Source of the DNA: Rhodothalassiaceae bacterium
Lineage (GTDB): Bacteria > Pseudomonadota > Alphaproteobacteria > Sphingomonadales > Rhodothalassiaceae
Assembly (NCBI GenBank): GCA_026004935.1
Contig: BPKC01000001.1
Location: 992,001-1,056,000 of the forward strand
DNA: 64,000 nucleotides
Direction of reading: 5' to 3'
In this document: one piece after another, positions 1 through 64,000 of the stretch
Layout of the letters: the number at the start of each line of letters is the position of its first letter
Position numbering within the stretch: the stretch's first letter is position 1
Notes under the pieces: model-generated
What the model saw: only the letters and a program-made list of their open reading frames with translations
What the model was told of the DNA's origin: nothing
Database searches by the model: none
Translations under genes and position numbers: made by a program

Positions 1-485
1 GGTGGCTCCACGCAGCCTTCTATACCGCATTCCCTGAAGAAAATCTGCATCGCATCCGCGTAGGATTCGGGCTCGGGACGCACCGGTTCGGCAACGGGCA
101 GGTTGTCATCGGGCGGGCGAGGCCAGACCCTGTTCTCCCGCCAACGGTGGATCCGCGTAAGCCCTGCAGGAAGGGTCAGACCCCGCAAGGCCCTGGACAC
201 TTTCTTGTGGAAGGGATTGGCGTGCGGGTGGTCGGGGCGATAGCTCATCCTATGAACAGGGCGCCCGTCACAGACGAGTGCCATGCTGCCTCGTTGCGGA
301 GTGGTGTGCAGCGTCGCCACCAGCTGCACGAAGGCATTGCCCGGAATGCGGCCGTCCTCCAGTTTGAGAGATGCCCTCAGAAGAACGCGGGCCCGGCTTT
401 CATCCGCCTCCCATGCCGGGTGTCCGAAGATGGCCTTGCGCCCGGCGAGAAAGGCTTCGATATCCGCGACAGTAGCGAACACCAT
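1..485 (-). CDS. Hypothetical protein, C-terminus cut by window edge
   Basis: An open frame runs from an ATG at 485 to the left edge without a stop, so at least 161 codons are present. The start has a good ribosome site: GGAGGGG lies just upstream on the minus strand. The visible protein begins MVFATVADIEAFLAGRKAIF and is soluble, with a central stretch rich in His, Arg and Pro and no signal peptide or membrane segment. I do not recognise the family. Codon use looks less GC-biased than the neighbouring mrp gene. No function can be assigned. Confidence 0.6.
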   Translation of the reverse strand, partial: MVFATVADIEAFLAGRKAIFGHPAWEADESRARVLLRASLKLEDGRIPGNAFVQLVATLHTTPQRGSMALVCDGRPVHRMSYRPDHPHANPFHKKVSRALRGLTLPAGLTRIHRWRENRVWPRPPDDNLPVAEPVRPEPESYADAMQIFFRECGIEGCVEP

Positions 486-613
486 GGTCCCCTCCGCTTC
501 CCGCATTTTTCTCCCCGCAAGGAGGATAAGGGTAGGGAGGGATTCGGGAAAGGGAAGTCTTTCTCGCCATGGTGCGGCTCAACGCAGGGAGCGGGGCGCT
601 CCGATGCGGGATG

Positions 614-1720
614 TCACTTGCCTGCCGCTCGCTCCATGGCGCCGGCGATGCACCCGGCGAGGCTTTCCAGCGCCCTGGCGGCGGCGCTGTCGGGGCGGGA
701 GAGGACGAGGGGCCGGCCGGCATCGGCACTTTCGCGCACGGGCATCTCGAGAGGGATCGCACCGAGGAACGGCACGCCCAGGCGCTCGGCTTCCTGCGCC
801 GCGCCCCCCTGGCCGAAGATTGCCGACTCTCCGCCGCAGTGCGGGCAGATGAACACCGACATGTTCTCGACAATGCCAAGGATCGGCACCTCCACGCGCC
901 GGAACATCTGCACCGCGCGGCGCGCATCCGCCAGCGCGAGATCCTGCGGCGTGGAGACGATCACCGCCCCGCTGGGGCGCGCCCGCTGGACGAGGGTGAG
1001 CTGCGCGTCGCCCGTGCCGGGCGGCATGTCGACGACGAGCACGTCCAGCGCCCCCCATTCGACGTCATGCAGCAGCTGGCTGACGGCGCCGGCCACCATC
1101 GGCCCGCGCCAGATCGCCGCCTTGTCGGGGTCGATCAGGAAGCCCATGGACATCGCCTTGATGCCATGCGCTTCCAGCGGCACCAGCCGCCGCACCGGGG
1201 AGACTTCCGGTTTGGCCCGGATCCCCAGCAGCAGCGGCGCGGAGGGCCCGTAGATGTCCGCATCCATGAGCCCCGTGGCGAGTCCCCGCCGGGCCAGCGC
1301 CACGGCGAGATTGACGGCCACCGTCGACTTGCCGACGCCGCCCTTGCCGCTTGCCACCGCGACGATGTGGCGGACCTCCTTCAGCCCCGAGTCTGCGCTC
1401 TCGCCGACACCCGTCATCGGCCGATGACCGGCCGGCGCGGTGCCGCCCGGGGTGCCGGCGGCGGTGGGATCGGCGACGAGCGCGACGGTGACGGGGCCGG
1501 AGAGCCCTTCGGCCGCCAGCGCCTCGGCGATCGCGCGTTCGAGCGTGTCCGCCGTCCTGCGGTCCAGCCCGCCGGGCAGCACCACGAGCGCCTGCCAGCC
1601 GCCGTCCTTCTTCGCGATCAGGCGGCAGGCCTCGCGCACGGGGGCAAGCGGCCTGCCGCTGCGCGGGTCGCGCACGCCCGCGAGCGCGCGCAACAGGGTT
1701 TCGTCGCCGTTCCTCGTCAT
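614..1720 (-). CDS. mrp: Mrp/ApbC (NBP35-like) P-loop ATPase, iron-sulfur cluster carrier
   Basis: This cytosolic ATPase belongs to the Mrp/ApbC family, which binds and transfers Fe-S clusters to apoproteins. The protein has 368 residues. An N-terminal domain (about 1-95, MIP18-like) with a variable linker precedes the NTPase domain. The deviant Walker A is SGKGGVGKST, followed by DADIYGPS and DMPPGTGDAQ. The CxxC motif FICPHCGGES, which bridges a cluster in family dimers, is present. I chose the ATG at 1720 because it gives the family's usual length; a frame upstream to about 2068 has no family similarity. The gene is divergent from hflK across 133 bp. The family assignment is firm; the client proteins are unknown. 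Confidence 0.93.
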   Translation of the reverse strand: MTRNGDETLLRALAGVRDPRSGRPLAPVREACRLIAKKDGGWQALVVLPGGLDRRTADTLERAIAEALAAEGLSGPVTVALVADPTAAGTPGGTAPAGHRPMTGVGESADSGLKEVRHIVAVASGKGGVGKSTVAVNLAVALARRGLATGLMDADIYGPSAPLLLGIRAKPEVSPVRRLVPLEAHGIKAMSMGFLIDPDKAAIWRGPMVAGAVSQLLHDVEWGALDVLVVDMPPGTGDAQLTLVQRARPSGAVIVSTPQDLALADARRAVQMFRRVEVPILGIVENMSVFICPHCGGESAIFGQGGAAQEAERLGVPFLGAIPLEMPVRESADAGRPLVLSRPDSAAARALESLAGCIAGAMERAAGK

Positions 1721-1853
1721 CGCCGATGCGTGCCTTTTCCGCGGCCGGCCACGGGCGACCGGCATTGCGCCTTGCGCGCGGCTTCCATATAAGACCCGGG
1801 CGGGTGAGGCAAACGGCGACGAGAAGAACGCGGGACGCGAAAGGCGGTCGATC

Positions 1854-2969
1854 ATGCCGTGGCAATCCTCCGGCGGTGGCTGGGGCGGCAGGCAGAATCC
1901 CTGGGGCGGCGGGCGCCCGCCGTCTTCGGGCGGGGGTGCCGGCCCCGATCTCGAGGAATCGCTGCGCCGGCTGCAGGCGGGCATCCGGCGCCTCGTGCCG
2001 GGAGGCGGCCGGGCCGGGCTCGCGCTGGTCGGCATCGTCTTTCTCGTGCTCTGGGCCGCGACCGGCATCTATCAGGTGCGGCCCAACGAGCAGGGCGTGG
2101 TGCTGCGCTTCGGCAAATGGGTCTACACCACGGGCCCGGGTCTGCACTGGCACCTGCCCTGGCCGATCGAGACCGCGCTCACCCCCGCGGTCACCGATGT
2201 GAACCGCATCGACGTGGGCTTCACCGACCAGGGCGACCGGCGCAACCGCTCGGCGCGCCAGGTCGAGGAAGGGCTGATGCTCACCGGCGACGAGAACATC
2301 GTCGACGTCGCCTTCACCGTCTTCTGGCAGATCAAGGACGCGGGCCAGTTTCTGTTCAACATCGAGCCGCCGCAGGAGCTTACGGTCAAGGGGGTCGCCG
2401 AGTCGGTGATGCGCGAGATCATCGGCAAGACGCCGATCGAGGTGGCGCTCACCGAGGGGCGCGGCAACATCCAGACGGAGGCGCGCCAGAAGATCCAGCA
2501 GGTGCTCGACGACTACGGCGCGGGCATCCTCGTCACCGAGGTGAAGCTCGAGAAGGTGGATCCGCCCGCCGAGGTGATCGACGCCTTCCGCGACGTCCAG
2601 GCCGCCGAGGCCGACCGCGAGCGCTTCCGCAACGAGGCCGAGCGCTACGCCAACCAGATCATCCCGGCCGCGCGCGGACAGGCCAACCAGATGATCCAGG
2701 AGGCCGAGGCCTACCGCGAGCAGGTGATCGCCCATGCAGAAGGCGAGGTGGCCCGCTTCCTTGCGGTGCTCGAACAGTATCGCCTCGCCCCCGACATCAC
2801 CAAAAAGCGCATGTATCTCGAGACGATGGAGGAGATCCTCAAGGGCGTGAACAAGGTGATCGTCGATCCGAAGGCCGGCGGGCCGGGAGTCATCCCCTAC
2901 ATGGCGCTGCCCGAGGCCTCGAAGGGCGCGGCCGGCGGGCGCAGCCGCGGCACGGGAGGCGGACAATGA
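1854..2969 (+). CDS. hflK: HflK, SPFH-domain subunit of the FtsH-modulating membrane complex
   Basis: HflK pairs with HflC to form a large periplasm-facing SPFH assembly around the FtsH protease and modulates membrane-protein degradation. The protein has 371 residues. It has a Gly/Trp-rich N-terminus typical of HflK (WQSSGGGWGGRQ), one transmembrane helix at about 59-78 (LALVGIVFLVLWAATGIY), the SPFH/Band 7 domain (about 80-260), and a charged coiled coil with alanine-rich helices (about 250-320). The start ATG at 1854 fits the HflK N-terminus. The stop overlaps the hflC start by 4 bp (ATGA), indicating translational coupling. It opens the hflK-hflC-DUF2065-degP operon. Confidence 0.95.
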   Translation: MPWQSSGGGWGGRQNPWGGGRPPSSGGGAGPDLEESLRRLQAGIRRLVPGGGRAGLALVGIVFLVLWAATGIYQVRPNEQGVVLRFGKWVYTTGPGLHWHLPWPIETALTPAVTDVNRIDVGFTDQGDRRNRSARQVEEGLMLTGDENIVDVAFTVFWQIKDAGQFLFNIEPPQELTVKGVAESVMREIIGKTPIEVALTEGRGNIQTEARQKIQQVLDDYGAGILVTEVKLEKVDPPAEVIDAFRDVQAAEADRERFRNEAERYANQIIPAARGQANQMIQEAEAYREQVIAHAEGEVARFLAVLEQYRLAPDITKKRMYLETMEEILKGVNKVIVDPKAGGPGVIPYMALPEASKGAAGGRSRGTGGGQ

Positions 2970-3853
2970 GCGTGCGCACCGTTCTTCTGCTGCTCGCCCT
3001 CGTGATCCTGGGCTCGGTAGCGGGCTGCGGCCTGTTCACGGTCTACGAGACCGAACAGGCGCTCGTGATGCAGTACGGCAATCCGAAGCGCGTGGTCAAA
3101 GAGCCCGGCCTGCACTGGAAGATCCCCTTCCTGCAGCAGGTGACCTATTTCGACGCCCGGATCCTCAATCTCGACGTGCCGGCCCAGGAGGTGATCGCCT
3201 CCGACCAGAAGCGGCTCGAGGTCGACGCCTTCGCCCGCTACCGCATCATCGATCCGCTGCGCGTGTATCAGACCGTGCGCAACGAGAACGGGGCCAGCAA
3301 CCGGCTGGCCACGCTGCTCGTCTCGAACATGCGCCAGGTGCTCGCCGCCACCGATTTCCAGACCATCGTCTCCGGCGACCGCGAGAGGCTGATGCGCCAA
3401 ATCCGGGATCTCGTGAACCGGGAGGCCGAAGGTCTCGGCATCGAGGTCGTCGACGTGCGGCTGCGCCGGGTGGACCTGCCGATCGCGAATTCCAAGGCGA
3501 TCTTCGAGCGCATGCGCACCGAGCGCGAGCGCGAGGCGGCCGAGGCCCGCGCGGAGGGCCAGGAGCAGGCCCAGCGCATCCGCGCTCAGGCGGAGCGTGA
3601 ACGCACCGTGCTCCTGGCCGAGGCCGAACGCGATGCCCAGCGCATCCGCGGCGAGGGCGACGCCCAGGCCGTGCGGATCTTCGCCGAGGCCTTCTCGAAG
3701 GATCCCGCCTTTTTCGAGTTCATGCGCACGCTGGAGGCCTATCGCAAGACCTTCGCCGACGGCCAGACCACCGTCGTGCTTTCGCCGGAAAGCGAGTTCC
3801 TGAAACTCATGGGCGCCGGCGCCCGGGATGCGGAGCGCGGCGCGCGGCGGTGA
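2966..3853 (+). CDS. hflC: HflC, SPFH-domain partner of HflK
   Basis: HflC is the obligate partner of HflK in the FtsH-HflKC complex of the inner membrane. The protein has 295 residues. An N-terminal membrane anchor (about 4-23, TVLLLLALVILGSVAGCGLF) precedes the SPFH domain with the family signature YETEQALVMQYG and KEPGLHWKIPF. A long charged coiled coil rich in Glu/Arg/Ala (about 185-245) follows. The ATG overlaps the hflK stop by 4 bp. The length matches the family. A 15-bp gap separates it from the DUF2065 gene, consistent with one transcript. Confidence 0.95.
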   Translation: MSVRTVLLLLALVILGSVAGCGLFTVYETEQALVMQYGNPKRVVKEPGLHWKIPFLQQVTYFDARILNLDVPAQEVIASDQKRLEVDAFARYRIIDPLRVYQTVRNENGASNRLATLLVSNMRQVLAATDFQTIVSGDRERLMRQIRDLVNREAEGLGIEVVDVRLRRVDLPIANSKAIFERMRTEREREAAEARAEGQEQAQRIRAQAERERTVLLAEAERDAQRIRGEGDAQAVRIFAEAFSKDPAFFEFMRTLEAYRKTFADGQTTVVLSPESEFLKLMGAGARDAERGARR

Positions 3854-3868
3854 CGGGCCCGGTGACCG

Positions 3869-4069
3869 ATGGTCTCATGGCAGGATCTGTTCGCCGCATT
3901 GGGGCTTGTGCTCGTCATCGAGGGTGCGCTGGCGTTGACCGCGCCCGGGCTGGTAAAAGCGGCGGCGCGTTTCTACCAGGAGGCGAGCAGCCGCGCGCTG
4001 CGGACGGCGGGACTGGTCCTTGTCGTCGTCGGGCTCGGGGTGGTCGCGCTCGCCCGCGGCGTGCTCTAG
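3869..4069 (+). CDS. DUF2065 (YjeT-like) small inner-membrane protein
   Basis: This 66-residue protein has two hydrophobic segments (about 8-26 and 45-63) around a short loop containing AARFYQEASSRALR, the layout of the DUF2065/YjeT family. These proteins recur beside hflK-hflC in Proteobacteria, and this copy begins 15 bp after hflC and precedes the Do-like protease. The biochemical role of the family is unknown; the location suggests a link to membrane protein quality control. The start ATG at 3869 is the only sensible one. Confidence 0.85.
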   Translation: MVSWQDLFAALGLVLVIEGALALTAPGLVKAAARFYQEASSRALRTAGLVLVVVGLGVVALARGVL

Positions 4070-4225
4070 GAGAGCTGAGGCGGGCGGGACGCAGGAAGGA
4101 CATGCGTCGCGTGCAGGGGTGGAACGGATAGCGAGAGGGCCCGCCGGGCGTCCGACAGGGCCCCAGACCGACGGCGCCCGGTTTGACGACGAACAGAACG
4201 TGGTGACGGGAAAGGACGCGTGAAC

Positions 4226-5746
4226 ATGCGCGAGAGACTTCGGATCCGGATCGGGTGCGGCGTGCTCGCGGCCCTGCTGCTCATCGGCATTTCGGCCGGG
4301 ATCGGCCCCGCGGGCCGCGAAGAGGCGGCGGCCGCGCCGCGCGAGATGCCCGGCAGCTTCGCCGATCTCGTGGAGAAGCTGTCGCCTGCGGTCGTCAACA
4401 TCTCGACCACCCAGAAGGTCAAGCAGCCGCGCTTCCGCGGCCTGCCGCCGGGCAGTCCCTTCGAGGAATTCTTCGAGGAGTTCTTCAACCGCCAGCGGCC
4501 GAACCGCGATCGGGACCAGGATGAGGACGAGGATGACGAGCCGGCCCAGCGGCTCTACAGCCTGGGATCCGGCTTCATCATCGATCCCGACGGCTACATC
4601 GTAACCAACAACCACGTCGTCCAGGGCGCGGAGACCATCACGGTGCGCATGAAGGACGGCGAGGAATACGAGGCGAAACTCGTCGGCCGGGATGCGGAGG
4701 TGGACATCGCGCTGCTGAAGATCGATGCCGGCCGCAGGCTCCCCCATGTCGAATGGGGCGATTCGGATACCGCCCGCGTCGGCGACTGGGTGCTCGCCAT
4801 CGGCAATCCCTTCGGTCTCGGCGGCACGGTGACCGCGGGCATCATCTCCGCGCGCCACCGCCAGAATCTGACGGGCAGCCCCTACGAAGACTATCTGCAG
4901 ACCGACGCCTCCATCAACCGCGGCAATTCGGGCGGGCCGATGTTCAACCTGGACGGCAAGGTGATCGGCATCAACACGATGATCTTCTCGCCTTCCGGCG
5001 GCAACATCGGCATCGGCTTTGCGATCCCCTCCAATCTTGCGAAGCGGGTGGTGGAGCAGATCCGTCAGTACGGCTACGCCCGGCGCGGCTACATCGGCGT
5101 CGTGATCCAGAACGTCGACAAGGTCACGGCCGAGGCCATGGGGCTGGACGAGCCGAAGGGCGCGCTCGTGGCCGAGGTGACGCCCGGCGGGCCGGCGGAC
5201 AGGGCCGGGATCAAGCCGGGGGACGTCATCGTCGCCTTCAACGGCAAGGAGGTGAAGGACAACAACGAGCTCGTGCGTCTCGTCTCGGACGCCGGCATCG
5301 GCAAGACGGTCTCGATCGAGGTCCTGCGCGACGGCAAGCGTCTCAAGCTGTCGCTCACGACCGGCGAGCGTCCGAAGAGCCTGGTGCTGGGCGAAAGCGA
5401 CGAGGCCGGCCCCGGTCCCCGGCAGGAGACGCCACAGTCCGTGGGCGAGTCGCTCGGGCTGCGCCTGTCGGAGCTCACCCCCGCGATGCGCGACCGCTTC
5501 GACATTCCCGACAGCGTCGACGGCGTGATCGTGACCGACGTGAGCCAGCGCGCGGCGATGCGGGACGTGCGCCCCGGAGACATCATCACCGAGATCTCCG
5601 GGCGGCGGGTGAGCTCGGTCGCGGATGTCGCACGTGCGCTCGCCGATTTGAAGAAGGAGGGGCGCAAGGCCGTCCTTCTGCGCATCCTGCGCGGCGATCA
5701 GGCGCTGTTCCGCTCGATCCCGCTGCCGGAGGACAAGAAAGAGTAG
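4226..5746 (+). CDS. degP: Do-family periplasmic serine endoprotease (DegP/DegQ/MucD type)
   Basis: A periplasmic trypsin-like protease and chaperone that degrades misfolded envelope proteins. The protein has 506 residues. A signal peptide (about 1-37) precedes the protease domain, in which the catalytic triad is visible: His130 in TNNHVV, Asp160 in DAEVDIALL and Ser235 in GNSGGP. An acidic insert (RDRDQDEDEDDE, about 94-105) lies in the variable LA loop. Two PDZ domains follow (about 285-375 and 405-500). The frame opens at a GTG (4220), but AAAGGA at 4211-4216 is better spaced (9 nt) for the ATG at 4226. It closes the hflKC operon, as in many Alphaproteobacteria. Confidence 0.94.
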   Translation: MRERLRIRIGCGVLAALLLIGISAGIGPAGREEAAAAPREMPGSFADLVEKLSPAVVNISTTQKVKQPRFRGLPPGSPFEEFFEEFFNRQRPNRDRDQDEDEDDEPAQRLYSLGSGFIIDPDGYIVTNNHVVQGAETITVRMKDGEEYEAKLVGRDAEVDIALLKIDAGRRLPHVEWGDSDTARVGDWVLAIGNPFGLGGTVTAGIISARHRQNLTGSPYEDYLQTDASINRGNSGGPMFNLDGKVIGINTMIFSPSGGNIGIGFAIPSNLAKRVVEQIRQYGYARRGYIGVVIQNVDKVTAEAMGLDEPKGALVAEVTPGGPADRAGIKPGDVIVAFNGKEVKDNNELVRLVSDAGIGKTVSIEVLRDGKRLKLSLTTGERPKSLVLGESDEAGPGPRQETPQSVGESLGLRLSELTPAMRDRFDIPDSVDGVIVTDVSQRAAMRDVRPGDIITEISGRRVSSVADVARALADLKKEGRKAVLLRILRGDQALFRSIPLPEDKKE

Positions 5747-5801
5747 GCCCCCGGGGGGCGCTCCGCGCGGGCGCCATCCGATGGCGCGAGAGATGCGGAA
5801 A

Positions 5802-5840
5802 GGGCCGTCCCGTCCCGGCCGGCGGGGCGGCCCCTTCTTG
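5802..5840 (+). terminator. Probable intrinsic terminator after degP
   Basis: A GC-rich hairpin (arms 5802-5814 and 5821-5833, two G-U pairs, 6-nt loop) is followed by CTTCTT. It lies 55 bp after the degP stop and before ubiA. The U tract is weak. Confidence 0.5.
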
Positions 5841-5897
5841 AGGGGCACGGCGCGCCGCGGCCTTTCGCCGGCCGGCCGGCCGCGCTAGGCTTGCCGC

Positions 5898-6863
5898 ATG
5901 ACGGCGAAACGGAACGGAGCGGGCGGCGGTGCGGAGGGCGGGGCGGATCTGCGCCTGACCCCCGATTCGGTGCTGGGTTCGCTCGTGGCGGCCGCACCGG
6001 CGCGTCTGCGTCCCTATCTGAAGCTGGCTCGGGTGGACCGGCCCACCGGCTACTGGCTGCTGCTGTGGCCCTGCTGGTGGTCGCTCGCCCTGGCGGCTCC
6101 GCTGGATCAGCCGCTGCGCTGGTGGCAGATGGCGCTGTTTCTGATCGGCGCCGTCGTCATGCGCGCGGCCGGCTGCGTGTGGAACGACATCCTCGACCGC
6201 GATCTCGACGCCCGGGTCGCCCGCACCCGCGACCGGCCCTTGCCCGCGGGCGAGGTGAGCGTGAGGGCCGCCATCGTCTTCCTGTGTCTGCTGCTTCTGG
6301 CCGGCCTTGCCGTGCTGCTGCAGTTCAACCGGTTTACGGTGATCCTCGGCGCCTCCTCGCTGCTGCTGGTGGCCGTCTATCCCCTCATGAAGCGGATCAC
6401 GGACTGGCCGCAGGCGGTGCTGGGGCTCACCTTCACCTGGGGTGCGCTCATGGGCTGGGCGGCCGTCCACGGGCGGCTCGACCCGCCGGCCTTCCTGCTC
6501 TATGGGGCGAGCTTCTTCTGGGCGCTCGGCTATGACACGATCTACGCGCTCCAGGACGCGCGCGACGACGCGGTGGCCGGCATCCGCTCCAGTGCGCGCG
6601 CTCTCGGCCCCTGGACGAAGGCGGGAGTCCTGATCTTCTACGCGCTCACCTGGCTGATGATGGCGGCCGCCGCGATCGCGGCCGGGCTGCCGCCGGTCAC
6701 GATCGGCCTGCTGCTGCCCGCGCTTGCGCATCTTCTCTGGCAGGTGCGGCGGCTGGACCCGGCCGATCCGGCGCTGGCGCTGAAACTCTTCCGTGCGAAC
6801 GGAGCCTTCGGCTGGCTGCCTTTCGTCGCCTTCGCCCTTGGCCGCGGCGTGCTGGCGGCGTAA
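5898..6863 (+). CDS. ubiA: 4-hydroxybenzoate polyprenyltransferase (ubiquinone biosynthesis)
   Basis: UbiA attaches the polyprenyl chain to 4-hydroxybenzoate in the inner membrane, the first membrane-bound step of ubiquinone synthesis. The protein has 321 residues with multiple membrane helices. Both Asp-rich prenyl diphosphate/Mg2+ motifs are present: NDILDRDLDARVARTRDRPL and YDTIYALQDARDD. The residues RPTGYWLLLWP near the N-terminus are typical of the family. The 3' end is unusual: its last 61 coding bases before the terminal codons are duplicated almost perfectly at 9729-9789, on the far side of an AT-rich segment. The C-terminus (RGVLAA) may therefore have been rebuilt by an insertion event. 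Confidence 0.93.
   Translation: MTAKRNGAGGGAEGGADLRLTPDSVLGSLVAAAPARLRPYLKLARVDRPTGYWLLLWPCWWSLALAAPLDQPLRWWQMALFLIGAVVMRAAGCVWNDILDRDLDARVARTRDRPLPAGEVSVRAAIVFLCLLLLAGLAVLLQFNRFTVILGASSLLLVAVYPLMKRITDWPQAVLGLTFTWGALMGWAAVHGRLDPPAFLLYGASFFWALGYDTIYALQDARDDAVAGIRSSARALGPWTKAGVLIFYALTWLMMAAAAIAAGLPPVTIGLLLPALAHLLWQVRRLDPADPALALKLFRANGAFGWLPFVAFALGRGVLAA
6794..6854 (+). repeat. 61-bp direct repeat, left copy (within ubiA 3' end)
   Basis: This 61-bp stretch matches 9729-9789 at 60 of 61 positions; the single difference is T at 6822 versus G at 9757. It encodes the ubiA C-terminus. The two copies bracket an AT-rich segment carrying the ATP-grasp peptide locus, like the duplicated target left by integration into the 3' end of a gene. 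Confidence 0.85.
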
Positions 6864-6933
6864 GCCGCCATGCGCCAGGCGGCGGGAAGATGATCCACCG
6901 TCCCCGCATGAATCCGCCGCCTGATTGCTTTCG

Positions 6934-7929
6934 TCACCGCCTCTGTGAGGCGCACGGCTCCCATGTGGGAGGCACACGGTCGCAGTCATTCCATGCGAAA
7001 TCCATCCAGGCAGGCGGAGAAGCGGTAAAGGCCGGCAGGATGAGTTCTGCGTCAAACGCGGCGTCAGGATCTGCATGCAGGGGGCGATATACCGGTGCCG
7101 CGATCGCAGGATGAGGGCGCAGGGGCTCGACCGGGCGCTCGCCGCAGCGGAGCCGGCTGGTTCCGGGTGCGCGGAAGCAGGACCAGCGCTCGCCCTGCAC
7201 CGCCCATACGTCGATGCTCCATGTCTGCAGGGTGCCGAGCTGCAACGGTATGGGAGGATCATCTGCGTAGGCGGGGTTGTCATAAGGTCTGGTGCGCGCA
7301 TGTCCTCGACCTGTCAGAACCACGACGCGGTCGGTTTTCTCCTTTTCGATGAGCGCCTTGATTCGGGCTGCCATGAAGGCGTTGCGCCGATTCGCATCGA
7401 TCCCCGCAGCCTTGCGCATGTCGGGATCATAGAAGTAATCTATCGCATGCACGAAGACCCGGTGTCCCTGCTGCCTCCATCCCCGTGCCCGTCGCAGGAG
7501 CCCGAGCATGGCACGGCTGCGTCGCCCATCCTGGTAATGGGCATCCCGCCAGAACCAGTTGTTCAAAATCCACGTGCGCTCATCCGCCGTCGCGCTGACC
7601 ATGTAGTTATACAGGTCGATTTCCAGTTCCGCGGGGAGTTCCAGCCCGAGCATGAGGCTCTCGTGCTGCGATATGATGGCCTCCCCGAGGCAAGAAACGA
7701 GCGTGGGGGCTTCTTCCGTTCCGTGCAGCTCACCGACAAAAATTACTTTATATTCTACAATCTTCTCCACTATGTCCTGTATGGACTTGCAAAGGTTTGA
7801 GTGCGCCCCTTCTTCACGCGCATGAGCTTCGCTTATTGCCAGGAGACTGAATGAAACCGCAATGGCAGCCAGATGGATTGTATAAAATAGTATCTGAGTT
7901 TTTGCAAGGATTTGCTTCGCGCTGCGCAT
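6934..7929 (-). CDS. Secreted Tiki/ChaN/EreA-superfamily protein in the ATP-grasp peptide locus
   Basis: A predicted exported protein of 331 residues with an N-terminal signal peptide (about 1-36, ending before REEGAHSN). The mature part carries hallmarks of the Tiki/EreA/ChaN-like fold: FVGELHGTEEAP (conserved GE-x-H), LGLELP and GRGHAR. Known relatives include metal-dependent peptidases (Tiki), haem-binding ChaN and erythromycin esterases, so hydrolase activity is possible but not shown. GGGGAGG upstream is 9 nt from the ATG at 7929 and only 3 nt from an alternative ATG at 7935. The 5' third is AT-rich and the 3' part GC-rich. It lies downstream of the ATP-grasp gene on the same strand, so it may process, export or give resistance to the peptide. 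That role is inference. Confidence 0.75.
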   Translation of the reverse strand: MRSAKQILAKTQILFYTIHLAAIAVSFSLLAISEAHAREEGAHSNLCKSIQDIVEKIVEYKVIFVGELHGTEEAPTLVSCLGEAIISQHESLMLGLELPAELEIDLYNYMVSATADERTWILNNWFWRDAHYQDGRRSRAMLGLLRRARGWRQQGHRVFVHAIDYFYDPDMRKAAGIDANRRNAFMAARIKALIEKEKTDRVVVLTGRGHARTRPYDNPAYADDPPIPLQLGTLQTWSIDVWAVQGERWSCFRAPGTSRLRCGERPVEPLRPHPAIAAPVYRPLHADPDAAFDAELILPAFTASPPAWMDFAWNDCDRVPPTWEPCASQRR

Positions 7930-7935
7930 CTGCAT

Positions 7936-8070
7936 ATGCCTCCCCGCTTAGGATTTTTCATATTAAGAATAATAGATGGTTGCATTGATACGAACTTATT
8001 CTATAGAGATATTGATATTACAAAATCATCGTAATACTTAAATTACAACATTATCATTATTAATATGTCT
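7936..8070. other. AT-rich intergenic region between ATP-grasp gene and Tiki-like gene
   Basis: This 135-bp stretch is strikingly AT-rich for this chromosome and holds no credible reading frame. It contains the ribosome site of the Tiki-like gene (GGGGAGG, minus strand) and several TATA-like hexamers that could act as promoters. I could not single out one promoter. Confidence 0.5.
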
Positions 8071-9231
8071 CTATTCAAAATAGAAAAAGGTCTTTTCTTC
8101 AGACTCACCCGAAAAAGTCAGCCTGGCCTCATTAATAATTGTTTCTCTTTTCAAATAATTCGCTATTGAATGCATTTTTTCGCATGATTTAATGTTTATG
8201 TCCAGCAACTTAGCCACATATTTTGCGAAACAATCAAGTAAAGGAAATTTATTATTCACCATGTCCATCCATAGCCATTGGCCATAAGGGTTTATCTCTA
8301 AGAAATATATTCTACCATTTGAATCGCGTCTGAGATCTATTACGCAGTAATCAAGATTTAATCCTCTGGTTAACTTGATACATAAATAACTTATATCGTC
8401 GGGTATATAAATTGGCTCTATCAAGATATTTCTATTTAGGTAATATTCAATTTTCCAGTCTGGTGTCAAATAATCTATAGATCGCCTTTTAATGTAAGCC
8501 GAAAATACATTGCGGCCAATTACAACTATTCGTATATCCTTTCCATCAGAAATGTATTCTTGGAAAATAACTGGACATTGCAAAATAGAGGATCTATTTC
8601 GTTCAATATCTTCAGAATTTATAACTCTTGCAAGTGTTGGCACAACATTTCCATTTTTTGTAATCCACATTCCTGGACGCATTGATTTGGCGACAACTCC
8701 ACATGGATGGTCTCGTAAAAACTGAAGCGCTTTTGATGGGTCATTTGTTATAATTGTAGATGGGATATTAAATCCGATTTGCTGGGCCAACTCAATCTGG
8801 AATGGTTTAGATGATGCAAGCCAGCCGCTTATAGGGTTGTTAATGCAGCGATATTTTTCTGCAATGATCGCATAGGCTCCTAAAATAAAAGATTCTGTTT
8901 CTGATTTTGCAAATTCCACGTCGTTAGCGCTAATGCAGAAAGAGAAATTTCGTGCAGGGAGTTTTCGAAAAATGAATAATTTGGCATGGCATATTTGGTC
9001 TGGGTGAATGGACAAGTTTAACGGTATGGATGTTTCTCCGCGGCCAGAAAAGGAAATTGATGCGCGATGGTTACTAGGAAAATTGCTCCAGCTTACAACT
9101 CGTGAGCTAATTCCGATCTGCGATAGGCGTAATTTTAGTGCGACTGCGTGGTCGTCCCATTCACGTGTGAAAATTATGCAATCGGGGTGCCGAGTTTTTG
9201 TGTTCATGGCAAACGAACTTGCATCCGACAT
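8071..9231 (-). CDS. MvdC/MvdD-type ATP-grasp ligase, putative graspetide synthetase (locus 1)
   Basis: A 386-residue ATP-grasp enzyme of the RimK/MvdD-like group, which forms ester or amide links between side chains of a precursor peptide. The N-terminal pre-ATP-grasp part (about 1-120) opens with PDCIIFTREWDDHAV. The ATP-grasp region shows GVVAKSMRPGMW (nucleotide-binding Lys), PVIFQEYISDGKDIR, and the metal-binding C-terminal motif FLEINPYGQWLW (Glu312, Asn314). The 'LEINPxGQWxW' signature points to peptide maturases rather than glutathione or D-Ala ligases. The gene is very AT-rich, unlike flanking chromosomal genes, suggesting transfer. The start is uncertain: ATG 9231 is only 7 nt past a strong hairpin, while ATG 9207 would free the start. 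The precursor peptide lies 98 bp upstream. Confidence 0.82.
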   Translation of the reverse strand: MSDASSFAMNTKTRHPDCIIFTREWDDHAVALKLRLSQIGISSRVVSWSNFPSNHRASISFSGRGETSIPLNLSIHPDQICHAKLFIFRKLPARNFSFCISANDVEFAKSETESFILGAYAIIAEKYRCINNPISGWLASSKPFQIELAQQIGFNIPSTIITNDPSKALQFLRDHPCGVVAKSMRPGMWITKNGNVVPTLARVINSEDIERNRSSILQCPVIFQEYISDGKDIRIVVIGRNVFSAYIKRRSIDYLTPDWKIEYYLNRNILIEPIYIPDDISYLCIKLTRGLNLDYCVIDLRRDSNGRIYFLEINPYGQWLWMDMVNNKFPLLDCFAKYVAKLLDINIKSCEKMHSIANYLKRETIINEARLTFSGESEEKTFFYFE

Positions 9232-9238
9232 ATCTACA

Positions 9239-9273
9239 ATGGAGAGGTGCCGCTTACCACGTCACCTCTCCAT
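9239..9273 (-). promoter_or_regulatory. Hairpin between precursor peptide and ATP-grasp gene (locus 1)
   Basis: A perfect 11-bp stem (arms 9239-9249 and 9263-9273) with a 13-nt loop separates the two genes. No U tract follows, so it is not an ordinary terminator. Such structures between RiPP precursor and enzyme genes commonly set the peptide-to-enzyme expression ratio. It ends 7 nt before the first ATG of the ligase gene and could also limit its translation. Confidence 0.6.
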
Positions 9274-9329
9274 ACTGGGTCACACGATGACCGCGCCCCC
9301 GTCTCTACTAGCTACGGGGAACGAATTTC

Positions 9330-9527
9330 CTATTCGTCGTTGCATTGGCAAATTGCTGCACCACAGTCGTCTGGTCCAAGCGAAGGCAGCCGCGGTGGCG
9401 TAATAGGTGTTGGATTTGGGCAGGGGTCCTCTTCCGGGCCGCTACCAGTGATGTGGGCGATTTCGTCAGAGGTCAGTGCACGTCCGATTTGGCGCGCAAA
9501 CACACGCTCTTGATGGCGCTCCTTCAT
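9330..9527 (-). CDS. Putative ATP-grasp RiPP precursor peptide (locus 1)
   Basis: A 65-residue peptide with a strong ribosome site (GGAGAGGAGG, 6 nt before ATG 9527). The N-terminal half looks like a RiPP leader: MKERHQERVFARQ, then RALTSDEIAHITGSG (residues 16-30), a relaxed double-glycine motif. The C-terminal core (about 31-65) is Pro-rich and has four Cys (36, 55, 60, 62), Thr40, Thr43 and Ser49 as possible acceptors, and Asp/Glu at 32-34, 53-54 and 64-65 as possible donors for side-chain esters. The leader motif recurs in the second ATP-grasp locus (43884-44135) and in the bacteriocin-like gene near 17.5 kb. The product is unknown; precursor status is inferred from context and leader. 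Confidence 0.75.
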   Translation of the reverse strand: MKERHQERVFARQIGRALTSDEIAHITGSGPEEDPCPNPTPITPPRLPSLGPDDCGAAICQCNDE

Positions 9528-9563
9528 CGACTACCTCCTCTCCTTCATTGTTCGTCGGGTTCC

Positions 9564-9584
9564 AAAAAGGCTCCACAGGGAGCC
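9564..9584 (-). terminator. Terminator-like hairpin in the 5' leader of precursor 1 (attenuator candidate)
   Basis: On the minus strand, GGCTCC-CTGT-GGAGCC is followed directly by TTTTT: a compact intrinsic-terminator shape. It sits between the candidate promoter (9593-9621) and the precursor start at 9527. No minus-strand gene lies upstream for it to terminate, so attenuation or 5'-end protection of the peptide mRNA is more likely. Confidence 0.6.
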
Positions 9585-9592
9585 GCGACATA

Positions 9593-9621
9593 AAAATACG
9601 AGAAAGAGAAAAAGACAACAA
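9593..9621 (-). promoter_or_regulatory. Candidate sigma70-type promoter for peptide locus 1
   Basis: On the minus strand, TTGTTG (9621-9616) and TATTTT (9598-9593) are 17 nt apart, upstream of the precursor peptide. Transcription would begin near 9586, right at the terminator-like hairpin. Confidence 0.45.
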
Positions 9622-9728
9622 CCGCACCCATCACGTTTGATCACAATTCCGTGAGCGAATTAGGATAGGAGCCGCGCACCACGGATCGACGCCCCATCCG
9701 GCTCGGCGCATGTTTTCAGGATATTTCC

Positions 9729-9789
9729 TGCGAACGGAGCCTTCGGCTGGCTGCCTGTCGTCGCCTTCGCCCTTGGCCGCGGCGTGCTG
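9729..9789 (+). repeat. 61-bp direct repeat, right copy (displaced ubiA 3' end)
   Basis: A 60/61 match to 6794-6854. In frame it would encode a ubiA tail ending RGVLMD plus stop, but there is no upstream ubiA body. It abuts the HIG1-like gene and probably represents the original chromosomal end of ubiA, separated by insertion of the peptide locus. Confidence 0.85.
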
Positions 9790-9835
9790 ATGGACTAGGC
9801 AGGGCGCACAGGCAGCCCGTCAAGGGGACACAGCC

Positions 9836-10036
9836 ATGGCCACCGTGCTCTTCTATCTCGTGCCGCTGCTCCTCATCGCCGCGCTCGCCGTCATCCTGCT
9901 CGGCGTCTTCAACCTGACGAAGCCGGGGATCGAGAGCCGCCGGCGCTCCAATCGCCTGATGCAGTGGCGCATCGCGATCCAGGCCACCGCGATCCTCGTG
10001 ATCCTGCTGCTGGTCACCATCTTCGCGAAGGGGTGA
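9836..10036 (+). CDS. HIG1-domain-like twin transmembrane protein
   Basis: A 66-residue protein with two membrane helices (about 5-26 and 45-63) joined by a basic loop, ESRRRSNRLMQWRIAIQ. The 'N+LM-W-RI--Q' segment is characteristic of bacterial HIG1 (hypoxia-induced) and 'twin transmembrane' proteins, some of which associate with respiratory complexes. AAGGGGA lies upstream of the ATG. It ends 5 bp before the cobalamin adenosyltransferase start, an arrangement seen in other Alphaproteobacteria. Function is not established. Confidence 0.8.
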   Translation: MATVLFYLVPLLLIAALAVILLGVFNLTKPGIESRRRSNRLMQWRIAIQATAILVILLLVTIFAKG

Positions 10037-10041
10037 TCGCG

Positions 10042-10647
10042 ATGGTCAAGCTCGACCGCATCTACACCCGCGGCGGCGACGCCGGCGAGACCTCGCTGGT
10101 GGGCGGCCGGCGGCTCGCCAAGGACGATCCGCTGGTGGCGGCCTACGGCACGGTGGACGAGGCGAACGCCGTGATCGGGCTTGCCCGCGCGGCACTCGCG
10201 GTGCCGGCGCCGGCGCAAGACGGGGAGGGCGCCGTCCTGGAGGAGGCCGACCGGATGCTCGCGCGCATCCAGAACGACCTGTTCGACCTCGGTGCGGATC
10301 TGGCGACGCCCTGGACGCCGGACGAGGAGGAGGGCAGGGCGCTCAGGATCGCCGAGGCGCAGATCGCCCGGCTCGAGCGCGAGATCGACGCGATGACGGC
10401 GCGGCTTGAGCCGCTCACGAGCTTTGTTCTGCCGGGCGGCAGCGTGCCGAGCGCGCATCTGCATCACGCGCGCACGGTGGTGCGCCGGGCCGAGCGCGCC
10501 ATCGTCGCCGCCATGCGCACGCATCCCGTCAATCCCGCGGCGCTGCGCTACGCGAACCGCCTGTCGGACCATCTCTTCGTGCTCGCCCGGCTGCTGAACG
10601 ACGCAGGCCGCGGCGATGTCCTCTGGAAACCGGGGGCCAACCGCTGA
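10042..10647 (+). CDS. cobO: PduO-type cob(I)alamin adenosyltransferase
   Basis: Transfers the adenosyl group of ATP to cob(I)alamin to make adenosylcobalamin. The 201-residue protein matches the PduO/ATR family: the ATP-binding start YTRGGDAGETSLVGG, GTVDEANAVIGLARA, and the trimer-interface helices ARTVVRRAERAIV and LSDHLFVLARLLN. The ATG at 10042 gives the standard family N-terminus; the longer open frame upstream belongs to another frame. The symbol cobO is used loosely, because the fold is PduO rather than CobA. It precedes etfBA by about 150 bp. Confidence 0.9.
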   Translation: MVKLDRIYTRGGDAGETSLVGGRRLAKDDPLVAAYGTVDEANAVIGLARAALAVPAPAQDGEGAVLEEADRMLARIQNDLFDLGADLATPWTPDEEEGRALRIAEAQIARLEREIDAMTARLEPLTSFVLPGGSVPSAHLHHARTVVRRAERAIVAAMRTHPVNPAALRYANRLSDHLFVLARLLNDAGRGDVLWKPGANR

Positions 10648-10798
10648 TCGCCTTTTGTGCGGCGCAGCAACGAATTGACAGCCGGGCGCGCCATTGCCTA
10701 ATGCTGGCCGCCGGCGGCTGCGGGCCGGACCATCGGGCCGGCGGCGGCGGCCGGCGGGGAAACGCGGCAGGCCTGCCGAGCAGGAGGAGCAGCTTGCG

Positions 10799-11554
10799 AT
10801 GAAGATTCTCGTGCCCGTCAAGCGGGTCGTCGACTACAATGTGAAGGTGCGGGTGAAACCCGACGGCTCGGGGGTCGATCTCAACAACGTCAAGATGTCC
10901 ATGAACCCCTTCGACGAGATCGCCGTCGAGGAGGCGATCCGCCTGAAAGAGGCGGGCAAGGCCGACGAGATCGTCGTGGTGTCCATCGGGCCCGCCCAGG
11001 CGCAGGAGACGATCCGCACGGCGCTCGCGATGGGCGCCGACCGCGGCATTCTCGTCGAATACGACGGCGTCGACACCGAGCCGCTCGCGGTGGCGAAGGT
11101 TCTGGCGAAGATCGTCGAGGACGAGCAGCCCGGGCTCGTGATCTTGGGCAAGCAGGCGATCGACAACGACGCCAACCAGACCGGTCAGATGCTGGCCGAG
11201 CTGCTGGGCTGGCCCCAGGGCACCTTCGCCTCGAAGGTGGAGATCGCCGACGACAAGGCGAGCGTCGAGGTCACCCGCGAGATCGACGGCGGGCTCGAGA
11301 CGGTCGCGCTCAAGCTGCCCGCCGTGATCACCACGGACCTGCGCCTCAACGAGCCGCGCTATGCCTCGCTGCCCAACATCATGAAGGCCAAGCGCAAGCC
11401 CATCGAGATGAAGAAGCCCGAGGACTACGGCGTCGACATGACGCCGCATCTCGAGGTGCTCAAGGTCGAGGAGCCGCCGAAGCGCCAGGGCGGCATCAAG
11501 GTCGCGAGCGTCCAGGAACTCGTCGAGAAGCTCAAAGCCGAGGGAGTGATCTGA
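10799..11554 (+). CDS. etfB: Electron transfer flavoprotein beta subunit
   Basis: ETF accepts electrons from acyl-CoA dehydrogenases and passes them to ubiquinone via ETF-QO. This 251-residue beta subunit begins [18 protein letters not shown] and carries [15 protein letters not shown] and the adenine-binding stretch [25 protein letters not shown] lies upstream of the ATG at 10799. It overlaps etfA by one base (TGATG), so the heterodimer subunits are translationally coupled. The acyl-CoA dehydrogenase at 33-34 kb is a likely client. Confidence 0.96.
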
Positions 11555-12498
11555 TGACGGCCCTGGTTCTGGCGGAACACGACAACGTCAAGCTCAATGA
11601 CGCCACCCGCGCGGCGATCACCGCCGCCCGGCACTTCGGCGACGTGCATGTGCTGGTGGCCGGGCATAATGCGCGCGCGGTGGCGGATGCGGCGGCGAAG
11701 ATCGAGGGGGTTGCGAAGGTCCTCTACGCGGATGCCCCCCATTACGAGCACCCGACCGCGGAGGCGCTCGCCGCGCTGCTCAAGTCGCTCGCCGGCTCCT
11801 ATGACGCGATTCTGGCGCCCGCCACCACCTTCGGCAAGAACGTGATGCCGCGGCTGGCGGCGGCCCTCGATGTCGCCCAGATCTCCGACATCATCGCGAT
11901 CGAGGATGAGAACACCTTCAAGCGGCCGATCTACGCCGGCAACGCCATCGCCACCGTGCGTTCGAAGGATACGAAGAAGGTGATCACCGTGCGCACCACC
12001 GCCTTCGAGAAGGCGAAGGACGGAGATGCGGCCGCGCCCGTGGAGGAGATCCCGGCCGCCGAGGATCCCGGGATCTCGCGCTTCGTGAAGGCGGAGCTGT
12101 CCAAGTCCGAGCGGCCCGAGCTGACCTCGGCGCGCATCGTCGTCTCGGGCGGGCGCGGCGTCGGCTCCAAGGAGAACTTCAAGCTCATCGAGGAGCTGGC
12201 CGACAAGCTGGGGGCGGCCGTGGGCGCGAGCCGTGCGGCGGTGGACGCGGGCTTCGTGCCGAACGACTACCAGGTCGGCCAGACCGGCAAGGTGGTGGCC
12301 CCCGAGCTCTACATCGCCGTCGGCATCTCGGGCGCGATCCAGCATCTGGCCGGCATGAAGGATTCCAAGATCATCGTCGCCATCAACAAGGACGAGGAGG
12401 CGCCGATCTTCCAGGTCGCCGACTACGGGCTGGTGGCGGATCTGTTCAAGGCGGTGCCCGAGCTGATCCAGGAGATCGAAAAGGCCAGGCAGGGCTGA
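11554..12498 (+). CDS. etfA: Electron transfer flavoprotein alpha subunit
   Basis: FAD-binding partner of EtfB, 314 residues. The C-terminal FAD domain is clear: [44 protein letters not shown] and [18 protein letters not shown]. The length is typical. Its ATG overlaps the etfB stop, and a strong intrinsic terminator follows 19 bp after its stop, so etfBA is a closed two-gene unit. Confidence 0.96.
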
Positions 12499-12517
12499 GA
12501 GCTTCGGCTGGATGCGA

Positions 12518-12545
12518 CCCCCGGCGGTGACGCGCCGGGGGTTTT
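12518..12545 (+). terminator. Intrinsic terminator after etfBA
   Basis: A perfect 9-bp GC stem (12518-12526 with 12533-12541), a 6-nt loop and TTTT immediately after. It lies 19 bp past the etfA stop. Confidence 0.85.
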
Positions 12546-12595
12546 GCGTTCGGCAAGGCTTGCGGCAGACGGCAGACCGGCGCAAGGTTGGAATC

Positions 12596-13480
12596 ATGGA
12601 CGGGCTTGCCATCAGGAAGGTCGGAGTGATCGGGGCGGGCCAGATGGGCAACGGCATCGCCCATGTGGTCGCGCTCGCGGGCTATGACGTGGTCATGAGC
12701 GATGTCTCGCTCGAGCGCGCCGAGGCCGCGATGGAGGTGATCGCCCGCAACATGGACCGGCAGATCCACCGCGGCATCATCACGCCGGATCAGAAGACCG
12801 CGGCGCTGGCGCGGATCACCCCGGTCGGGGATCTCGCGCCCCTGAAGGACGCCGATCTCGTGATCGAGGCGGCGACCGAGAAGGAGGAGATCAAGACGGC
12901 GATCTTCCGCGCGCTCTGCGAGGGGCTCAAGCCCACCGCGCTCGTCGCCTCCAACACCTCCTCGATCTCGATCACCCGGCTTGCGTCCTCCACCGACCGG
13001 CCGGAAAAATTCATCGGCATGCATTTCATGAACCCCGTGCCGGTGATGAAGCTGGTGGAGCTGATCCGCGGGATCGCGACCTCGGATGAGACCTTCGAGA
13101 CGGCGCGCGCCTTCGTCACCAGCCTCGGCAAGGAGATCGCGGTGGCCGAGGACTTCCCGGCCTTCATCGTCAACCGCATCCTGATGCCGATGATCAACGA
13201 GGCGGTCTACACGCTCTACGAGGGCGTCGGCTCGGTGGAGAACATCGACAAGGCGATGCGGCTCGGCGCCAATCACCCGATGGGCCCGCTCCAGCTCGCC
13301 GACTTCATCGGGCTCGATACCTGTCTGTCGATCATGCAGGTGCTCTATGAGGGGCTGTCTGACTCGAAGTACCGGCCCTGCCCGCTGCTCGTGAAATATG
13401 TCGAGGCGGGCTGGCTCGGCCGCAAGACCGGCCGCGGCTTCTACGACTACCGCCAGGATCCCCCCGTCCCGACGCGCTAG
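12596..13480 (+). CDS. hbd: 3-hydroxybutyryl-CoA dehydrogenase
   Basis: NAD(P)-dependent oxidation/reduction between 3-hydroxybutyryl-CoA and acetoacetyl-CoA. The 294-residue single-function protein starts at ATG 12596 with the Rossmann motif VGVIGAGQMGNGIAHV. It has the catalytic region FIGMHFMNPVPVMKLVELI (active-site His) and the C-terminal dimerisation part with FIVNRILMPMINEAVYTLYE and GRKTGRGFYDY. It follows etfBA after a terminator and so probably has its own promoter. In an aerobe it would serve beta-oxidation or polyhydroxybutyrate turnover. Confidence 0.93.
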   Translation: MDGLAIRKVGVIGAGQMGNGIAHVVALAGYDVVMSDVSLERAEAAMEVIARNMDRQIHRGIITPDQKTAALARITPVGDLAPLKDADLVIEAATEKEEIKTAIFRALCEGLKPTALVASNTSSISITRLASSTDRPEKFIGMHFMNPVPVMKLVELIRGIATSDETFETARAFVTSLGKEIAVAEDFPAFIVNRILMPMINEAVYTLYEGVGSVENIDKAMRLGANHPMGPLQLADFIGLDTCLSIMQVLYEGLSDSKYRPCPLLVKYVEAGWLGRKTGRGFYDYRQDPPVPTR

Positions 13481-13603
13481 CCTCGTCTCGAGAACACCGG
13501 CGCGCTTGTCGGCGTTGATGACGCGGGACGACCGGCGCGGGTTCCTGCCCGCGGCCGGGAAAGGCGGTGTCTTTCGCCTGTCGCGGCTTCGGGAGAGGCG
13601 GCC

Positions 13604-13852
13604 ATGGCGACGGCGGGAACCACGGGCTTCGACGAAAGCTGGTTCTGGGCGCTCATCGAGGGCAGGCTGTCCGAGCCCGCCCGGCGGGCGGTGCTGGCGG
13701 CCGTGCGCAGCGATCCCGACTGCCTGCGGGCGTGGCTCCGGGTCCTGGCCCACTGCACCGTGCTCATGCGCGCCGATCCCGGGGTGCTGGACGAGCCGGT
13801 ACCGGCGCGCCTGGTCGCGCCGCTGCGCGCGCAGGCCGTCAGCGCGTCGTGA
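13604..13852 (+). CDS. Small anti-sigma-factor-like hypothetical protein
   Basis: An 82-residue soluble protein with GGGAGAGG upstream. The N-terminal part (SWFWALIEGRLSEPARRAV) and the tail (LDEPVPARLVAPL) resemble the cytosolic segment of short alphaproteobacterial anti-sigma-like proteins, which often read 'YVDGRLD..RR..V' and 'LDEPVPxRL'. It lacks the membrane helix and any visible zinc ligands (only two Cys, at 46 and 56), so true anti-sigma function is doubtful. Its 3' end overlaps the 3' end of convergent folK by 14 bp. Confidence 0.6.
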   Translation: MATAGTTGFDESWFWALIEGRLSEPARRAVLAAVRSDPDCLRAWLRVLAHCTVLMRADPGVLDEPVPARLVAPLRAQAVSAS

Positions 13853-14483
13853 GCGGTTTCAGCAGATCCTGCCAGGGGCGGAAGGGAACCGGTCTTATCG
13901 CCGTCTGCGCCAGCGCCCCGGCGAGAAGGGAGGCGAGCGGCTCGCCGGTGACCGGATGGCGCCATTGCGGCGCGACGTCCGCCAGCGGCACCAGCACGAA
14001 GGCGCGCGCATGCAGCCGCGGATGGGGCAGCACAAGGCCCGGCGAAGGGAGTGAGCCGTCTGCGGCCCGCCGCCAGCCTTCCGCATCCGGAAACACGAGA
14101 CCTTCGCTGTCGAGAAGATCGATGTCGAGGGGGCGCGCCGCCATCGGCGATGCGTCCGGATCGCGGCCGAAGGCGGCCTCGAGCGCCTTCGCGATCAGCA
14201 GGCATTCGCCGGGCGGGGCGGCGGTCTCGACCATCACCACGGCATTGGCGAAGTCCGGATCGCCCGGCGCGCCGCCCTCGGGGCTCGTGCGGTAGATGGC
14301 GGATGCCGCGAGCACCACGAGCCCCGCTTCGGCGAGCATCGCGGCGGCCCGTGCGAGCGTCAGCGGCGGCTCGAGCATCGCGCCGGTCTGCGGGTCGCGC
14401 GCGGGCAGATTGGCGCCCAGCGCGAGCAGCAGCCGCTGCGGGCGCTCGGCCGTCTCTCCGGTTGCAAGAGGCGATTCGCTCAT
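13839..14483 (-). CDS. folK: 2-amino-4-hydroxy-6-hydroxymethyldihydropteridine diphosphokinase
   Basis: HPPK pyrophosphorylates the pterin in folate synthesis. The 214-residue protein shows the family order: LLLALGANLPARDP, the substrate loop YRTSPEGGAPGDPDFANAVV, the Mg-binding RPLDIDLLDSEG and LPHPRLHARAFVLVPLADVAP. The ATG at 14483 gives a normal N-terminus; the frame continues upstream without similarity. Its start is 106 bp from the divergent 3-hydroxyisobutyryl-CoA hydrolase gene, so the two may share a promoter region. Confidence 0.92.
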   Translation of the reverse strand: MSESPLATGETAERPQRLLLALGANLPARDPQTGAMLEPPLTLARAAAMLAEAGLVVLAASAIYRTSPEGGAPGDPDFANAVVMVETAAPPGECLLIAKALEAAFGRDPDASPMAARPLDIDLLDSEGLVFPDAEGWRRAADGSLPSPGLVLPHPRLHARAFVLVPLADVAPQWRHPVTGEPLASLLAGALAQTAIRPVPFRPWQDLLKPLTTR

Positions 14484-14589
14484 GCCGCAGAGCTTGGCAG
14501 CGGGGACCGCCTTGTGGCAAGGAGCCGGCGACGCCGGCCGGGTCCCCGTTCCCGGCCGCCCGACAGGATCGGTACGGAGGGGTGCCCGC

Positions 14590-15678
14590 ATGGACACGGA
14601 ACGCAGGGATGCTACGCAGCTCCGCCCGGACGACGAGGTCCTGTTCGCGCGCGCCGGGCGCGTCGGCGTGATCACGCTGAACCGCCCGAAGGCGCTCAAC
14701 GCGCTCACCACCGCGATGTGCATCGCGATCAAGCGTGAGCTCGATCACTGGGCGGCAGATCCGGACGTCGATGCGGTGCTGATCGAGGGGGCGGGCGATC
14801 GGGCTTTCTGTGCGGGTGGCGACGTGGTGCGGGTCGCGCGCTCGGGCCGGGCCGGCACCGATGAATGGTACCAGTTCTTCTTCAACGAGTACCGCATGAA
14901 CAGCACCATCGGTCATTTCCCCAAGCCCTATGTGGCCATTCTCGACGGCATCACCATGGGCGGCGGTTTCGGGGTCTCGGTCCACGGCCGCTTCCGCGTC
15001 GCGACCGAGCGGCTGCTGTTCGCGATGCCGGAGACGGGGCTGGGGCTGATCCCGGATGTCGGCGGCGGGCATGTGCTGCCGCGGCTGCCGGGCGAGACGG
15101 GCCGGTATCTGGCGTTCACCGGCTACCGCGCGAAGGCGGCCGACAGCTTCGCGCTGGGGGTGGCGACCCATGTGGTGCCGTCCTCGCGGGTCGGCGAGCT
15201 GCGGGCGGCGCTCCTCGGCGCGCCGCGGCTTGACGAGGAGGCGGTGGCGGATCTTCTCGCCCGCTTTCACGAGGATCCGGGCGCGCCGCCGCTCTGGGAG
15301 AGGAGGGACCGGATCGACCGGCATTTCGCGGGCCCGCGTGTCGAGACGGTGCTGGACTCGCTCGCAGGCGATGACGATCCCTGGGCCGAGGCCACGCGGG
15401 CGGAGATGCTGAAGAAGTCGCCGACCTCCATGAAGGTGACCGCCGAGCAGCTGCGCCGCGGCGCGCAGATCGATCTCGACGAGGATCTGAAGATGGAGTT
15501 CCGGATCGTCAACCGCATCATCACCCATGGCCACGACTTCTACGAGGGCGTGCGGGCGATCCTGATCGACAAGGACCACAATCCGCGCTGGAATCCGGCG
15601 CGGCTCGAGGACGTGAGCGAGGAGGAGGTCGCCGCCCACTTCGCGCCGCTGGGCGAGCGGGAGCTCAGATTCGACTGA
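14590..15678 (+). CDS. 3-hydroxyisobutyryl-CoA hydrolase (enoyl-CoA hydratase superfamily)
   Basis: Hydrolyses 3-hydroxyisobutyryl-CoA in valine degradation. The 362-residue length and the C-terminal extension (KKSPTSMKVTAEQLRRG, then IDKDHNPRWNP) distinguish HIBCH from ordinary enoyl-CoA hydratases. Crotonase motifs are clear: GDRAFCAGGDVVRVA, the oxyanion-hole stretch ITMGGGFGVSVHGRFRV and the catalytic Glu region MPETGLGLIPDVGGGHVL. It is followed 61 bp later by 3-hydroxyisobutyrate dehydrogenase, the next enzyme of the same pathway, which strengthens the call. Confidence 0.92.
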   Translation: MDTERRDATQLRPDDEVLFARAGRVGVITLNRPKALNALTTAMCIAIKRELDHWAADPDVDAVLIEGAGDRAFCAGGDVVRVARSGRAGTDEWYQFFFNEYRMNSTIGHFPKPYVAILDGITMGGGFGVSVHGRFRVATERLLFAMPETGLGLIPDVGGGHVLPRLPGETGRYLAFTGYRAKAADSFALGVATHVVPSSRVGELRAALLGAPRLDEEAVADLLARFHEDPGAPPLWERRDRIDRHFAGPRVETVLDSLAGDDDPWAEATRAEMLKKSPTSMKVTAEQLRRGAQIDLDEDLKMEFRIVNRIITHGHDFYEGVRAILIDKDHNPRWNPARLEDVSEEEVAAHFAPLGERELRFD

Positions 15679-15739
15679 TCCGCCCACCCGCGCCGGGGCG
15701 CGTCGACGGGATCCGGGCCGCAAGGGGAAGGAGCAAGCC

Positions 15740-16654
15740 ATGACGAAGATCGCCTTCATCGGCCTCGGCAACATGGGTCTGCCGATGGCCCGCAACCTGC
15801 TGAAGGCCGGCTTTGACGTCACGGGATACGATGTCGCCGACGCGCGCCGGCAGCTGTTCGCGGAGGCCGGCGGGCGGGCGGCCGGAAGCATCGCCGAGGC
15901 CGTGCGCGACGCGGATGTCGTGATCACCATGCTGCCCGCCGGCGAGCATGTGCGCGGCGTCTATCTGGGAGAGAACGGGGTGCTCGCGCACGCCAGGTCC
16001 GGTGCCCTGCTCATCGATTCCTCCACCATCGACGTCGAGACCGCGCGCGCGGTCGCGGCGGAGGCGGCGGCGCGCGGCTTCCTCATGGTGGATGCGCCCG
16101 TCTCCGGCGGTGTCGCCGGCGCGGAAGCGGCCACCCTGACCTTCATGGTCGGCGGCCCGGACGAGGCCTTCGCGAAAGCGAAGCCCATTCTCGAGAAGAT
16201 GGGGCGCAAGATCATCCATGCCGGCGGCCCGGGCACCGGCGAGGCCGCCAAGATCTGCAACAACATGCTGCTCGCGATCTCGATGATCGGCACCGCCGAG
16301 GCCTTCGCGCTCGCGCGCCGGCTGGGGCTGGCCGACGACAAGTTCTTCGAGATCGCCTCCCAGTCCTCGGGTCAGTGCTGGTCGCTCACCTCCTACTGCC
16401 CGGTGCCGGGCCCGGTGCCGGCCGCCCCCTCGAACCGGGATTATCAGCCTGGTTTCGCCGCCGCGATGATGCACAAGGACCTGAAGCTCGCCCGTGCCGC
16501 CTCCGAGGCGACGGGCGCCGCGACCCCGCTCGGCCACCATGCCGAGGAGCTCTACCGCGAGCTGGTCGAGGCCGGCTTCGGCAATCTCGATTTCAGCGTC
16601 ATCTTCAAGCGGCTCGAAGGCAGTCTGGAGGGGGAAGGCCAACCGGATCGGTGA
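15740..16654 (+). CDS. mmsB: 3-hydroxyisobutyrate dehydrogenase
   Basis: Oxidises 3-hydroxyisobutyrate to methylmalonate semialdehyde with NAD+. The 304-residue protein has the N-terminal Rossmann motif IAFIGLGNMGLPMARNLL, the beta-hydroxyacid substrate signature DAPVSGGVAGAEAATLTFMV, and GTGEAAKICNNMLLA containing the catalytic Lys. An AAGGGGAAGGAG site precedes the ATG. Together with the upstream hydrolase it forms a valine-catabolic pair. The methylmalonate-semialdehyde dehydrogenase (mmsA) is not in this window. Confidence 0.94.
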   Translation: MTKIAFIGLGNMGLPMARNLLKAGFDVTGYDVADARRQLFAEAGGRAAGSIAEAVRDADVVITMLPAGEHVRGVYLGENGVLAHARSGALLIDSSTIDVETARAVAAEAAARGFLMVDAPVSGGVAGAEAATLTFMVGGPDEAFAKAKPILEKMGRKIIHAGGPGTGEAAKICNNMLLAISMIGTAEAFALARRLGLADDKFFEIASQSSGQCWSLTSYCPVPGPVPAAPSNRDYQPGFAAAMMHKDLKLARAASEATGAATPLGHHAEELYRELVEAGFGNLDFSVIFKRLEGSLEGEGQPDR

Positions 16655-16728
16655 TCGCAGGAGCGGTCGTCGGTCATCGGCGGTCGGTCTTCAGGGCGGA
16701 GCCAATCCGCCCGCAAGAACCCCCTTGG

Positions 16729-16872
16729 CGTCGTTCGCCGGCTCGACCGGCGAACCCAAGAGGCCTGCGTGCCGGCTCCGACGCCGGAGGTCAACTCGAC
16801 CGTCCGCCGGACCCGCCGGCTGATGCTGAAGGCGGGTACCCACCGGTCAAGCCGCAGGTGAAAGGATGAGGA
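16729..16872. repeat. Dispersed palindromic repeat, diverged copy (cluster R1)
   Basis: The only feature in the 415-bp gene-free stretch 16655-17069. It begins with the palindrome TTCGCCGGCTCGACCGGCGA, as in the clusters at 18.2, 25.8 and 62.1 kb, followed by a GAGGCCTGCGTG segment and degenerate downstream arms. This copy is the most diverged. Small frames here come from the repeat and are not genes. Confidence 0.75.
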
Positions 16873-17031
16873 ACGAGCCGCCCGCCCGCGACGGATCGCG
16901 ATGCGGGCGTTGCTGCCGCTCCATGACGGCGGAGCGCGATGACACCGCTTGCCGACCGGTCGGCGCCTCGGCCTGGTGGAGCCTGCGTGGCGGATCTGCT
17001 TCCGCGCTTGCGACTTGTGAGTCGTTGAACA

Positions 17032-17063
17032 GGGGAGGCGGGTGACGATGCGCCCGCCTCCCC
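17032..17063 (-). terminator. Hairpin terminator after the bacteriocin-like operon
   Basis: A perfect 11-bp GC stem (17032-17042 with 17053-17063) and a 10-nt loop lie just beyond the stop at 17070. On the minus strand the stem is followed only by TGTT, so the U tract is weak. Confidence 0.55.
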
Positions 17064-17069
17064 CACGCG

Positions 17070-17312
17070 TCAGTGGACCAAAGCGTATGCCAGGGTGGCG
17101 ACCGCGAAGGCTCCCGCAAAGGCCGCCGAAGCCCACGCGACCGCCGCGGCCGCAAGACGGGAGGCGCTCCGCCAGTCGATCCGCACGCCCCTCTCACCGT
17201 GGTGCACCAGCTTGCGCCGCAGCGCGGGCGCGAGCCCGGTCAACGCCGAGACCGCGCACAACCCCCAAAGGAGCCCCACCGCCTGCGGGTCCTTGAAGAA
17301 GGGCGGGATCAT
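17070..17312 (-). CDS. Small two-helix membrane protein, candidate immunity protein
   Basis: An 80-residue protein with two predicted membrane helices (about 10-30 and 52-78) separated by a basic cytosolic-type loop (RRKLVHHGERGVRIDWR). AAGGACAGGAAGG precedes the ATG at 17312. It lies 66 bp downstream of the bacteriocin-like gene on the same strand, with a hairpin terminator just after it. Size, topology and position match class II bacteriocin immunity proteins, but no family is recognised, so the role is inferred from context. Confidence 0.6.
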   Translation of the reverse strand: MIPPFFKDPQAVGLLWGLCAVSALTGLAPALRRKLVHHGERGVRIDWRSASRLAAAAVAWASAAFAGAFAVATLAYALVH

Positions 17313-17378
17313 CCTTCCTGTCCTTTCACTTTCATGGATGGCGGATCTCCAGTGGCTGGCGACCGGCCGCCCAATGCA

Positions 17379-17708
17379 TCAAGATGCAATGAGATAGATC
17401 GCACCGGCGACGGCCGCCCCCGCGAGAGCTCCGACGACGCCGAAGGCCAAGCCGACCTCCGCACCGGCAATCAAAGCTTCTCCCAATGCCACGCCGTCAG
17501 CAAGCAGGGCCTCGGTCGTTGTCGCTGCGGCAAATCCGCCGAAACCACCGAATCCGGCGGCCGCTCCACCGGCAACGGCATCGGCGAAATCGCCACCCCA
17601 TACCGCATCCATTTCATCCACGGTCAAAGGCCGCACATTGGAGTCATGTTCGGGCCGCGCATGAGCGGCACACACGCCATGATCGAACATCGCAACAGCA
17701 TGTGCCAT
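17379..17708 (-). CDS. Bacteriocin-like peptide with double-glycine leader
   Basis: A 109-residue peptide. The start chosen (ATG 17708) has GGGGAG 8 nt upstream; an ATG at 17726 lacks a ribosome site. The leader (about 1-39) ends in RPLTVDEMDAVWGG, a classic double-glycine cleavage motif. The mature part (about 70 residues) is Gly/Ala-rich and hydrophobic with GxxxG-like spacing (AAGFGGFGGFAAA, then VGALAGAAVAGAIYLIAS), like pore-forming class II bacteriocins and microcins. It has no Cys after the leader. Export would need a C39-peptidase ABC transporter, which is not in the window. The small membrane protein downstream may be its immunity factor. Confidence 0.68.
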   Translation of the reverse strand: MAHAVAMFDHGVCAAHARPEHDSNVRPLTVDEMDAVWGGDFADAVAGGAAAGFGGFGGFAAATTTEALLADGVALGEALIAGAEVGLAFGVVGALAGAAVAGAIYLIAS

Positions 17709-18182
17709 GGTTTGAACTCCCCTCATTTACCAGTCTGCACCAGGACCCGGGCCTGCCGTCAAGACAAGCCAGCCGCCGACCGCAGAAAGCGCGCAAGGAA
17801 CCCCCCTCCGCAGCGGACCACGCCCTCTGCACACGGCGCACTGCCCGCTTTTCTGCACCGGCTCCACTGTCGGGAAGCACTCCCTCGCATCCCCCAAACC
17901 CCGACCCGATGCGCGGGGTGCACCGCTTCCCTCCCGGATCACCCGGTGACCTCCACCGGGCACCGACCCCACTACCCCCCCCAGGTTGCTATTTGTCAAG
18001 TGCAGAATGATATCCGCACGCACGGGACGCGTGCTGCGGCACTCCCCCCTGCGGGTCGCCTTATCCTCCAGAGTTCCTTGTCGACACATGCATGTCCACA
18101 CGACAACATAACCGACCGCCTCAGGGACGCCTTTCTCCTCAGGCGTGACCATCGTCCCCTGGGCCCATGATTGTTCCGCTTC
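17709..18182. other. Gene-free leader and upstream region of the bacteriocin-like operon
   Basis: No credible gene is visible in this 474-bp stretch; short frames lack family likeness and ribosome sites. It contains the candidate promoter at 17969-17999, which would give a long leader of about 250 nt. Base composition is C-rich on the plus strand and unlike coding DNA. Confidence 0.5.
17969..17999 (-). promoter_or_regulatory. Candidate promoter with G8 tract for bacteriocin-like operon
   Basis: On the minus strand a perfect -35 hexamer TTGACA (17999-17994) is followed, after 19 nt that end in a run of eight G (17982-17975), by TAGTGG. The layout TTGAC..AATA..G-run..TAG resembles the region upstream of peptide locus 2 (43744-43776). 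The spacing is longer than optimal. Confidence 0.35.
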
Positions 18183-18655
18183 CGGCTGGACCCGCCGGTC
18201 AAGCCGGCGGGTGACGAGGGAAAAAGTGGCCCCGCCTTTCAGGCCGATAAGTGACGAGGAGAAAGTGCCGGCAGGTGACGAGGGGTACGCATGCACGCGC
18301 CGCTGCCGCTCCCCGTTCCGCTGGCTGATGACTGACAACTGACGACTGTTCACCGAATTGTCGTTCGCCGGCTCGACCGGCGAACCCATGAGGCGCGCCT
18401 GACGGCCCCGACGCCGGAGGGCATCTCGACCGCCGGCTGGACCCGCCGGTCGAGCCGCCGGGTGACGCAAAGAGGGAGAGCCGGGTGGCGCCGGCCATTC
18501 CGATCACTAATGACTGATCACTGACGACTGATACGTCGTTCGCCGGCTCGACCGGCGAACCCATGAGGCCTGCGTGCCGGCTCCGACGCCGGAAGGCATC
18601 TCGACCGCCGGCTGGACCCGCCGGTCGAGCCGATGGGTGACGAAGAGGAAGAGTG
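18183..18655. repeat. Dispersed palindromic repeat, three tandem copies (cluster R2)
   Basis: Three consecutive partial-to-complete units (about 18183-18358, 18361-18536, 18537-18655). Each has paired palindromes (for example TTCGCCGGCTCGACCGGCGA and CCCGCCGGTCAAGCCGGCGG, whose cores are inverted copies of each other). The units also carry GCATGCACGCGCCGCTGCCG and ACTGA heptads. Open frames across the copies shift frame from unit to unit, so they are not proteins. The cluster separates glpK from the bacteriocin-like operon. Confidence 0.85.
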
Positions 18656-18720
18656 ATTGAACCGGCCGGCAGAGCCTGCGGGCGGCAGCGAGCGGGATTC
18701 CCCGACCCGCCGCCGATGCC

Positions 18721-20250
18721 CTAGTCCGCGGCGGCCTCGCGCAGGCGGGCGCGGGCCACGGCCTCGCGCCAGCCGCGGCGCAGATGCTGGCGGACCTGGG
18801 CCGTCATGGTCGGCACGAACTCGCGATCGGGCTCAAGGCGGGCCGCGATCTCGTCGGGCGCATGATAGACGCCGAGAGAGAGCCCCGCGAGAAAGGCTCC
18901 GCCCAGCGCCGTCGTCTCGTTCACGTCCGCGCGCAGGACCCGCACGCCCGCAAGATCGGCGACGAAACCCATGAGCCAGTCGTTCGCAGCCATCCCGCCG
19001 TCGACCCGCAGCTCCTTCAGCCGCACGCCGTCCGCCCGCATCGCCTCCAGCAGGTCCGCGACCTGATGCCCGACGCCCTCGAGCGCCGCACGCACCAGAT
19101 GGGCGCGGGTCGTGCCCCGGGTGAGCCCGCACAGCACCCCGCGCGCATCCGGATCCCAGTGCGGCGCGCCGAGCCCCGTGAAGGCCGGCACGCAGTAGAC
19201 GCCCTCGGTGGACGGGATGCTGCGAGCGAGCTCCTCGGTCTCGGCCGCCTCCCGGATCAGACCCAGCTCGTCGCGCAGCCATTTGACGACGGTTCCGGCA
19301 TTGAACACCGCGCCTTCGAGCGCATAGGCGACGCGGTCCCCGATCTCGTACGCGATCGTGCTGAGCAGGCGGTTGCGCGAGCGCGTCGGGGCCGGGCCGG
19401 TGTGGACGAGCGCGAAGGCTCCCGTCCCGAATGTGATCTTGCCGCGCCCGGCCGCAAAGCAGCCCTGGCCGATGAGCGCCGCCTGCTGGTCGCCGGCGAT
19501 CCCGCGGATGGGCAGCGGGCGCGGAAGGACGTCCTCGCCGGTGAGGCCGTAGTCCGCATCGCTTGCGCACACCTCGGGCAGGATCGCCTTCGGCACGCCG
19601 AACAGGCGGCACATCTCGTCGTCCCAGCGCCGCCGCACGAGGTTGAAGAGCAGCGTGCGCGAGGCGTTGGTCACGTCGGTCGCATGCCGCGCCCCGCCCG
19701 TCAGCCGCCAGAGCAGAAAGCTGTCGATGGTGCCGAAGGCGAGCTCGCCGCGCTCGGCCCGTTCGCGCGCGCGCGGCACGTTGTCGAGCAGCCAGGCGAT
19801 CTTGGTGGCGCTGAAATAGGGATCGAGCAGAAGCCCCGTGCGGCGCTGCACCTCCTCTTCGCGTCCTTCCTCCCGAAGCGCGGCGCAATGCCCCGCGGTG
19901 CGGCGGTCCTGCCAGACGATGGCGTTCGCGATCGGCTCGCCGCTCGCCCGGTCCCAGATCACCGTGGTCTCGCGCTGGTTGGTGATCGCCACCGCCAGCA
20001 CGTCGAGCTTTTCTTCCGCTTCCGCCTTCTCGAAGGCCGCACGCGCCGTGGACAGCACGCTGCGCCAGATCTCCTCGGGATCGTGTTCCACCCAGCCGGG
20101 ACGCGGGAAATGCTGGGGGAATTCCTCCTGCGCCACGGCGCGCGGGCGTCCGAGCCCGTCGAACACGATCGCACGGGTCGAGGTCGTGCCCTGGTCGATG
20201 ACGAGAAAGCCGATTTCCTCTTCCGCCTTCGGCAGATCGTCGATGCTCAT
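18721..20250 (-). CDS. glpK: Glycerol kinase
   Basis: Phosphorylates glycerol to sn-glycerol 3-phosphate in the cytosol, trapping imported glycerol. The 509-residue FGGY-family protein begins with the phosphate loop IDQGTTSTRAIVFD. It has ITNQRETTVIWDRASGEPI, FSATKIAWLLDNV, GIAGDQQAALIGQGCFAAG, FGTGAFALVHTG and the FGGY-type end VDGGMAANDWLMGFVADL. ATG 20250 was chosen for its GAGGGAG/GGAGGAG ribosome site; an upstream in-frame ATG (20301) adds residues outside the family. It is divergent from the DUF4282-glpD pair, giving a complete glycerol-to-DHAP route. Confidence 0.95.
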   Translation of the reverse strand: MSIDDLPKAEEEIGFLVIDQGTTSTRAIVFDGLGRPRAVAQEEFPQHFPRPGWVEHDPEEIWRSVLSTARAAFEKAEAEEKLDVLAVAITNQRETTVIWDRASGEPIANAIVWQDRRTAGHCAALREEGREEEVQRRTGLLLDPYFSATKIAWLLDNVPRARERAERGELAFGTIDSFLLWRLTGGARHATDVTNASRTLLFNLVRRRWDDEMCRLFGVPKAILPEVCASDADYGLTGEDVLPRPLPIRGIAGDQQAALIGQGCFAAGRGKITFGTGAFALVHTGPAPTRSRNRLLSTIAYEIGDRVAYALEGAVFNAGTVVKWLRDELGLIREAAETEELARSIPSTEGVYCVPAFTGLGAPHWDPDARGVLCGLTRGTTRAHLVRAALEGVGHQVADLLEAMRADGVRLKELRVDGGMAANDWLMGFVADLAGVRVLRADVNETTALGGAFLAGLSLGVYHAPDEIAARLEPDREFVPTMTAQVRQHLRRGWREAVARARLREAAAD

Positions 20251-20431
20251 CTCCTCCGTCTCCCTCCTCTCCCCCATCAGCGGTGCACGACCGCGGCCCA
20301 TCTAGCGGCGGATGCCGGCCGCTGACAAGCGCGCGGCACCTGTCCGTTCCGCGCTTGCATCGCGGACCGGGGCCTCCTAGCCTCGCAGCCGGCGCGGACG
20401 TGAACCGCGCCGAGGGAGAGGGAGAAGCGCC

Positions 20432-20758
20432 ATGTCCGAATCCTTCCGGTTCAGGGATCTCTTCGGCTTCGAGCGGCTGGTCGCGCCGCGGATCCTGAAG
20501 ATCGGTTACTGGATCGGCCTCATTCTGATCACGCTGTGGGCGATCGCCGCGCTCTTCGGCATGCCGATGATGCACCGGGCGATGATGGCCGATGCGGGCG
20601 GCGCGGCCTTCGGCCTCGGCCGGCTCGTGGGCGTGCTCATCGTCTACGTGCTGGCGGTGCTGGGGTGGCGCGTGCTGATCGAGGTCTACTACGTCTTCTT
20701 CGGGATCTACACGCGCCTCGGCGAGATCCGCGACCGGCTGGGCGGCGGGAGCGCATGA
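20432..20758 (+). CDS. DUF4282 family membrane protein
   Basis: A 108-residue protein with two membrane helices (about 22-44 and 62-90) after a short FRFRDLFGFERLVAPRILKI head; that head and the helix spacing match DUF4282. The family has no known function. GGGAGAAG precedes the ATG. Its stop overlaps the glpD start by 4 bp (ATGA), so it is translationally coupled to glycerol-3-phosphate dehydrogenase. Coupling does not by itself show a role in glycerol metabolism. Confidence 0.8.
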   Translation: MSESFRFRDLFGFERLVAPRILKIGYWIGLILITLWAIAALFGMPMMHRAMMADAGGAAFGLGRLVGVLIVYVLAVLGWRVLIEVYYVFFGIYTRLGEIRDRLGGGSA

Positions 20759-22290
20759 GCCGGGACGTCGACCTCGTCGTCATCGGCGGCGGCATCAACG
20801 GGGCCGGAATCGCCCGCGACGCCGCCGGCCGGGGTCTCAAGGTCCTGCTGGTGGAGGCTGGCGACATCGGCTCCGCCACATCCTCGGCCAGCTCGAAGCT
20901 GATCCACGGCGGGCTGCGCTATCTGCGCTACGGGGAGTTCGCGCTCGTGCGCGAGGCGCTCGGCGAGCGTCGGCGGCTGCTCCGCCATGCCGCACACATC
21001 GTCTGGCCCCTGCGCATCCTGCTGCCGGCGGGCCACGGCCCGCCCCCGCTTCTGCTGCGGCTGGGGCTCATGCTCTATGACCATCTTGCACCCCATGAGC
21101 CGCTGCCGGCCTCGACACGGCTCGGGCAGCCGCCGGAGGCCGCACGCGCCCTGCTGCGGCCGCCGCGGCGGCTTTTCGCCTACTGGGACGGGGCGACCCA
21201 TGATGCCCGCCTCGTCCTGCTCGTGGCCCGCGACGCGGCCGAACGCGGCGCCGCGATCCGCACCCGCACCCGATTTCTCGAGGCCCGCCGGCGGGATGAT
21301 CACTGGCTCGTCGCGCTGCAATCGGGCGAGCGGCGCGAGGAGGTCCGCGCCCGCGCCCTCGTCAATGCGACGGGGCCCTGGGTCGACCGCGTCAACCGCC
21401 TGATCCTGCCGCTGACGGGGCGGCGCGCGCGCAACAACCTCACGCTCGTGCAGGGCAGCCATATCGTCGTCGACCGGCTCTATCCCGGCGAGGACGGCTT
21501 TCTGCTGCCGCAGCCGGACGGGCGCGTCGTCTTCGTGCTGCCCTTCGGCCCCGCCCATCACCTGGTGGGCACGACGGAGAGCCCCTTCGTCGGCGATCCC
21601 GGCCGGGCGACGCCGACGACGGGGGAAATCCGCTACCTTCTGCAGGCGCTCGCCCGCAGCTTCACCTCCGCGCCCCGCGAGCGCGACATCCGCCTGGCCT
21701 TCGCAGGCGTGCGCCCGCTCTACGACCCCAAGGCCCGCTCCATGACGGCCGCAAGCCGCCACTATGTGCTCGATCTGGAGCGCGAGGGCGCGGGGCCGCC
21801 GCTCGTCGTCGTCTACGGCGGCAAGCTCACGAGCTTCCGGGCGCTGGCGCAGAAGGCCGTCGACCTGCTCGCGCCCGCGTTTCCGAAGATCCGCGGCCCC
21901 TGGACGGCGGATGCCCCGCTGCCGGGCGGCGAGGGGATCGACGGGCCGGACGGCTTCGCCGCCTTCCTCGAGGAACTTGCGGCCCGCTACCCCTTCCTGC
22001 CCGCCGACCAGCGCACGAGACTCGCACGCGCCTACGGGCGCCGGCTGGTCACCGAGGTTCTCGCCGATGTGAAGGATCCCGCGGACCTCGGCGCCAATCT
22101 GGGCCACGGGCTGAGTGCGCGGGAACTTGATCACATGCTGACCCGCGAATGGGCGATGAGCGCCGAAGACGTGCTCTGGCGCCGCAGCCTGCTCGGCCTC
22201 GTCTTCACCGCCGCCGAGCGCGACGCGCTGGAGGCGGCGATCGCCGCCCGTCTCGGCGGCGCTTTTCCCGCGGCGGCAGAAGAGGCATGA
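20755..22290 (+). CDS. glpD: Aerobic glycerol-3-phosphate dehydrogenase (FAD, quinone-linked)
   Basis: Membrane-associated flavoprotein oxidising glycerol 3-phosphate to dihydroxyacetone phosphate and reducing ubiquinone. The 511-residue protein has the N-terminal FAD motif VVIGGGINGAGIARDAAGRG, the family signature SSKLIHGGLRYLRYGEF, VNATGPWVDRV, TTESPFVGDP and VVYGGKLTSFRALA. A C-terminal helical domain (about 400-500) follows. The start ATG overlaps the DUF4282 stop. The length is normal. Confidence 0.95.
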   Translation: MSRDVDLVVIGGGINGAGIARDAAGRGLKVLLVEAGDIGSATSSASSKLIHGGLRYLRYGEFALVREALGERRRLLRHAAHIVWPLRILLPAGHGPPPLLLRLGLMLYDHLAPHEPLPASTRLGQPPEAARALLRPPRRLFAYWDGATHDARLVLLVARDAAERGAAIRTRTRFLEARRRDDHWLVALQSGERREEVRARALVNATGPWVDRVNRLILPLTGRRARNNLTLVQGSHIVVDRLYPGEDGFLLPQPDGRVVFVLPFGPAHHLVGTTESPFVGDPGRATPTTGEIRYLLQALARSFTSAPRERDIRLAFAGVRPLYDPKARSMTAASRHYVLDLEREGAGPPLVVVYGGKLTSFRALAQKAVDLLAPAFPKIRGPWTADAPLPGGEGIDGPDGFAAFLEELAARYPFLPADQRTRLARAYGRRLVTEVLADVKDPADLGANLGHGLSARELDHMLTREWAMSAEDVLWRRSLLGLVFTAAERDALEAAIAARLGGAFPAAAEEA

Positions 22291-22322
22291 TGGGCACCGG
22301 ATCCGGCAGGCAAGGAGGGAGG

Positions 22323-23360
22323 ATGGCGATGACACCCGCAAGGCTTTCAGGAATGGTCGCCGCCGTGCTGCTGCTCGCGGCCGCCGTGGCGCCGGCCGCA
22401 CCGGCCGGGGAGGAGACCGGACTCAAGGTCATCCGCCCCGCGCACACCTATTCCATCGTCGCCCGCGATCCCGAGACGGGGCAGCTCGGGGTGGCCGTCC
22501 AGTCGCACTGGTTTTCGGTGGGCTCGGTGGTCGCCTGGGCGAAGGCGGGGGTGGGTGCGGTCGCAACGCAAAGCTTCGTCGAGCCGTCCTACGGCCCGCT
22601 CGGCCTTGCGCTGATGGAGGCGGGCAAGACGGCGCCCGAGGCGCTCAAGGCGCTCCTCGCCACGGATGCGCACACCGACGTGCGCCAGGTGGCCATGGTG
22701 GACGCCCACGGCCATGTCGCGGTTCACACGGGCGAGCACGCCATCATCGCCCATTGCCAGATCACCGGCGAGGGCTTTTCGGTCCAGGCCAATCTCATGG
22801 AACGTGACACCGTCTGCACCGCGATGGCGAAGGCCTTTCGCGAGACCCGGGGTGATCTCGCGGCGCGGCTGATGGCGGCGCTCAAGGCCGCCGAGGCCGA
22901 AGGCGGGGACATCCGTGGCCGGCAGTCCGCGGCGCTTCTCGTCGTCTCGGGCACACGCAGCGGCACGCCCTGGGCGGAGCGGATCTTCGATCTGAGGGTG
23001 GAGGACAGCGCCGATCCCCTGGGCGAGCTCGAACGCCTGCTGACGCTCGCCCGCGCCTACCACGAGATGGATGCCGGCGATGCCGCCATGACCCGCGGCG
23101 ACATGGCGGCCGCGCTGGAGCATTACGCGCGCGCCGAGTCGCTGGCGCCGGACAATCATGAAATGGTCTTCTGGCACGCCGCGACTCTCGCCGCGAACGG
23201 CCGCGTGGAGGAGGCGCTGCCCCTGTTCGCGAAGGCTTACGCAATGTGGCCCAAGTGGCGCGAGCTCGTGCCGCGGCTGCCGAAGTCGGGCCTGCTCCCG
23301 GACGACCCGGCTCTCATCGCCCGGATCGTCGCGGCGGGCCGGGAGGAGGGCGCCCGCTAG
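22323..23360 (+). CDS. DUF1028 family secreted protein with TPR-like C-terminus
   Basis: A 345-residue protein with a signal peptide (about 1-32, ending APAAPAG). The DUF1028 domain (about 40-255) is recognised from TYSIVARDPETGQLGVAVQS and GVGAVATQSFVEPSYGPLGL; this family has an Ntn-hydrolase-like fold and uncertain function. The C-terminal part (about 265-330) resembles tetratricopeptide helices (DMAAALEHYARAESLAPDN, NGRVEEALPLFAKAYAMWP). AAGGAGGGAGG precedes two in-frame ATGs (22323 and 22329). It lies 32 bp after glpD and may be on the same transcript. Confidence 0.85.
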   Translation: MAMTPARLSGMVAAVLLLAAAVAPAAPAGEETGLKVIRPAHTYSIVARDPETGQLGVAVQSHWFSVGSVVAWAKAGVGAVATQSFVEPSYGPLGLALMEAGKTAPEALKALLATDAHTDVRQVAMVDAHGHVAVHTGEHAIIAHCQITGEGFSVQANLMERDTVCTAMAKAFRETRGDLAARLMAALKAAEAEGGDIRGRQSAALLVVSGTRSGTPWAERIFDLRVEDSADPLGELERLLTLARAYHEMDAGDAAMTRGDMAAALEHYARAESLAPDNHEMVFWHAATLAANGRVEEALPLFAKAYAMWPKWRELVPRLPKSGLLPDDPALIARIVAAGREEGAR

Positions 23361-23577
23361 GCGGCGCCCGCCGCGGTGACTCCACGATTTTGCAGGACCG
23401 AGGGGTTCCTGCCTCCGGCCTTTCGCGGGAAATTGTTCGCACCGTTTAAGGCCCTGTTGAGACTTTTACGCCAGCATGGAGGAAACCCGGCGGGGCGGGG
23501 TGGCCGCCGGGTCTCAAGGACGCCGGCCAGGGCGCATGCGACTCAAAGGGAACGGGCGACGAGAGGAAGCGGCTCAG

Positions 23578-23817
23578 ATGCACAGTCTCGATCTGTGCGG
23601 CCTGCGGCGGCCGCAACCGATCCTCAGACTCAGGCGATTCCTGCGCGAGGTGGAGCCGGGCGGAGAGATTCGTCTGATCGGCGATGACCCGCATCTGATC
23701 GAGGACATCCCCGCCTACTGCGATCATGCGGGGCTGCGGCTCCTGAGTGCCGAGGACCGCGGCGATCACCTCGTCTTCTCGCTGGCGCGCGCGCCCGCGA
23801 TGGTGGCGGCGGAATGA
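23578..23817 (+). CDS. TusA/SirA-family sulfur-carrier-like protein lacking the catalytic Cys
   Basis: A 79-residue protein aligning along its whole length with TusA: LDLCGLRRPQPILRLRRFL corresponds to the family's LDxxGLRCPxPxxxxRK, then IRLIGDDPHLIEDIPAYC matches the second half. The sulfur-carrying Cys of 'CPxP' is Arg here (RRPQP), while a Cys occurs four residues earlier (DLCGL). GAGAGGAAG lies upstream of ATG 23578. The downstream convergent genes (TIGR02186 and TSUP exporter) are sulfur-linked in other genomes. Either the carrier Cys has been relocated or the protein has another role. Confidence 0.82.
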   Translation: MHSLDLCGLRRPQPILRLRRFLREVEPGGEIRLIGDDPHLIEDIPAYCDHAGLRLLSAEDRGDHLVFSLARAPAMVAAE

Positions 23818-23855
23818 TCCCGCGGGTCATCGCCCGCACGGGCCGGAGCGCGACA

Positions 23856-23883
23856 CCGGGGCCGCGCGCCCCGGCTTCTTTCT
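23856..23883 (+). terminator. Intrinsic terminator after the TusA-like gene
   Basis: A perfect 7-bp stem (23856-23862 with 23868-23874), a 5-nt loop, then CTTCTTTCT. It sits between the convergent stops at 23817 and 23915. Confidence 0.65.
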
Positions 23884-23914
23884 GGGGGGCGCCGGTTGCG
23901 CTTTGCACCGGAAT

Positions 23915-24736
23915 CTACTGGAAGGGGCGGCGGCGGCTCCACAGGCTCGCGAGCCAGCCTGCGAACAGCGACAGGAAGACGGCCGCCAGCCCATAGAGGA
24001 ACGGGGCGCGGTGGGCCGCGCGCGCGACGAGATGCTCGATGCCCGTCTTGCGCGCGGCGAACGGGAGCGTCTGCTCGGCCACCACCTCGCCGTCACGCAG
24101 CAGCAGGATGCGGGCGGAAAACGGCCCCTCGGTTATGTTGGCCGGCAACCGCAGCTCGGCCCTGAACAGCGCGCCTTCGCGCAGCTCCACCGCCTGCGGC
24201 CCGGTCGCGACGACCACCAGTCCCCGCGCCTTGAGCGCCTCGGCGACCGCCCTCGAAAGCGGCTCTTCTTGTGCGCCGGAAGACGGCGCGGCGGCGGCCC
24301 CGGCCTCGAGATCCAGCGTCCCGGGCAGCAGATGCCGGGCGGCCAGCACCGCAGGTGGTGCGATCTCCTCCACCGGCCGGGTCGCAAGCAGCGCATGGAA
24401 GCTGGGCGCCGCGGGCAGTTGCGCGACCCTCTCGTCTACCCACAGGCCCGCAAGCCGCCGCTTCCGCCACAGCACCGCCGGCCGGCGCGGGCCGGTGATG
24501 GCGATCACGACGTCGGCCTTCGCGCCTTCGGGAACCGGCGGGGCGATCGCACCGAAGAGCACGAGCTCCGCCCCGCGGAAGTCATAGCCGAGCCTGACCA
24601 GCCGATGGCTCGCATCGGGGACGATCCGGTAGGCCGCCGGGGCTGCGGCAGACGCGGCGGGTGATGCCACGGCTCCCATGAGGGCGAATGCGGCCCAGAT
24701 GAGGACGATCGCGGCCTTGGTCGCTGCGCGCCTCAT
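23915..24736 (-). CDS. TIGR02186 family transmembrane protein
   Basis: A 273-residue protein with a signal peptide (about 1-32) and one C-terminal membrane helix (about 243-263, FLYGLAAVFLSLFAGWLASLW). The periplasmic part contains VRLGYDFRGAELVLFGAI and VVIAITGPRRPAVLWRKRR, typical of TIGR02186, an alphaproteobacterial family usually encoded beside a TSUP (TauE/SafE) exporter. The start overlaps the TSUP stop by 4 bp (ATGA), supporting joint function. The molecular role is not known. Confidence 0.85.
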   Translation of the reverse strand: MRRAATKAAIVLIWAAFALMGAVASPAASAAAPAAYRIVPDASHRLVRLGYDFRGAELVLFGAIAPPVPEGAKADVVIAITGPRRPAVLWRKRRLAGLWVDERVAQLPAAPSFHALLATRPVEEIAPPAVLAARHLLPGTLDLEAGAAAAPSSGAQEEPLSRAVAEALKARGLVVVATGPQAVELREGALFRAELRLPANITEGPFSARILLLRDGEVVAEQTLPFAARKTGIEHLVARAAHRAPFLYGLAAVFLSLFAGWLASLWSRRRPFQ

Positions 24737-25659
24737 CCGAGCCCCCATTCGATGCGGTAGAGCGTCTCGGGCGCGACGAAGAGCGACCAGGCCATCCTGA
24801 GCGCCACGAGCAGCACCATGAGCGCGAGCAGGACCCGGAACTCCACCCCGGCCACGCGGCTGGCGAGCCGGGCGCCGTACTGCGCGCCCGCCACCGCGCC
24901 GATGACGAGCACCGCCGAGAGCATGATGTCGACGCTCTGCGTCTGGGTCGCGTGCAGCATGGTCGCGAAGGCGGTGACGAAGACGATCTGGAACAGCGAG
25001 GTGCCGACGACGACCGATGCCGGCATGCCGATGATGTAGATCATCGCCGGGATCATCAGGAAGCCGCCGCCGACGCCCATGACCGCGGCCAGAACGCCGA
25101 CGACGAATCCCACCCCGAGCGGCAGCAGCGCGGAGATGTAGAGCCGCGAGGCGCGAAAGCGCATCCTGAACGGGAGCGCATAGCGCAGCCCGACGTGGCG
25201 GCGGCGGGGCGGCGGCCGGGTGCCGTCCGGGTGCCCGTGCTGGCGGCGCAGCGCGGCCAGCGATTCCAGCAGCATCAGCGCGCCGACCGTGCCGAGGAGC
25301 AGGGCGTAGGTCGAGGCGATCACCACGTCGAGCTGTCCCAGCCGTTTGAGCACGCCGAACAGCCAGGCGCCGGCGACCGCACCCGCCCCGCCGCCGATGG
25401 TGAGAATCGCGCCCATCTTCATGTCGATGCCGCCGCGGCGCGCATGGGCCAGCGCACCGGAGACGGATGACGCGGTGATGAGATTGGCGCCGGTGGCCAC
25501 CGCAACCGGCGCCGGTACGCCGAGAAACATCAGCAGCGGCGTGATGAGAAAGCCGCCGCCCACCCCGAACATGCCCGACAGCAGGCCGACAAGCGCGCCG
25601 ATCGCGACGATCAGATAGATGTTGAAGGCGACTTCGGCGATCGGAAAGTAGAGGGACAT
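24733..25659 (-). CDS. TSUP (TauE/SafE) family sulfite/organosulfonate exporter
   Basis: A 308-residue inner-membrane protein with about eight helices in two repeats. Each repeat starts with the family's glycine motif (GLLSGMFGVGGGFLITPLLM and LAAVMGVGGGFLMIPAMIY). A basic cytosolic loop (RPPPRRRHVGLRY) joins the halves. TSUP proteins export sulfite, sulfoacetate or related anions. The coupled TIGR02186 gene and the nearby TusA-like protein favour a sulfur compound, but the substrate cannot be read from sequence. Confidence 0.88.
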   Translation of the reverse strand: MSLYFPIAEVAFNIYLIVAIGALVGLLSGMFGVGGGFLITPLLMFLGVPAPVAVATGANLITASSVSGALAHARRGGIDMKMGAILTIGGGAGAVAGAWLFGVLKRLGQLDVVIASTYALLLGTVGALMLLESLAALRRQHGHPDGTRPPPRRRHVGLRYALPFRMRFRASRLYISALLPLGVGFVVGVLAAVMGVGGGFLMIPAMIYIIGMPASVVVGTSLFQIVFVTAFATMLHATQTQSVDIMLSAVLVIGAVAGAQYGARLASRVAGVEFRVLLALMVLLVALRMAWSLFVAPETLYRIEWGLG

Positions 25660-25751
25660 CTCGACCCTGCTGCTGCGTCCGCGGGCCCGTGGACATGGCG
25701 GCCACGGCTCCCGTCACAGGCTAGCCCAGCCGCACCGGCCACGCAATCGAA

Positions 25752-26345
25752 GCCCGCGGGTGACGAAGAAAGAGTAGTGGCGGGTAACGCTTCCCCCTCG
25801 CGTCGTTCGCCGGCTTGACCGGCGAACCCATGAGGCCTGCGTGTCGGCCCGGGCGCCGGAGGGCATTTCGACCGTCGGCTGGACCCGCCGGTCAAGCCGG
25901 CGGGTGACGAGGAGAGAGTGCCGGCGGGTGACGAGGAGTACGCATGCACGCGCCGCTGCCGCTCCCCGTTCCGCTGGCTGACGACTGACAACTGACGACT
26001 GGTCACTGAATCGTCGCTCGCCGGCTTGACCGGCGAACCCAGCCCACGGTGGTGACAGCACCCGGCTCCGGAGGTCGGCCCCGCTGGCGGCTGGACCCGC
26101 CGGTCGAGCCGGCGGGTGACGAAGATAGGGTGCCGGTGGGTGACGAAGAAAGGGGGGGCGCGTGACGAAGCGAAAGTGCCGGCGGGTGACGAGGAGATTG
26201 GGTGCCGGAGAGCAGTGTCGGATAACGACGAAGAGAGAGTGCCGGCGGGCGGTGCTCACCAGGCCGGTCGCCGATGACCGATGACTGACGACTGATCACT
26301 GAATCGTGGTTCGCCGGCTTGACCCGCGAACCGGCGAGGCCGGGG
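25752..26345. repeat. Dispersed palindromic repeat cluster (R3)
   Basis: Fills most of the 719-bp gene-free stretch between the TSUP and sdhB genes. One complete unit (25801-26010) and one diverged unit (26011 to about 26270) are followed by a partial palindrome (about 26303-26340). Units carry paired palindromes, GGTGACGAGGAGA-type spacers, GCATGCACGCGCCGCTGCCG and ACTGA heptads near 25980-26010 and 26276-26302. I see no gene or terminator for sdhB other than these hairpins. Confidence 0.88.
25801..26016. repeat. 216-bp repeat unit, identical to 62337-62552
   Basis: Read base by base, this stretch is identical to 62337-62552, 36,536 bp away; the first mismatch is C26017 versus T62553. Other copies in the window differ at many positions, so this pair reflects recent copying or gene conversion. 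Confidence 0.92.
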
Positions 26346-26378
26346 GACCCGCGCGCATGGGCCGGGATGCGGGCGTCC

Positions 26379-27158
26379 CTAGAGCGCGCGCATCAGCAGC
26401 ATCTGCTTGATCTCGGTGATGGCGCGGGCCGGATTGAGCCCCTTCGGGCAGACCTCCGTGCAGTTCATGATCGTGTGGCAGCGGTAGAGCCGGAAGGGGT
26501 CCTCCAGATCGTCGAGGCGCTCGCCGGTCGCCTCGTCACGGCTGTCCGCAAGCCAGCGGTAGGCCTGCAGCAGCGCCGCCGGGCCGAGATACCGCTCGCT
26601 GTTCCACCAGTAGCTCGGACAGGAGGTGGAGCAGCAGGCGCACAGGATGCACTCGTAGAGGCCGTCCAGCTTCTTGCGGTCCTCATGGGACTGCAGCCGC
26701 TCGCGCGCCGGCGGCGGCGACTTCGCCTTCAGCCACGGCTCGACTGCCGCATACTGCGCATAGAAGTTGGAGAGATCCGGCACCAGGTCCTTGATGATCT
26801 CGCAGTGGGGCAGCGGATGGATGACGATGTCGCCCTTGCAGTCCGCGATCGCATGGGTGCAGGCCAGCGTGTTGCGGCCGTTGATGTTCATGGCGCAGGA
26901 CCCGCACACGCCCTCGCGGCAGGAGCGGCGGAAGGCGAGGGTCGAGTCGATCTCGTTCTTGATCTTGATGAGGGCGTCCAGCACCATCGGCCCGCATTTG
27001 GCGAGATCGACGTAATAGGTGTCGAGCCGCGGGTTTTGCCCGTCGTCCGGATTCCAGCGATAGACATGGAACCGGCGCGGGCGCTCCATGCCGTCCGGCC
27101 CGTTCCAGGTCTTCCCCTTCCTCACCCGCGAATTCTTCGGCAGCGTGAACTTCGCCAT
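26379..27158 (-). CDS. sdhB: Succinate dehydrogenase iron-sulfur subunit
   Basis: The Fe-S subunit of complex II relays electrons from the SdhA flavin to ubiquinone. The 259-residue protein shows the [2Fe-2S] motif [20 protein letters not shown], then the [4Fe-4S] and [3Fe-4S] ligands in [16 protein letters not shown] and [17 protein letters not shown]. It is the last gene of the sdhC-D-A-B operon, 62 bp after sdhA. Confidence 0.97.
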
Positions 27159-27220
27159 CGCGACCTGTCCTCGTCCTTGCGATCCCGGGGGCGCGCCTTC
27201 GGGACCGGCAGCTCCGCGTC

Positions 27221-29011
27221 CTAGTAGACCCGCTCCTTCGGCGGGATCGGATCCATCTCGCCGCTCAGCGTGAAGTCATGCACGGGCCGGTAGTCGAGAC
27301 GGACCTTGCCCGACTCGTCCAGCCAGGCGACCGTGTGCTTCATCCAGTTCTTGTCGTCGCGGTCCGGATAGTCCTCGCGCTTGTGCGCGCCGCGGGACTC
27401 CTTGCGGTTCTTCGCGCCGTGGATGGTGACCAGCGCATTCGCCATCAGATTGTCGAGCTCGAGGGTCTCCACCAGATCCGTGTTCCAGATCAGCGACCGG
27501 TCGTTGACGCGGATGTCCGCCATCCGCTCGCGGGTCTTCTCGAGCTTGGCGATGCCTTCCGAGAGGATTTCCTCGGTCCGGAAGACGCCGCAGTCCGCCT
27601 GCATCGTCTTCTGCATCTCGAGCCGCACCTCCGCCGTCGGCGAGCCGCCGTCCGCGTGGCGGAAGCGGTCGAGGCGGGCGATCGCCTGCTCGCCCGCATC
27701 CTTCGGCAGGCTCCTGTGCGGCGTATTCGGCTTGACGAGCTCGGCGATCCGCTGCGCGCAGGCGCGGCCGAAGACGACGAGATCGATGAGCGAATTCGAG
27801 CCCAGCCGGTTCGCGCCGTGCACCGACACGCAGGCCGCTTCGCCGACGGCGAACAGCCCGGGCACCACGGCGTCGGGATCGCCGTCCTTCGGGCAGACGA
27901 CCTCGCCGCGGAAATTCGTCGGGATTCCGCCCATGTTGTAGTGGACCGTCGGGACGACAGGGATCGGCTCCTTCGTGACGTCGACGCCGGCGAAGATCCG
28001 CGCGGATTCCGTGATGCCCGGCAGACGCTCTTCGAGAATCTTCGGGTCCAGATGCTCGAGATGCAGATGGATGTGGTCCTTCTCCGGGCCCACGCCGCGG
28101 CCTTCGCGGATCTCCTGGGCCATGGCGCGGCTCACCACGTCGCGCGATGCCAGGTCCTTGGCGTGCGGTGCATAGCGCTCCATGAAACGCTCGCCTTCGG
28201 AGTTCGTCAGATAGCCGCCCTCGCCACGCGCACCCTCCGTGATCAGCACGCCGACGCCGTAGATGCCGGTGGGGTGGAACTGCACGAACTCCATGTCCTG
28301 CAGCGCAAGCCCCGCGCGCAGGACCATGGCGTTGCCGTCGCCGGTGCAGGTGTGGGCCGAGGTGCAGGAGAAGTAGGCGCGTCCGTAGCCGCCGGTCGCC
28401 AGCACCACGGCATGCGCCTTGAAGCGGTGGATGGTGCCGTCCTCCAGGCACCAGGCCATCACGCCGCGGCAGGCGCCGTCGTCGTCCATGATGAGATCGA
28501 GGGCGAAATACTCGATGAAGAAGACGGCGTCATGCTTCAGGCTCTGCTGGTAGAGCGTGTGCAGCATGGCGTGGCCGGTGCGGTCGGCGGCGGCGCAGGT
28601 GCGCTGGGCGGGCGGGCCCTCGCCGAAGCGGGTCGTCATGCCGCCGAAGGGACGCTGGTAGATCTTGCCGTCCTCGGTGCGCGAGAACGGCATGCCCATG
28701 TGCTCGAGCTCGATCACCGCGCGCGGGGCCTCGCGGCACATGTATTCGATGGCATCCTGGTCGCCGAGCCAGTCCGAGCCCTTGACGGTGTCGTACATGT
28801 GCCAGCGCCAGTCGTCCTCGCCCATGTTGCCGAGCGCCGCCGCGATCCCGCCCTGGGCTGCGACCGTGTGGGAGCGGGTGGGAAAGACCTTCGTGATGCA
28901 GGCGGTCTTCAGCCCCGCCTGGGACAACCCCATCGTCGCGCGCAGGCCGGACCCGCCGGCGCCCACCACGACCGCGTCGAACTCGTGATCGATGATCTCG
29001 TAGGCCGCCAT
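27221..29011 (-). CDS. sdhA: Succinate dehydrogenase flavoprotein subunit
   Basis: Catalytic FAD subunit oxidising succinate to fumarate. The 596-residue protein has [19 protein letters not shown] (FAD dinucleotide motif), [10 protein letters not shown] with the flavin-linking His, [13 protein letters not shown], the active-site region [20 protein letters not shown] and [19 protein letters not shown] 6-bp gap separates it from sdhD, so the two are tightly linked. Confidence 0.97.
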
Positions 29012-29017
29012 CGCGGA

Positions 29018-29401
29018 TCACCCTCCCAGCGAGACCTTGAGAACGAGGACGATGCTCAGCGCTCCCAGGATCAGATTTGCGAAACCGTTGAGGAACAGGG
29101 CGACGAGCTTGAGCGCGCCGTCATGCACATAGTCCTCGATGACGACCTGAAGCCCGAGCTTCAGGTGGTAGAAGACGCTCGCCACCAGCAGGACCAGGAG
29201 CAGGGTCACCAGAGGATCCTTCATCCACCAGACGATGGTCTGGTAGTCGGCACCGGCCAGCGCCGCCATCGAGACCGCGAACCAGACGACGAGCAGCAGG
29301 TTTGTCACGGCCGTCAGGCGCTGCCACCACCAGTGGTGAAGGCCCGCGTGGGCGGCGCCCAGACCCTCCACCTTCTTCTGCGGCGTGATGAAGCGTCTCA
29401 T
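29018..29401 (-). CDS. sdhD: Succinate dehydrogenase membrane anchor subunit D
   Basis: A 127-residue membrane anchor of complex II with three helices (about 28-48, 60-85, 98-122). HHWWWQRLTAVTNLLL and FYHLKLGLQVVIEDYVHDG are typical of the SdhD family; the latter carries the conserved His/Asp-Tyr region near the quinone and haem site. It lies between sdhC and sdhA in the usual order. Confidence 0.92.
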   Translation of the reverse strand: MRRFITPQKKVEGLGAAHAGLHHWWWQRLTAVTNLLLVVWFAVSMAALAGADYQTIVWWMKDPLVTLLLVLLVASVFYHLKLGLQVVIEDYVHDGALKLVALFLNGFANLILGALSIVLVLKVSLGG

Positions 29402-29446
29402 CCCGGGTCATCCTTCCCAATCCGGCGGGAACCCCGGCGCGATGGC

Positions 29447-29842
29447 TCAGAGCAGGCCCGCAAACCAGTAGGCCAGCGTCCAGATCCCGACCGCAAGCGC
29501 GAGCGCGGCCACGATGATCACCACGCCGACGGCGTTCGCCGAGCCCTTGTCCAGCAGGAATCCCGCATCCATCAGCAGATGGCGGATCCCGGTCATCGCA
29601 TGGAAAGCCGCGGCAAGCGTGATGGCGAAGAGCACCAGCCTGCCGATGGGAGAGAGCGCGACGGACAGGAAGAAGGCATAGGCATCGGGCCCCATCGCCA
29701 CCGCGGCGATCCACCAGACGAGGAGCAGCGCGCCCAGCGCGGTCGCCATGCCCGTCGCCCGGTGCATGATGGAGAGCGCCATGTTCATGCCCCAGCGCCA
29801 GATCTGCAGGTGCGGGGACAGCGGACGGTGGACTTCGGCCAT
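29447..29842 (-). CDS. sdhC: Succinate dehydrogenase cytochrome b556 subunit C
   Basis: A 131-residue membrane subunit with three helices. The start RPLSPHLQIWRWGMNMALSI and the signature ALSIMHRATGMA plus FHAMTGIRHLLMDAG (haem-ligand His) identify SdhC. ATG 29842 was chosen because it fits the family N-terminus and has GGGACCC/GAGGGACC upstream. It is the first gene of sdhCDAB, so the operon promoter should lie in 29843-30032, which is shared with the divergent DUF389 gene. Confidence 0.92.
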   Translation of the reverse strand: MAEVHRPLSPHLQIWRWGMNMALSIMHRATGMATALGALLLVWWIAAVAMGPDAYAFFLSVALSPIGRLVLFAITLAAAFHAMTGIRHLLMDAGFLLDKGSANAVGVVIIVAALALAVGIWTLAYWFAGLL

Positions 29843-30032
29843 GGCGGGTCCCTCTTCGTCTTGCGCCGGAAGGCCGGCGCGCGCCGGCACGAGACGGGCG
29901 CCGGTGCGCCAAGCTCCTGGTTCGGTTCGAAAAGCCGATGTCCTGCTTTGACAAGCGCCCCGGGGCTTGTCAAGGGAGGGGAGGGAGCGCGGCGGCGGCC
30001 CGCGGCGCAAGGAGCGCAAGGGAGGACGGGCC

Positions 30033-31043
30033 ATGGAGACGGATCTGCGCGAGCTCAGAATCGTCCTGCCGAAGCGCTGGAGCGGCGACGTCGAACGGGT
30101 GCTCGAGGCCCACGATCCCCTGCACTGGAGCCGCCGCGCCGGCGAGGACGAGGTGGAATTCACGGTCCTCGTCGGCAAGCAGGGCCGCCAGGAGCTCATC
30201 GACGCACTCCAGGCGGTGCTCGCGCCCGCGGGCGATGACTGGCGGCTCGTGATTCTGCCGGTGGAGGCGAGCCTGCCGCTCGCGCGCCGGGAAGGGGAGG
30301 AGGAGGCCGACGAGGCGGGACGCAAGGCCGACTCCGACTACGGTTCGCGCGAGGAGCTTTATGACGACGTCGTCTCCGGGCTGGGGATCGGGCGCGACTT
30401 CCTGATTTTTACGGCGCTGTCCGCGGTGGTGGCGGCGGTGGGTCTGATGGAGGACAATGTGGCGGTGGTGATCGGCGCCATGGTCATCGCGCCGCTGCTG
30501 TCCACCCAGCTCGCGCTGTCCCTCGGCGCGGTGCTGGGCGACCGGCACCTCATCGCGCGCGCGGCGCGCAACGGCGTGGCGGGGCTTCTCATCGCCCTCG
30601 GCATCGGCGCCGTCGTGGGGGCGGTCTTTCCGGACCGGGTGGAAAGCACCGAGCTGATGCTGCGCACCAGGGTCGGCTGGTCGTCGGTGATCCTCGCGCT
30701 CGCCTCGGGAGCGGCCGCGGCGCTTTCGCTGCTCAGCGGCGCGAAGGCGAGCCTTGTCGGCGTGATGGTGGCCGCCGCGCTGCTGCCGCCCGCGGTGACG
30801 GCGGGCGTCATGGCCGGCGCGGGAAGATTCGGCGAGGCGGCCGCGGCGCTGATGCTGTTCGCCGTCAACGTCGTCGCCCTCAACATCTCGGGCCAGCTCA
30901 TGCTGCTCTGGCGCGGGGTCAAGCCCCGGACCTGGCTTGAGCGGCGCGCGGCCGAACAGTCGGTGCGCTGGAGTCTGGCGGTGTGGGGGGCGATGCTGGC
31001 GGTGCTCGCGGCGGCGCTCGCTTTCGGGCCGCGCATCGGCTGA
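30033..31043 (+). CDS. DUF389 (TIGR00341) membrane protein
   Basis: A 336-residue protein: a soluble N-terminal ferredoxin-like region (about 1-95), then a six-helix DUF389 membrane domain (about 120-335). Recognisable parts are DFLIFTALSAVVAAVGLMED, VVIGAMVIAPLLSTQLAL and AALLPPAVTAGVMAGAG. The family is widespread and functionally undefined. AAGGGAGGAC precedes the ATG. It is divergent from sdhC and has no obvious operon partner. Confidence 0.85.
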   Translation: METDLRELRIVLPKRWSGDVERVLEAHDPLHWSRRAGEDEVEFTVLVGKQGRQELIDALQAVLAPAGDDWRLVILPVEASLPLARREGEEEADEAGRKADSDYGSREELYDDVVSGLGIGRDFLIFTALSAVVAAVGLMEDNVAVVIGAMVIAPLLSTQLALSLGAVLGDRHLIARAARNGVAGLLIALGIGAVVGAVFPDRVESTELMLRTRVGWSSVILALASGAAAALSLLSGAKASLVGVMVAAALLPPAVTAGVMAGAGRFGEAAAALMLFAVNVVALNISGQLMLLWRGVKPRTWLERRAAEQSVRWSLAVWGAMLAVLAAALAFGPRIG

Positions 31044-31080
31044 GGATGCGCGCGCGCCGGCCCGGCGCCCGCCGCATCCC

Positions 31081-31695
31081 TCAAGGACGGGCCTTGACGA
31101 CGATCTTGCGCAGCGACGCAAGGCGGTGCGTCAGCTCCTGCCAGTCCTGCTCGCTGAAGCTGCGCTCGGGACCCGAGAACTGGATGGCGTAGGAGCAGGC
31201 GTTGGGCGCCACGAAGGCGACGGTGATGCGCCGGACGGGCTGCCCGGCCTCCTCGAGCCGGGTGCGCGCCGCGATGCCGTAGGGGGCGTCCGGCAGCCGC
31301 TCCACCGCGCAGGCGACGCCCGTATCGGCACAGGCCCGGCGCGTCTCGTTGACGACCTCTTCCCAGAAGGCGGGATCGCCGGGCGCCTCGCCGCCGTCCA
31401 GCAGCGCGCCCTGGACCAGCAGCACGCCCCGGCTCCGCGGATGCACGAAGGCGAGATCGAAGGACGGCATCATCTCGGCCAGCTCGGCCGCGAGCGCATG
31501 GTCGCGGATGGCCGCGGGCCGGATGTCGCGCCAGCCGGCCTCGCCTTCGAGGGTCGCGGCCAATGCGTCGAGATTGCAGGGCAGCGCCCGGAAGACGGGG
31601 GGCTGTGCGGACGCAAGCGGATCGCGCGGCGCCGGCGCGGTCACGCCCAGCGCGAGGGCGAGCAGGATTCCGGCACCCATCATCCATGAAACCAT
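31081..31695 (-). CDS. Secreted hypothetical protein
   Basis: A 204-residue protein with a signal peptide (about 1-27, MMGAGILLALALGVTAPAP). The mature part is soluble with four Cys (in LPCNLDALA, RACADTGVACAVE and NACSYAIQF) that could form two disulfides, and ends in a basic helix. I do not recognise the family. ATG 31695 has GGGAGG about 10 nt upstream; an upstream in-frame ATG (31848) lies inside the candidate promoter and is unlikely. It is convergent with the DUF389 gene. Confidence 0.7.
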   Translation of the reverse strand: MVSWMMGAGILLALALGVTAPAPRDPLASAQPPVFRALPCNLDALAATLEGEAGWRDIRPAAIRDHALAAELAEMMPSFDLAFVHPRSRGVLLVQGALLDGGEAPGDPAFWEEVVNETRRACADTGVACAVERLPDAPYGIAARTRLEEAGQPVRRITVAFVAPNACSYAIQFSGPERSFSEQDWQELTHRLASLRKIVVKARP

Positions 31696-31820
31696 GACGT
31701 CTTCGCCTCCCGTCTGCGGGACATCCGCCCGGTCCGGTTCACGCTCTGCAGGATCCGTGCCGGCAGTCCTTCTGGCTGCGGGAGGGCGCTTTCGGCGCCG
31801 CGGCCGGACTGTTCCGGAAA

Positions 31821-31848
31821 ATTTTAACGGAATTGAAACCATGTGCAA
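31821..31848 (-). promoter_or_regulatory. Sigma70-type promoter for the secreted hypothetical protein
   Basis: On the minus strand TTGCAC (31848-31843) and TAAAAT (31826-31821) are separated by 16 nt, about 125 bp before the start codon at 31695. Both hexamers are close to consensus. Confidence 0.55.
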
Positions 31849-31925
31849 GCGCCGAGGCGGCGGCCGGCCGTCCCATATCGGGACGTATCCGGCTGCGCCT
31901 TGCGCGCCGGATCCGCATGCGGCCG

Positions 31926-31964
31926 AAAGAAGAAGCCCCGTCCGCCGCGCGGGCGGAACGGGGC
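31926..31964 (-). terminator. Intrinsic terminator after dps
   Basis: On the minus strand a 12-bp GC stem (arms 31964-31951 and 31946-31935, one bulge, GCGC loop) is followed by TTCTTCTTT. It lies 66 bp past the dps stop. The rest of the 334-bp gap 31696-32029 holds only this terminator and the promoter above. Confidence 0.7.
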
Positions 31965-32029
31965 GTCGAGGGGAGGGAGGAAAGGGAAGCTCGGGTCGCG
32001 CCGTGGGCGCGGGTGTCGTGGTCGCGGCG

Positions 32030-32500
32030 TCAGCCGAGGTGGCTTTCGACCATCCACAGCATCTTGTCGGCCTCGCCGGCGAGGCTGGTCAGAATGTCGG
32101 CGCTCACGAGGTCGCCCGCCTGCTCGGCCTCGCCGATGCCGGCACGCAGGGCGTTGGCGAAGGCGCCGAGCCGGTCGGCGATCGCCTTCAGGTGGTCGGC
32201 CTGCGTGATCCGGCCGGCCGGATAGGCGTCAAGCCCCGTGTTCCTGACCGCAAGCTCCGCGGTGCCGAGCGCCTCCTCGCCCAGCGCAGTGACGCGCTCG
32301 GCCAGCGTGTCCGCATGGGCGCGGGCCATGTCCGCGACCCGGTCGAACAGCTCGTGAAGCGCGATGAAGTCGGGCCCGCGCAGGTTCCAGTGGGCCTGCT
32401 TGGCATGGCTTGCCAGCACCACTGCATCTGCAAGCCGCTTGTTGAGCAGCGCCGCCACGCTCTTGCGGATGTTGTCGGGCAGATCGATTCTCGTGGTCAT
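32030..32500 (-). CDS. dps: Dps-type ferritin-like DNA-protection protein
   Basis: Forms a 12-mer that oxidises and stores iron and protects DNA under oxidative or starvation stress. The 156-residue protein has the inter-subunit ferroxidase ligands in HAKQAHWNLRGPDFIALHEL and FDRVADMARAHADTLAER. AAGGAGG lies 7 nt before ATG 32500. The lysine-poor N-terminus (MTTRIDLPDNIR) suggests weak direct DNA binding. No OxyR or Fur site could be recognised upstream with confidence. Confidence 0.92.
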   Translation of the reverse strand: MTTRIDLPDNIRKSVAALLNKRLADAVVLASHAKQAHWNLRGPDFIALHELFDRVADMARAHADTLAERVTALGEEALGTAELAVRNTGLDAYPAGRITQADHLKAIADRLGAFANALRAGIGEAEQAGDLVSADILTSLAGEADKMLWMVESHLG

Positions 32501-32713
32501 CGGGCGTCCTCCTTGCCTGCTGCCGCGCCGGTCATTGCGCGCGGCCATCGCCGTGGTCCATGCGCAGGGCCGGTTTGCGCCCCGCGGTCACGAATCCGAT
32601 GTGGGACGCCCCGCCGTCTTCTTCAAGACAGCTACTAGTCAGATTTTATTGATGAGACTTATCGACCAAACCGATCGAACGCAATTGGCCGCCACACAGC
32701 CGGCAAGGCCGTT

Positions 32714-33202
32714 TCAGGGACGGCCCTGCGATCCGTCATCCGGCACCACGGCCGTGGTCTCGATCTCCAGCAGGGCTTCCGGTTCCACGAGGCCGCTGAC
32801 CTCGACCACCGCCATGGCGGGATAGTTGCGGCCCATGAGCGCGCGGTAGATCCGGCCGATTTCGGGCAGGGCGGCGCGGTAGGCGGCAAGATCCGTGACG
32901 TACCAGGTCATGCGCACCACATGTTCGGGTCCCGCGCCCGCCTCGGCGAGCACGGCGAGGGTGTTTTCGAGCGTCTGGCGGAACTGCCCCGCGAAATCCG
33001 GCGCGAAGCGGCCCGCGCGGTCCCAGCCCACCTGACCGGCGACGAAGACGAGCCGGCCGCTGGCGGCGATCCCGTTCGCGTAGCCCTGCGGGCGTTCCCA
33101 GCCGGGCGGCAGCAGCACCTGGTGCGGACCGCCGGGCGGGCGCCCGCCCGCACGCGCCGTCACGCCGTCCTGCCGTCGTGCTGACCGCTCCCGCTCGCTC
33201 AT
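32714..33202 (-). CDS. RidA family protein in aromatic-catabolic operon
   Basis: A 162-residue protein of the RidA/YjgF fold, which hydrolyses reactive enamines/imines. Recognisable parts are [35 protein letters not shown] and the C-terminal [20 protein letters not shown]. The extra N-terminal 30 residues (Arg/Gly-rich) are unusual. It overlaps the acyl-CoA dehydrogenase stop by 4 bp and is the last gene of the operon. Deamination of an imine intermediate in 2-aminobenzoyl-CoA breakdown is a sensible role, but inferred. Confidence 0.85.
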
Positions 33203-34398
33203 GCCGGACCTTCCTCCCTTCCCCGCGCGCCGGCCGCCCGGATCGTCTCGCGGGCGATGACGAGGCGCTGCACCTCGCTCGCGCCCTCATAGATGCGCAG
33301 CGCGCGGATCTCGCGATAGAGCCGCTCGGGGACCGTGCCGCGCCGCACCCCGAGCCCGCCGTGGAGCTGGACCGCGCGGTCGATCACGCGCTGGGCGGCC
33401 TCCGTCGCATAAAGCTTGGCCATGGCCGCCTCGCGGGTGACGCGCGCAGCACCCGAATCCTTGGTCCATGCCGCGCGGTAGACGAGCAGCGCCGCCGCAT
33501 CGATCTCGAGCGCCATCTCGGCCAGCATCTCCTGGGCGAGCGGCAGGTCGCCCATCAGGCCGCCGAACATTCTGCGGCTGCCTGCGCGCTCGAGCGCGGC
33601 ATCGAGCGCCCGGCGCGCCATGCCGAGGGCGGCCGCACCCACCGTCGAGCGGAAGACGTCAAGGGTGGCCAGCGCGACCTTGAAGCCTTCGCCCGCGCGC
33701 CCGATCATCCGCTCCGGACCGAGCCGCAGCCCCCGGAACCGCAGGCGCGCGAGCGGATGCGGCGCGATCACGGGAATGGGCTCGGCGATCTCGAAGCCGT
33801 CGTCTCCGGCCTCGACGATGAAGGCGCTCACCCCCTTGCCCGCGGGCGCATCGGGGTCGGTGCGCGCGAAGACGACGTAGAAGTCGGCGATGCCGCCGTT
33901 CGAGATCCACAGCTTCTCGCCGTCGAGCCGCCAGCCGTCGCCGTCGCGCACGGCCCGCGTCTCGAGGGCGGCCGCGTCCGAGCCCGCGTTCTCCTCCGAC
34001 AGCGCGAAGGCCGCGATCCAGGCGCCGGCGGCCACCTTCGGCAGGTAGCGTGCCTTCTGCTCCGGCGTCCCGAAGAGCGAGATGGGCCCCGAGCCCAGCC
34101 CCTGCATCGCGAAGGCGAAGTCGGCGAGGGCGTCGTGGAAGGCGAGCGTCTCGCGGATCAGGCACAGGCTGCGGACGTCGAGCGGGCCTTCCGACTCCCC
34201 GCCCGCCACCGCATGGGCGAGCAGACCCGCGCGCCCCAGCGCCGCCGCCAGCTCCCGGCAGCGCGCATCGAGCGCCGCGTCATCGGCGGGCTCCGGCGCC
34301 TCCGGCTCGAGATGCGCGGCGGCGAAGGCCGCGACCTCGGCGGCCAGCGCCCGGTGGCGGTCCGCGAAGAAGGGCCAGGCGAGATGGCTGCGGTCCAC
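33199..34398 (-). CDS. Acyl-CoA dehydrogenase
   Basis: FAD enzyme that oxidises acyl-CoA esters and passes electrons to ETF. The 399-residue protein shows [20 protein letters not shown] (flavin-binding), [40 protein letters not shown] and the C-terminal [20 protein letters not shown] and [16 protein letters not shown]. The best start is GTG 34398, with AGGGGGA upstream and 2 bp after the enoyl-CoA hydratase stop. The longer frame upstream overlaps that gene. Its place in the 2-aminobenzoyl-CoA-type operon suggests a ring-cleavage-product acyl-CoA as substrate. Confidence 0.9.
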
Positions 34399-34400
34399 GC

Positions 34401-35231
34401 TCAGTCCCCCTTGAAGACGGGCCTGCTTTTCGCCGCGAAGGCCTCGAAGGCGCGGCGGAAGTCCCGCGTCTGCATGCAGATGGCCTGGGCCTGGGCCTCG
34501 GCCTCGATGGCGGTTTCGACGCTCATCGCCCATTCCTGGTCGAGCTGGCGCTTCGTCATCGCATGGGCGAACATCGGCCCTTCCGCGAGGCGGCGCGCAA
34601 GCGCCCGCGCCTCCTCGAGCAGCGCCTCCGGCGCCACCAGACGATTGTAGAATCCCCAGGCCAGCCCCTCTTCGGCCGTCATCGCCCGGCCGGTGTAGAG
34701 CAGCTCGGCCGCGCGGCCCTGGCCGATGATCCGGGGCAGGATCGCGCAGGCGCCCATGTCGCAGCCGGCGAGCCCCACGCGCGTGAACAGGAACGCCGTC
34801 TTCGCGCGCGGGGTCGCGATCCGGAGATCCGCCGCCATCGCGAGGATCGCCCCCGCGCCGGCGGCAACCCCGTCGACCGCGGCCACCACGATCTGCGGCG
34901 CCGCCCGCATCGCCTTCACGAGATCGCCGGTCATGCGCGTGAAGGCGAGCAGCTCCGGCATGGTCATTTCCGTGAGGGGGCCGATGATCTCGAAGACGTC
35001 GCCGCCGGAGCAGAAATCGCCGCCCGCGCCGGTCAGCACGACGGCGCGCACCTCCGGGGTGGCGGCCAGCCGGCGGAAGGTGTCGGCGAGCTCGTCATAG
35101 GACTCGAAGGTGAGCGGGTTCTTCTTCTCCGGCCGTGCAAGCGTGATCGTGGCGACGGGTGCGTCCCAGTCCCAGCGAAAATGTTCAGGCTTGAAGGATT
35201 CGGGCGCAAGACGGCCGCGGCGTGCGATCAT
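34401..35231 (-). CDS. Enoyl-CoA hydratase family protein (aromatic operon)
   Basis: A 276-residue crotonase-fold protein with [18 protein letters not shown] (oxyanion hole), [20 protein letters not shown] and [19 protein letters not shown]. The second region has Asp/Met-Gly where classical hydratases have the catalytic Glu, so the reaction may be hydratase-like, isomerase or ring-opening hydrolase. It sits 7 bp after the MarR gene and 2 bp before the acyl-CoA dehydrogenase. Homologues recur in 2-aminobenzoyl-CoA and salicylyl-CoA operons. Confidence 0.88.
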
Positions 35232-35238
35232 GGTGCTG

Positions 35239-35772
35239 CTAGCGCTCCTTTCCGGGGATTCCGCGACGGGCCAGCGATTCCTGGAGGCGGCGCAGATGGC
35301 CCATGAGCTCTTCCATCTCGGCGGTGGACAGCTCGGAGAACAGGCTGTCCACCCAGCCCTCGTGCTCGGCCGCCCAGCGCGCGAAGAGCGCCCGGCCCTT
35401 CGGCGACAGCCGCACCCGGATGGCGCGGCGGTCGTTCGGGGCCTGCTCGCGCTCGATCAGGCCCTCCTCCTCCAGCCGCTGGACGATTCCCGTCACATTG
35501 CCGTTCGAGACCAGAAGATAGCGCGACAGCTCGCCCATGCGCAGGCCTTCGGGGTGGCGGTCAAGCGCGGCGAGCACGTCGAAGCGCGGCAGCGTCGTGC
35601 CGAATTCGGCGCGCAGGCGGTTGCGCAGCCAGTTCTCGATCACCGTCGTGCAGCTCAGAAGCTTCAGCCACAGCCTGAGCGACTGCTTGGAATGGGGCGC
35701 GCCGCCGCCGAGCTTTTCGATCACCGCGGGCGCGGCCGCCCGCTCATCCCGTTCCCGGACCTTCGTCGTCAT
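35239..35772 (-). CDS. MarR family regulator of the aromatic-CoA operon
   Basis: A 177-residue winged-helix regulator: [40 protein letters not shown] and the wing [20 protein letters not shown]. The MarR family typically represses aromatic catabolic operons and is released by an aromatic acid or CoA thioester. The gene lies inside the operon it probably controls, overlapping the SDR stop by 4 bp. An imperfect palindrome at 39024-39035 in the divergent promoter region is a candidate operator. Confidence 0.9.
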
Positions 35773-36533
35773 CCCATGATTTCCCCGCCGGCCACCACCA
35801 GCGCCTGCCCTGTTATACCCTTTGCGTCGGCGCTGGCGAGATAAAAAACGAGGGCGGCGATCTCCTCCGGCTCGATGAGCCGCCCCTGCGGGTTGTCCGC
35901 CGTGTAGGCCTTCAGCACCTCCTCGGCCGCCTTGCCCGTGCGGTCAACGATCCGCTGGACCGCCTGTTCCACGAGCGGCGTGCGGGCGAAGCCGGGGCAG
36001 ACGGCGTTGGCCGTGATGCCGTGGCCGGCGGTCTCGAGCGCCAGCACGCGGGTCAGCCCGATCAGCGCGTGCTTGGACGCCGCATAGGCCGCGCAGTAGC
36101 GATAGGGTTTGAGCCCGGCGGTGCTCGCGATGTTGACGATGCGGCCGAATCCCCGCTCGCGCATGCCCGCAAGCACGGCACGGGTGAGCAGCAGCACGCC
36201 CTCGAGATTGACGGCCATCACCTCGCGCAGCAGCGCAAGGTCGGTCTTCTCGAAGGGGGCGGTGGGCGCGATCCCGGCGTTGTTGACGAGAACGGTGACC
36301 GGGCCGAAGGCCGCCACCGCCTCCGCGTGGCCAGCCGCGATGCTTTCGGGATCGCTCACGTCCATCACGACGGCCCGGCCGCCCGGACAGTCGGCCGCCA
36401 CCGCCTCGAGCTTGGCGCGGGTGCGGCCGGCGAGCGTCACCCGATCGCCCGCCGCGGCGAAGCGCCGGGCGATGGCGGCGCCGATGCCGCTGCCCGCACC
36501 CGTGACCAGAACATGCCGTCGCGTCTCGGCCAT
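35769..36533 (-). CDS. SDR family 3-hydroxyacyl-CoA/3-hydroxybutyrate dehydrogenase-like protein
   Basis: A 254-residue classical short-chain dehydrogenase: VTGAGSGIGAAIARRFA, LVNNAGIAPTAPF, and the catalytic Ser-Tyr-Lys in NIASTAGLKPYRYCAAYAAS with Lys following. The end [16 protein letters not shown] is typical. ATG 36533 has AAGGGGG 7 nt upstream; the GTG at 36536 is too close to it. In the operon it would oxidise a hydroxyacyl-CoA intermediate. Confidence 0.88.
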   Translation of the reverse strand: MAETRRHVLVTGAGSGIGAAIARRFAAAGDRVTLAGRTRAKLEAVAADCPGGRAVVMDVSDPESIAAGHAEAVAAFGPVTVLVNNAGIAPTAPFEKTDLALLREVMAVNLEGVLLLTRAVLAGMRERGFGRIVNIASTAGLKPYRYCAAYAASKHALIGLTRVLALETAGHGITANAVCPGFARTPLVEQAVQRIVDRTGKAAEEVLKAYTADNPQGRLIEPEEIAALVFYLASADAKGITGQALVVAGGEIMG

Positions 36534-36564
36534 CACGTGACCCCCTTGCCCGCGCGGCCCGCGC

Positions 36565-38865
36565 TCAGACCTTCATCACCAGCATCTGGTCCGCGCGCTC
36601 GAGGTTGCGTTCGAGCTGCTCGAAGCCGGACAGATACGGCTTCGGCACCGGCGCGTCGTGGTAGTGGAGCTGGGCCGCCGCCCGCAGCGTCCAGTAGGGA
36701 TCCATGAGGTGCGGCCGGGCCAGCGCCACGAGGTCGGCGCGGCCGGCGGCGAGAATCGAGTTCACGTGGTCCGTCTCGTAGATGTTGCCGACGGCGATCG
36801 TCGGCACGCCGGCCTCGTTGCGGATCTGGTCGGCGAACGGCGTCTGAAACATCCGCCCGTAGACGGGCCGCGCCCGGCGCGAGGTCTGGCCGGCCGACAC
36901 GTCGATGATGTCGGCGCCGGCCTCGGCGAAGGCCCTGGCGATCAGCACGGCCTCGTCCGGGGTGACGCCTTCCTCGCCGACCCAGTCATGGGCGGAGATG
37001 CGCACGGACATCGGCCTGTCCTGCGGCCAGACGGCGCGCATCGCGCGGAAGACCTCGAGCGGAAAGCGCAGACGGTTTTCGAGGCTGCCGCCGTACTCGT
37101 CGGTGCGCCGGTTGGTGAGCGGCGTGATGAAGGCGGACAGGAGATAGCCGTGGGCGGCGTGCAGCTCGATCATGTCGAAGCCGGCGGCGATCGCGCGCTC
37201 GGTGGCGGCCACGAACTGGGCGATGACCTGCTCCATGTCCTCGCGCGTCATCTCGCGCGGCACCGGATTGCGCGGCGACCAGGGCACGGGCGAGGGGCCG
37301 ATCACCTCCCAGCCGCCTTCCTCGAGCGGCTCGTCCATGCCTTCCCAGGCCACCCTGGTGGAGCCCTTGGGGCCCGCATGCCCGAGCTGCAGGCAGATCT
37401 TCGCTTCCGTCTCGCGGTGCACGAAGTCCACCACCCGCTTCCAGGCCCGCATCTGCTCGTCGTTCCAGATTCCCGCGCAGCCCGGGGTGATGCGCGCCTC
37501 GGGAGCGACATCCGTCATCTCGGTGAAAACGAGGCCTGCTCCGCCCTGCGCGCGCGCACCGTAGTGGACGAAGTGGAAGTCGCCGATGAGCCCGTCGCGG
37601 GCCGAATACATGGACATCGGCGAGACGACGACGCGGTTGATGAGCTCCATGCCGCGAAGCCTGTAGGGCGCGAACATCGGGGGGATCGGGCGGTTGACGC
37701 GCCCGCCCGTCGCGCGATCCGCAAACCAGCGCTCCACCCGCTCGAGCCAGGTCCTGTCGCGCAGGCGCAGATTCTCGTGGCTGACGCGCTGCGAGCGGGT
37801 GAGCAACGAATAGGTGAACTGGATCGGTTCGAAACGGGTGTAGCGTTCGACATTCTCGAACCATTCGGTGGAGTTGCGCGCGGCGCTCTGCAGCCGCAGC
37901 ACCTCCAGCCGCCGCTCGGCCTCGTATTCGGCGAGCGCCTCGGCCGGCGACAGGTCCGTCCGGTGCAGGACCTCCGCCAGCTTGATCGCGTCCTCGAAGG
38001 CGAGCTTGGTGCCGGAGCCGATGGAGAAATGCGCGGTGTGAGCCGCATCGCCCAGCAGGATGATGTTGCGCCAGTGCCAGTTCGCGCACAGCACCCGCTG
38101 GAAGTTGAGCCAGGCCGAGCCGCGCAGATGGCGGGCGTTCGACATCAGCTCATGGCCGTCGAGATATTTCGCGAAGATCCGCTCGAGCACCCGGCAGGTC
38201 TCGTCATGGTCGACGATGCGGTCGAGCCCGAGGCCCCGCCAGGTCTCGGGCGTGCATTCGACGATGAAGGTCGAGGTGTCCTTGTCGAAGCGGTAGGCAT
38301 GCGCCCAGATCCAGCCCGCCTCCGTCTCCTCGAAGATGAAGTTGAAGGCCTCGAACACCTTGTGGGTGCCGAGCCAGATGTACTTGTTGCGCCGGACGTC
38401 GATGTCGGGCTTGAAATGTTCCGCGAAATGCGTGCGGATCTTCGAGTTGATGCCGTCGGAGGCGATGAAGAGGTCGAAGTCGTCCCGCTCCACGAAGTCG
38501 GGCTCGATCTCCACCTCGAACCTGAGGTCCACTCCGAGCTGGCGGCAGCGGTCCTGGAGGATGTTGAGCAGCCGCCTGCGGCCGATGCCGCAGAAGCCGT
38601 GGCCCGTGGAGCGCTCGAGCGCGCCCTTGAAGTGCACCTCGATATCGTCCCAGTGGATCAGGCGGTCGTTGATCTGGCGGCCGGTGACGGGATCGTTGCG
38701 CTCCAGGTTCTCGAGCGTCTGGTCGGAGAACACCACGCCCCAGCCGAAGGTGTCTCCCGGCCGGTTGCGCTCGAAGACCGTGATCTCGTGGCTCGGGTCT
38801 CTCAGCTTCATCGAGATCGCGAAATAGAGCCCCGCCGGGCCGCCACCGAGACAGGCTATGCGCAT
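36565..38865 (-). CDS. Bifunctional aryl-CoA flavin monooxygenase / old yellow enzyme-type reductase
   Basis: A 766-residue fusion. Residues about 1-380 form a salicylate-hydroxylase-like FAD monooxygenase ([40 protein letters not shown]). Residues about 395-765 form an NADH:flavin oxidoreductase of the old yellow enzyme group ([49 protein letters not shown]). This architecture is that of 2-aminobenzoyl-CoA monooxygenase/reductase, annotated in databases as salicylyl-CoA 5-hydroxylase/oxidoreductase. It hydroxylates and then reduces the aryl-CoA ring without an oxygenolytic dioxygenase. It is the first gene of a six-gene operon. The substrate (2-aminobenzoyl- versus salicylyl-CoA) cannot be fixed; the RidA partner leans to the amino compound. 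Confidence 0.92.
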
Positions 38866-38986
38866 CGCAATCGCTCCCTGAAGCCATCAGGCGGGACGCG
38901 CGGGTTGCGCTCCGCAGGCCCGCCCTTCGCTTCGCCGGCGGGAGAGCCGTCGCACGGACCCGCCGTCCCGTCCGGTCCACCGGAAA

Positions 38987-39015
38987 ATGGTATGGGCGAA
39001 AAAGGGGCTGGTCAA
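38987..39015 (-). promoter_or_regulatory. Promoter of the aryl-CoA operon
   Basis: On the minus strand TTGACC (39015-39010) and TACCAT (38992-38987) are separated by exactly 17 nt, 122 bp upstream of the monooxygenase/reductase start. It lies in the 304-bp divergent region 38866-39169, which has no gene. Confidence 0.55.
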
Positions 39016-39023
39016 TGAAAAAG

Positions 39024-39035
39024 TTTATGCTTAAA
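39024..39035. promoter_or_regulatory. Candidate MarR operator palindrome
   Basis: TTTATGCTTAAA, matching its reverse complement at 10 of 12 positions, stands out in a short AT-rich patch 9 bp upstream of the -35 of the aryl-CoA operon. It faces the divergent cyclase gene, so one bound regulator could act on both sides. Confidence 0.35.
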
Positions 39036-39169
39036 ATAATGTCCGGGGAATGGCGGCGTGCCCCCCGGCCGGCGCCCTTGGCAGGACGGGTCGGCCGCGT
39101 CCATATTGATTGATGGCATGACCGCCACCGGCGGTCCGCGGGCGGGAGAGATCAGGAGGAGAGGTGCAG

Positions 39170-39964
39170 ATGGCGGCGGATGGCAACGGATCGGTTCTGG
39201 CGGCGCTCGTCGAGGCGCTGATGAGCGGGAAGGTGCGGGTGGTCGATCTCACCCAGCCGCTGCATCCCGGCACGCCGGTGATCCAGCTTCCCCCGGAATT
39301 CGCGCCGTCTCCGGGGTTCTCGATCGAGGAGATCTCGCGCTACGACGAGCGCGGGCCGGCCTGGTACTGGAACAAGTTCGCCTGCGGCGAGCACACGGGC
39401 ACCCATTTCGACGCGCCGATCCACTGGATCACCGGCAAGGACTACGAGGGCAACGCGACGGACACGATTCCGGTGGACCGCTTCATCGGCCCGGCCTTCG
39501 TCATCGACATCGTGGACGAGGTCGAAAAAGACCCCGACTTTCTGCTCACCCCGGAATACATCGAATCCTGGGAGGAGCGGCACGGGCGGATCACGCCGCA
39601 TTCCTGGGTGCTGGTGCGTTCCGGCTGGTCGAAGCGCACGGATCCGGAATCCTTCCTCAACATCCATGAGGACGGCCCCCACAGCCCCGGATTCGATCCG
39701 CGCACGCCGAAATTCCTGGCGGAGGAGCGCGACATCCTGGGCGTCGGGGTCGAGACGGTGGGCACCGATGCCGGCCAGGCGGCGAAATTCGATCCGCCGT
39801 TTCCCTGCCACACGCTGATGCACGGGGCGAACAAGTTCGGACTGGCCTCGCTCGCCAATCTGGACCAGCTGCCCCCGACGGGAGCCATCGTCATCGCCCC
39901 GCCGCTCAAGATCGTGGGCGGCTCGGGCTCGCCGCTCAGGGTGCTCGCCCTCGTGCCCGCGTAA
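39170..39964 (+). CDS. Cyclase family (metal-dependent) hydrolase, KynB/isatin-hydrolase-like
   Basis: A 264-residue member of the cyclase/arylformamidase family. The metal-binding signature HTGTHFDAPIHW is complete, and RVVDLTQPLHPGTPVIQLPP and HTLMHGANKFGLASLANL match the family. Members include kynurenine formamidase (KynB) and isatin hydrolase, both of which give anthranilate-type products. Its divergent position to a 2-aminobenzoyl-CoA-type operon makes such a reaction attractive but unproven. AGGAGGAGAGG precedes ATG 39170; a GTG at 39164 is less likely. Confidence 0.85.
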   Translation: MAADGNGSVLAALVEALMSGKVRVVDLTQPLHPGTPVIQLPPEFAPSPGFSIEEISRYDERGPAWYWNKFACGEHTGTHFDAPIHWITGKDYEGNATDTIPVDRFIGPAFVIDIVDEVEKDPDFLLTPEYIESWEERHGRITPHSWVLVRSGWSKRTDPESFLNIHEDGPHSPGFDPRTPKFLAEERDILGVGVETVGTDAGQAAKFDPPFPCHTLMHGANKFGLASLANLDQLPPTGAIVIAPPLKIVGGSGSPLRVLALVPA

Positions 39965-39999
39965 AAGGCGCGGGGCGGCGACGGCAAGGGAGTCGCGAA

Positions 40000-42129
40000 T
40001 TGGCCGAGCGGTCGTTCAAGAAGGAGGTCGAAAAGCTCCGGCTCGGCGCGGGCCAGGAGTTCCGCGGCGAGGGGATTCTCGCCGTCACGAAGGCGCTGCT
40101 GCAGTCCGGGGTCGCCTATCTCGGCGGATACCAGGGCGCGCCGATCTCGCATCTGATGGATGTCTTTGCGGATGCGGTGCCGCTGCTGGAGGAGCTCGGC
40201 GTGCATTTCGAGCAGTCGGCCTCAGAGGCGGCGGCTGCGGCGATGCTGGCGGCCTCCGTCAACTATCCGCTGCGCGGCGCGGTGAGCTGGAAGTCGGTGG
40301 TCGGGACCAACGTCGCCTCCGATGCGCTCTCCAACGTCGCCTCCGGCGGCGTGCGGGGCGGGGCGATGATCATCATCGGCGAGGACTATGGCGAGGGCTC
40401 CTCCATCATGCAGGAGCGCACCCATGCCTTCGCCATGAAGTCGCAGATGTGGCTGCTCGACCCGCGTCCGCATCTGCCGAAGATCGTGGAGATGGTGGAG
40501 CGCGGCTTCGAGCTGTCGGAGGCCTCGAACACGCCGGTGATGATGGAGCTCAGGATCCGGGCCTGCCACGTCTACGGCCGCTTCATCGCCAAGGACAACC
40601 GCCCGCCGGCCTTCCGGCTCCAGGACGCGATGAACAACCCCGTGCGCGACACGAACCGCATCGTGCTGCCGCCGGCCAATTTCCTGCACGAGGTCGAGAA
40701 GATCGAACGAAGGCTGCCGGCCGCCATCCGCTGGCTGGAGGAGAACCGCCTCAACGAATTCTTCGGTCCGGCCGAGGGCGACGTCGGCATCATCGTCCAG
40801 GGCGGCATCTTCAACACGCTGATGCGCGCGCTCTACCGCCTGGGCCTGGCCGACATCTACGGCAACAGCCGCATCCCCATCTACGTGATGAACGTCACCT
40901 ACCCCTATCTCGAGAGCGAGATTGCCGGTTTCTGCGCCGACAAGCGCGCGGTGCTGATGGTGGAGGAAGGCCAGCCCGAGTTCATCGAGCAGGCGCTCAA
41001 CCACATCCTGCGCCGCAAGGGGCTCGAGACCCGCGTCTTCGGCAAGGACGTGCTGCCGATGGCGGGCGAATACACGGGCGCGGTGCTCTTCGAGGGCGTG
41101 CAGAAGTTCCTCGCCGCCGTCGGCCGGCTGGACGAGCCGCGGCCGCTGCTGCCGGCGCCCGTCGCCGAGGCCGCCGAGAAGCTCAGGCCCGTGGTGCCGC
41201 CGAGACCGGCCGGCTTCTGCACGGGCTGTCCGGAGCGGCCGATCTTCTCGGCCATGAAGATCCTCGAGCGCGAGATGGGGCCGGTGCATGTCTCCTGCGA
41301 CATCGGCTGTCACCTCTTCTCGATCCTGCCGCCGTTCAACATCGGCAACACGACGATGGGCTACGGCCTCGGCTGGGCGGGGGCGTCCGCCTTCAACGTG
41401 CGCGGAGCGAAACGCACGATCGCGGTGATGGGCGACGGCGGCTTCTGGCACAACGGCCTCAACTCCGGCGTGGTGAACGCCGTCTTCAACCGCAACGACA
41501 ACATCCTGCTGGTGGTGGACAACAACTACTCGGCGGCCACCGGTGGCCAGGATCTGCCGAGCTCGCGGGCCGACAATCCCGTGCGCTCGACGAAGCACCC
41601 GATCGAGGAGGCCGTCAAGGGCGTGGGTGTCAAATGGGTCCGCCGCGTGCGCTCCTATGACGTCGCGCGCATGAAGGAAACACTGCGCGAAGCGCTCACC
41701 ACGCCCGAGGAAGGCCCGAAGATCGTGATCGCCGAGGGCGAGTGCATGCTGAACCGCCAGCGTCGCGAGCGGCCTCGGCGCCGCAGGGCGATCGCGGAAG
41801 GCCGGCACGTGGTGGAGGCCCGCTTCGGCGTGGATGCCGAGACCTGCACGGGCGACCATTCCTGCATCCGGCTGTCCGGCTGCCCGTCGCTCACCATCCG
41901 CGCCAATCCGGATCCCCTGCGCGAGGATCCGGTGGCCTTCGTGGACGAGACCTGCGTCGGCTGCGGCAACTGCGGCGAGGTCGCGCATGCGGCCGTGCTG
42001 TGCCCCAGCTTCCACCGCCGCGACATCCACCACAATCCCGACCGCATGGCCCGCTGGTGGCACGCGGCCCGGCGCCGTATCATCCTCGCGCTGGCCGGGC
42101 GCGCCGCGCCGCCTGCGGAGGCCGCGTGA
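40000..42129 (+). CDS. Indolepyruvate ferredoxin oxidoreductase alpha-type subunit (IorA-like)
   Basis: A 709-residue thiamine-diphosphate 2-oxoacid:ferredoxin oxidoreductase subunit. The N-terminal pyrimidine-type domain is GVAYLGGYQGAPISHLMDVF. The TPP-binding domain has AVMGDGGFWHNGLNSGV and NILLVVDNNYSAATGGQD, and CTGCPERPIFSAM is the usual IorA motif. C-terminal ferredoxin-type Cys groups are ETCTGDHSCIRLSGC and CVGCGNCGEVAHAAVLCP. The start is a TTG at 40000 with AGGGAG 7 nt upstream; no ATG suits the family N-terminus. It overlaps the beta-type gene by one base. The true substrate may be another aryl pyruvate or arylglyoxylate. Confidence 0.88.
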   Translation: MAERSFKKEVEKLRLGAGQEFRGEGILAVTKALLQSGVAYLGGYQGAPISHLMDVFADAVPLLEELGVHFEQSASEAAAAAMLAASVNYPLRGAVSWKSVVGTNVASDALSNVASGGVRGGAMIIIGEDYGEGSSIMQERTHAFAMKSQMWLLDPRPHLPKIVEMVERGFELSEASNTPVMMELRIRACHVYGRFIAKDNRPPAFRLQDAMNNPVRDTNRIVLPPANFLHEVEKIERRLPAAIRWLEENRLNEFFGPAEGDVGIIVQGGIFNTLMRALYRLGLADIYGNSRIPIYVMNVTYPYLESEIAGFCADKRAVLMVEEGQPEFIEQALNHILRRKGLETRVFGKDVLPMAGEYTGAVLFEGVQKFLAAVGRLDEPRPLLPAPVAEAAEKLRPVVPPRPAGFCTGCPERPIFSAMKILEREMGPVHVSCDIGCHLFSILPPFNIGNTTMGYGLGWAGASAFNVRGAKRTIAVMGDGGFWHNGLNSGVVNAVFNRNDNILLVVDNNYSAATGGQDLPSSRADNPVRSTKHPIEEAVKGVGVKWVRRVRSYDVARMKETLREALTTPEEGPKIVIAEGECMLNRQRRERPRRRRAIAEGRHVVEARFGVDAETCTGDHSCIRLSGCPSLTIRANPDPLREDPVAFVDETCVGCGNCGEVAHAAVLCPSFHRRDIHHNPDRMARWWHAARRRIILALAGRAAPPAEAA

Positions 42130-43682
42130 TGGACGCGCGCGCGGGCTCGGCTCCGACCGGCGACGCCCTCGTCGCGGCGCCGCATCCCATCACCATCGCG
42201 ATCACCGCGATCGGTGGCCAGGGCGGGGGCGTGCTGGCGGAATGGATCGTCGCCGCGGCCGAGCGCGAGGGCTGGCTCGCCCAGTCGACCTCGGTGCCCG
42301 GTGTCGCCCAGCGCACGGGCGCCACGGTCTACTACATCGAGCTCTTTCCGCGCGAGGCGGTGGACAGGGCCGGCCGCGAACCGGTGCTGGCGCTCATGCC
42401 GGTGCCGGGCGATGTCGATGTCGCGGTCGCGGCCGAGTGGATGGAGGCCGGGCGCGCCATCGCCCGCGGCTTCGTCACCCCTGATCGCACCGTCCTCATC
42501 GCCTCCACCCATCGCGACTACGCGATCCGCGAGAAGGCGGCCCCGGGTGCGGGCATGGAGGACGACCGGGCCGTGTGGGAGGCGGCAGGCAAGGCGGCCA
42601 AACGCCTCGTCGCCTTCGACATGCGCGCGATCGCCTCACGCCACGGCACCGTGATCAGCGCCGCGGTCTTCGGTGCGATCGCGGGTGCCGGCGTGCTGCC
42701 CTTTCAGCGCGAGAGCTTCGAGGCGGCGATCCGGGAGTCGGGTCGCGGGGTGGACGCCTCGCTTGCCGCCTTCGCCGAGGCTCATGAGGCCGCCCAGCGC
42801 CCGCCCGTCGCGCCTGATGCCGCCGGCGGGACCGACCGGCCCGCCTGGCCGCGGCCGAGCGAGGAGGCGCCCCGGCTGCCGCCCGCGCTTGCCGCGCGCG
42901 TCGGCGAGGAGGTGCCGATCCCCGCGCGCGCGACGGTGATGCTGGGGGTGCTGCGGCTCATCGACTATCAGGGAGAAGCCTACGCCGCCGCGTATCTCGA
43001 CCGCTTGCGGCGGTTCACCGACGGTGCCGCGACCGCCCGGGATCCCGCGTTCTACGAACTCCTCGCGAGGCGCCTTGCGGTCGCGATGTCCTATGAGGAC
43101 GTCTACCGCGTCGCCGATCTGAAGACCCGGCGCGGGCGCCTCGCGCGCCTGATGCGGGCGGATGCCGGCCGGCTCGAGGAGGTCTTCGACTATTTCCATC
43201 CGCGCATCGAGGAATTCGCGGACACGCTGCCCGCCCCGCTCGGCCGGCTCGTGCTGCGGAGCCGCCTGCTGCGCCGTCTGCTTGCTCCCTTCTTCCGCCG
43301 CGGACGCACGATCCGCACCTCGGGGATCCCCGGCTTCCTGCTGCTGCGTCTCGTTGCGGCCCTGCGCATGCTGAGACCTTTCAGCCTGCGCCACGCACGC
43401 GAGATGGCCGGGATCGACGCCTGGCTCGACCAGGTGGCGCGGCTCGCCGAGCGGGATCCGGCGCTGGCGCGGGTGCTGGTGGACGCGCGCGGTCTCGTCA
43501 AGGGCTATGGCGACACCCACGCCCGCTCCGCCGCGCTGTTTGCGCTCTTCTCGGACGCGGCCGAGCGCCTTGCCGGCAGCCCGGACGCGGCCGAGCGGCT
43601 CGGCGCCTGGCTCGCCCGCGCGCGCCGGGATCCCGACTGGGACGCGCTCACCGCCGAGCTCCGAAAGGCTGGGGATCGGTAG
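42129..43682 (+). CDS. Indolepyruvate oxidoreductase beta-type subunit with C-terminal DUF6537-like extension
   Basis: A 517-residue partner of the preceding IorA-like subunit. The gamma/beta-type domain (about 1-210) has ITAIGGQGGGVLAEWIV, TSVPGVAQRTGATVYYIELF and ISAAVFGAIAGAGVLPF. The remaining 300 residues form a helical, Arg/Leu-rich extension that resembles DUF6537 of aerobic indolepyruvate oxidoreductases. The ATG overlaps the upstream stop (TGATG). No terminator is obvious before the AT-rich peptide locus that begins within about 60 bp. Confidence 0.87.
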   Translation: MDARAGSAPTGDALVAAPHPITIAITAIGGQGGGVLAEWIVAAAEREGWLAQSTSVPGVAQRTGATVYYIELFPREAVDRAGREPVLALMPVPGDVDVAVAAEWMEAGRAIARGFVTPDRTVLIASTHRDYAIREKAAPGAGMEDDRAVWEAAGKAAKRLVAFDMRAIASRHGTVISAAVFGAIAGAGVLPFQRESFEAAIRESGRGVDASLAAFAEAHEAAQRPPVAPDAAGGTDRPAWPRPSEEAPRLPPALAARVGEEVPIPARATVMLGVLRLIDYQGEAYAAAYLDRLRRFTDGAATARDPAFYELLARRLAVAMSYEDVYRVADLKTRRGRLARLMRADAGRLEEVFDYFHPRIEEFADTLPAPLGRLVLRSRLLRRLLAPFFRRGRTIRTSGIPGFLLLRLVAALRMLRPFSLRHAREMAGIDAWLDQVARLAERDPALARVLVDARGLVKGYGDTHARSAALFALFSDAAERLAGSPDAAERLGAWLARARRDPDWDALTAELRKAGDR

Positions 43683-43727
43683 AGCTTTTTCCGTTTTCTG
43701 TCTTCCCTTACGCGTGCTCACGAAAAT

Positions 43728-43776
43728 TTGAACACGCTCCCTCTTGACGAGCAATATACGGGGGGGGGGGTAGAGT
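43728..43776 (+). promoter_or_regulatory. Promoter region of peptide locus 2 with an 11-bp G tract
   Basis: Two hexamers could serve as -35: TTGAAC (43728-43733, then AATATA at 43753-43758) and TTGACG (43744-43749, then TAGAGT at 43771-43776). Eleven consecutive G (43760-43770) lie between TTGACG and TAGAGT, giving a 21-nt spacer. Which pair is used cannot be decided by eye. Confidence 0.4.
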
Positions 43777-43883
43777 GGTAATGTCGGTGGTGCACCTTCT
43801 ATGCACGCAACCGATCGTCGGCTGCTGCATCTACGAGCTTGTAGCGGCCGCCGAGAAGCAGACTAGAAAGAGGGAGAGTAGAA

Positions 43884-44135
43884 ATGGCTATTCCATCGTC
43901 CGCAAACAGGGTCGTCAAGCCTTTCATCCTCAATAAGAAAGAGGATATTCGGGCGTTGCGGAATGATGCGGCGGGTTCTTTTCGTACCCTTTCCAGTCAG
44001 GAAATCAACCAAATAGGCGGCAGCAATGACCTTGGCTCGATACTGCCGCAATCTACCTGCTGCTTTATAAATACCCTTGAGGTCCTTCATTTTGGCTGTT
44101 GCCTTGGTGATGACGGGACCATTGACGCTGAGTAA
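43884..44135 (+). CDS. Putative ATP-grasp RiPP precursor peptide (locus 2)
   Basis: An 83-residue peptide with AGGGAGAG 5 nt before the ATG. A charged leader (1-46) ends in FRTLSSQEINQIGGSND (33-49), the same motif as the locus 1 peptide (RALTSDEIAHITGSG). The core (about 47-83) holds two Cys pairs (59-60, 72-73), Ser/Thr at 52, 57, 58, 64 and 79, and acidic residues at 66, 76, 77, 81 and 83. These are suitable for side-chain ester or amide cross-links. Like the locus 1 peptide it has four core Cys and an acidic C-terminus. It is followed by a hairpin and an ATP-grasp gene. No database family is recognised. Confidence 0.75.
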   Translation: MAIPSSANRVVKPFILNKKEDIRALRNDAAGSFRTLSSQEINQIGGSNDLGSILPQSTCCFINTLEVLHFGCCLGDDGTIDAE

Positions 44136-44165
44136 CTGCCGGTAGGCAAAAAGTACTCTCTGCGC

Positions 44166-44209
44166 TCCTGCTCCGATGTTTGCTTTCAAGCGTCGGGGTA
44201 GGAGCAGGA
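44166..44209 (+). promoter_or_regulatory. Hairpin between precursor peptide and ATP-grasp gene (locus 2)
   Basis: Arms TCCTGCTCC (44166-44174) and GGAGCAGGA (44201-44209) pair perfectly over 9 bp; CCGATG/CGTCGG inside can form a competing stem. It occupies the same place as the hairpin in locus 1. It is not followed by a U tract. Confidence 0.55.
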
Positions 44210-44244
44210 ATAATTGCAATTGCATCGGAGTCAGAGGTAGGGGT

Positions 44245-45309
44245 ATGGGTAAGGTTCCCAAGACACTTCTCATTTTTGGTGGGATTGATGATGCTCACGT
44301 CCGTTTTGTAGCAAGACGGTTGCGCGTTCTGGGTGTGCGCTGTCTTTTCTACGATGCCGTGAGAGCGTTACCTGTCCATTTTCCGATCACGCCAGTCATT
44401 GGTATGGCTTTTAATAGTGGCACAATAACAACAGAAGAAATCATAGATGATGAGGGATGTGAGAAAATTAACAAAGTGATTGTTGCGTTTTATGACGACA
44501 TAGAATGGATTTGGATAAGACATAAGAAGTTTGTAGATTTAATAAATACAAAAGAGGATCAGTGGCTTTATGTCTCATCAAAAGAAAACGAAGCTCTTTT
44601 TAGATCACTTATAATAGCATACGATGCCAAGTCATTCAACTCGTTGGATGCCATATTTAGAATGAGAAGCAAGATTAACCAAATAGTTATAGCAATGTCT
44701 GTCGGGTTTTCTGTGCCTGAAACAATTATATCTTCTAATAAAGAAATGATAGAAGAATTCATGTCCGTTTATAGGAATATAATTGTGAAACCATTATCCA
44801 TAAATTTTGTTCCACCTCCAGCAGATGGTTCGGACACCTTTATGACGATTCTGACAAATGAGGTGAAGAAGGAGGATTTCGAATTGTTCTCGGATTTGGA
44901 GTTTTCTGCTGCTCCCTCCATCTATCAGAGGAAACTTGACAAGGCCTATGAAGTTCGCCTCGTCGCATTTGGTGATGAGTGTGTTGCCTACAAGATTGAT
45001 TCGCAACGCAGTCGCCGTGGTCAGCTCGATTGGCGTCGAGCGCAATATGAGGCTATTTATGAGCAGATGGAGCCAACCTCTGAAATGCATGAGAAAGCTT
45101 GTGCTTTTCTGGAGAGAAGCGGCCTCCATTACGGTGTCTTCGATCTGGTGGTCGATCGGTGCGACCGTCTGTGGTTTCTCGAATGCAACAGCGATGGCCA
45201 GTGGGCGTGGCTGGAGCCGGCCGGAAACGGGCCGATCGTTCAAATGTTCGCCCGGCAAATTGCCCGTCTTATGGGGGTATCGGAAAAGGAGCGCTGCTCG
45301 GCCTTTTAA
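44245..45309 (+). CDS. MvdC/MvdD-type ATP-grasp ligase, putative graspetide synthetase (locus 2)
   Basis: A 354-residue ATP-grasp protein resembling the locus 1 enzyme in order and motifs. The N-terminal domain (about 1-115) starts KVPKTLLIFGGIDDAHVRFV. The ATP-grasp part shows NIIVKPLSINFVPPP, SIYQRKLDKAYEVRLVAFG and FLECNSDGQWAWLEPAGNG (Glu313, Asn315), equivalent to FLEINPYGQWLW in locus 1. ATG 44245 has GAGGTAGGGG upstream; an in-frame ATG at 44176 lies inside the hairpin and is unlikely. The first two thirds are AT-rich and the last third GC-rich, suggesting recombination or amelioration. Confidence 0.83.
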   Translation: MGKVPKTLLIFGGIDDAHVRFVARRLRVLGVRCLFYDAVRALPVHFPITPVIGMAFNSGTITTEEIIDDEGCEKINKVIVAFYDDIEWIWIRHKKFVDLINTKEDQWLYVSSKENEALFRSLIIAYDAKSFNSLDAIFRMRSKINQIVIAMSVGFSVPETIISSNKEMIEEFMSVYRNIIVKPLSINFVPPPADGSDTFMTILTNEVKKEDFELFSDLEFSAAPSIYQRKLDKAYEVRLVAFGDECVAYKIDSQRSRRGQLDWRRAQYEAIYEQMEPTSEMHEKACAFLERSGLHYGVFDLVVDRCDRLWFLECNSDGQWAWLEPAGNGPIVQMFARQIARLMGVSEKERCSAF

Positions 45310-45365
45310 GGGTGCGGAAGCACAGATGTAGACGGATATCGATAGGATGGGGGGAAGTGAAAGAT

Positions 45366-46361
45366 ATGCGTATACGTGCAGCGCTGGTCGTTTTGCTGCT
45401 TGCGTCTGGGTTATGGAGGGGTGAGCATCTCCATGCTGCTGCTGTCCCGGAGCCGAGGCCCGTTCTAGGCAGTGTTCGCGGCTATCTCGAGAGACAGACC
45501 GATCGTCTGATTGGGAGTGTCGCACTTCCGGAGGAGATGGGCAGTGGTGCGCAAAAGGTGGCCAAGCCTTTGGGGATAAGAAGGATCCGACGGGTCGGAG
45601 CTGCGCTCTGCTATGGTGAGACTGCTGCGAAGGTTGCACAGCAACTGGCGCAGGGATTTGGTGCAACGCTGAGGAGGAAGGGGTGGTCACGCGAAGATTG
45701 GCTGATGGCGAGCAAGGCTGGCCGGTCGCGGTTAATGCAGGATGTGTCGACACGGTTTGAAAACGCTGTCAGGGTCTTTCTCTACCGCGGTCATTCTATT
45801 CGCTTCGCTGAACCCATTACCGATGTGAAGGGAGAATTCTTCGCGCGAGCAGCTTTGGATCAGGCATTGCGCGCAGAGCTCGGCGCTCTGTTTCATGCAC
45901 GTCGCAAGGGGGTCGTGGCAGACGCTCAATTCATTCTCGCTATCGGCTTGGCCTGTCTGGTGCAGGCGGACAATGCGGATCGCCTATTGGCGCTGCTCGA
46001 GAGAGGCTGGGATCCCTTCGATATCCCTGATCCGCGCGGACCTTTCGAGGGCTCCTTCACGGTTGTCTACCACCATATGACGCAGCGGACGCAAGCGGAG
46101 CGCTTGCGCAACTGGGTGGCGAACGCTTTCCGGCAGGGGAAGGTCTCCGTACTCACCTATGCCGGCAGTGAGGACTTCTACGAACAGCGCTTTGGTAGCG
46201 GCAAGCAGATTTATGGAACCTATGGCCACTGTCGTCATGGACGTTACCAGCCGTATCCTTCAATTCTCGACAAGGAGCGGGCTGCCGATTTCTGGAAGGC
46301 TCACAAAGCCAAGGCGCCATGGGAGGGAAATATGTGTCAGCACCCTGTAGACAGTCGTTAG
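45366..46361 (+). CDS. Secreted protein of unknown family in peptide locus 2
   Basis: A 331-residue protein with a signal peptide (about 1-26, ALVVLLLASGLWRGEHLHAA). The mature part is soluble and largely helical, with few Cys (in ALCYGE, LACLVQ, HCRHGRY, NMCQHP), and includes RVGAALCYGETAAKVAQQLA and YGTYGHCRHGRYQPYPSILD. I recognise no domain. GGGGGAAG lies 8 nt before ATG 45366. It follows the ATP-grasp gene by 56 bp and precedes a terminator, so the order peptide, ligase, secreted protein mirrors locus 1, although this protein is not a Tiki homologue. Processing or immunity is possible. Confidence 0.7.
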   Translation: MRIRAALVVLLLASGLWRGEHLHAAAVPEPRPVLGSVRGYLERQTDRLIGSVALPEEMGSGAQKVAKPLGIRRIRRVGAALCYGETAAKVAQQLAQGFGATLRRKGWSREDWLMASKAGRSRLMQDVSTRFENAVRVFLYRGHSIRFAEPITDVKGEFFARAALDQALRAELGALFHARRKGVVADAQFILAIGLACLVQADNADRLLALLERGWDPFDIPDPRGPFEGSFTVVYHHMTQRTQAERLRNWVANAFRQGKVSVLTYAGSEDFYEQRFGSGKQIYGTYGHCRHGRYQPYPSILDKERAADFWKAHKAKAPWEGNMCQHPVDSR

Positions 46362-46446
46362 CCGTATAACCAAAGTATTATAAATTGACGGTGTTCCGGG
46401 CCGCCAGAACGTCTGCTTTTGCGCCGCTCAGATCCATGAGCGTTTT

Positions 46447-46470
46447 CCCCTGACTGCTTGAGGGGTTTTT
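46447..46470 (+). terminator. Intrinsic terminator after peptide locus 2
   Basis: CCCCT and AGGGG (46447-46451, 46461-46465) form a short stem followed by TTTTT (46466-46470), 85 bp after the secreted-protein stop. It closes the locus before dapF. Confidence 0.6.
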
Positions 46471-46575
46471 CTAGTGATAGCGTCTCTCGGGTGAACCCTC
46501 CACGCTGGACAGGGCCGGGGCGGCTTTCTATATCGCGCATGCGACCGCGCGCGGATGTCCTCGAACGGGACGGGA

Positions 46576-47460
46576 ATGATGGCGGAGCTGCCCTTCATCA
46601 AGATGCACGGGCTCGGCAACGACTTCGTGATCCTCGATCTCAGGGGCTCGCGGGGTGCCGGCCCCGACGTCGAGGCCGTGCGGCGGATCGCCAACCGCCG
46701 CCACGGGCTGGGCTGCGATCAGCTCATCGTTCTGCGCGCAGCGGACGGGGCCGACTGCCGCATGGAGATCTTCAACGCCGACGGCTCGCCCGCCGGAGCC
46801 TGCGGGAATGCGGCGCGCTGCGTCGGGCGGCTGCTGATGGAGGAGACGGGCGCGGGGGAGGTGACGATCGCCGCCGGGAGCCGGCTGCTTGTCGCGCGCC
46901 GCGACGCGGATGGCGGGATCGCGGTCGACATGGGCGAGGCGCGCTTCGGCTGGCGGGACATTCCGCTTGCGCGCGCCGTGGACACCGACCCGCTGCCGCT
47001 GGCCTTCACGGAGCTGCCGGCGGCGGCCGCGGTCTCGATCGGCAATCCGCACGTCGTCTTCTTCGTGCCGGATGTCGAGGAACCGCCTCTGGCGCGCATT
47101 GCCGAGGAGGTGCTGGCGGATCCGCTGCTCGTCGATGGTGCCAACGTTTCGCTCGTCGCCGCCGAAGAGCGTGGCGCGGACGGGCGCGCGCGGGTGCTGG
47201 CCATGCGGGTGTTCGAACGCGGCGTGGGGCCGACGCCGAGCTGCGGCAGCGCGGCGGTGGGCGCGGCCGCCGTGGCGCATCGGCGCGGGCTCGTGGCCGA
47301 GGAGGTGGAGGTGCGCCAGCCCGGCGGCCGGCTGCGTGTGACCCGCGACGGGCGGGGTCATTTCTGGCTGGCGGGGCCGACGGCGCTGGTTGCGCGCGGA
47401 ATGCTTGCGGCCGAGCTGTGCGCGGAGGCGGCGCCGGAGGTCGGGGAGGTGCCCGCCTGA
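46576..47460 (+). CDS. dapF: Diaminopimelate epimerase
   Basis: Converts LL- to meso-diaminopimelate for lysine and peptidoglycan synthesis by a two-Cys mechanism. The 294-residue protein has FIKMHGLGNDFVILDL, the first catalytic Cys in NADGSPAGACGNAARC, SIGNPHVVFFV and the second in TPSCGSAAVGAAAV. Two adjacent ATGs (46576, 46579) follow GGGACGGGA; an earlier ATG (46555) would add seven residues. It is coupled to mtaB by a 1-bp overlap. Confidence 0.93.
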   Translation: MMAELPFIKMHGLGNDFVILDLRGSRGAGPDVEAVRRIANRRHGLGCDQLIVLRAADGADCRMEIFNADGSPAGACGNAARCVGRLLMEETGAGEVTIAAGSRLLVARRDADGGIAVDMGEARFGWRDIPLARAVDTDPLPLAFTELPAAAAVSIGNPHVVFFVPDVEEPPLARIAEEVLADPLLVDGANVSLVAAEERGADGRARVLAMRVFERGVGPTPSCGSAAVGAAAVAHRRGLVAEEVEVRQPGGRLRVTRDGRGHFWLAGPTALVARGMLAAELCAEAAPEVGEVPA

Positions 47461-48788
47461 TGGCGCAAGTCTCGGTGATTACGCTCGGCTGCCGGCTGAA
47501 CGCCTTCGAGGCCGAGGCCATGCGCCGGCTGGCCGGCGGGGCGGGGCTCGCCCGCGATGTCGTCATCGTCAATTCCTGCGCGGTGACCAATGAAGCCGTG
47601 CGCCAGACCCGCCAGGCGATCCGCCGCGCACGCCGGGAGCGGCCGCAGGCTGCCGTCGTGGTGACCGGCTGCGCCGCCCAGCTCGATCCCGAAGGCTTCG
47701 CCGCGATGCCCGAGGTCGACCATGTGCTCGGCAACGCGGAGAAGCTCGAACCCGCCAGTTTTGCGGCCCTTGCGGCCGACAGCCTGCCGCGGGTGAAGGT
47801 CTCGGACATCTTCGCGGTGCGGGAGACGGCGCCCCATCTCATCGAGAGCTTCGCCGAGCGGGTGCGCGCCTTCGTCGAGATCCAGACGGGCTGCGATCAC
47901 CGCTGCACCTTCTGCATCATCCCGTTCGCGCGCGGGGCCTCGCGCTCGGTACCCATGGGCGCGGTGGTCGACCAGATCCGGCGGCTCGTCACCCGCGGCA
48001 TCCGCGAGGTCGTGCTGACGGGCGTGGATCTCACCTCCTATGGCGGCGACCTGCCGGGCCGGCCGCGGCTCGCCGATCTCGTGCGCGCCATCCTCAAGCA
48101 TGTGCCGGAGCTCGACCGGCTGCGCCTGTCCTCCCTCGATCCCGCCGAGATCGATGCGCCGCTCATCCGCCTGTTCGCCGAGCAAGAGCGGCTGATGCCG
48201 CATGTGCACCTCTCGCTGCAGGCGGGTGACGACCTGATCCTCAAGCGCATGAAGCGCCGGCATCTGGCGGCGGACGTGCGCCGGCTGGTCGCGGATCTGC
48301 GTGCCGCGCGCCCCGGCATCCTCTTCGGTGCGGATGTCATCACCGGCTTTCCGACCGAAACGGAGGCGCAGTTCGCCAATACCTGTCGCCTGATCGAGGA
48401 ATGCGGCATCGCCTTTCTCCACGTTTTCCCCTATTCCGCCCGCCGCGGCACGCCGGCGGCCCGCATGCCGCAGTTGCCGGTTGCGGTGCGCCGGGAGCGG
48501 GCGCGGCGGCTGCGCCTCGTCGGCGCGCGGCTGCGCGAGGAGGCGCTTGGGGCGCTGGCGGGCCGCGACCTTGCCGTCCTTGTCGAGCGCGTGGACGAGG
48601 AGGGCGCCCTCGGTCACAGCGCCGAGTTCGCACCGGTGCGCATCACGACGCATGCGCGCGCACCCGAGCTCGCGGCCGGCGCGCTGCTGCGCGTGCACGC
48701 GCGCAAGATCGTGGACGGCACGCTCGTGGCCGCACCGGTCGATCATGCCGCCGCCACCCGGGATCACAGCGAGGTGCTTGCATCGTGA
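47460..48788 (+). CDS. mtaB: tRNA t6A37 C2-methylthiotransferase
   Basis: Radical SAM enzyme that adds a methylthio group to N6-threonylcarbamoyladenosine-37 of tRNA. The 442-residue protein has the N-terminal cluster ligands in VITLGCRLNAFEAEAM, NSCAVTNEAVRQTR and VTGCAAQ, the SAM cluster CDHRCTFCIIPFARG, and GADVITGFPTET. A TRAM domain ends the protein (about 375-430). MtaB rather than MiaB is chosen from GCRLN and the NSCAVT motif. It overlaps dapF by 1 bp and ftsY by 4 bp. Confidence 0.92.
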   Translation: MAQVSVITLGCRLNAFEAEAMRRLAGGAGLARDVVIVNSCAVTNEAVRQTRQAIRRARRERPQAAVVVTGCAAQLDPEGFAAMPEVDHVLGNAEKLEPASFAALAADSLPRVKVSDIFAVRETAPHLIESFAERVRAFVEIQTGCDHRCTFCIIPFARGASRSVPMGAVVDQIRRLVTRGIREVVLTGVDLTSYGGDLPGRPRLADLVRAILKHVPELDRLRLSSLDPAEIDAPLIRLFAEQERLMPHVHLSLQAGDDLILKRMKRRHLAADVRRLVADLRAARPGILFGADVITGFPTETEAQFANTCRLIEECGIAFLHVFPYSARRGTPAARMPQLPVAVRRERARRLRLVGARLREEALGALAGRDLAVLVERVDEEGALGHSAEFAPVRITTHARAPELAAGALLRVHARKIVDGTLVAAPVDHAAATRDHSEVLAS

Positions 48789-49744
48789 GCGAAGCGGAGC
48801 CCAGGCCCGGCACCGGGAGCAGCGGCGGCTGGTGGGCGCGCCTGAAGCGCGGCCTCAAGAAGACCGCCGGACGCCTGTCGGACGGGATCGCCGACATCTT
48901 CACGCGCCGCCGGCTCGACCAGCAGGCGCTTGACGAGCTGGAGGAGCTGCTCATCATGGCCGATCTCGGCGTGGAGACGGCCGGCGAGCTGGTCGCGGCG
49001 CTGAGATCCCGGCGCTTCGATACCGAGGTGAGCGCCGATGATGTGCGCGCGGCGCTCGCAGACGAGATCGCGCGCCTCCTCGAGCCCGTGGCGCGGCCGC
49101 TCACCATTCCGCCCGAGCCCCGGCCGTTCGTGATTCTCGTCGCCGGCGTCAACGGCTCCGGCAAGACGACGACGATCGCCAAGCTGGCGAAGAGCTTCCG
49201 GGATCAGGGGCTGAAGGTGATGCTGGCCGCCGGCGACACCTTCCGCGCGGCCGCCGTCGAGCAGCTCGAGACCTGGGGCGCGCGTCTCGGCGTGCCGGTC
49301 GTGGCCGGGGCGCCGAAGGCGGATGCGGCCGCCGTCGCCCACGACGCACTCGCCCGCGCCCGCCGCGAGGGCGTGGACGTGCTGCTCGTGGACACCGCCG
49401 GACGGCTCCAGAATCGCGAGGAGCTGATGGCGGAGCTCGCCAAGATCGTGCGCGTGCTGGGCCGCCGGATGCCCGGGGCGCCGCATGCGCGGATCCTCGT
49501 GCTGGATGCCACCGTCGGCCAGAACGGGCTCGAGCAGGTGCGGATCTTCGGCGAGACGGTGGAACTCACCGGGCTCGTCATGACGAAGCTGGACGGCACC
49601 GCGAAGGGCGGCGTGCTGGTGGCCGCGGCCCGCCGCTTCGGCCTGCCGATCCACGCGATCGGCGTGGGCGAGGGGGCCGAGGATCTGCGGCCGTTTACGG
49701 CACGCGACTTCGCCCGCGCCCTCGTCGGCCTGGAGCAGGAATGA
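48785..49744 (+). CDS. ftsY: Signal recognition particle receptor FtsY
   Basis: GTPase that docks the SRP-ribosome complex at the inner membrane. The 319-residue protein has a short N-terminal basic helix (WWARLKRGLKKTAGRLSDGI), then the N domain. G-domain motifs are VNGSGKTTTIAKLAKSFRDQ, GDTFRAAAVEQLETW, LLVDTAGRLQNREELMAEL and MTKLDGTAKGGVLVAAARR. Unlike E. coli FtsY it lacks the long acidic A domain, as is common in Alphaproteobacteria. The start is a GTG at 48785 overlapping the mtaB stop (GTGA). Confidence 0.94.
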   Translation: MSEAEPRPGTGSSGGWWARLKRGLKKTAGRLSDGIADIFTRRRLDQQALDELEELLIMADLGVETAGELVAALRSRRFDTEVSADDVRAALADEIARLLEPVARPLTIPPEPRPFVILVAGVNGSGKTTTIAKLAKSFRDQGLKVMLAAGDTFRAAAVEQLETWGARLGVPVVAGAPKADAAAVAHDALARARREGVDVLLVDTAGRLQNREELMAELAKIVRVLGRRMPGAPHARILVLDATVGQNGLEQVRIFGETVELTGLVMTKLDGTAKGGVLVAAARRFGLPIHAIGVGEGAEDLRPFTARDFARALVGLEQE

Positions 49745-50985
49745 ACCGGGCGCCGGCGCAACAGGGCGGGACGGGCGCCGAAGGCGAGGGGGTCCTCGCC
49801 CGCTGGCGGGCGCTGGTCGCGGCGGGCGAGCTTGCCCGCGATCCCGATCAGGAGCGTGTCGCGGCCGCGCTGGATGCCCTGCGCGAGCGGCTGATGCGGC
49901 CGGCGCCGCGGCGGGGGCTTCTGTCGCGCATCGGCCTCGGTCTGCGCGGCGGCGCCGGGAAGGACCACGGTCCGCCCCCCGCCCCCGCACCGCGGCACAT
50001 CTACATCTGGGGCGAGGTCGGGCGCGGCAAGTCGCTGCTCATGGATCTGTTCTTCGAGTCGCTGGCGGGTGGCCCGGTCGCCGGTCGGCGCGTGCATTTC
50101 CACGAATTCATGGCGGAGGTCCATGCGCGGCTCGCCTGGTGGCGCAAGGCGCCCGCGGCGGCATGGAAGGAGGTGGGACTTGATCCCGATGGCGGGCGCA
50201 ATCCGGTGCGCGCGCATGCCCGTGAGCTCGGCCGCGGCATCCGGCTTCTGTGCTTCGACGAGTTCCAGGTCACCAACATCGCGGATGCGAGCGTGCTGGG
50301 CCAGCTTTTCGCCGCGCTGGCGGCCGGGGGCGTGAGCCTTGTCGCAACCTCCAACCGCGCGCCCGGGGAGCTCTACAAGGACGGGCTCAACCGCGACCGC
50401 TTTCTGCCGACGATCCGCTGGATCGAGGAGAATTTCGCGGTGCTCGCCATGTGCGGCCCGACGGACTACCGGCTGAAGCGGTTCGCGGGGCTCAGCACCT
50501 ATCTGGTGCCCGTGAATGCCGAGACCACCGAGCAGCTGCGCCGCGCCTTCTACCAGCTCACCGACCGCGAGGTGGAGGATCCGGCGAAGGTGCCGAGCGA
50601 CGAAATCATCGTCGGCGGGCGCCGGATCTTCGTGCCGAAGGCGATCCGCGGCGTGGCCGTCTTCTCCTTCAAGCGGCTGTGCGCCAACCCGCATGGGGCC
50701 GCCGACTATCTCGCCATCGCGCACCGCTACCACACGGTCTTCGTCGTCGCGATTCCGCAGATGGACGACCGCCACGCCGACATGGCCCATCGCTTCATGA
50801 CCATGATCGACGTGTTCTACGACCAGGGGGTCAAGCTCGTGTGCTCGGCCGCCGTGCCGCCCGACCGGCTCTATACGGGCAGGCGCGGCGCATTCGAGTT
50901 CCAGCGCACCGTCTCGCGCCTCATCGAGATGCAGACGCGCGGATATCTCGAGCGCGGCCATGGCGCGCGCGCGAACGGCGCATGA
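49741..50985 (+). CDS. zapE: ZapE/AFG1-like ATPase
   Basis: Cell-division-associated AAA-like ATPase (E. coli ZapE, mitochondrial AFG1). The 414-residue protein has Walker A IYIWGEVGRGKSLLMDLFF, Walker B IRLLCFDEFQVTNIADASVL, sensor VATSNRAPGELYKDGLNR and the end PDRLYTGRRGAFEFQRTVSR. It overlaps the ftsY stop by 4 bp and is the last gene of dapF-mtaB-ftsY-zapE. mdh follows after 144 bp. Confidence 0.92.
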   Translation: MNRAPAQQGGTGAEGEGVLARWRALVAAGELARDPDQERVAAALDALRERLMRPAPRRGLLSRIGLGLRGGAGKDHGPPPAPAPRHIYIWGEVGRGKSLLMDLFFESLAGGPVAGRRVHFHEFMAEVHARLAWWRKAPAAAWKEVGLDPDGGRNPVRAHARELGRGIRLLCFDEFQVTNIADASVLGQLFAALAAGGVSLVATSNRAPGELYKDGLNRDRFLPTIRWIEENFAVLAMCGPTDYRLKRFAGLSTYLVPVNAETTEQLRRAFYQLTDREVEDPAKVPSDEIIVGGRRIFVPKAIRGVAVFSFKRLCANPHGAADYLAIAHRYHTVFVVAIPQMDDRHADMAHRFMTMIDVFYDQGVKLVCSAAVPPDRLYTGRRGAFEFQRTVSRLIEMQTRGYLERGHGARANGA

Positions 50986-51102
50986 TGCGGCGCAGGAAGC
51001 CCTTGTCTGGCCTTGGCGAAGGCGGTAGAGCCATGGCGCGAGGAAACCGCCGCACGCCGGCGCGGTTCCCGGCCTTGCCTGCGGCACATCCGGTGCAAGT
51101 GA

Positions 51103-52092
<990 letters not shown>

Positions 52093-52215
52093 GCGGGCCG
52101 CGGCGGGCGGACGGGATGGACGGTTGCGCGGCCCGTTGTTGTGTCCGGCCGGTGTGGAAAGTAGCATTCCGACCTCGGGTCTTCCCGAAACGATGATAAA
52201 CCGGGTGGAGCGTCC

Positions 52216-53385
<1,170 letters not shown>

Positions 53386-53389
53386 GGCG

Positions 53390-54277
53390 ATGGCGATTCT
53401 GGTCGACGAAAACACGAAGGTCATCTGCCAGGGCTTCACGGGCTCGCAGGGCACCTTTCACTCCGAGCAGGCCATCGCCTACGGCACGAAGATGGTCGGC
53501 GGCGTGACACCCGGCAAAGGCGGCACGACGCATCTCGGGCTTCCCGTCTTCAACACGGTGAAGGAGGCGCGCGAGGCGACCGGCGCGGATGCGAGCGTGA
53601 TCTTCGTGCCGCCGGCCTTCGCGGCCGATGCGATCCTCGAGGCCATCGACGCGGAGATTCCGCTCGTCGTCGCGATCACCGAGGGCATACCGGTACTCGA
53701 CATGGTGCGGGTGAAGCGCGCGCTGCAGCACGCGAATACGCGGCTCATCGGCCCGAACTGTCCGGGCGTCATCACGCCGGACGCCTGCAAGATCGGCATC
53801 ATGCCCGGCCACATCCACCGGCGCGGTTCGGTGGGCATCGTCTCGCGCTCGGGAACCTTGACCTACGAGGCCGTGGCGCAGACGACGGCGGCGGGGCTCG
53901 GCCAGTCCACCTGTGTCGGCATCGGCGGCGATCCGGTGAACGGCACCAATTTCGTGGACGTGCTCGAGATGTTTCTTGCCGACGACGAGACCGAGAGCAT
54001 CATCCTCATCGGCGAGATCGGCGGCACGGCGGAGGAGGAGGCGGCGGCCTTTCTGAAGTCCGAGAAGCGCAAGAAGCCCGTCGTCGCCTTCATCGCCGGG
54101 CGCACGGCGCCGCCGGGCCGGCGGATGGGCCATGCGGGCGCCATCGTCTCGGGCGGGCAGGGCACGGCCGAAAGCAAGATCGAGGCGCTGCGCTCCGCCG
54201 GGGCCGTGATCGCGGAATCGCCGGCCAGAATCGGCGCCACGCTTCTCGCGCATCTCAAGGGAGAGCTCACCGCCTGA
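53390..54277 (+). CDS. sucD: Succinyl-CoA synthetase alpha subunit
   Basis: CoA-binding subunit carrying the phosphohistidine. The 295-residue protein shows [40 protein letters not shown] and the active-site His in [34 protein letters not shown] precedes the ATG. It is followed 50 bp later by sucA. Confidence 0.97.
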
Positions 54278-54327
54278 GCGGGCGGCGCTGCGCTTTGCTC
54301 GGGCCCGAGCCACAAGGACGGGCAGCC

Positions 54328-57243
<2,916 letters not shown>

Positions 57244-57291
57244 TCGCAGGTCCGCCCGGGGCGGGCCGGCAGCAAGAGATGGGATGGACAG

Positions 57292-58878
57292 ATGAGCGTC
57301 GAAGTCGTCGTGCCGCAGCTGGGCGAGTCGATCACCGAGGGCGTGCTCGCGCGCTGGCTGAAGAAGCCGGGCGAGAGGGTCGAGCGCGACGAGCCGATCG
57401 CCGAGCTCGAGACCGACAAGGTCGCCGTCGAGGTGCCGGCGCCCGAGGCCGGCGTGCTGGAGGAGACGCTGGTCGAGGAAGGCGAGACCGTGAAGGTCGG
57501 CGCCGTCATCGCCCGCATCGGCGAGGGCGGCGGCGCGAAGACGGCTTCCGCGAAGGCTTCCGCCGAAAGGCGGGAAAAGGACCGGAAGAAGGCCGACGCG
57601 GGGGCCGAGGACGGCACGGCGGAGAAAAAGCGGGAACTCGTCGACATCGTCGTGCCCCAGGCCGGCGAGTCGGTCACCGAAGGCACCTTGGCGAGCTGGC
57701 TGAAGAAGCAGGGCGAGGAGGTCGAGGAGGGAGAGACGGTCGCCGAGCTGGAGACCGACAAGGCGGCGCTGGAGCTGCCGGCGCCCGTCGCCGGCGTGCT
57801 CGCCGAGGTGCTGGTGGAGGAGGGCGCGACGGTGCATCCGGGCGATGTCATCGGCCGGATCGCGAAGGGTGAGAAGGCGGCCGCACGCGCGGCGGCGCCG
57901 GCCGGCAGGGCGGAGTTCGGCAAGGCGGAGTCCGGCGAGGCCGAGGCGGGCGCCATGGAGGCGCCTGCCGGCGAGGGCCGGCCGCTCTCGCCCGCCGTGC
58001 GGCGGATCATCGAGCAGTATCACCTCGATCCCGACTCGATCCCCGCGACCGGCAAGGACGGCCGGCTGACCAAGGAGGACGTGCTGCGCGCCATCGATTC
58101 CGGGATCGCGCGCATCAAGCCGGACTGGGTGCCGCGCAGGCCCGCTGCGGCTGCCGCCGAGCCGGCGGGCGAGGCCGCTCCCCGCGAGGAGCGGGTGCCC
58201 ATGTCGCGGCTGAGAAAACGCATCGCCGAGCGCCTGAAGCAGGCTCAGAGCACGGCGGCGATGCTGACCACCTTCAACGACGTCGACATGTCGGCCGTGA
58301 TCGCCGAGCGCCAGAAATACCGCGATCTGTTCGAGAAGAAGCACGGCATCCGCCTCGGCTTCATGTCCTTCTTCGTGAAGGCGGCGGTGATGGCGCTCAA
58401 AGAGGTCCCCGCCGTCAATGCCCGCATCGACGGCGACGACATCGTCTACCAGAACTTCTACGACATCGGGGTCGCGGTCGCGGCACCCCAGGGGCTGGTG
58501 GTGCCGGTGGTGCGCGATGCCGACCGGCTGTCCTTCGCGGACACCGAGAAGACCATCGCCGAGCTCGCGAAGAAGGCCCGCGACGGCAAGCTGACGCTGG
58601 AGGACCTGCAGGGCGGCACCTTCACCATCACCAACGGCGGCATCTTCGGCTCGCTGTTCTCCACTCCGATCCTCAACCCGCCGCAATCCGCGATCCTCGG
58701 CATGCACCGGATCGAGGAGCGACCGGTGGTGAAGAATGGCGAGATCGTGATCCGGCCGATGATGTATCTGGCGCTCACCTACGACCACCGCCTGATCGAC
58801 GGGCGCGAGGCGGTCACCTTCCTGAAGCGCATCAAGGAGGCGATCGAGGATCCGAGCCGCCTGTTGCTCGATCTGTGA
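57292..58878 (+). CDS. sucB: 2-oxoglutarate dehydrogenase E2 with two lipoyl domains
   Basis: Dihydrolipoamide succinyltransferase, the core of the complex. The 528-residue protein is longer than usual E2o (about 400-420) because it has two N-terminal lipoyl domains: lipoyl Lys43 in [11 protein letters not shown] and Lys157 in [11 protein letters not shown], joined by an Ala/Lys/Glu-rich linker (about 78-113). The E3-binding domain (about 227-262) starts [19 protein letters not shown]. The catalytic domain ends with [20 protein letters not shown] (HxxxDG). The position between sucA and lpd supports E2o. The two lipoyl domains match each other closely, implying internal duplication. Confidence 0.95.
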
Positions 58879-58976
58879 CGAGGCGCTAAGGAGCCGGCCG
58901 ACGGATGAGCCGCCAGCCGTCGCGGGGCGCGCGGCCGGCGGGCGGCATGTCCAACAGGGATCAAGGAGCGGGACGG

Positions 58977-60386
58977 ATGGCACAGGAATTCGACGTCGTC
59001 GTGATCGGCGCGGGCCCGGGCGGCTATGTCGCGGCGATCCGCGCGGCCCAGCTCGGTCTCAAGACCGCCTGCATCGAGAAGCGCGAGACGCTGGGCGGCA
59101 CCTGCCTCAACGTCGGCTGCATCCCCTCCAAGGCTCTTCTGCACGCCACCGAAAAACTGGCCGAAATCAGGGAAGGTCACCTCGAGGCCTGGGGCATTTC
59201 CGTCGGCGACGTGAAGGTGGACGTCAAGGCGCTGATCAAGGCCAAGCAGGAATCGGTCGACGGGCTGACGAAGGGGGTCGCGTTCCTGTTCAAGAAGAAC
59301 AAGGTCGCCTGGATCAAGGGCACGGCGCGCTTCGTCGATCAGAAGACGCTGAAGGTCGCCCTCAACGACGGCGGCGAGGAGACGGTCAAGGCGAAGAACA
59401 TCGTCATCGCCACCGGCTCGAAGGTCGCGACCCTGCCGGGGGTCGAGATCGACGGCGAGCAGGTGATCTCGTCCACCGAGGCGCTGGAGCTGACCAGCGT
59501 GCCGCAGTCGCTGATCGTGATCGGCGGCGGCTACATCGGCCTCGAGATGGGCTCGGTGTGGAGCCGGCTCGGCGCGAAGGTCACGGTGATCGAGTTCCTG
59601 GACCGGATCCTGCCGGGGATGGATGGCGAGGTCTCCAGGCAGATGACGCGCATCCTCAAGAAGCAGGGCCTCGACATCCGCACGTCCACCAGGGTGACGA
59701 AGGTCGAGCGTCTGAAGTCCAAGGTGAAGGTGACGGTGGAGCCGGCCTCGGGCGGCAAGGCCGAGGTGATCGAGGCCGAAAAGGTGCTGGTCGCGGTGGG
59801 ACGCAAGCCGAACACCGACGGTCTGGCGCTCGAGAAGGCGGGGCTTGAGACCGACGAGAAGGGCCGCATCCCGATCCGCGAGAACTTTGCCACCGCCGTG
59901 CCGGGCATCTGGGCGATCGGCGATGTCGTGGAAGGGCCCATGCTCGCCCACAAGGCCGAGGACGAAGGGATCGCGGTGGCGGAAAACATCGCGGGTCTTC
60001 AGGGCATGGTGAACCATGACGTGATCCCCGCGGTGGTCTACACCCATCCCGAGGCCGCGATGGTCGGCAAGACCGAGGAGGAGCTGAAGGCCGCCGGCGT
60101 GAAATACCGGGTCGGGATGTTCCCGATGCTCGCCAATTCCCGCGCCAAGACGAACAAGGAGGCGGACGGCTTCGTGAAGATCCTCGCCGATGCCGAGACC
60201 GACCGGGTGCTCGGCGTGCACATCGTCTCGACCATGGCCGGGACGATGATCGCGGAAGCCGCGCTGGCCATGGAGTTCGGCGCGAGCGCGGAGGACATCG
60301 CGCTGACCTGCCATGCGCATCCGACGCATCCGGAGGCGGTCAAGGAGGCGGCGCTCGCCGTCCACAAACGGGCGATCCACGTCTAG
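58977..60386 (+). CDS. lpdA: Dihydrolipoyl dehydrogenase (E3)
   Basis: FAD disulfide oxidoreductase that reoxidises dihydrolipoamide on E2. The 469-residue protein has VVVIGAGPGGYVAAIRAAQL, the redox-active disulfide in GGTCLNVGCIPSKALLHATE, the NAD motif VIGGGYIGLEMGSVWSRLG, IWAIGDVVEGPMLAHKAEDE and the active-site base in CHAHPTHPEAVKEAA. ATG 58977 has AAGGAG 8 nt upstream; the open frame before it is not part of the family. It completes sucA-sucB-lpdA. Confidence 0.96.
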   Translation: MAQEFDVVVIGAGPGGYVAAIRAAQLGLKTACIEKRETLGGTCLNVGCIPSKALLHATEKLAEIREGHLEAWGISVGDVKVDVKALIKAKQESVDGLTKGVAFLFKKNKVAWIKGTARFVDQKTLKVALNDGGEETVKAKNIVIATGSKVATLPGVEIDGEQVISSTEALELTSVPQSLIVIGGGYIGLEMGSVWSRLGAKVTVIEFLDRILPGMDGEVSRQMTRILKKQGLDIRTSTRVTKVERLKSKVKVTVEPASGGKAEVIEAEKVLVAVGRKPNTDGLALEKAGLETDEKGRIPIRENFATAVPGIWAIGDVVEGPMLAHKAEDEGIAVAENIAGLQGMVNHDVIPAVVYTHPEAAMVGKTEEELKAAGVKYRVGMFPMLANSRAKTNKEADGFVKILADAETDRVLGVHIVSTMAGTMIAEAALAMEFGASAEDIALTCHAHPTHPEAVKEAALAVHKRAIHV

Positions 60387-60487
60387 GGCGCCTCGCGCGA
60401 TCCGCAGGTTGCGAGCGGCGGGCCGGGGCGCGATGCTCCGGCCCTCGTTCATCGACCATTTCCCGTTCATGAGAGCAGGTGAAGGTG

Positions 60488-62110
60488 ATGACGACGATGA
60501 CGGACGGTTCTGCGGACCTTGCGGCTCTGGCGCGCCAGGCGCGCGCCTGGCCGTTCGAGGAGGCGCGCAAGATCCTCGCGCGCTTCGCCGACCGCGCGCC
60601 GGACCGGCCCGTGCTGTTCGAGACGGGCTACGGCCCCTCCGGGCTGCCGCACATCGGCACCTTCGGGGAGGTCGTGCGCACGACCATGGTCCGCCACGCG
60701 CTTGCCGTGATGACCGGCTGGCCCACACGGCTCGTCTGCTTTTCCGACGACATGGACGCGCTGCGCAAGGTGCCGGACAATGTGCCGAACCGCGAGATGC
60801 TGGCCGAGCACTTGGGCAAGCCGCTCACCAGCGTGCCCGACCCCTTCGGCACCCATGACAGCTTCGGCGCCCACAACAATGCGCGGCTGAAGGCATTCCT
60901 CGACCAGTTCGGCTTCGACTACGAATTCCATTCGGCCACCGAATGCTATCGCTCGGGCCGTTTCGATGCGGCGCTCAAGGCCATCCTCCGCCACTATGAC
61001 GAGGTGATGGCCGTCGTGCTTCCCACGCTCGGCGAGGAGCGGCGGCGCACCTACTCGCCCTTCCTGCCGATCAGTCCGAAGACGGGACGCGTGCTGCAGG
61101 TGCCGCTTGTCGACCGCGACGTCGAGGCCGGGACCGTCACCTTCCGCGACGAGAACGGCGAGCTGGTGACCGTCCCCGTCACCGGGGGGCATGTGAAGTG
61201 CCAATGGAAGGTGGACTGGGCGATGCGCTGGTTCGCGCTCGGCGTGGACTACGAGATGGCGGGCAAGGATCTGATCGATTCGGTGCGCCTGTCATCCCGC
61301 ATCTGCCGCATCCTCGGCGGCCGGCCGCCGGAGGGCTTCATCTACGAGCTGTTCCTCGACGAAAACGGCGAGAAGATCTCCAAGTCCAAGGGCAATGGCC
61401 TCGCGATCGAGGACTGGCTCGAATACGCAAGCCCCGAATCGCTCGCGCTGTTCATGTTTCAGGCTCCGCGCCGGGCGAAGAGGCTCTATTTCGACGTCAT
61501 TCCGAAGACGGTGGACGACTACTACCGCTTCCGCGCGGCCTATTGGGACGAGGACTGGCCGCAGCGCCTCGAAAATCCGGTCTGGCACATCCATTCGGGC
61601 GAGGTGCCGCGGGCCGTGCCGCCGATCTCGTTTTCCCTGCTGCTCAATCTCGTGGCCGCCGCGCATGCGCCGGACAAGCGCATGCTGTGGGGGTTCGTGG
61701 AGAAATACGCGGGCGAGGTGGAAGCGGGCGCGCGCGCCGAGCTCGACCGGCTCATGGACTACGCGCTCGCCTACTACCGCGACTTCGTGGAACCCAACAA
61801 GCGTTACCGGGCGCCCACCGAGCTGGAGCGCGCCGCGCTCCAGGATCTGCTCGCGCGGCTGCGCGGCCTGCCGGAGGGCACGCCTGCCGAGGACATCCAG
61901 AACCTCGTCTACGAGGTCGGCAAGGCGCATCCCTTCGCCAATCTGCGGGACTGGTTCCGGGCGCTCTACGAGGTGCTGCTCGGCGAATCCTCGGGTCCGC
62001 GCTTCGGCGGCTTCGTCGCGCTGTACGGGGTGGCCAACACCTGCCGGCTCATCGAGCGCGCACTCGCGGGCGAGGATCCGTCCCGGCGCAGCGGCGACAC
62101 GGCTTCCTGA
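60488..62110 (+). CDS. lysK: Class I lysyl-tRNA synthetase
   Basis: Charges tRNA-Lys using the archaeal-type class I fold found in most Alphaproteobacteria instead of class II LysS. The 540-residue protein has the HIGH-like motif [38 protein letters not shown] (KMSKS-like) and the C-terminal helix-bundle anticodon domain. Three in-frame starts are close together (GTG 60479, ATG 60488, ATG 60497); I chose 60488 from spacing to AGG/AAGG. It lies about 100 bp after lpdA. The repeat cluster R4 begins 27 bp after its stop. Confidence 0.94.
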
Positions 62111-62136
62111 CGCCGACACGCCACCGGACCGCCCGC

Positions 62137-62760
62137 CGGGTTTCTCGGCGAACCCACGAGGCCTGCGTGACAACCCGACGCCGGAGGCCATCTCGGCCGT
62201 CGGCTGGACCCGCCGGTCGAGCCGGCGGGTGACGAGGAGAAAGTGCCGGCAGGTGGCGAGTAGCACGCATGCACGCGCCGCTGCCGCTCCCCGTTCCGCT
62301 GGCTGATGACTGACAACTGACGACTGATCACTGAACCGTCGTTCGCCGGCTTGACCGGCGAACCCATGAGGCCTGCGTGTCGGCCCGGGCGCCGGAGGGC
62401 ATTTCGACCGTCGGCTGGACCCGCCGGTCAAGCCGGCGGGTGACGAGGAGAGAGTGCCGGCGGGTGACGAGGAGTACGCATGCACGCGCCGCTGCCGCTC
62501 CCCGTTCCGCTGGCTGACGACTGACAACTGACGACTGGTCACTGAATCGTCGTTCGCCGGCTCGACCGGCGAACCCATGAGGCCTGCGTGACAACCCGAC
62601 GCCGGAGGCCATCTCGGCCGTCCGCTGGACCCGCCGGTCAAGCCGGCAGGTGACGCAAAGCGGGAGAGCCGGGCAGGAGCCGAGCAGCCCGGCGCCGCGC
62701 GCGGTGCGCCCGATCACTGACGAAAGACGGCTGACCACCGACGATCGATGATCGACGACT
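62137..62760. repeat. Dispersed palindromic repeat cluster (R4)
   Basis: Occupies the 667-bp gene-free interval between lysK and the PqqD-like gene. Three units are recognisable (about 62137-62336, 62337-62552 and 62553-62760). Units have paired GC palindromes, GCATGCACGCGCCGCTGCCG and ACTGA heptads; the last one degenerates into GACGATCGATGATCGACG. Frames across it are repeat-derived and not proteins. Confidence 0.88.
62337..62552. repeat. 216-bp repeat unit, identical to 25801-26016
   Basis: Identical over all 216 positions to the unit at 25801-26016, in the same orientation. The neighbouring units on either side are diverged. Confidence 0.92.
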
Positions 62761-62777
62761 GATTGCCGATGCCCGGC

Positions 62778-63992
62778 TCAGGCGGCGCGGGGCAGGGGAA
62801 AGCGGGCTCCGAGTGCGGACCGCGCCGCCGCGGGGTCGTCGAGCCCCAGGCGCAGGACGGGGCGTTCGGCAAGCCATTCCTCCATCAGCTCGACGAGGCG
62901 ACCCGCCGGCGGCCGGCCGGTCCGGCCGCTGAGCTCGCGCGCGAGCATCGCGATCGCGGCGGGCGCCGCGATCGGCTCGAGCGGGGCATCGCCGGGCTCG
63001 GGAATCACGAGGGCCGCAAGCTCGTCACGCGCCAGGGCGCCCGGCAGCGGCGGGCGGGCCGGGGCCAGCGCCACGGCGCCCGCGCGCGTCGCGATCCGGA
63101 GCGGCAGGGCGAGGGGGCGGACCGCACCCGGCCCTTCAAGATCGATACGCACGGCACCATGCGCGCCCCCCTCGCCGGCCAGCGCCAGCGCCGCCGCATC
63201 GAACCCCGCCTCGGCGCGGCTTGCGATGAGAATGGCGCCGCCGTCACCGATCGGCACCAGGCGGCCCGGCATCAGAATGGCGCCATCGGCACCTGCCAGC
63301 TCGAACAGCATCTGCCAAAGCACGAGCCCCAGCTCGTCCAGCCGGCGCGGACCCGTGACGAGCCGGTCGCCGAGCGCCACCTGATAGCCGCCGCCCGCCG
63401 GCAGCAGCGCAAGCTCCGGCACCGCCCCGGATCCTTCCCGCGCGTCGGCGGCGAGCGGCGCAAGGAGCGGTGCGAACCGCGCCGCAGCCGCCGGACAGGC
63501 GAGCCTGAGCCGCACCGCCCGCCCGCCGACCGCGAGCGGCAGCACGACCGCGTCCCCGCTGTGCGAGGCCGGCGCATCCGGGCGCGGGACGGCCCGGTCC
63601 GGGTCGCTGCCCGCCAGCCGGATCAGGCCTTCGCGCACCCAGTCGACGACGAGCGCCCACACGCTCTCGCGGGTGGCCCAGGGATCGCCGCTCGCGGCGG
63701 CGAGCTCGTCGGCGATGCGGGTGACCGGTTCGCCCCCGGCAAGCCGCAGCCACACGAGGCTCGCCACCTCGTTGAGGCGGATCACCCGCCCGCTCCTGCC
63801 GGCATAAAGCAGCACCCGGTCATCCTCGTAGAGCTCGCCGACGTCCCCGGGCAGGAACACGAGGTCGGGCACGGAGCCGTGGATGTGGCGGACGAGCGCG
63901 ATGTCCGCCGCCCGCGGGGCCGCCAGCGACGCGAGGTGGCCCGCCGGATCCGGCCCCGGGCAGACGAGGCGGAAGCCGCCGCGCGCAGCCAT
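62778..63992 (-). CDS. PqqD-like / HprK-related fusion protein
   Basis: A protein of at least 404 residues. About residues 40-115 look like a PqqD fold (RVIRLNEVASLVWLRLAGGE, then DWVREGLIRLAG), the domain that binds RiPP leader peptides. The rest resembles HPr-kinase-related proteins of PqqD/HprK systems: GDGGAILIASRAEAGFDAAA aligns with the usual P-loop region, but the GxSGxGKS residues are absent, so ATP binding is doubtful. The ATG at 63992 has no visible ribosome site in the 8 bp left before the window edge, so the true start may lie outside. It may belong to a maturation system continuing beyond the window. Confidence 0.62.
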   Translation of the reverse strand: MAARGGFRLVCPGPDPAGHLASLAAPRAADIALVRHIHGSVPDLVFLPGDVGELYEDDRVLLYAGRSGRVIRLNEVASLVWLRLAGGEPVTRIADELAAASGDPWATRESVWALVVDWVREGLIRLAGSDPDRAVPRPDAPASHSGDAVVLPLAVGGRAVRLRLACPAAAARFAPLLAPLAADAREGSGAVPELALLPAGGGYQVALGDRLVTGPRRLDELGLVLWQMLFELAGADGAILMPGRLVPIGDGGAILIASRAEAGFDAAALALAGEGGAHGAVRIDLEGPGAVRPLALPLRIATRAGAVALAPARPPLPGALARDELAALVIPEPGDAPLEPIAAPAAIAMLARELSGRTGRPPAGRLVELMEEWLAERPVLRLGLDDPAAARSALGARFPLPRAA

Positions 63993-64000
63993 CTGCCGGT

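Follow-up and report, generated by a model that had tools for sequence, protein, structure and literature searches.

A foreign-looking, probably graspetide-type three-gene cassette behind a ubiA-like gene in a Rhodothalassiaceae bacterium

Layout of the locus and its insertion site

The window, i.e. the whole stretch of 64,000 nucleotides that was analysed, contains three adjacent genes for a small peptide, an ATP-grasp ligase and a ChaN/Tiki/Ere-superfamily protein (Table 1). All three minus-strand open reading frames given in the first-pass annotation (9527–9330, 9231–8071 and a third one ending at 6934) are present; the start of the third at 7929 is better placed at 7935 (333 aa, GGGGAGG ahead). 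The precursor ATG is preceded by AGGAGG at a distance of 7 bases, and no clear ribosome-binding site was seen by eye before the ligase. The composition does differ from the flanks as claimed earlier (GC 0.64–0.76 in the flanking windows on both sides), but this is mostly a property of the ligase (0.376) and less of the precursor (0.576) and the third gene (0.592). The latter is separated from the ligase by a 135-nt AT-rich gap, and its GC rises from 0.47 in the first 50 codons to 0.71 in the last block.

The cassette is bracketed by ubiA on one side and by a copy of the ubiA 3' end on the other. In the same-genus genome G001 the site is empty, ubiA being directly followed by a 66-aa gene. The three-gene set looks foreign and has the appearance of an insert behind ubiA. 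Among the sense-strand ORFs between the repeats there is no integrase or transposase gene; the three genes fill the space, and the largest gap is 197 nt. PADLOC gave no match, and neither did a search of plasmid DNA with the locus.

Table 1. Features of the cassette behind ubiA and of the second cassette in the window
Feature	Position	Strand	Basis or remark
ubiA-like prenyltransferase gene, insertion site	5898..6863	+	name by eye
left direct-repeat copy, 3' end of intact ubiA	6789..6854	+	66 bp, 97.0%
ChaN/Tiki/Ere-superfamily protein, signal-like hydrophobic N-terminus (by eye)	6934..7935	-	Pfam and alignment
ATP-grasp ligase, graspetide synthetase superfamily, 386 aa	8071..9231	-	profile and PDB matches
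RNA hairpin between precursor and ligase	9239..9273	-	folding of 98-nt region
precursor peptide, 65 aa	9330..9527	-	ORF and RBS; leader comparison; no Pfam/NCBIfam match
terminator-like hairpin and T run, possible attenuator, upstream of precursor	9569..9584	-	
operator-like palindrome CTCACGGAATTGTGATCA, upstream of precursor	9638..9655	-	sequence
right direct-repeat copy, remnant ubiA 3' end with own stop codon	9725..9798	+	
second cassette: precursor, 83 aa	43884..44135	+	
second cassette: ligase	44245..45309	+	start uncertain (ORF opens 44176)
second cassette: secreted protein, QIYGT-like motif	45366..46361	+	start chosen by eye

The 98-nt region between precursor and ligase is unusually stable (-43.3 kcal/mol, z -3.89; none of 200 shuffles reaches this stability). 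A hairpin at this place with no equally stable shuffle out of 200 is found in four of the five three-gene cassettes; that of L013 is ordinary (17/200). The operator-like palindrome upstream of the precursor has 10 sites genome-wide and hence is not cassette-specific. Terminator-like sites in the region (3 versus 3.5 in shuffles) and promoter-like sites in the locus (5 versus 3.6, sd 2.1) show no clear excess. One promoter-like element is common to four of the five three-gene cassettes. A G-run in the promoter spacer is suggestive of phase variation. An Rfam search over 6700–9900 returned nothing at the gathering score.

The second cassette spans 43884–46361; neither it nor the bracketing 66-bp ubiA duplication figured in the first-pass annotation. 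Its secreted protein belongs to a family found also in L012 and L014. The QIYGT-like motif of this protein presumably resembles DUF6624; there was no Pfam match at E 0.5, and this identity is therefore not claimed. The duplicated-gene-end layout recurs in two further cassettes, at other genes (one in the sister genome), with a fourth case borderline, and is absent at 15 ligase loci outside the genus. The direct repeat of L013 is barely above background (50.9 versus 45.5 bits) and therefore was not counted. The source genome has seven ligase matches, and such matches occur sporadically, in three of the seven family genomes. The L013 ligase reads as two overlapping ORFs (3443–3763 and 3730–4419), the match at G000:731850 is a short stretch, and that in G002 reads in two pieces.

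The ligase and the precursor peptide

Graspetides are RiPPs with omega-ester or omega-amide links produced by synthetases of the MvdC/MvdD, MdnB/MdnC, CdnC and PsnB types. The ligase does contain the signature reported earlier, FLEINPYGQWLW. Its best NCBIfam profile is TIGR04187 (2e-38), ahead of MvdD (1.3e-33) and MvdC (1.7e-28). The comparison with graspetide synthetase families suggested in the first-pass annotation thus gave significant matches, but every graspetide model matched scores far below its curated cut-off; the MvdD equivalog TIGR04184 reaches 116.5 bits where 475 are required. The label "MvdD-type" is imprecise and close kinship with MvdD is unsupported, as TIGR04187 ranks first and all scores lie below the cut-offs. 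Among PDB entries the best match is CdnC (7mgv, 7e-27), and the graspetide synthetases 5ig9 (1e-23), AMdnB (7m4s) and 7drm are matched as well. The protein also matches Pfam RimK (3.6e-8) and a phage glutaminyl-transferase profile (4e-14). Residues invariant across the eight ligases of the genus include K182, R234, D299, E312 and N314, which we take to be of the catalytic kind. In the tree the window ligase sits on a long branch, apart from the paralogues of its own genome. Its grouping with Allorhiz and Burk_stagn (86/88) was flagged as long branches meeting, and therefore no kinship with them is claimed. A pattern scan of genome contigs with the ligase yielded 14 stretches, none of them confirmed, and the scan of viral contigs yielded no stretch. 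Judged by its sequence, the ligase appears to be a divergent graspetide synthetase.

The leader of the precursor runs to about residue 30 and ends with ITGSG, followed by a core of about 35 aa. The core is Cys/Pro-rich (4 Cys, 2 Thr, 1 Ser, 7 Asp/Glu and no Lys in the translation) and has both the Ser/Thr donors and the Asp/Glu acceptors which a graspetide core requires. Leader and core were compared with nine precursors adjoining other ligases, from the source genome and a same-genus genome. The leader scores 39–56 against L011_1-4 and L015, values equalled by 0–2 of 2000 shuffles; the core scores against all nine are equalled by 229–1886 of 2000, i.e. there is no match. The RiPP-like leader and Cys/Pro/acid-rich core described earlier are borne out in this way, the leader being common to five of the nine ligase-linked precursors (six on a weaker standard). 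Small ORFs beside ligases of the genus do carry this leader, as a proposed neighbourhood survey was meant to reveal, but three of the nine precursors lack it above shuffles: L012 (627/2000 as good), L013 (310/2000) and L014 (165/2000). A common leader with unrelated cores is the RiPP pattern, and the leader seems to be of the double-glycine type. Microviridin-type leaders carry a PFFARFL-like motif. Such a motif is absent from the 65-aa precursor of the window; a PF motif was seen by eye in the W2, L012, L013 and L014 precursors. To our knowledge the core fits no known graspetide core pattern. A plasmid search with the precursor gave no match.

The third protein and the export genes

The earlier description of a Tiki-like secreted protein agrees with the Pfam match to PF04187 (27.8 bits, barely over the cut-off of 27.7) and with a 2His/2Glu pattern; its signal-like N-terminus was judged by eye only. 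In common with the ChaN/Tiki/erythromycin esterase superfamily the protein has a GExHG motif, a second Glu 30 residues on, a distal G..H and a hydrophobic N-terminus. The catalytic pattern of Tiki/Ere hydrolases is present as E67-x-H69, E97 and H210 (numbered from the ATG at 7929), and none of the four residues varies among the 20 aligned sequences. This pattern is reported as essential in a Tiki-family enzyme and occurs also in erythromycin esterases, which hydrolyse esters (the part of PMC6254334 consulted). Relatives at E<=1e-3 are found in 21 other genomes among 296 sampled from the order. The protein differs from the 19 aligned relatives by low identity (22–32%) and by its ligase neighbour, a ligase match lying beside the relatives at 0 of 19 loci in the order. 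A ChaN-like partner adjoins the ligase only at the window locus; in the remaining four three-gene cassettes of the genus the third protein is a different one, again with a signal-like N-terminus (by eye). A PDB search gave nothing meaningful, plasmids and phages gave no match, and a scan of viral contigs with A3 gave 27 stretches, none confirmed. The single-sequence AlphaFold model (pLDDT 38) is too poor to use.

Genes of NHLM-type export are present in trans, outside the cassette: the NHLM HlyD protein scores 226 bits versus a curated cut-off of 156, and the ABC subunits score below theirs. C39 domains are found in genomes G000, G001 and G002. Co-occurrence of C39 and ligase is weak evidence, because C39 genes are found also in G004, a genome without ligase matches. 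At L127 the C39 transporter adjoins its own bacteriocin-like genes, and the L128 peptidase reads as a separate short frame.

Interpretation and relation to known systems

Most probably, the three genes form a graspetide-type cassette; the matches to solved synthetases and the leader/core pattern support the peptide natural-product reading proposed earlier. It would be a compact RiPP set acquired horizontally, and likely a new variant of the graspetide system with an unexplained mode of insertion. With the RNA hairpin lying between the two genes, more precursor than ligase may be made. The ligase would recognise the leader and join core Asp/Glu side chains to those of Thr/Ser, forming lactones. 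The leader, of the double-glycine type, would then be cut and the peptide exported by the C39-peptidase/NHLM-type transporters whose genes lie elsewhere in the genome, with the four Cys probably forming disulfides outside the cytoplasm. The exported ChaN/Tiki-family protein would most likely hydrolyse ester links or the backbone of the product, for self-protection or final trimming; we hold this role of a hydrolase acting on the peptide only tentatively, at somewhat less than even chances.

It is conceivable, if rather unlikely, that the peptide is modified while the ChaN/Tiki-like gene has nothing to do with it, being a passenger or a host paralogue trapped at the cassette end. Its relatives in the order stand away from ligases, its GC climbs to 0.71 at the 3' end, and the AT-rich gap sets it apart; however, the gene sits between the two repeats in the orientation of the precursor and ligase genes and is AT-rich over its first 50 codons. 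Each of the remaining four three-gene cassettes of the genus also ends in a gene whose product has a signal-like N-terminus by eye, and graspetide loci elsewhere are reported to contain Tiki and Ere relatives (the part of PMC8939145 consulted). Decay of the cassette to an inactive state is improbable: the low-GC ligase in a high-GC genome, the sporadic distribution and the broken look of related loci (L013, G000:731850, G002) would fit it, but here all three ORFs are open, the first and third are preceded by ribosome-binding sites, and the motifs and operator-like site are kept. Least probable of all is that the ligase belongs to the RimK-like or tagging ATP-grasp enzymes, which attach amino acids to proteins or metabolites, and that the small ORF beside it is there by chance. 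The RimK and phage glutaminyl-transferase matches suggest it, but the scores with graspetide profiles and structures are far better, and the small ORF is preceded by a ribosome-binding site and shares its leader with other ligase-linked ORFs.

Going beyond the graspetide-type reading itself, one may speculate, with more doubt than confidence, that the cassettes of the genus, 2.9–3.1 kb long, form a mobile but non-autonomous family that lacks its own recombinase. They would enter gene 3' ends (ubiA, acyl-CoA dehydrogenase, glcD-like oxidase), with an intact gene left on one flank and a duplicated 3' stub on the other, and would exchange one exported third protein for another (Tiki-type or QIYGT-type), the Tiki-type being an esterase that opens lactones as immunity. 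If true, gene-end-bracketed cassettes and the sister empty site would show small peptide pathways moving without a recombinase of their own. The four-Cys core could combine lactones with disulfides, and the linked Tiki/Ere-type hydrolase is a testable candidate self-resistance enzyme for graspetides, which include potent serine protease inhibitors (PMC13097080, in the part consulted).

Among published loci, branch 2 of Makarova et al. 2022 (PMC8939145, main text) is alike in its Tiki/TraB proteins and has features of its own: it comes from CPR bacteria and carries cluster 23 proteins, frequently with SPASM enzymes as well. Branch 4 of the same text (gammaproteobacteria) is alike in an erythromycin-esterase relative and a GG-motif precursor, and differs by a double-glycine peptidase inside the locus. 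The string "alphaproteobacter-" is absent from that main text. Carter et al. 2026 (PMC13097080) list 24 earlier graspetide groups and 19 new ones; by their main-text descriptions the window core and third gene matched none, and some groups are alike in having NHLM transporters, proteases or partner proteins of unknown function. Compared with known graspetide systems as a whole, the locus differs in its sub-cut-off scores, its Cys/Pro-rich core without Lys and its long-branch ligase, and is alike in the ATP-grasp profile, the conserved residues and the small leader/core peptide adjoining the ligase.

Layout of the cassette, its ligase and its precursor

The minus-strand graspetide-type cassette (cassette A) belongs to a genome of 2.9 Mb in two contigs, in which the window occupies G000:C1:992001-1056000. 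All three genes of the first-pass annotation are present, the third being taken from 7935 instead of 7929, and their composition is indeed unlike the GC-rich surroundings: the GC content is 0.576 for the precursor, 0.376 for the ligase and 0.592 for the ChaN/Tiki-like gene against 0.64–0.76 around them. Judged from sequence, the graspetide-type cassette is real and probably working, and both its core, which is unusual, and its Tiki-type partner set it apart. The least expected feature overall is the recurrence of gene-end duplications at such cassettes.

Genes of cassette A and the repeat bracketing it (window coordinates)
Feature	Position	Strand	Note
Precursor gene	9527-9330	minus	ORF
Ligase gene	9231-8071	minus	ORF
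ChaN/Tiki-like protein gene	7935-6934	minus	ORF
ubiA 3'-end direct repeat, 66 bp, 97%	6789-6854 and 9725-9789		brackets cassette A

A profile search of the ligase against graspetide families gave TIGR04187 (2e-38), MvdD (1.3e-33) and MvdC (1.7e-28), all well below their curated cut-offs. The PDB matches are CdnC (7e-27), 5ig9 (1e-23), AMdnB (9.5e-16) and 7drm (3.5e-8). In a tree of 30 ligases the protein occupies a long branch apart from the paralogues of its own genome, with unsure placement. Taken together, these data point to a divergent member of the graspetide synthetase superfamily; the earlier label “MvdD-type” holds for the superfamily but not for close MvdD kinship. Residues K182, R234, D299, E312 and N314 are among those invariant in an alignment of eight same-genus ligases.

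The precursor has no family match in Pfam or NCBIfam (E 1) and a weak match to a PHROG of unknown function (E 0.0084). Its first 31 residues were compared with nine other ligase-adjacent candidate precursors of the genus. They resemble the four precursors of the ligase locus L011 and that of the ligase-linked locus L015 (scores 39–56; 0, 0, 2, 0 and 0 of 2000 shuffles as good) as well as that of W2, the second cassette in the window (score 33; 5/2000), and are not above shuffles for L012, L014 and L013 (627, 165 and 310 of 2000). The core shows no likeness to any of the nine (229–1886 of 2000 shuffles as good), so that the proposed division into a RiPP-like leader and a separate core is borne out: L011 and L015 share the leader, and none shares the core. 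The leader ends in ITGSG, which looks double-glycine-like (relatives end in SGAG, AGAG, SGG or AGG), and the core contains four Cys, two Thr, one Ser, seven acids and no Lys.

No transporter gene is present in cassette A. In trans, locus L128 encodes an NHLM HlyD protein over its cut-off with ABC subunits below theirs, and locus L127 a C39 transporter below cut-off. The NHLM-type export genes occupy L128 2831-8448, with peptidase and permease parts seemingly in separate frames. L127 9378-13398 is a repeated array of three double-glycine bacteriocin-like genes, two with a CNCQC motif close to the C-terminus, adjoining a C39-peptidase ABC transporter.

Related loci and their operon signals

A family search for the ligase (1e-20) yielded seven matches in the source genome (G000), two in its same-genus sister (G001) and one in a further genome of the family. 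Five loci are three-gene cassettes: A, W2 (43884-46361), L012, L013 and, in G001, L014; the secreted third proteins of W2, L012 and L014 come from one common family. W2 is a graspetide-type cassette (precursor, ligase, secreted protein) with GC down to 0.37 and without flanking repeats, and G001 has a W2-related cassette at another gene. The L013 ligase consists of two overlapping ORFs and, by sequence, may be broken. L011 combines two ligases with four leader-bearing small ORFs. A short ligase-like stretch (L099, G000:C1:731850-732335) within a 221-aa open frame is perhaps a remnant.

The hairpin between precursor and ligase is more stable than all 200 shuffles in A (z -3.89), W2 (-6.22), L012 (-5.62) and L014 (-3.60), and weaker in L013 (z -1.35; 17/200 as stable). 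The longest stems have 11, 19, 14, 10 and 8 pairs, respectively; since an unbroken stem of at least 11 pairs is also present in 82 of 1926 overlapping windows taken from the same sequence as a control, length by itself stands out only for the W2 and L012 stems. An operator-like palindrome precedes the cassette A precursor. Its pattern, CTCACGN4TGTGANCA with at most one mismatch, fits 10 genomic sites, among them the ones at A, L012, L013 and W2, against two for the reversed control; some other sites precede genes for secreted-looking proteins, hence it is not cassette-specific. The longer element TGAACAN4CCCTCTTGAC, with two mismatches allowed, occurs four times, and three of these occurrences precede W2, L012 and L013; it is seen by eye at L014 and is absent from cassette A. 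The upstream regions of W2, L012, L013 and L014 have in common a promoter-like element with a G-run (11 G in W2) between TTGAC and a TAGAGT-like box, which is possibly phase-variable.

Duplicated gene ends at the cassettes

Cassette A stands between an intact ubiA and a remnant corresponding to UbiA residues 285–319 in a protein search (ubiA, glcD, acyl-CoA dehydrogenase and adenosyltransferase are names assigned by eye). The ubiA gene of G001 has a 66-aa gene and an adenosyltransferase gene immediately after it. This empty site has single-genome support, because the 66-aa gene was not found next to ubiA in the other five family genomes. At L014 the bracketing copy derives from a glcD-like gene, whose 3' end is repeated over 46 bp (93%). 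The repeat around L012 is longer, 751 bp at 95.6%, and takes in the 3' end of an acyl-CoA dehydrogenase gene with 215/215 bases identical; it also includes a repeat family that is interspersed in the genome. The AT-rich cassette lies between the copies of this 751-bp duplication (L012/L040, G000:C1:2749500-2758500). An interspersed GC-rich intergenic repeat of ~210-bp units occurs in the window at 16697-16842, 18148-18647, 25769-26341 and 62126-62655 and in the L012 flanks. The searched flanks of the G000 glcD-like and G001 acyl-CoA dehydrogenase loci contain no ligase match; as the gene expected on the far side of the cassette was not found there, neither is a clean empty site.

Flanking repeats could be tested at 22 of 23 ligase loci (L015 has no flank and a few flanks are short). 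Four loci, all of the same genus, gave at least 50 bits; the 15 loci outside the genus gave none (highest score 30.1), and W2 (33.7), L011 (29.2) and G000:731850 (31.0) were negative. Among 49 pseudo-sites of the first control, the interspersed repeat produced four at 133–260 bits and the remainder reached up to 41. Among 85 overlapping pseudo-sites in the source genome, with 26 interspersed-repeat matches skipped, one at 692 bits is the tandem bacteriocin-like array and the remainder do not exceed 45.5, which makes the L013 repeat (50.9) borderline. The gene-end duplication is clear in three cassettes (A, L012, L014). The repeats differ widely in length (46, 66 and 751 bp), which gives no hint of a single fixed attachment site. 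Integration of a circle carrying a short gene-end piece would fit, and so would a trimmed integrase element.

Distribution, third protein and known systems

The ligase was matched in 13/296 genomes of the order sample (1e-20), and that of cassette A in 6/385 of the class sample (1e-12); at the five class-sample loci of other genomes no real ChaN-like match was found (best E 0.9). A scan of named genomes with the W2, L012 and L014 ligases confirmed one of 76 pattern-matching stretches, RFIU01000118.1 (MAG Alphaproteobacteria bacterium isolate J084), equal in length to the G001 contig. Matches to the cassette A ligase occur in 82 plasmid records, five of which were inspected. On the Sinorhizobium and Croceicoccus plasmids a small or repeat-bearing ORF with TKT..ESDD-like repeats, which resemble plesiocin-type cores, precedes the ligase, and the third protein after it differs from that of cassette A. 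On a Burkholderia stagnalis plasmid (L163 2430-3998) the protein directly before a graspetide-type ligase ends in Thr/Asp-rich repeats; its sequence looks like a secreted metalloprotease.

Full-text searches with sparse coverage of subscription journals, hence a weak absence, returned no paper joining graspetide, ATP-grasp and alphaproteobacteria, or graspetide and “direct repeats”. Carter et al. 2026 (PMC13097080) list 24 earlier graspetide groups and 19 new ones.

The third protein of cassette A matches Pfam PF04187 marginally over its cut-off. Relatives occur in 22/296 genomes of the order sample, the source genome included (E 1e-3), and none of 19 further loci has a ligase match within the ~1.5 kb of flank searched. 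Its role within cassette A is something we infer. All 20 of the 20 aligned proteins keep E67, H69, E97 and H210 (counted from the start codon at 7929). A structural study of a Tiki-superfamily enzyme (PMC6254334) describes a 2His/2Glu motif on which activity depends and which also occurs in the erythromycin esterases, a family that hydrolyses esters as well as proteins; the spacing there is identical, with E-x-H followed by a second E after 30 residues. Makarova et al. 2022 (PMC8939145) report graspetide loci with Tiki/TraB proteins (branch 2) and others with a relative of the erythromycin esterases (branch 4).
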